Assembly: GCA_015485035.1 (NCBI GenBank)
Contig: WFUI01000004.1
Coordinates: 1-14,130 of the forward strand
Reading direction: 5' to 3'
Origin: Mariprofundus sp.
GTDB taxonomy: Bacteria; Pseudomonadota; Zetaproteobacteria; Mariprofundales; Mariprofundaceae
DNA length: 14,130 nt
In this document: positions 1-14,130 of the stretch, piece after piece
Layout: every line of letters starts with the position of its first letter
How positions within the stretch are numbered: position 1 is the first letter of the stretch
Position numbers and translations under genes: made by a program
Notes under the pieces: model-generated
Told to the model about the DNA's origin: nothing
Databases searched by the model: none
Seen by the model: only the letters and a program-made list of their open reading frames with translations

Positions 1-254
1 TCTTCATGAAACGGCTCATCTGCCCCCAGCGGCCAGGCCGTAGTCGAATAACGCAAACCGTATAATACCTGTGGACCATTCTCCACCGGACCAAGTGGTT
101 CGAATATCAACCGTTCCCGATAAGCTGTTTCCACCGCCCCTCGCTGCCCCGGCGCAATATCAACCCCTTCATCGCCTTCCCATGTGCCTGCCAGCGCCGC
201 CAGCGGCCCCAGCTGATTGATGACATCTGTATTATTTGTCGCTACATCATTCAT
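1..254 (-). CDS. Nitrobindin/FABP-like haem-binding beta-barrel protein (partial, C-terminus off window)
   Basis: I translated the minus strand from an ATG at 254; 84 codons are visible before the gene runs off the left edge. The N-terminal part has a 'GPLAALAGTWEGDEG' segment followed by 'ERLIFEPLGPV' and 'LRYSTTAWPLG', which is the pattern of the THAP4-type haem-binding / DUF1794 family (nitrobindin-like, FABP-like barrel). Members bind haem b and have been linked to NO or peroxynitrite chemistry; in many bacteria the role is unknown. The haem-ligand histidine lies near the C-terminus and is outside the window, so haem binding cannot be checked here. The gene is divergent from dsrE2, sharing 156 bp of upstream DNA. 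ATGs at 250 and 247 are out of frame with the matching protein, which supports the start at 254. Confidence 0.7.
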   Translation of the reverse strand, partial: MNDVATNNTDVINQLGPLAALAGTWEGDEGVDIAPGQRGAVETAYRERLIFEPLGPVENGPQVLYGLRYSTTAWPLGADEPFHE

Positions 255-410
255 CCGCTCCTCCTTCTACTGCAATTCACACACACTACCGATACTCAGG
301 CACGCAAAACAGCCTATATCCGGACATAAGCATCAGACAACTCACGATTGCCCTTTCAACAGCGACCATTAGCTTGCGCCACCTTTTCAAGAATACACAG
401 AGGTACAGCC
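255..410. promoter_or_regulatory. Divergent intergenic region between the haem-binding protein gene and dsrE2
   Basis: This 156-bp spacer must carry the promoters of both flanking genes. I see no convincing sigma70 -35/-10 pair on either strand; TTGCCC near 349 and TATAT near 316 are isolated. An AGAGG at 399-403 is a suitable ribosome binding site for the ATG at 411. No strong palindrome was noticed. Confidence 0.4.
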
Positions 411-899
411 ATGAATTTACCTGCGAACAAGAAAAACATCTCCATCGTCTGTTTCTCGGGCGATTTCGATAAAATGATTGCGGCCTTTACCATCGCCACC
501 GGTGCGGCAGCCACCAATCGTGAAGTAACCATGTTTTTCACCTTCTGGGGTTTAAACGCGCTGAAAAAGAAAAAGGGGCGTGTGGCGATGGGCAACAGCA
601 TCATGGCTCGTGCATTTAATTTCCTGATGGGTGGACTGAATAATCTGCCACTTTCCCGCCTGAATTTTTTCGGAGCCAGCTCCAAACTGATGACCGGTAT
701 GATGAAAAAACATAATGTCGCATCCCTGCCGGAACTGGTGGATGCCGCTCACGCGCTCGGCATCCGTATCGTAGCCTGTGAAATGGCCATGCATATTCTG
801 GAGCTGGAACAAAGCGATTTGATTGAAGAGGTGCAGGATGTTGTCGGTGTCGCCACCTTCCTGAATGACTCTGAAGAATCCCATATCATCTTTATTTAA
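411..899 (+). CDS. dsrE2: DsrE2-family (DsrE/DsrF/DrsH-like) sulfur-transfer protein
   Basis: A 162-residue protein of the DsrE2 family (PF13686 type). Visible traits are an N-terminal Rossmann-like strand 'ISIVCFSGDFDKM' (residues 10-22), the 'TMFFTFWGLNALKKK' segment typical of this family (40-54), and the conserved 'VACEMAMHILEL' region in which Cys123 is the expected persulfide-carrying residue. Cys14 is a second cysteine in the first strand. Related proteins work with TusA in cytoplasmic sulfur trafficking, passing sulfane sulfur or thiosulfate between carriers. I chose the ATG at 411 because it has an AGAGG ribosome binding site seven bases upstream and gives a normal family N-terminus. 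A longer reading from 348 adds 21 residues unlike the family. tusA follows 23 bp downstream, so the two are probably co-transcribed. Confidence 0.85.
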   Translation: MNLPANKKNISIVCFSGDFDKMIAAFTIATGAAATNREVTMFFTFWGLNALKKKKGRVAMGNSIMARAFNFLMGGLNNLPLSRLNFFGASSKLMTGMMKKHNVASLPELVDAAHALGIRIVACEMAMHILELEQSDLIEEVQDVVGVATFLNDSEESHIIFI

Positions 900-922
900 G
901 CGCCATAAAAGGACAACAGATC

Positions 923-1144
923 ATGAAACATTTTCTCGATATTACCCGTGAAACCTGCCCGATGACTTTCGTCAAAGTGAAACTGAAACTGGCGAAAATG
1001 GATCAGGGCGAACAGCTCGAAGTATTGCTGAACAAGGGTGAACCGCTGGAAAACGTCCCCCGTTCATGTGAGGAACAGGGATTCAAAGTGCTTTCCAATG
1101 AACCAACCGATGATGATAAACACCTGATTCTGATCGAGAAATAA
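923..1144 (+). CDS. tusA: TusA-family sulfur carrier protein
   Basis: A 73-residue small sulfur carrier. The family signature is at residues 10-21 ('RETCPMTFVKVK'), with Cys12 as the persulfide-bearing residue, followed by 'GEQLEVLLNKGEPLENVPRS' typical of TusA-like folds. The signature is CPMT rather than the classical CPxP seen in E. coli TusA; this variant is common in the TusA copies that sit beside dsrE2. Start: ATG at 923 with AAAAGGA at 907-913. The gene lies 23 bp after dsrE2 with no terminator between, so I read a two-gene sulfur-relay operon. The usual third partner, a rhodanese, is not adjacent. The physiological donor and acceptor are not visible here. Confidence 0.9.
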   Translation: MKHFLDITRETCPMTFVKVKLKLAKMDQGEQLEVLLNKGEPLENVPRSCEEQGFKVLSNEPTDDDKHLILIEK

Positions 1145-1386
1145 TCAACACGATTTACCGGCTATCCCCCGGCCTTTGCCGTTACACGCATAACGAAAGA
1201 TATATCAGGTTAATAAACCAACATCCGCGATTCACGCTTTCAGCGCGCGCGGGTAACACCGGAATCATCTCTTATGTTGTTGGTGAGCGATAAAACTGCC
1301 CTGGTTGTAATCCATCCATTCAATCAGGCAAACAGCACAGTAACAGGGCATCAATTCCCGGCAAATATTCTCCGAGTTCTCTATTC

Positions 1387-1424
1387 AACAAAAAACACAG
1401 GCCCGGTAAAACCGGTCCTGTGTT
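1387..1424 (-). terminator. Rho-independent terminator of the cytochrome c peroxidase gene
   Basis: On the minus strand two 14-base arms (1424-1411 and 1407-1394) pair with a single mismatch (1402/1416) around a three-base loop, and are followed by a run of six T (1395-1390, the first two within the stem). This is a textbook intrinsic terminator, lying 51 bp past the stop codon at 1475. In the plus orientation there is no T-tract, so it probably serves only the minus-strand gene. Confidence 0.85.
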
Positions 1425-1439
1425 ACCAGTCTCCTGCCA

Positions 1440-1460
1440 CCGCTATAAACGCGATAGCGG
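1440..1460 (-). other. Second hairpin in the 3' region of the peroxidase transcript
   Basis: CCGCTAT (1440-1446) and ATAGCGG (1454-1460) form a perfect 7-bp stem with a 7-base loop, between the peroxidase stop codon and its intrinsic terminator. It lacks a T-tract on either strand, so it is not itself a terminator. It might protect the mRNA 3' end or bind a protein; this is only inference. Confidence 0.5.
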
Positions 1461-1474
1461 AATATTTCATTGGA

Positions 1475-2467
1475 TTATTCTTTCCAGTTCAGAGCATAAC
1501 CAGCCGGACGCGGAAATACCGGATAGGTTACCTGTGGTGCTTTACCGGTGAGTGTCTTCAGGAACGCGACAATATCCGCTACATCGCCGTCGGACAGTTT
1601 CGTGTCCAGTTGTACTTTCGCCATAATTCGTACGGCTTCCGACAAGGTTTTCACCGACCCGTCATGGAAGTATGGTGCAGTCATCGCCACATTACGCCAG
1701 GATTGAACACGGAAGAAATGATCGTCCTCTGCTTTACCTGTTACTGACTTGCGTCCGTCATCCGTACCATATTTGAACTGCTGATATGTGTTATTGGTAA
1801 ACAATGCGCCGGAGTGACAACCCGTACAGCCGATCTCGGCAACTTTCCGCATGCCTCGTTTAGCGGCTTTACTGATATCGCCTTTACCCTGCACATAAAG
1901 ATCGAACGGTGCGTCCGGTGTCAGCAGTGTACGTTCAAATGCTGCTATGGCTTTGGCCATATTATCGAATGACAGGCTGTTTTTGCCGAACACTCTCTCA
2001 AATAACGGCGTATAACCGGCTTCTTTCAGTCGGGACATCAGTTGCTCTTCAGAATCATCGGCCATTTCAACCGGGTTCATCGGTGGCCCCTTGGCCTGAT
2101 CTTCCAGCAGTGGCGCGCGCCCATCCCAGAATTGAGCCGACCAGAAGCCGGAGTTGAACGATGTCGGCGCATTACGACCACCACGCTGCCATTTATGACC
2201 GATGGAGCGCGCCTGATTATCCACACCCCATGTGCCCAGATTGTGGCAGGAATTACAGGAAATATGTCCGCTCTTGGACAGGGCCGGATCAAAATAAAGT
2301 TGCTTTCCGAGTTCTGTTTTTGATTTACTCATCGGATTATCTGCCGGAATCGGAACAGTCGCCGGCAGCACACCCATACCTTCCGGAATATCGGCAGGCC
2401 GTTCACCTGCCTGTGCAAAGCCGGCACTTAGCAACAACACAGTAACAACACAGGAAAATAATTTCAT
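1475..2467 (-). CDS. ccp: Dihaem cytochrome c peroxidase (periplasmic)
   Basis: A 330-residue protein of the bacterial dihaem cytochrome c peroxidase (CcpA/MacA-like) family, which reduces H2O2 to water in the periplasm with electrons from small c-type cytochromes. A Sec signal peptide covers residues 1-20 and ends in AQA. Two haem c sites are visible: CNSCH at 71-75 (N-terminal peroxidatic haem) and CTGCH at 214-218 (C-terminal electron-transfer haem). Family motifs are 'GRNAPTSFNSGFWSAQFWDG' (97-116), 'GPPMNPVEM' (127-135) and 'NVAMTAPYFHDGS' (259-271), where Met262 is the likely distal ligand of the second haem. The length matches the family. The ATG at 2467 has a good AGGGG eight bases upstream. 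The gene is divergent from a PerR-like regulator 54 bp away, which suggests peroxide-responsive control, and it ends in its own intrinsic terminator. Confidence 0.93.
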   Translation of the reverse strand: MKLFSCVVTVLLLSAGFAQAGERPADIPEGMGVLPATVPIPADNPMSKSKTELGKQLYFDPALSKSGHISCNSCHNLGTWGVDNQARSIGHKWQRGGRNAPTSFNSGFWSAQFWDGRAPLLEDQAKGPPMNPVEMADDSEEQLMSRLKEAGYTPLFERVFGKNSLSFDNMAKAIAAFERTLLTPDAPFDLYVQGKGDISKAAKRGMRKVAEIGCTGCHSGALFTNNTYQQFKYGTDDGRKSVTGKAEDDHFFRVQSWRNVAMTAPYFHDGSVKTLSEAVRIMAKVQLDTKLSDGDVADIVAFLKTLTGKAPQVTYPVFPRPAGYALNWKE

Positions 2468-2521
2468 AACCGCCCCTTTAGGAATATTTACTAACTAGGA
2501 ACAATATGCAATCATGCGCTC
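2468..2521. promoter_or_regulatory. Compact divergent promoter region ccp/perR with a candidate operator
   Basis: Only 54 bp separate the two start codons, so both promoters must overlap. The imperfect dyad TTnCTAnnTAGnAA lies at 2488-2501 (10 of 14 positions symmetric), flanked by ATATT (2484-2488) and AATAT (2503-2507). It is AT-rich and of a size a Fur/PerR dimer could cover, but it does not match the classical PerR box closely. That it is the operator is inference from position. Confidence 0.4.
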
Positions 2522-2938
2522 ATGTCAACACAGGAAACCATCCCTGCCATGCTACGATCTCACGGGCTGCGCGTAACACCACAGCGACTGGCACTGGCTG
2601 AACTGATCCTGAGCAAGCCCACGCATATTACTGCCCGTATGGCCTATGAAACATTGCGGGAATCACATCCGGCCATCTCGATGAATACCATTTACCTGAC
2701 CCTGCGACAATTAGAATCATCCGGCCTTTTAAACCATTTTGAAGTCAACGGTAACGCCATCTTTGACAGCAACACGGCTCCACACGATCACGCCTGTTGC
2801 AATCGCTGTAAGGTGATTATTGATTTAACACATCAACAGACAGTCTTGCCGGTATTACCTACCGCGCTGGAGCACTGGCATATCGATCATGAACAACGGA
2901 TCTGGAGTGGACTTTGCCCGGAGTGCACAGAAGTGTAG
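2522..2938 (+). CDS. perR: PerR-type Fur-family peroxide-sensing regulator
   Basis: A 138-residue Fur-superfamily repressor: N-terminal winged helix ('RVTPQRLALAELIL', 17-30; recognition region 'SMNTIYLTLRQLESSGLL', 53-70) and C-terminal dimerisation/metal domain. The structural zinc cysteines are present as C93-x-x-C96 and C132-x-x-C135. The regulatory metal ligands fit Bacillus PerR in spacing: H35, D82, H88, H90 and D101, compared with H37, D85, H91, H93 and D104. The Asp at the last position, rather than the Glu of Fur, is a PerR trait tied to histidine oxidation by H2O2. It sits divergent from cytochrome c peroxidase, the expected type of target. The start at 2522 is the only ATG in frame after the stop at 2492-2494. 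Its nearest AGGA (2497-2500) is too far away, so translation is probably weak. Iron-type Fur is less likely. Confidence 0.82.
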   Translation: MSTQETIPAMLRSHGLRVTPQRLALAELILSKPTHITARMAYETLRESHPAISMNTIYLTLRQLESSGLLNHFEVNGNAIFDSNTAPHDHACCNRCKVIIDLTHQQTVLPVLPTALEHWHIDHEQRIWSGLCPECTEV

Positions 2939-2943
2939 TCTGA

Positions 2944-3474
2944 TCAATTTTTTACTGGTCGCTTGGAGAGCTTTCGCTGCAGGGTCCGCCGGTGTAACCC
3001 CAGCTTTCTGGCCGCCGCAGACACATTACCATCGCATTCATTGAGTACCTTCTGAATATATTCCCACTCCACTCGCCGAACTGATACTGCACTGGGTTCG
3101 ACATCCGCATCCGCATCCCCCTGTTCCCGGCCGAAAGCCTGAATAATTTCATCCGCATTGGCCGGTTTGGCCAGATAATGCACAGCACCGAGTTTGATTG
3201 CTTCCACCGCTGTGGCCACACTGGCATAGCCGGTCAGTACAACAATAGCAGTCTGTGCATTGAACCCGTGCAGTGCTTCCACCAGCGACAGGCCCGAACG
3301 GCCACCCGGCATGGAAAGATCAACCACGGCATAGTCCGGTACCCCTTGCGCTTCAATCAAGGCCAGAGCCTGGTCAACATCATGCGCTACCCGGACTGTA
3401 AAACCACGCTTCTCAAAGGCTCTGCCCAGCACCTGACAAAAGGTCTTATCATCATCCACCAGCAACAACTGCAT
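2944..3474 (-). CDS. regA: RegA/PrrA/RoxR-family redox response regulator
   Basis: A 176-residue response regulator. The receiver domain spans about residues 1-115, with acidic pocket D7/D8/D9, phospho-acceptor D52 in 'VVDLSMPGG', and K103 in 'YLAKPAN'. A linker leads to a short Fis-type helix-turn-helix ('VEWEYIQKVLNECDGNVSAA', 135-154) ending 'LHRRTLQRKLSKRP' (160-173), the near-invariant C-terminus of the RegA/PrrA/ActR/RoxR group. These regulators control respiration, carbon and nitrogen fixation, and terminal oxidases in response to the redox state. I use the ATG at 3474: a longer frame to 3507 lies inside the kinase gene and lacks family similarity. The kinase stop and this start share one base (TAATG), so translation is coupled. 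The gene ends five bases from the convergent perR stop. Confidence 0.93.
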   Translation of the reverse strand: MQLLLVDDDKTFCQVLGRAFEKRGFTVRVAHDVDQALALIEAQGVPDYAVVDLSMPGGRSGLSLVEALHGFNAQTAIVVLTGYASVATAVEAIKLGAVHYLAKPANADEIIQAFGREQGDADADVEPSAVSVRRVEWEYIQKVLNECDGNVSAAARKLGLHRRTLQRKLSKRPVKN

Positions 3475-4754
3475 TATGTCTCCCGTGGTAGCACGATACG
3501 CGCACATGCTCCGCCCTGCTCCGGGTTCGACAGTTTCAGTCTACCACCGAGCCTTTCAATCACGGCGAAGCTCAAAAACAAACCCAGGCCACGACCACTA
3601 CCCTTATTCGATATTTCCGGCTGACCGGCATGCTCCAGTACATAAGCCGGGAACCCATCACCCTGATCACATACCTCCAGCCAAAGCTGCTGCGCATTCC
3701 AGCCAAAGCATACCACCATGCCACGCGCCGCTGCATCTGCTGCATTATTGAGCAGGTTGTGCAGTGCCTGTGTCAGGGTGATATCAGCGACCAGCTCCGG
3801 TGCTTTACCATTACTCTGCTGGTTCAGCCGCACATCAGCCTGCGGCCGCATCACCTGCCAGCGGATCACTGTATCACGTATATATCGATCGAAAGCAATG
3901 CTGCGTCCACCCTCAGCCCGTAATTCGCCCGCACTGGCCGAAAGTTGTGATAAGACCTGCTTACAACGCGCCAGTTCATGCTTGAGGATTGCTGCCTGTT
4001 CGCTGACCTCCTTATTATCGGCAAAATCACAGGCCAGTTCGTGCGATACCACTGCCATCGTTGCCAGCGGTGTACCCAGCTCATGCGCTGCACCGGCAGC
4101 CATCGCTCCAAGCGCCAGAATATGACTGTCACGCTCAGCTGTTTCACGCATCTCGGCCAGGCGCATATCCCGCTGCCGAATACTCAGGCTCATACGCATG
4201 ATAAAGAATACAATCAGCCCGACACTGAGGGCAAAACTGAACCACATGCCCAGCAGATGCAGGTGAAAACCGGCAAACTGATCCGCATGTTGCCCGGCTA
4301 TCACAAACAGGGGGTGATACTCAAACACCATCAACGTATAACAGGAGAGCACAGCCGCAGACATGGCCCATGCATAGCGCTTATCCAGTGTAGTCGCGAC
4401 TACAATCAAAGGCAGCAGGTAGAGTGATACCAGCGGGTTGGTATAACCACCGGAATAGTAAAGCAGTAACGTCAGGAACAGCACATCCACCAGCAACTGC
4501 AGGAAATAGGCACGTTCCGACAAGCCTCTGCTGCCCATCAGTGACAGCAGCGAGATCACATTCACAGTAATATAGAGCGTGATCACAGCCATCACCGGTG
4601 CCAGCGCCAGGCTGATGCTATCATATAATAACGACAGCAGCACCAGCAATAACTGACACAGAATCAATATAACGCGCATCAGTAATACACGCCCCATATT
4701 GCCCGGTAATACAGCCGCAACCAGTGATTTTCCACTTGTTTCAAACCAGTGCAT
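3474..4754 (-). CDS. regB: RegB/PrrB/RoxS-family membrane redox sensor histidine kinase
   Basis: A 426-residue sensor kinase. About six hydrophobic segments occupy residues 20-195, then come the H-box 'AAGAAHELGTPL' (219-230, phospho-acceptor His224), N-box 'HNLLNNAADAA' (332-342), G1 'CDQGDGF' (362-368) and G2 'GSGRGLGLFLS' (385-395). Two redox-sensing traits of the RegB family are conserved: the quinone-interacting 'GGYTNP' (102-107; GGxxNPF type) between membrane segments, and Cys264 in 'LARCKQVLSQLS', which matches the redox-active cysteine of Rhodobacter RegB. I chose the ATG at 4754 because GGAG lies eight bases upstream; a longer frame to 4844 would run through the divergent promoter region. 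It is co-transcribed with regA (one-base overlap) and divergent from the TonB-dependent receptor. Confidence 0.93.
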   Translation of the reverse strand: MHWFETSGKSLVAAVLPGNMGRVLLMRVILILCQLLLVLLSLLYDSISLALAPVMAVITLYITVNVISLLSLMGSRGLSERAYFLQLLVDVLFLTLLLYYSGGYTNPLVSLYLLPLIVVATTLDKRYAWAMSAAVLSCYTLMVFEYHPLFVIAGQHADQFAGFHLHLLGMWFSFALSVGLIVFFIMRMSLSIRQRDMRLAEMRETAERDSHILALGAMAAGAAHELGTPLATMAVVSHELACDFADNKEVSEQAAILKHELARCKQVLSQLSASAGELRAEGGRSIAFDRYIRDTVIRWQVMRPQADVRLNQQSNGKAPELVADITLTQALHNLLNNAADAAARGMVVCFGWNAQQLWLEVCDQGDGFPAYVLEHAGQPEISNKGSGRGLGLFLSFAVIERLGGRLKLSNPEQGGACARIVLPRET

Positions 4755-4901
4755 AAAGACTCCGTCACAATTTTCAGCCCGCAAGCTCGGGGCAATAATA
4801 CAATATACCCGCCACATGCACATGCGACATTTTGCCGCATCCACGTATCACAATCAGTCATTTATAGTTCGCCCATAAAACATGCATTAGGGAGTCATCA
4901 A
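4755..4901. promoter_or_regulatory. Divergent promoter region regB / TonB-dependent receptor
   Basis: A 147-bp spacer with divergent promoters. For the receptor a TATAGT (4863-4868) could be a -10 box without a good -35, and AGGGAG (4889-4894) is the ribosome binding site. For regB, AT-rich DNA at about 4796-4808 could hold the -10. A direct repeat ACATGC-ACATGC lies at 4814-4825, next to the RegA-like inverted repeat listed separately. The lack of a good -35 for the receptor would suit an activator-dependent promoter. Confidence 0.45.
4823..4839. promoter_or_regulatory. Candidate RegA/PrrA operator (inverted repeat)
   Basis: TGCGACA-TTT-TGCCGCA is a 7-3-7 inverted repeat with a single asymmetric position. 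It resembles the published RegA/PrrA recognition pattern, a GC-rich half-site GCGRC and its complement GYCGC separated by a few bases. It lies between regB and the receptor gene, about 45 bases upstream of the start point predicted from the TATAGT at 4863. Autoregulation and control of the receptor are inferred. Confidence 0.5.
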
Positions 4902-7094
4902 ATGAATTATCTGCAACGTAAACACTTCCGGAAACATGCCATTTCACTGGCGGCCGGGTTAATATTATCGGCTGCACCATCGTATGCTGCTGATACTGCC
5001 GCAGTCATTCAGGTCGAGGGCAGCGCACCCACACTGCTGGACAGTGTCACCATTACTCCGGCCGAACAGACATTCAAACCGGTCGATGCTGCCGACCTGT
5101 TAAAATCCACCCCCGGTGCTAATGTAAACAAGAATGGTCCGGTGACCGGCATCGTTCAGTACAGGGGTATGTATGGATCACGCGTAAACGTACAGGTCGA
5201 TGGCCTGAATATTGCTCCAGCCGGGCCGAACTGGATGGACCCTCCCCTGAGCCATGTCGCACCATTGCAACTGGAGAGTATCAAGGTAATACGCGGTATC
5301 TCACCTGTCAGTGCCGGAGCCGAGAGTATTGGCGGCAGTGTGCAGGCCAAAACCGCCAGCCTGCCTTATGCCGACAATGGTACAATCACACCGCACGGCA
5401 CCATGTCCGGCGGTTATGATAGTAATAACAAGGCCTTTAACAGCGCCGCACAGCTCGGTATCAGTGGAACCACAGATCGCCTGCAAATCAATGGCAGCTT
5501 TGACAAAGGCCAGGATATGCAGGCCGGCAATGGCAAGGATATCGTACCAACCCGCTACAAACGCCGCAATATGGGCGTGGAATATGGCCACCGCTTCTCT
5601 GAAGGCGAAGCCAGTCTGGGCTACAGTAATGAGCGTGTTGATAACTCCGGATCCCCGGCCCTGCCAATGGATATCATCTATGTCAAAGGTAATGCCTACA
5701 ACGCTGCCTACCATAGCGATATGGATGCCGCAGGCGTGCGCTGGCTGGCTGATGTGCACTATCTGGATACCGATCACAAAATGGATAACTACAGCCTGCG
5801 TCAGGTGCCATTGATGCTGGGCATGATGTCCATGCCGATGTATCGCTTCGCCACCACCAATGCCAGGGATTTTGCTTACAAGCTGCACACCAGTCTGCCT
5901 GTTGGAAATGGCCGGGTCACAGTAGGTACGGATGGCTGGATGGCCAGACACAATGCCGATGTCTTTGATCCGAAAAACGCAGCTTTTTCCCTGCAAAACT
6001 ACAATGACGTCAAACGAAATCGTTACAGCCTGTTCTCCGAGTGGAATGCCGCCCTGACCGACACGCTTGGGCTCCGGGTCGGCGCACGCTATAGCCGGAC
6101 TCAGATGAACTCCGGTACAGTCGGCGCTACCGGCTTCGCCGGCATGCTGGGTGCACTGATCAACAGACTGTCGAGTGATTTCAACGCCAGCCAGCGATCA
6201 CAAAATGATAATCTGGTCGATCTCTCACTGCAACTGACCCAACGTATCAATGACAACCTGAGCTTCAGTATCGGTGCGGCCAGAAAGCAGCGGGCACCTT
6301 CCTATCAGGAACGTTATTTGTGGTCACCGCTGGAATCGACGGCGGGGCTGGCAGATATGCGCACCTATGTCGGTAATATCGCGCTCAACCCGGAAACATC
6401 CTATAATGTCGATGCCGGATTTGACTGGCACTCCGATCGCATCTATTTCACACCGCGCGTCTTTTTCAAGCGGGTAGACAACTATATTCAGGGTACCGCA
6501 CTGACCAGCGGCACGGCGTATAACTTCCGTGTGGCTCAGGGCAATATGCTGCGCGGCGGTGGCTTCTGCACAGCCAACCCACTCGATCCATTCTGTGTGC
6601 CGCTGCAGTTCTCCAATGTCGACGCCGAATTTTATGGTGCAGATGCAGGCTTCGGCATCAATGTCACCGAACATATCGCCATCGATGGCAGCATCAGCTA
6701 TGTGCGCGGCAAGCGTCGCGACATCAGCGATAACCTCTACCGAATGGCTCCGCTGAACAGTACGGTATCACTGAGCTACTATGGTGATGCGGACTGGTCT
6801 GTCACTGCTGAAGGTGTATTTTATGGTAAACAGGACAAGGTCTCCAGCACCAATAGCGAGCAGGCATCGGCCGGTTACAGCCTGTTTAATCTCAGTGCCC
6901 GTTATGCCATTTCGGCAGGCAGTGAAGTCAGTGTCGGCATCAACAATGTACTGGATCGTTTTTATCAGGACCACCTGGGTGGTTACAACCGCGTTTCCGC
7001 CGATGCATCCGGACAAACTTCGGCAGTACCTGTCGGCAGCCGCATGCCCGGTGAGGGCAGAAGCTTCTTTGTGCAGGCCAGAGCCAACTTTTAA
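4902..7094 (+). CDS. TonB-dependent outer-membrane receptor, possibly for copper or another metal
   Basis: A 730-residue outer-membrane receptor: signal peptide 1-29 (ending PSYA), a probable TonB box around 'DSVTITPA' (47-54), plug domain (about 55-155) with 'VQYRGMYGSRVNVQVDGLNI' (85-104), 'GPNWMDPPLSH' (108-118), 'VIRGISPVSAGAESIGGSV' (129-147), then a 22-strand barrel ending 'SFFVQARANF' with the terminal Phe required for barrel assembly. An extracellular-looking segment carries H292, M294 and five Met in nine residues (305, 308, 309, 311, 313), which suggests binding of a soft metal such as copper. Cys556 and Cys565 could form a loop disulfide. The ATG at 4902 has AGGGAG upstream; an earlier in-frame start at 4749 would remove the signal peptide from the N-terminus. 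A TonB-like gene follows after 14 bp. The substrate is not certain; ferric or haem uptake remains possible. Confidence 0.88.
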   Translation: MNYLQRKHFRKHAISLAAGLILSAAPSYAADTAAVIQVEGSAPTLLDSVTITPAEQTFKPVDAADLLKSTPGANVNKNGPVTGIVQYRGMYGSRVNVQVDGLNIAPAGPNWMDPPLSHVAPLQLESIKVIRGISPVSAGAESIGGSVQAKTASLPYADNGTITPHGTMSGGYDSNNKAFNSAAQLGISGTTDRLQINGSFDKGQDMQAGNGKDIVPTRYKRRNMGVEYGHRFSEGEASLGYSNERVDNSGSPALPMDIIYVKGNAYNAAYHSDMDAAGVRWLADVHYLDTDHKMDNYSLRQVPLMLGMMSMPMYRFATTNARDFAYKLHTSLPVGNGRVTVGTDGWMARHNADVFDPKNAAFSLQNYNDVKRNRYSLFSEWNAALTDTLGLRVGARYSRTQMNSGTVGATGFAGMLGALINRLSSDFNASQRSQNDNLVDLSLQLTQRINDNLSFSIGAARKQRAPSYQERYLWSPLESTAGLADMRTYVGNIALNPETSYNVDAGFDWHSDRIYFTPRVFFKRVDNYIQGTALTSGTAYNFRVAQGNMLRGGGFCTANPLDPFCVPLQFSNVDAEFYGADAGFGINVTEHIAIDGSISYVRGKRRDISDNLYRMAPLNSTVSLSYYGDADWSVTAEGVFYGKQDKVSSTNSEQASAGYSLFNLSARYAISAGSEVSVGINNVLDRFYQDHLGGYNRVSADASGQTSAVPVGSRMPGEGRSFFVQARANF

Positions 7095-7108
7095 TTCGGT
7101 ATTAAGCA

Positions 7109-7921
7109 TTGGCTCCAACAGTGACGGACAAGGACGGTCTGTATAAGCATCTGCTTATCGTCAATGAATATCGTCAGTGCGGGTATAACGGCACATTACG
7201 TCAACTTTCCCTGTCGTTACTGATGGCGCTGCTGGTGCACATGCTACTGATCCGCTTTTCTGCCCCGTTAGAGAAGCACGATGTCCCCCTTCCGCATCGT
7301 GCTTCTCTGCTGACAGTTGAACTGGTCATGTCGGCCATGGCAAATGAAAGCATCGATAAAAAAACTGTCAGTAATCTACCGGCCGAACCGAAACAGATAC
7401 GCCCGAAAGCGGTATCAGTTAGTAAACCGGAATCAACAAAACCCGAACCTGAGATTACACCGAACCCCGGCCAGCGAAGCAAAAAAAAACCGATGCCGGA
7501 TAAAAACACACCGATCCAGCCGCACCATGTACAACACGCGGATCCCGTCATGGAAACCGTTTCTTCTGCTGTCAATATTGCTGTGAAAAACACAAAATCC
7601 AGGGCAGATCTTATAGCAACGCAAGCGAAAAAGAGACAATTGCGGCATCATTATCTGGCTCGGATTATGCGTATGATCCAGGCACACAAGCAGTACCCTT
7701 ATTCAGCTCGCCGTCGGCATATTGAAGGTGATATTCAAATTTCATTCAGCATCAATGCATCCGGCTATCCGGACAACATTCAGATCAGCGGCAAACATGC
7801 TGTTCTGCGGAAATCAACCAGATCAGCAATTGTTGCATCCCTGCCTTTCCCCCCTCCGCCTGCCAATCTCAGTGATTCAACCAGAATCAGTTTCAGTATG
7901 CGTTATCGTTTAATAAATTAA
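7109..7921 (+). CDS. tonB: TonB-like energy transducer (TonB C-terminal domain)
   Basis: A protein of up to 270 residues with the TonB layout: one N-terminal membrane segment (33-49, 'LSLSLLMALLVHMLLIRF' region), a periplasmic linker rich in Pro, Lys and Glu (about 85-135), and a C-terminal TonB domain from about 182 ('YLARIMRMIQAHKQYPYSAR', then 'GDIQISFSINASGYPDNIQI' and 'ASLPFPPPP'). It would couple the proton-motive force to the receptor just upstream, from which it is 14 bp away. The start is unclear: the first codon after an in-frame stop (7103-7105) is TTG at 7109, and a GTG at 7121 is an alternative. Neither has a strong ribosome binding site, so translation probably depends on coupling to the receptor gene. 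No exbB or exbD is in the window. The linker is Lys/Ser-rich rather than a regular EPxP/KP repeat. Confidence 0.85.
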   Translation: MAPTVTDKDGLYKHLLIVNEYRQCGYNGTLRQLSLSLLMALLVHMLLIRFSAPLEKHDVPLPHRASLLTVELVMSAMANESIDKKTVSNLPAEPKQIRPKAVSVSKPESTKPEPEITPNPGQRSKKKPMPDKNTPIQPHHVQHADPVMETVSSAVNIAVKNTKSRADLIATQAKKRQLRHHYLARIMRMIQAHKQYPYSARRRHIEGDIQISFSINASGYPDNIQISGKHAVLRKSTRSAIVASLPFPPPPANLSDSTRISFSMRYRLIN

Positions 7922-8061
7922 GGCCTTTCCAACCTAAGCCCCCGCCAGATGCCAGTTTATTAAATAGTTTTACTCTGACAATTAAGCTTCGGATGAAATT
8001 TTCTGCATTCACAAAAGTATAACAAATTGAATATATTCGGCAGTTGTACTGCAGCAATAAA

Positions 8062-9312
8062 CTATCGTTTCAGATAATCAACCGGAACCCGCCAGAAATG
8101 TGATCGTGATAATATCAACGGCCTGCCCGGAGTCCCTGCTGACAGGCCATAACGCAGTAGTAACAGTAGATCGGAACTCACCGCCGGATTATTGTAGAAA
8201 TAACCGTGTCCAAGCCCTTCGGTGTGTCCCGCATCAATGAAGGCGATATTATTGATATGCTCACCGATTCTTATCTGTGTCTGCATATCTTCGGATCGCA
8301 TCTGGCCGAAACGGAGTACGCTGCTGAATAACATCGATGCCAGCCCCAATGCCTTGTCTTCGGGCGAAACATAGATCGTAATCCGACCAATTCCCTCAGC
8401 CAGTTTTTCGGCAGCAAGGCGTTGCCCGACCACATCCATATCCAAATCCGGTGCAATCAGGACCAAGTCTGCAATTTTATACTCTTGTCGCATATCCTGC
8501 CCGGCTGCACGGGCAGCAATAAACAACTCCCGAATTGCAGAGGTAATCACATCCGTACCCCGGCTGTGTGCCACAATATGAATACGTTCCACCTGATCAT
8601 TCGCAGCAATGGTTTTCAGAAACTGCTTGAGATGGTAAATCGTGAATTCACCGGACTCCCGGTCATAATTATATGCTGTAATCGGCGTACCACCCGCACC
8701 CGATGGCCAACTATACACCACAGGTACACCCTCACGCCCGAGGAAATGCCACATGCCGGCCCAGGTCTCCAGCGCAAACTCCAGCGAATTATCCACCCCG
8801 TGAATGAATAGAAAGATATCCTTGCGCCGACCAATCGCCAGCCTTCGATTGATTTCATGCGTCAATGCACGATCCACCCGGTCTTCATCAACCGTAATCT
8901 TCGCATCGACCTCATATCGGCCATCGTTATAAGTCAGCGGATAGGGTGTGGGAGGAAAACGGGCATGTTCCGACAATGATTCCAGTCGGACAATCGGTCG
9001 TACTGCACGCTTTTGATCCGGCGTCCCAATCGAAAGCAAAGCTGAACCGAAAGCCAGAGACCTGGACCGGCCAGCGCTATACATTAAGCGACCCTGTTTA
9101 TCGCGGTACGCTGTACGATCCGTAACATAGAGCAGATTCACTCGATTACCCGCCAGTTCAGGCGGTAGCGATTCAAACAACTCGGCCTTGCCTGTTGCAT
9201 AAAGCGTAGGCATTGGCATCAAGGCTCGGGGTGTGGTACATCCCGTCAGTATCAATGTAACCAACAGCAGCCCCTTCGACATGCTCACCCGCCTGAGCAG
9301 AGCGAATCGCAT
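8062..9312 (-). CDS. Lipoprotein of the DUF900 alpha/beta-hydrolase family
   Basis: A 416-residue protein with a lipoprotein signal peptide ending in the lipobox L-T-G-C (Cys25), so it is likely membrane-anchored. The body is an alpha/beta hydrolase of the DUF900 type: 'VNLLYVTDRTAY' (58-69), strand plus oxyanion-hole region 'FLFIHGVDNSLEFA' (167-180), 'YSWPSGAGG' (200-208), nucleophile elbow 'VAHSRGTD' with Ser250, acid candidates Asp289/Asp291 in 'IAPDLDMDV', and His369 in 'LGHGYFYNNP'. A Ser-Asp-His triad is therefore complete, but the substrate is unknown for this family. I prefer the ATG at 9312; a downstream ATG at 9279 (MSKG) has a purine-rich GGCGGGTGAG before it and leaves a very short signal peptide. 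The gene lies 72 bp after the polyphosphate kinase gene on the same strand and may be read with it. Confidence 0.82.
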   Translation of the reverse strand: MRFALLRRVSMSKGLLLVTLILTGCTTPRALMPMPTLYATGKAELFESLPPELAGNRVNLLYVTDRTAYRDKQGRLMYSAGRSRSLAFGSALLSIGTPDQKRAVRPIVRLESLSEHARFPPTPYPLTYNDGRYEVDAKITVDEDRVDRALTHEINRRLAIGRRKDIFLFIHGVDNSLEFALETWAGMWHFLGREGVPVVYSWPSGAGGTPITAYNYDRESGEFTIYHLKQFLKTIAANDQVERIHIVAHSRGTDVITSAIRELFIAARAAGQDMRQEYKIADLVLIAPDLDMDVVGQRLAAEKLAEGIGRITIYVSPEDKALGLASMLFSSVLRFGQMRSEDMQTQIRIGEHINNIAFIDAGHTEGLGHGYFYNNPAVSSDLLLLLRYGLSAGTPGRPLILSRSHFWRVPVDYLKR

Positions 9313-9332
9313 CAATGTGCTGCCCGCAATAA

Positions 9333-9362
9333 TTTATAACAATGATTTATGGCTATCGGCAA
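9333..9362 (-). promoter_or_regulatory. Possible sigma70 promoter for the DUF900 lipoprotein gene
   Basis: On the minus strand TTGCCG (9362-9357) is followed after 18 bases by TATAAA (9338-9333), which would put the start point about 15 bases before the ATG at 9312. The boxes are reasonable but unproven, and the gene may also be read through from ppk2. Confidence 0.25.
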
Positions 9363-9384
9363 ACCATCCCCCATCTCCTGATGG

Positions 9385-10215
9385 CTATACACAACCATTG
9401 GAACAAAAAGTTTTCCGAATTGCCTCAATATCTGCACTTGGTTCGGGCAACTGTAAATCCATAGAGTCAAGATATTCAACCACAATCCGGGAAACAATCA
9501 GATTACGGTACCACTTGTAGTTGGATGGAATGATAAACCACGGTGATTTTTTGCTGTTACAGTGAAAGAACACGTCTTCAAACGCATGCTGGTAATCCTG
9601 CCAGTATTTCCTTTCAAGAAAATCTGACTCCGTGACTTTCCACCAGCGGTTCGGATCATCCAGTCGGCGCTGTAATCGCTGCAACTGCTCCTGTTTACTA
9701 ATATGCAGGTAGAATTTCAGAATGTGGGTACCGTGATCTGCCAGATGCTTCTCAAACTGTTTAATTGCACGAAAGCGCTGGCGACAGGTCTTTTTATCGA
9801 TCATGCCATGTACCCGCGTCACCAGCACATCTTCATAATAGGAACGGTTAAAGATCACCACCTCACCTCTGGCTGGCACTGCCCGGTGTGCACGCCATAA
9901 AAAATCATGTGACTGCTCTTCAGGTGTCGGCTGCTTGAACGCCTGAACCCGGCACCCCTGTGGATTCATATAACCGAGTACATGCCGGATCGTGCCATCC
10001 TTACCGCCGGCATCGAGAGCCTGCAGACAGATCAACAGGCTGCGACCGGATTCTGCATATAACCTGTATTGCAGATCGCGCAAACGCTCAGCATAGTGCT
10101 GAATCAGCGGTTCTGCCTCCTGCTTGTCCAGTAGCCCCTCACGTCCATCCGGGTCAACGTCATTGAGGCTGATATGTTGCCTGAGCTTCACCCGGTATTT
10201 GTGACTGAATTTCAT
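9385..10215 (-). CDS. ppk2: Polyphosphate kinase 2 family protein (polyphosphate:nucleotide phosphotransferase)
   Basis: A 276-residue single-domain PPK2. The P-loop is 'LQALDAGGKDGTI' (64-76, Lys72), the Walker B region 'NRSYYEDVLVTRVH' (123-136), and the lid region 'RRLDDPNRWWKVTESDF' (183-199), all typical of the short PPK2 proteins of the TIGR03709 kind (class III-like). These transfer phosphate between polyphosphate and AMP/ADP or GDP in the cytoplasm; the exact nucleotide preference cannot be read from motifs alone. Length and ends match the family. The start at 10215 is well supported: GGAGG lies upstream, and its ATG overlaps the TGA of the RquA-like gene by four bases (ATGA), so the two are translationally coupled. 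The C-terminus (CSNGCV) carries two extra cysteines of no known role. Confidence 0.9.
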   Translation of the reverse strand: MKFSHKYRVKLRQHISLNDVDPDGREGLLDKQEAEPLIQHYAERLRDLQYRLYAESGRSLLICLQALDAGGKDGTIRHVLGYMNPQGCRVQAFKQPTPEEQSHDFLWRAHRAVPARGEVVIFNRSYYEDVLVTRVHGMIDKKTCRQRFRAIKQFEKHLADHGTHILKFYLHISKQEQLQRLQRRLDDPNRWWKVTESDFLERKYWQDYQHAFEDVFFHCNSKKSPWFIIPSNYKWYRNLIVSRIVVEYLDSMDLQLPEPSADIEAIRKTFCSNGCV

Positions 10216-10967
10216 CTATTGCCTCCTTCGGGCTGCGCCTCACCTATAGCCTGCTGAACCTGTATTATACGATATTCCACAAGCCGGTAAAATCCGCCGA
10301 ACAGATCCAGCTGCGTAACTTTACGGCACTGCTTCGCCCGGTGTCCCGCTGCGATTCGTAGCTGTTCATCCAGACACTGACTGTGGAAACCGGGCAGAAA
10401 TGGTTCCAGCCTGCCCAGCAGTATCCGAAATGGCGCAATACGGTACAAATAGTGATTTGCCTCGCCGTACTCGGTAATCAACAAACGTCCGCCAGGACGG
10501 AGCACGCGCGTCACCTCATCCAACACCCGGGCTCTGGCTGCAGGCGGCAACTCATGCAGCAGAAAAAACAATACGATGGTATCAAACTGATCATGCCTGT
10601 AAGCCAGGAACTCGGCATTCATTCGCACCGGATAGAGCCTGTGATTTGCTGCCCGCACTTTGTTTCGAGCCAGCTGCAACTGGGCTGTAGCCACGTCCAT
10701 GATATGCAGCCCCGATGGGCAGTGGTTAAGCAATGCCGGGGTTAGTTGCCCGTACACACAGGTCAACTGCAATGTATTGCCTGCCACAACCGGATCCAGA
10801 CGTGCGAGAGTGGCCTGCATCAAACGGTGATACTGACCAAACAGGATCGCATTGATAACCGGCTGATGATCAAAAAACCAGATACCAACCCGCCACAGGT
10901 ACGCCCACCAGTAGTGACGCGCCAGATAATCCGGCACCCCATCCTGAAAATTACGGTAGAGTGGCAT
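10212..10967 (-). CDS. rquA: RquA-like protein (rhodoquinone biosynthesis family, methyltransferase fold)
   Basis: A 251-residue protein with a class I methyltransferase fold. Its opening 'YLARHYWWAYLWRVGIWFFD' (14-33), then 'LQLTCVYGQLTP' (66-77), 'VLFFLLHELPP' (132-142), 'VLRPGGRLLITEY' (155-167) and the late 'LFGGFYRLV' (222-230) follow the pattern I know for RquA, where the usual glycine-rich SAM motif is replaced by a CVYG-type loop. RquA converts ubiquinone to rhodoquinone, used in anaerobic fumarate respiration. RquA-like paralogues without this role exist, so the function is not certain. The ATG at 10967 has a perfect AGGAGG five bases upstream; the in-frame TTG at 10982 is not needed. 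It overlaps ppk2 by four bases. No fumarate reductase gene is visible in the window. Confidence 0.68.
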   Translation of the reverse strand: MPLYRNFQDGVPDYLARHYWWAYLWRVGIWFFDHQPVINAILFGQYHRLMQATLARLDPVVAGNTLQLTCVYGQLTPALLNHCPSGLHIMDVATAQLQLARNKVRAANHRLYPVRMNAEFLAYRHDQFDTIVLFFLLHELPPAARARVLDEVTRVLRPGGRLLITEYGEANHYLYRIAPFRILLGRLEPFLPGFHSQCLDEQLRIAAGHRAKQCRKVTQLDLFGGFYRLVEYRIIQVQQAIGEAQPEGGNR

Positions 10968-11100
10968 ACAGCCTCCTGGCAATACCGATCTGGCATGACA
11001 GGATGCTCCTGTTTTACCCTCACTACAAGCGAGGAAAAAATAGCTTAACCCTGCTCATACGCTTGTCCTGTTTTCACTTCTCAGCTGAGAATAGCCTGCC
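10968..11100. other. Intergenic region between the cytochrome operon and the rquA-ppk2 genes
   Basis: A 133-bp spacer between same-strand genes. It holds a perfect hairpin ACAGGA-TGC-TCCTGT (10998-11012) followed on the plus strand by TTT, and a perfect 14-base palindrome TTCTCAGCTGAGAA (11078-11091) just after the cytochrome stop codon. TCCTGTTTT occurs twice (11007-11015 and 11066-11074). None is a proper terminator for the minus-strand operon, since the T-tract is missing or on the wrong side. An rquA promoter is expected here, but I see no good boxes. Confidence 0.45.
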
Positions 11101-12372
11101 CTAATCAGGACTCGGTGTATCCGATGTGTGCGCCAGCCCGGACTGCTCGATCATATAATCCACCGCAGCTTTCACCCGTCCGCTGGAACATTCATCACAA
11201 CCACCCTTGGCTGGCATATTGCCACTGCCGCGAATGGCTATTTCGTATAATTTATTCCGTCCCTGATCCAGTAATATATCCCAAACCTGCTTGTCTACCC
11301 CCGGTGCTCCCATCAGTTGATTGGCATGACACATAGCACAGCTGGACTCGTACAGCTTCCTGCCATCGTCCAGACTGAACTTCTGACCTAGATCTACTTC
11401 CACAGCCGGAGGCTGGCTACGAACAGATTTCAGATAGTCAGCAATGGCCAGCATATCAGCCGGAGACAAATAGCGCAGGCTGTTATGCTCTACTCCCCGC
11501 ATCGGTCCGCTCAGCTCAGCATGCGCAGGTGTTTCATTTTTCAAAAAAATATCTGCCACATCCTTGTTGGCGAGATGTTGCAGGCCTTGCGATGTGATAT
11601 TCGGCGCATAATAGCCTTCTACAAATGCACCGGCGAGATAGTGCTCTTTCTCAGGCACGCCGAAATAATTTAGTTTTGTATGGCACAGGGCACAATGCCC
11701 CGGCCCTTCTACGATAAATGCCCCTCGATTTCTTAGCGCAGAATATCCGGGATCCGGTTTGAACTCCCCCTTATTAAAATCGAAAAACAACAACCGCCAG
11801 CCAACCTGCAATATGCGATAATTAAATGGCCACCGCATTTCCTGTTTGTGGTTCTGCTGACGGACGGCAGGAATCACATCAAGGTATGCCTTGATATCCA
11901 GCACATCCTGCCGACTCATTTTATTGAAATAGTTGTAGGGAAATACCGGATAATAATAGGAACCATCGGGGGCTATCCCTTCGCGAACTGCGCGAACAAA
12001 GTCTTCATCACTCCATCGACCAATACCTGTTGTCGTATCCGGCGTAATATTCGGCACATAGACGGACCCGAATGGGGTATTTATTTTCAAACCACCGGCA
12101 AATGCCTGTCCATGTTCAGCTTCATTGGTGTGACAGGTGAAACAATCCGCCATTTTGACCAGGTATTCACCATGCTTGATTTGTTCTGCTGAATGTATGG
12201 AAGCACTCATGTGAAGTTCCGGGTAGCCTGTATCACTGTTGGCAATCGTTGCCGGATTGGCCAGAGCAGGCATGGCATAGACAAGCATTGTCACCACCAC
12301 AACCAGAATTTGCAGCCACATCGCTCTGCTGCTATCGCTTTGATGTTGTACAGTGACCTGTTTACTCATCAT
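11101..12372 (-). CDS. Trihaem cytochrome c (alcohol-dehydrogenase cytochrome-like plus c5-like domain)
   Basis: A 423-residue exported cytochrome with three haem c motifs: CFTCH (77-81), CALCH (227-231) and CAMCH (345-349). The first two domains resemble the cytochrome c subunit of membrane dehydrogenases ('VPNITPDTTTGIGRWSDEDF' at 106-125, 'YYAPNITSQGL' at 254-264). The third is like cytochrome c5, with axial Met386 in 'GNMPAKGGCDECSSG' and the extra CDEC pair (392-395). A hydrophobic stretch at 18-37 is a signal peptide or anchor; ALA at 36-38 could be the cleavage site. The start at 12372 overlaps the stop of the cytochrome b gene by four bases (ATGA); a second ATG follows at 12369. It probably passes electrons between the membrane cytochrome b/octahaem protein and soluble carriers or an oxidase. 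It ends the operon. Confidence 0.88.
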   Translation of the reverse strand: MMSKQVTVQHQSDSSRAMWLQILVVVVTMLVYAMPALANPATIANSDTGYPELHMSASIHSAEQIKHGEYLVKMADCFTCHTNEAEHGQAFAGGLKINTPFGSVYVPNITPDTTTGIGRWSDEDFVRAVREGIAPDGSYYYPVFPYNYFNKMSRQDVLDIKAYLDVIPAVRQQNHKQEMRWPFNYRILQVGWRLLFFDFNKGEFKPDPGYSALRNRGAFIVEGPGHCALCHTKLNYFGVPEKEHYLAGAFVEGYYAPNITSQGLQHLANKDVADIFLKNETPAHAELSGPMRGVEHNSLRYLSPADMLAIADYLKSVRSQPPAVEVDLGQKFSLDDGRKLYESSCAMCHANQLMGAPGVDKQVWDILLDQGRNKLYEIAIRGSGNMPAKGGCDECSSGRVKAAVDYMIEQSGLAHTSDTPSPD

Positions 12373-13037
12373 CTGTCGACTCCACTCCTGATATGCCCCG
12401 GTTCATCCGCCTCCAGATATGCTTCTTCCACATGGGATACATCCACCATATCAAAACCATTCATCATCGGTTTGACGTGAGTAAAAAAACCATCTCCAAT
12501 CGTTAACATATACACATGAATCAACAGAAACAGAATCAGTGCAAAAGCAGCTGCGGTATGCACCATCGCGACAGTGGATGGAAAATTAATCAGGCCCTGC
12601 CAGCTTCCGCCGGAAATCACATAGAGGTAAATCAGACCGGATATCCAGACCATGGGGAAAATCACCACTTTTAACCCCAGATATGCAGCGGCCTGCAACG
12701 GGTTATGTTTACGCCAGAATGCCTTGCGATACGGATGATGCTCGCCCTGGAAAATACCGTAGGAATAAAAACGGACAATGCGCCACAACCCCTGCTTTGT
12801 CGGCATATAATGTTTCCAGTTGCCTGTAGTAAACAACCAGAAGGTAGCGAAGGCCCACAGACACAGTAAGCCGATCGCAACCACAGTATGAATATTCACA
12901 GCCATCTCAAAACTAATCAATGCATGTGTCCCGTGAATGCGCAGGCCGGTAAACAATAGCGTTAATATGGACAAAGCCTGCAACCAGTGCCACAGCCGTT
13001 CAAAGCGGGTGTAAATCATAATCTGGTGCATACTCAT
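12369..13037 (-). CDS. Membrane b-type cytochrome (cytochrome b561 / Ni-hydrogenase b-type family)
   Basis: A 222-residue integral membrane protein with four or five hydrophobic segments. Candidate haem b ligands are histidines in 'RFERLWHWLQAL' near the N-terminus, 'VNIHTVVAIG', 'MVHTAAAF' and 'FLLIHVYML', the layout of PF01292 cytochromes that link quinones to periplasmic oxidoreductases (hydrogenase, formate dehydrogenase and thiosulfate reductase subunits). I chose the ATG at 13037: it has a GGAGGAGAG ribosome binding site, and its ATGA overlaps the stop of the octahaem cytochrome gene. A longer frame to 13139 lies wholly inside that gene. It also overlaps the trihaem cytochrome by four bases. 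It likely forms the quinone-reactive membrane part of the complex encoded by this operon. Confidence 0.88.
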   Translation of the reverse strand: MSMHQIMIYTRFERLWHWLQALSILTLLFTGLRIHGTHALISFEMAVNIHTVVAIGLLCLWAFATFWLFTTGNWKHYMPTKQGLWRIVRFYSYGIFQGEHHPYRKAFWRKHNPLQAAAYLGLKVVIFPMVWISGLIYLYVISGGSWQGLINFPSTVAMVHTAAAFALILFLLIHVYMLTIGDGFFTHVKPMMNGFDMVDVSHVEEAYLEADEPGHIRSGVDR

Positions 13038-14130
13038 GATACTCTCCTCCTCCAAGCAGTAAACATGCGCAATAAAACATGCATCAGAATGCCTGCTGCT
13101 GTCATGGCAATCGTAATCCATGCAGTCCGATCCAACCATGTGAAACGGCTATGCCCTGCCATATAAATACCCTTAATTCCGTTTAAGCGCCCACCTGTTG
13201 TATGACACGACATACATGCTACCGCTTTCTCTTTGGGAGCAACCATATGGGTCGTCGGCCAATACGAATACGTTTTGATAAATCCTACCTGTCCACTGAA
13301 CGGCAGATGTGCATCTTTCATGCCACGCGCAATCGCTTTTTTCAATTTGAAATTACCCCAGAATGATTCATCATCATTGCCCCACAGGTGAGTATAAACC
13401 AGGTTATTGTATCCCTTGTCATATTGCAGCCAGGTGACCATACGTTTGAATGGCCAGATACGCGAAGCCGGGTCATCAGCGGAACCTTTCAGATGATTGA
13501 TCTCGACAGGCCTGGTCGGATCAAAATGGGTATGCACAGTTGTATAAACTGTTTCACCGTTAAACCATGCATAATACGGCACAACATTTTCCCCGTTTTT
13601 GAAATTGCCCTTGATCGACCAATAGGTTTCCCGTTTCTTTCCATTGCCCTGGGTGTAATTCTCTTCCATGAACCCCTTACCGTTTCTGGTACGCCCTGCA
13701 GTGCGCCAATCCCAGAATGTGCGGGTGGCTACACCACCGCGAGCAAAGGCTGGAATATGACAGGATTGACACGCCACCCGCTTCACATGCGTATTGAGCA
13801 CCAGATGTTTGATCGAATCTTTTGGGTGCGGTTGCAAGCCATGACAGGACTCGCAGGATGTGGCCTGACGCCGGAAACCCGGTTTACCTGTACCCTTGGT
13901 ATCGCGCGCCAGCAATTGATAGCGACTACCACTCCACTGATGGTTTTTGGTCACATGGCAGGCAGTACAAGCAAAATTCTGTCCACCCGGGGACATATGG
14001 ACATCCACCGATTTCGGTGGGTCAGCCATGATAGAAGACAGGTCCCCATGTTTGACATTGTCACCGCCACCACCATAAAAATGGCATGATCCGCAATTGG
14101 CTCGGCTTGGTAGCCCGACATGTTGCGCAA
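13034..14130 (-). CDS. otr: Octahaem tetrathionate-reductase-family cytochrome c with C-terminal membrane anchor (partial, N-terminus off window)
   Basis: The frame is open to the right edge, so the start lies beyond the window; the ATG at 14029 is internal. The visible 364 residues include five haem motifs: CGSCH (12-16), CTACH (54-58), CESCH (92-96), CQSCH (120-124) and CMSCH (305-309), counted from the first full codon. Around the first, 'CGSCHFYGGGGDNVKHGDLS' is the hallmark of the Otr family (TIGR04315). Its Lys26 fits the lysine that ligates the active-site haem in Shewanella Otr, with Asp23 three residues earlier. Three more haems would be in the missing part. Known members reduce tetrathionate, nitrite and hydroxylamine in vitro; the physiological substrate is unsettled. 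After the last haem, a hydrophobic helix (about 331-352) with an Arg-rich end forms a membrane anchor. The stop overlaps the cytochrome b start (ATGA). Confidence 0.87.
   Translation of the reverse strand, partial: AQHVGLPSRANCGSCHFYGGGGDNVKHGDLSSIMADPPKSVDVHMSPGGQNFACTACHVTKNHQWSGSRYQLLARDTKGTGKPGFRRQATSCESCHGLQPHPKDSIKHLVLNTHVKRVACQSCHIPAFARGGVATRTFWDWRTAGRTRNGKGFMEENYTQGNGKKRETYWSIKGNFKNGENVVPYYAWFNGETVYTTVHTHFDPTRPVEINHLKGSADDPASRIWPFKRMVTWLQYDKGYNNLVYTHLWGNDDESFWGNFKLKKAIARGMKDAHLPFSGQVGFIKTYSYWPTTHMVAPKEKAVACMSCHTTGGRLNGIKGIYMAGHSRFTWLDRTAWITIAMTAAGILMHVLLRMFTAWRRRVS

Follow-up and report, generated by a model that had tools for sequence, protein, structure and literature searches.

The 14,130-nucleotide stretch of Mariprofundus sp. 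DNA analysed here (the window, which is the complete contig C4 of a draft assembly in 294 contigs) carries genes for what is probably a membrane-bound Otr-type quinol oxidoreductase with a trihaem cytochrome c as accessory carrier, working most likely as a nitrite and/or tetrathionate reductase. The core of this unit, an anchored octahaem cytochrome encoded next to a cytochrome b, is commonplace and has in part been published; the novelty, a modest addition to it, is the Zetaproteobacteria gene set that includes the trihaem cytochrome.

All three genes lie on the minus strand in the order octahaem c-type cytochrome (Otr/TIGR04315, 13034..14130, 364 residues with the 5' end lost at the contig end), b561-type membrane cytochrome b (12369..13037) and trihaem cytochrome c (11101..12372). 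They are joined by 4-base ATGA overlaps at 13037-13034 and 12372-12369, and the arrangement of three overlapping genes proposed in the initial annotation was thereby confirmed from the window coordinates and profile matches. Despite its truncation, the octahaem protein scored 400 bits against the TIGR04315 profile (cut-off 375) and also matched PF11783. Its assignment as MmcA (TIGR04314) of Methanosarcina, which belongs to the same superfamily, was rejected at 26 bits versus a cut-off of 250. The window holds five of the eight CXXCH motifs; all eight (at 68, 118, 141, 190, 232, 270, 298 and 483) are present in P0001, a full-length twin of 542 aa that is 100% identical across all 364 window residues, and eight were also counted in 78 of the 80 named loci, the two others being cut (L036) or having seven (L078).

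The Shewanella oneidensis OTR (SO4144, 1SP3) was matched with E values of 5e-57 for the window protein and 1e-84 for P0001, and the two proteins share the family, the eight haems and aligned Lys, Cys and Asp residues near the active-site haem, which we take to be active-site residues. The Lys aligned with 1SP3 residue 153, presumably the residue that ligates the active-site haem, is K204 in P0001 (codon 14051..14053, minus strand) and was conserved in 91/91 homologue rows. A Lys ligand has been described for Otr (PMC12285233). The family, the eight haems and the Lys site had all been put forward in the initial annotation, and all three held.

The octahaem protein has a C-terminal transmembrane helix at 13040..13141 (minus strand), supported by a hydropathy peak at 513-531 in P0001 numbering and by a helix at 508-541 in the structure prediction for P0001, which was poor overall (mean pLDDT 48.6). 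The helix had been expected to end in RRR; it was found, but the protein terminates in RRRVS. The absence of this anchor from close homologues had been named beforehand as a point that could overturn the reading, and the anchor was present, being detected by hydropathy in 90 of 91 homologue frames (the exception, L011, is a long fused frame). An anchorless Otr, as in Shewanella, was found in only 5 of the 47 Otr places of a phylum draw, a separate sample that partly overlaps the 80 best genome loci. The description of the helix as an unusual addition was thus abandoned, and the anchor was rejected as a novelty, the anchored form being common among homologues. Within the helix, H528 (codon 13079-13081) and R532 (codon 13067-13069) were invariant in 91/91 rows; the HxxxR motif is missing in one anchored Otr-cytochrome b fusion (L164).

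The cytochrome b matched PF01292 with 84.4 bits (cut-off 30.1), and its residues H17, H50, H160 and H174 were found in 90-91 of 91 rows, the remainder being gaps, a pattern that fits the predicted binding of two haems b. As a thiosulfate reductase cytochrome b subunit (NF011582), it reached 100.7 bits versus a cut-off of 204 and was not assigned to that family. The Otr and cytochrome b genes were adjacent and on one strand in 80 of the 80 best genome loci (one cytochrome b being cut at a contig end), and in the phylum draw cytochrome b adjoined or was fused to 41 of 42 anchored Otr proteins, the remaining place (L169/L183) having no cytochrome b within 8.8 kb downstream. No separate cytochrome b gene was present in the roughly 6 kb downstream of any of the five anchorless Otr genes: two (L178, L179) were followed by a heptahaem-cytochrome b fusion protein, and no cytochrome b occurred in the downstream stretch examined of the other three (L180, L181, L182). 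Additionally, single-polypeptide Otr-cytochrome b fusions were found at three places of the phylum draw (L162, L164, L174). The conserved pair and these natural fusions argue for the membrane complex of Otr with cytochrome b suggested in the initial annotation, and, on the same genomic counts, neither the anchor nor the cytochrome b is special to the Mariprofundus locus. Of the conserved gene association proposed there, the cytochrome b part stood, the gene being nearly always linked, but the trihaem part did not extend beyond the Zetaproteobacteria, where alone this link was seen. In Magnetococcales, an Otr-cytochrome b protein fused to a receiver domain was observed.

It could be supposed that the octahaem-cytochrome b pair does not carry bulk respiration but senses redox state or serves as a regulated point of entry, and we regard this as very improbable. 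Three places of the phylum draw do encode a single polypeptide that combines the octahaem protein with cytochrome b and a receiver-like tail, 15 of 38 separate cytochrome b frames in the same draw are long (336-492 aa), and PF00072 was detected in all four of these 18 that were scanned with Pfam (L162, L164, L010, L012). Moreover, the Zetaproteobacteria gene upstream of Otr encodes a Tll0287-like monohaem protein, and Tll0287-like domains occur in sensors. However, judged by tail length, this extension is missing from the window cytochrome b and from 86 of the 91 other cytochrome b rows of the first alignment; the Lys site is retained, and relatives turn over substrate.

The family was named for a soluble Shewanella enzyme, yet the anchored, cytochrome b-linked form is the rule in the sampled genomes and the anchorless form the exception. 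The Shewanella OTR is described as soluble (PMC6449678) and as connected to CymA via STC (PMC4484225), whereas the window protein has a C-terminal helix and is paired with a cytochrome b. Since the anchored form was the commonest in the sample, quinone-linked membrane enzymology, and not CymA-type shuttling, appears central to Otr. A membrane-linked Otr-cytochrome b unit was already proposed in 2016 for Thermosulfurimonas dismutans, where TDIS_1882/1883 likewise encode Otr and a neighbouring cytochrome b (PMC4911364); this organism belongs to another phylum than Mariprofundus, and the available part of that report mentions no trihaem protein. Another published parallel is BOGUAY_2386 of an orange Beggiatoaceae, an octahaem tetrathionate/nitrite reductase with predicted N- and C-terminal helices, measured activities and a cytochrome b gene downstream; its neighbours are thiosulfate reductase-like genes, and no trihaem or Tll0287-like gene is named in the portion of the paper available (PMC6449678). 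Reduction of tetrathionate and nitrite in vitro is thus already on record for an anchored Otr whose gene lies beside one for a cytochrome b. In the literature, which was sampled in part, neither a trihaem-linked Otr nor an Otr-receiver fusion was recognised, and this is weak evidence of absence.

The trihaem cytochrome matched PF00034 and PF13442 and has three CXXCH motifs (12144-12130, 11694-11680 and 11340-11326, minus strand). Its PDB relatives are 8gy3 (E 8e-55), 7w2j and 8gy2, together with cytochromes c5/c551/c555. The homology to the AdhB/FdhC-type subunits 8gy3 and 7w2j spans the first two haem domains, extending with 8gy3 into the third. Unlike those subunits, the protein has a third domain that resembles c5/c551/c555-type cytochromes, and profile searches revealed no dehydrogenase partner gene among the scanned window genes. 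The Zetaproteobacteria set reads Tll0287-like monohaem protein, Otr, cytochrome b, trihaem cytochrome, with the last gene directly downstream of the Otr-cytochrome b pair in 6/6 Otr-bearing genomes of the class; the trihaem gene was found near 0/76 other named Otr loci and 0/47 phylum-draw places.

The initial annotation had read the gene coupling as a sign of fixed stoichiometry, and for the trihaem protein this could not be maintained. It occurs in five class genomes in which no Otr was detected, namely G030 (100% complete), G077, G094 (95%), G064 (78%) and G070 (68%), and has 1052 relatives at E<=1e-60, the 120 listed matches including Chromatiales, Betaproteobacteria and Rickettsiella. The role of an obligate subunit was rejected because of the Otr-less occurrence, and the protein looks like an accessory carrier. 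For the same reason its role in the Otr-cytochrome b unit is putative. It may even be merely co-transcribed, making no contact with the pair and serving general electron delivery to oxidases, a possibility that we consider unlikely but the most serious of the alternatives. This would agree, besides the occurrence outside Otr loci and outside the class, with the surroundings of the trihaem gene of L118, which shares LeuC/LysR-like neighbours (compared by eye) with L120, where cytochrome b reaches the contig end, and a LysR-like neighbour with L124, which carries Otr-cytochrome b. It agrees less well with the ATGA overlap with cytochrome b in the window and with the linkage in all six Otr-bearing class members, which lie in two distinct regions of the trihaem tree. 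No relative of the trihaem protein turned up in a scan of viral contigs.

In the preferred scheme of an anchored reductase, the octahaem head would lie in the periplasm and carry the Lys-ligated active-site haem, the C-terminal helix, with the conserved HxxxR at its cytoplasmic end, would dock on the two-haem cytochrome b, and the latter would pass electrons to or from the quinone pool. As the class-specific addition, the trihaem c5/AdhB-type carrier would link the unit to a periplasmic cytochrome c/terminal oxidase branch, and the whole would most likely reduce nitrite and/or tetrathionate. The opposite direction, in which the octahaem protein would oxidise a reduced compound of sulfur or nitrogen and the electrons would pass to quinone via cytochrome b and/or to an oxidase via a high-potential trihaem protein, seems doubtful. 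It is conceivable for many of the named Otr holders: the 80 best loci include Chromatiaceae, Sedimenticola and Thiodiazotropha, which are sulfur oxidisers, and many of the named holders are lithotrophs or sulfur-oxidising phototrophs. Moreover, the trihaem protein terminates in a c5-type domain, and c5-type cytochromes feed oxidases; the His pattern of the window cytochrome b also resembles, as we assume, that of quinone-reducing FdnI-type subunits. Against this stand the tested relatives, which function as reductases (PMC6449678, PMC4484225), the haem potentials of the S. oneidensis OTR, reported to span a range similar to the -100 to -450 mV of MmcA (PMC11024163), and, weakly, the SoxB search, in which, as with cytochrome cd1, 0/78 class genomes matched and the controls were likewise unmatched. 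The reductive direction is thus the more likely.

As for the substrate, published reduction of tetrathionate, nitrite or hydroxylamine concerns relatives of the window protein. The anchored Beggiatoaceae relative reduced tetrathionate at up to 93 and nitrite at 1.29 umol/min/mg in methyl viologen assays (PMC6449678), so that the earlier statement that function is not settled holds in vivo but not for the activity of such a protein in vitro. Conserved neighbours gave no hint: among frames of at least 90 aa within 6.5 kb, flanks often being shorter, no family outside the Otr-cytochrome b pair occurred in more than 6 of the 80 loci. A full NapA is encoded in the Mariprofundus genome and could supply nitrite in the periplasm. 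No co-occurrence of NapA with Otr was seen, since NapA, counting only matches over the cut-off and leaving out weaker ones, was present in 1/6 Otr genomes versus 10/72 other class genomes; nitrate respiration therefore does not track Otr.

With their gene cluster the Zetaproteobacteria, which include iron oxidisers, offer a testable case of an Otr unit coupled to a cytochrome of probably high potential. As a speculation to which we give rather little weight, the recruited trihaem protein might make the unit a three-way junction between quinone, periplasmic cytochrome c and the octahaem site, with the HxxxR helix and cytochrome b forming a wider module. If so, electrons from iron oxidation could directly drive nitrite or tetrathionate reduction or, alternatively, substrate electrons could be divided between quinone and oxidase, and the conserved helix-cytochrome b module would bear receivers in Magnetococcales or other multihaem heads at L178 and L179.

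The assembly also includes contig C87 (L004), which bears the 5' half of an octahaem copy. Because its 422-base overlap with C4 is 96.9% identical, this copy, as judged by the alignment, does not simply continue C4 but is either a second copy or a variant from another strain.

Three overlapping genes, as the initial annotation had described, occupy the window's right end on the minus strand: an octahaem cytochrome of the Otr (TIGR04315) family lacking its start (14130, where it is cut, to 13034), a b561-type cytochrome b (13037–12369; PF01292) and a trihaem cytochrome c (12372–11101; Pfam matches PF00034 and PF13442), with ATGA overlaps at both the octahaem/cytochrome b and the cytochrome b/trihaem junctions. 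The proposed family searches gave 400 bits for the start-less octahaem protein in the profile search (cut-off 375) and 84 bits for cytochrome b in the Pfam search. The count of all haem motifs was completed on a full-length database twin, P0001 (542 aa), which is identical to the window protein across all 364 residues and carries eight CXXCH motifs. Its relatives mark the organism as a zetaproteobacterium: the closest named octahaem loci, among the best 80 of 553, include Mariprofundaceae and Ghiorsea records. The window is a whole contig of a 2.25-Mb draft in 294 contigs. Another contig of this draft, C87, holds the first half of a second octahaem copy, preceded by a gene for a Tll0287-like (PF11845) monohaem protein; positions 1–422 of this locus (L004) and 13709–14130 of the window are 96.9% identical (13 mismatches in 422 bases), and the two versions in one draft represent either a strain mixture or a duplication.

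Alignment of P0001 to the Shewanella OTR of known structure (1SP3; E 1e-84) pairs the Lys of the GGGGDxVKHG motif with residue 153, which we take to be the Lys ligand of the active-site haem, and the predicted Lys-ligated site is borne out by a Lys at this position in 91/91 homologue rows (the best 80 of 553 confirmed loci plus 11 further loci, at least one place being counted twice). The counterparts of Cys64 and Asp150, presumably near the same haem, are Cys in 90 rows with a gap in one, and Asp in 90 rows with Asn in one. A Lys ligand on the OTR active-site haem is described in PMC12285233.

The C-terminal membrane helix, regarded at first as a special addition to this protein, is general among Otr homologues. 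Hydropathy placed it in 90 of the 91 frames, the exception (L011) being a long fused frame with a different end, and its inner end carries His528 and Arg532 (P0001 numbering) in every row. Of 398 Pseudomonadota genomes drawn separately, 44 exceeded the cut-off, at 53 places, six of them in Zetaproteobacteria; at the other 47, which were inspected, the helix was found in 42 (this set partly overlaps the 91-row set, and the counts ignore kinship among genomes). The HxxxR motif formed by these two residues was present in 41 of these 42, missing from L164, and cytochrome b was adjacent or fused in 41, with no cytochrome b in the 8.8 kb downstream of L169 (longer flank L183). In the survey of pairing suggested earlier, cytochrome b follows the octahaem gene on the same strand in 80/80 of the best 80 of 553 loci (cut by the contig end at L068), and no other neighbour family lies near more than 6 of these 80, the flanks being partly short. 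Its His17, His50, His160 and His174 are each retained in 90–91 of 91 rows; four His, as in FdnI-like subunits, are what two haems b need. In three places of the phylum draw (L162, L164, L174), octahaem and cytochrome b form one chain. The anchored Otr–cytochrome b pair is already known; for T. dismutans Otr, a membrane tie through its own cytochrome b was proposed in 2016 (PMC4911364).

The helix was absent from Otr at 5 of the 47 places, three of which had no cytochrome b within the 11–12 kb fetched. At the remaining two (L178 1765–5418, plus strand; L179 6142–8397, minus strand), the next frame combines seven CXXCH motifs and a cytochrome b domain in a single chain; apparently the anchor-plus-cytochrome b module can be joined to different multihaem heads. 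The L179 frame (seen as L177) has an HxxxR-type helix between its haem part and cytochrome b.

The pairing and the fusions, together with residue conservation, make it probable that the octahaem head lies in the periplasm, with its membrane helix seated on the two-haem cytochrome b and in contact with quinone. Operation would probably be in the reductase direction, by analogy with the published activities of relatives, chiefly BOGUAY_2386, the orange Beggiatoaceae octahaem tetrathionate/nitrite reductase, for which helices are predicted at both the N- and the C-terminus and which has a cytochrome b gene downstream (PMC6449678), and also S. oneidensis OTR (PMC4484225). We infer that the trihaem cytochrome would connect the unit to a high-potential chain. 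NapA, encoded on contig C124 of the same genome, could supply nitrite; it does not track Otr across the class genomes.

The trihaem cytochrome is a class-limited, separable addition to the Otr–cytochrome b pair. Its expected association with the pair held within Zetaproteobacteria, where it directly follows cytochrome b in all six of the 78 genomes over the TIGR04315 cut-off (G000, G003, G025, G067, G082 and G091), and failed elsewhere: it was near 0/76 other named loci (from the best 80 of 553) and 0/47 phylum-draw places (downstream stretch mostly 1.4–2 kb). Trihaem matches at E ≤ 1e-30 occur in 15 of the 78 genomes, one of them (G022) merely 37% identical, and five trihaem-bearing genomes have no TIGR04315 match: G030 (100% complete), G077 and G094 (95%), G064 (78%) and G070 (68%), incompleteness being a possible explanation for the last two. 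Further trihaem-bearing genomes are G083, G079 and G081. The trihaem and cytochrome b genes of G083 run up to a contig end; in G079 the trihaem gene lies at a contig end, and a fragment of an octahaem gene is found in another place. In G030, of the same family as the window organism, the trihaem gene has LeuC- and LysR-like neighbours (by eye) as in G083, the LysR-like one also as in G082, with no octahaem or cytochrome b gene there; it adjoins an NnrS gene of the opposite strand (L118 9207–12186). The Otr label needs two changes on the trihaem tree, G082 standing apart from the other five. A trihaem relative is also found on a Ghiorsea bivora record, and named relatives in a listing of 120 of the 1052 at E ≤ 1e-60 come, among others, from Chromatiales, Betaproteobacteria and Rickettsiella. 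The trihaem protein opens with domains like those of AdhB/FDH cytochrome subunits and closes with one like a c5-type cytochrome.

A Tll0287-like relative precedes the octahaem gene in 4/4 class genomes with upstream sequence (G003, G025, G067, G091), as on C87. This link is not solely zetaproteobacterial, since a relative (86 bits) follows Otr–cytochrome b at a locus titled Hyphomicrobiales (L069 10565–11107, plus strand). No description of the zetaproteobacterial four-gene set was found in the available portions of the literature on octaheme cytochromes and Zetaproteobacteria; octahaem tetrathionate reductases are mentioned merely in passing in those of PMC5566968 and PMC10734462.

Just past the trihaem gene lies an RquA-like methyltransferase gene (window 10212–10982, minus strand; NF038261 166 bits, below the cut-off of 175; rhodoquinone synthesis is a possibility), followed by a PPK2 polyphosphate kinase gene (9385–10215). 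In G003 (L104 5724–8550), a MauG-like dihaem gene and a gene resembling, by eye, the Fur-family gene of the window are directly beside the trihaem gene; in the window, about 8 kb (2944–10982) separates these genes from it, with a RegA/RegB-like pair, TonB-dependent receptor, TonB, PPK2, RquA-like and other genes.

The most surprising side result is the fusion of a response-regulator receiver domain to octahaem and cytochrome b in one polypeptide (L162 1839–4538, minus; L164 1786–4638, plus; L174 774–3209, minus) or to cytochrome b as the gene following Otr (L010 313–1371, minus; L012 2995–4029, plus). Long cytochrome b frames number 15 in the phylum draw, two of which were Pfam-scanned. Magnetococcales is the name given to the database twins of both L162 and L174, and among the candidates sharing most words, at least four database proteins are of the receiver-fusion kind, all from Magnetococcales.
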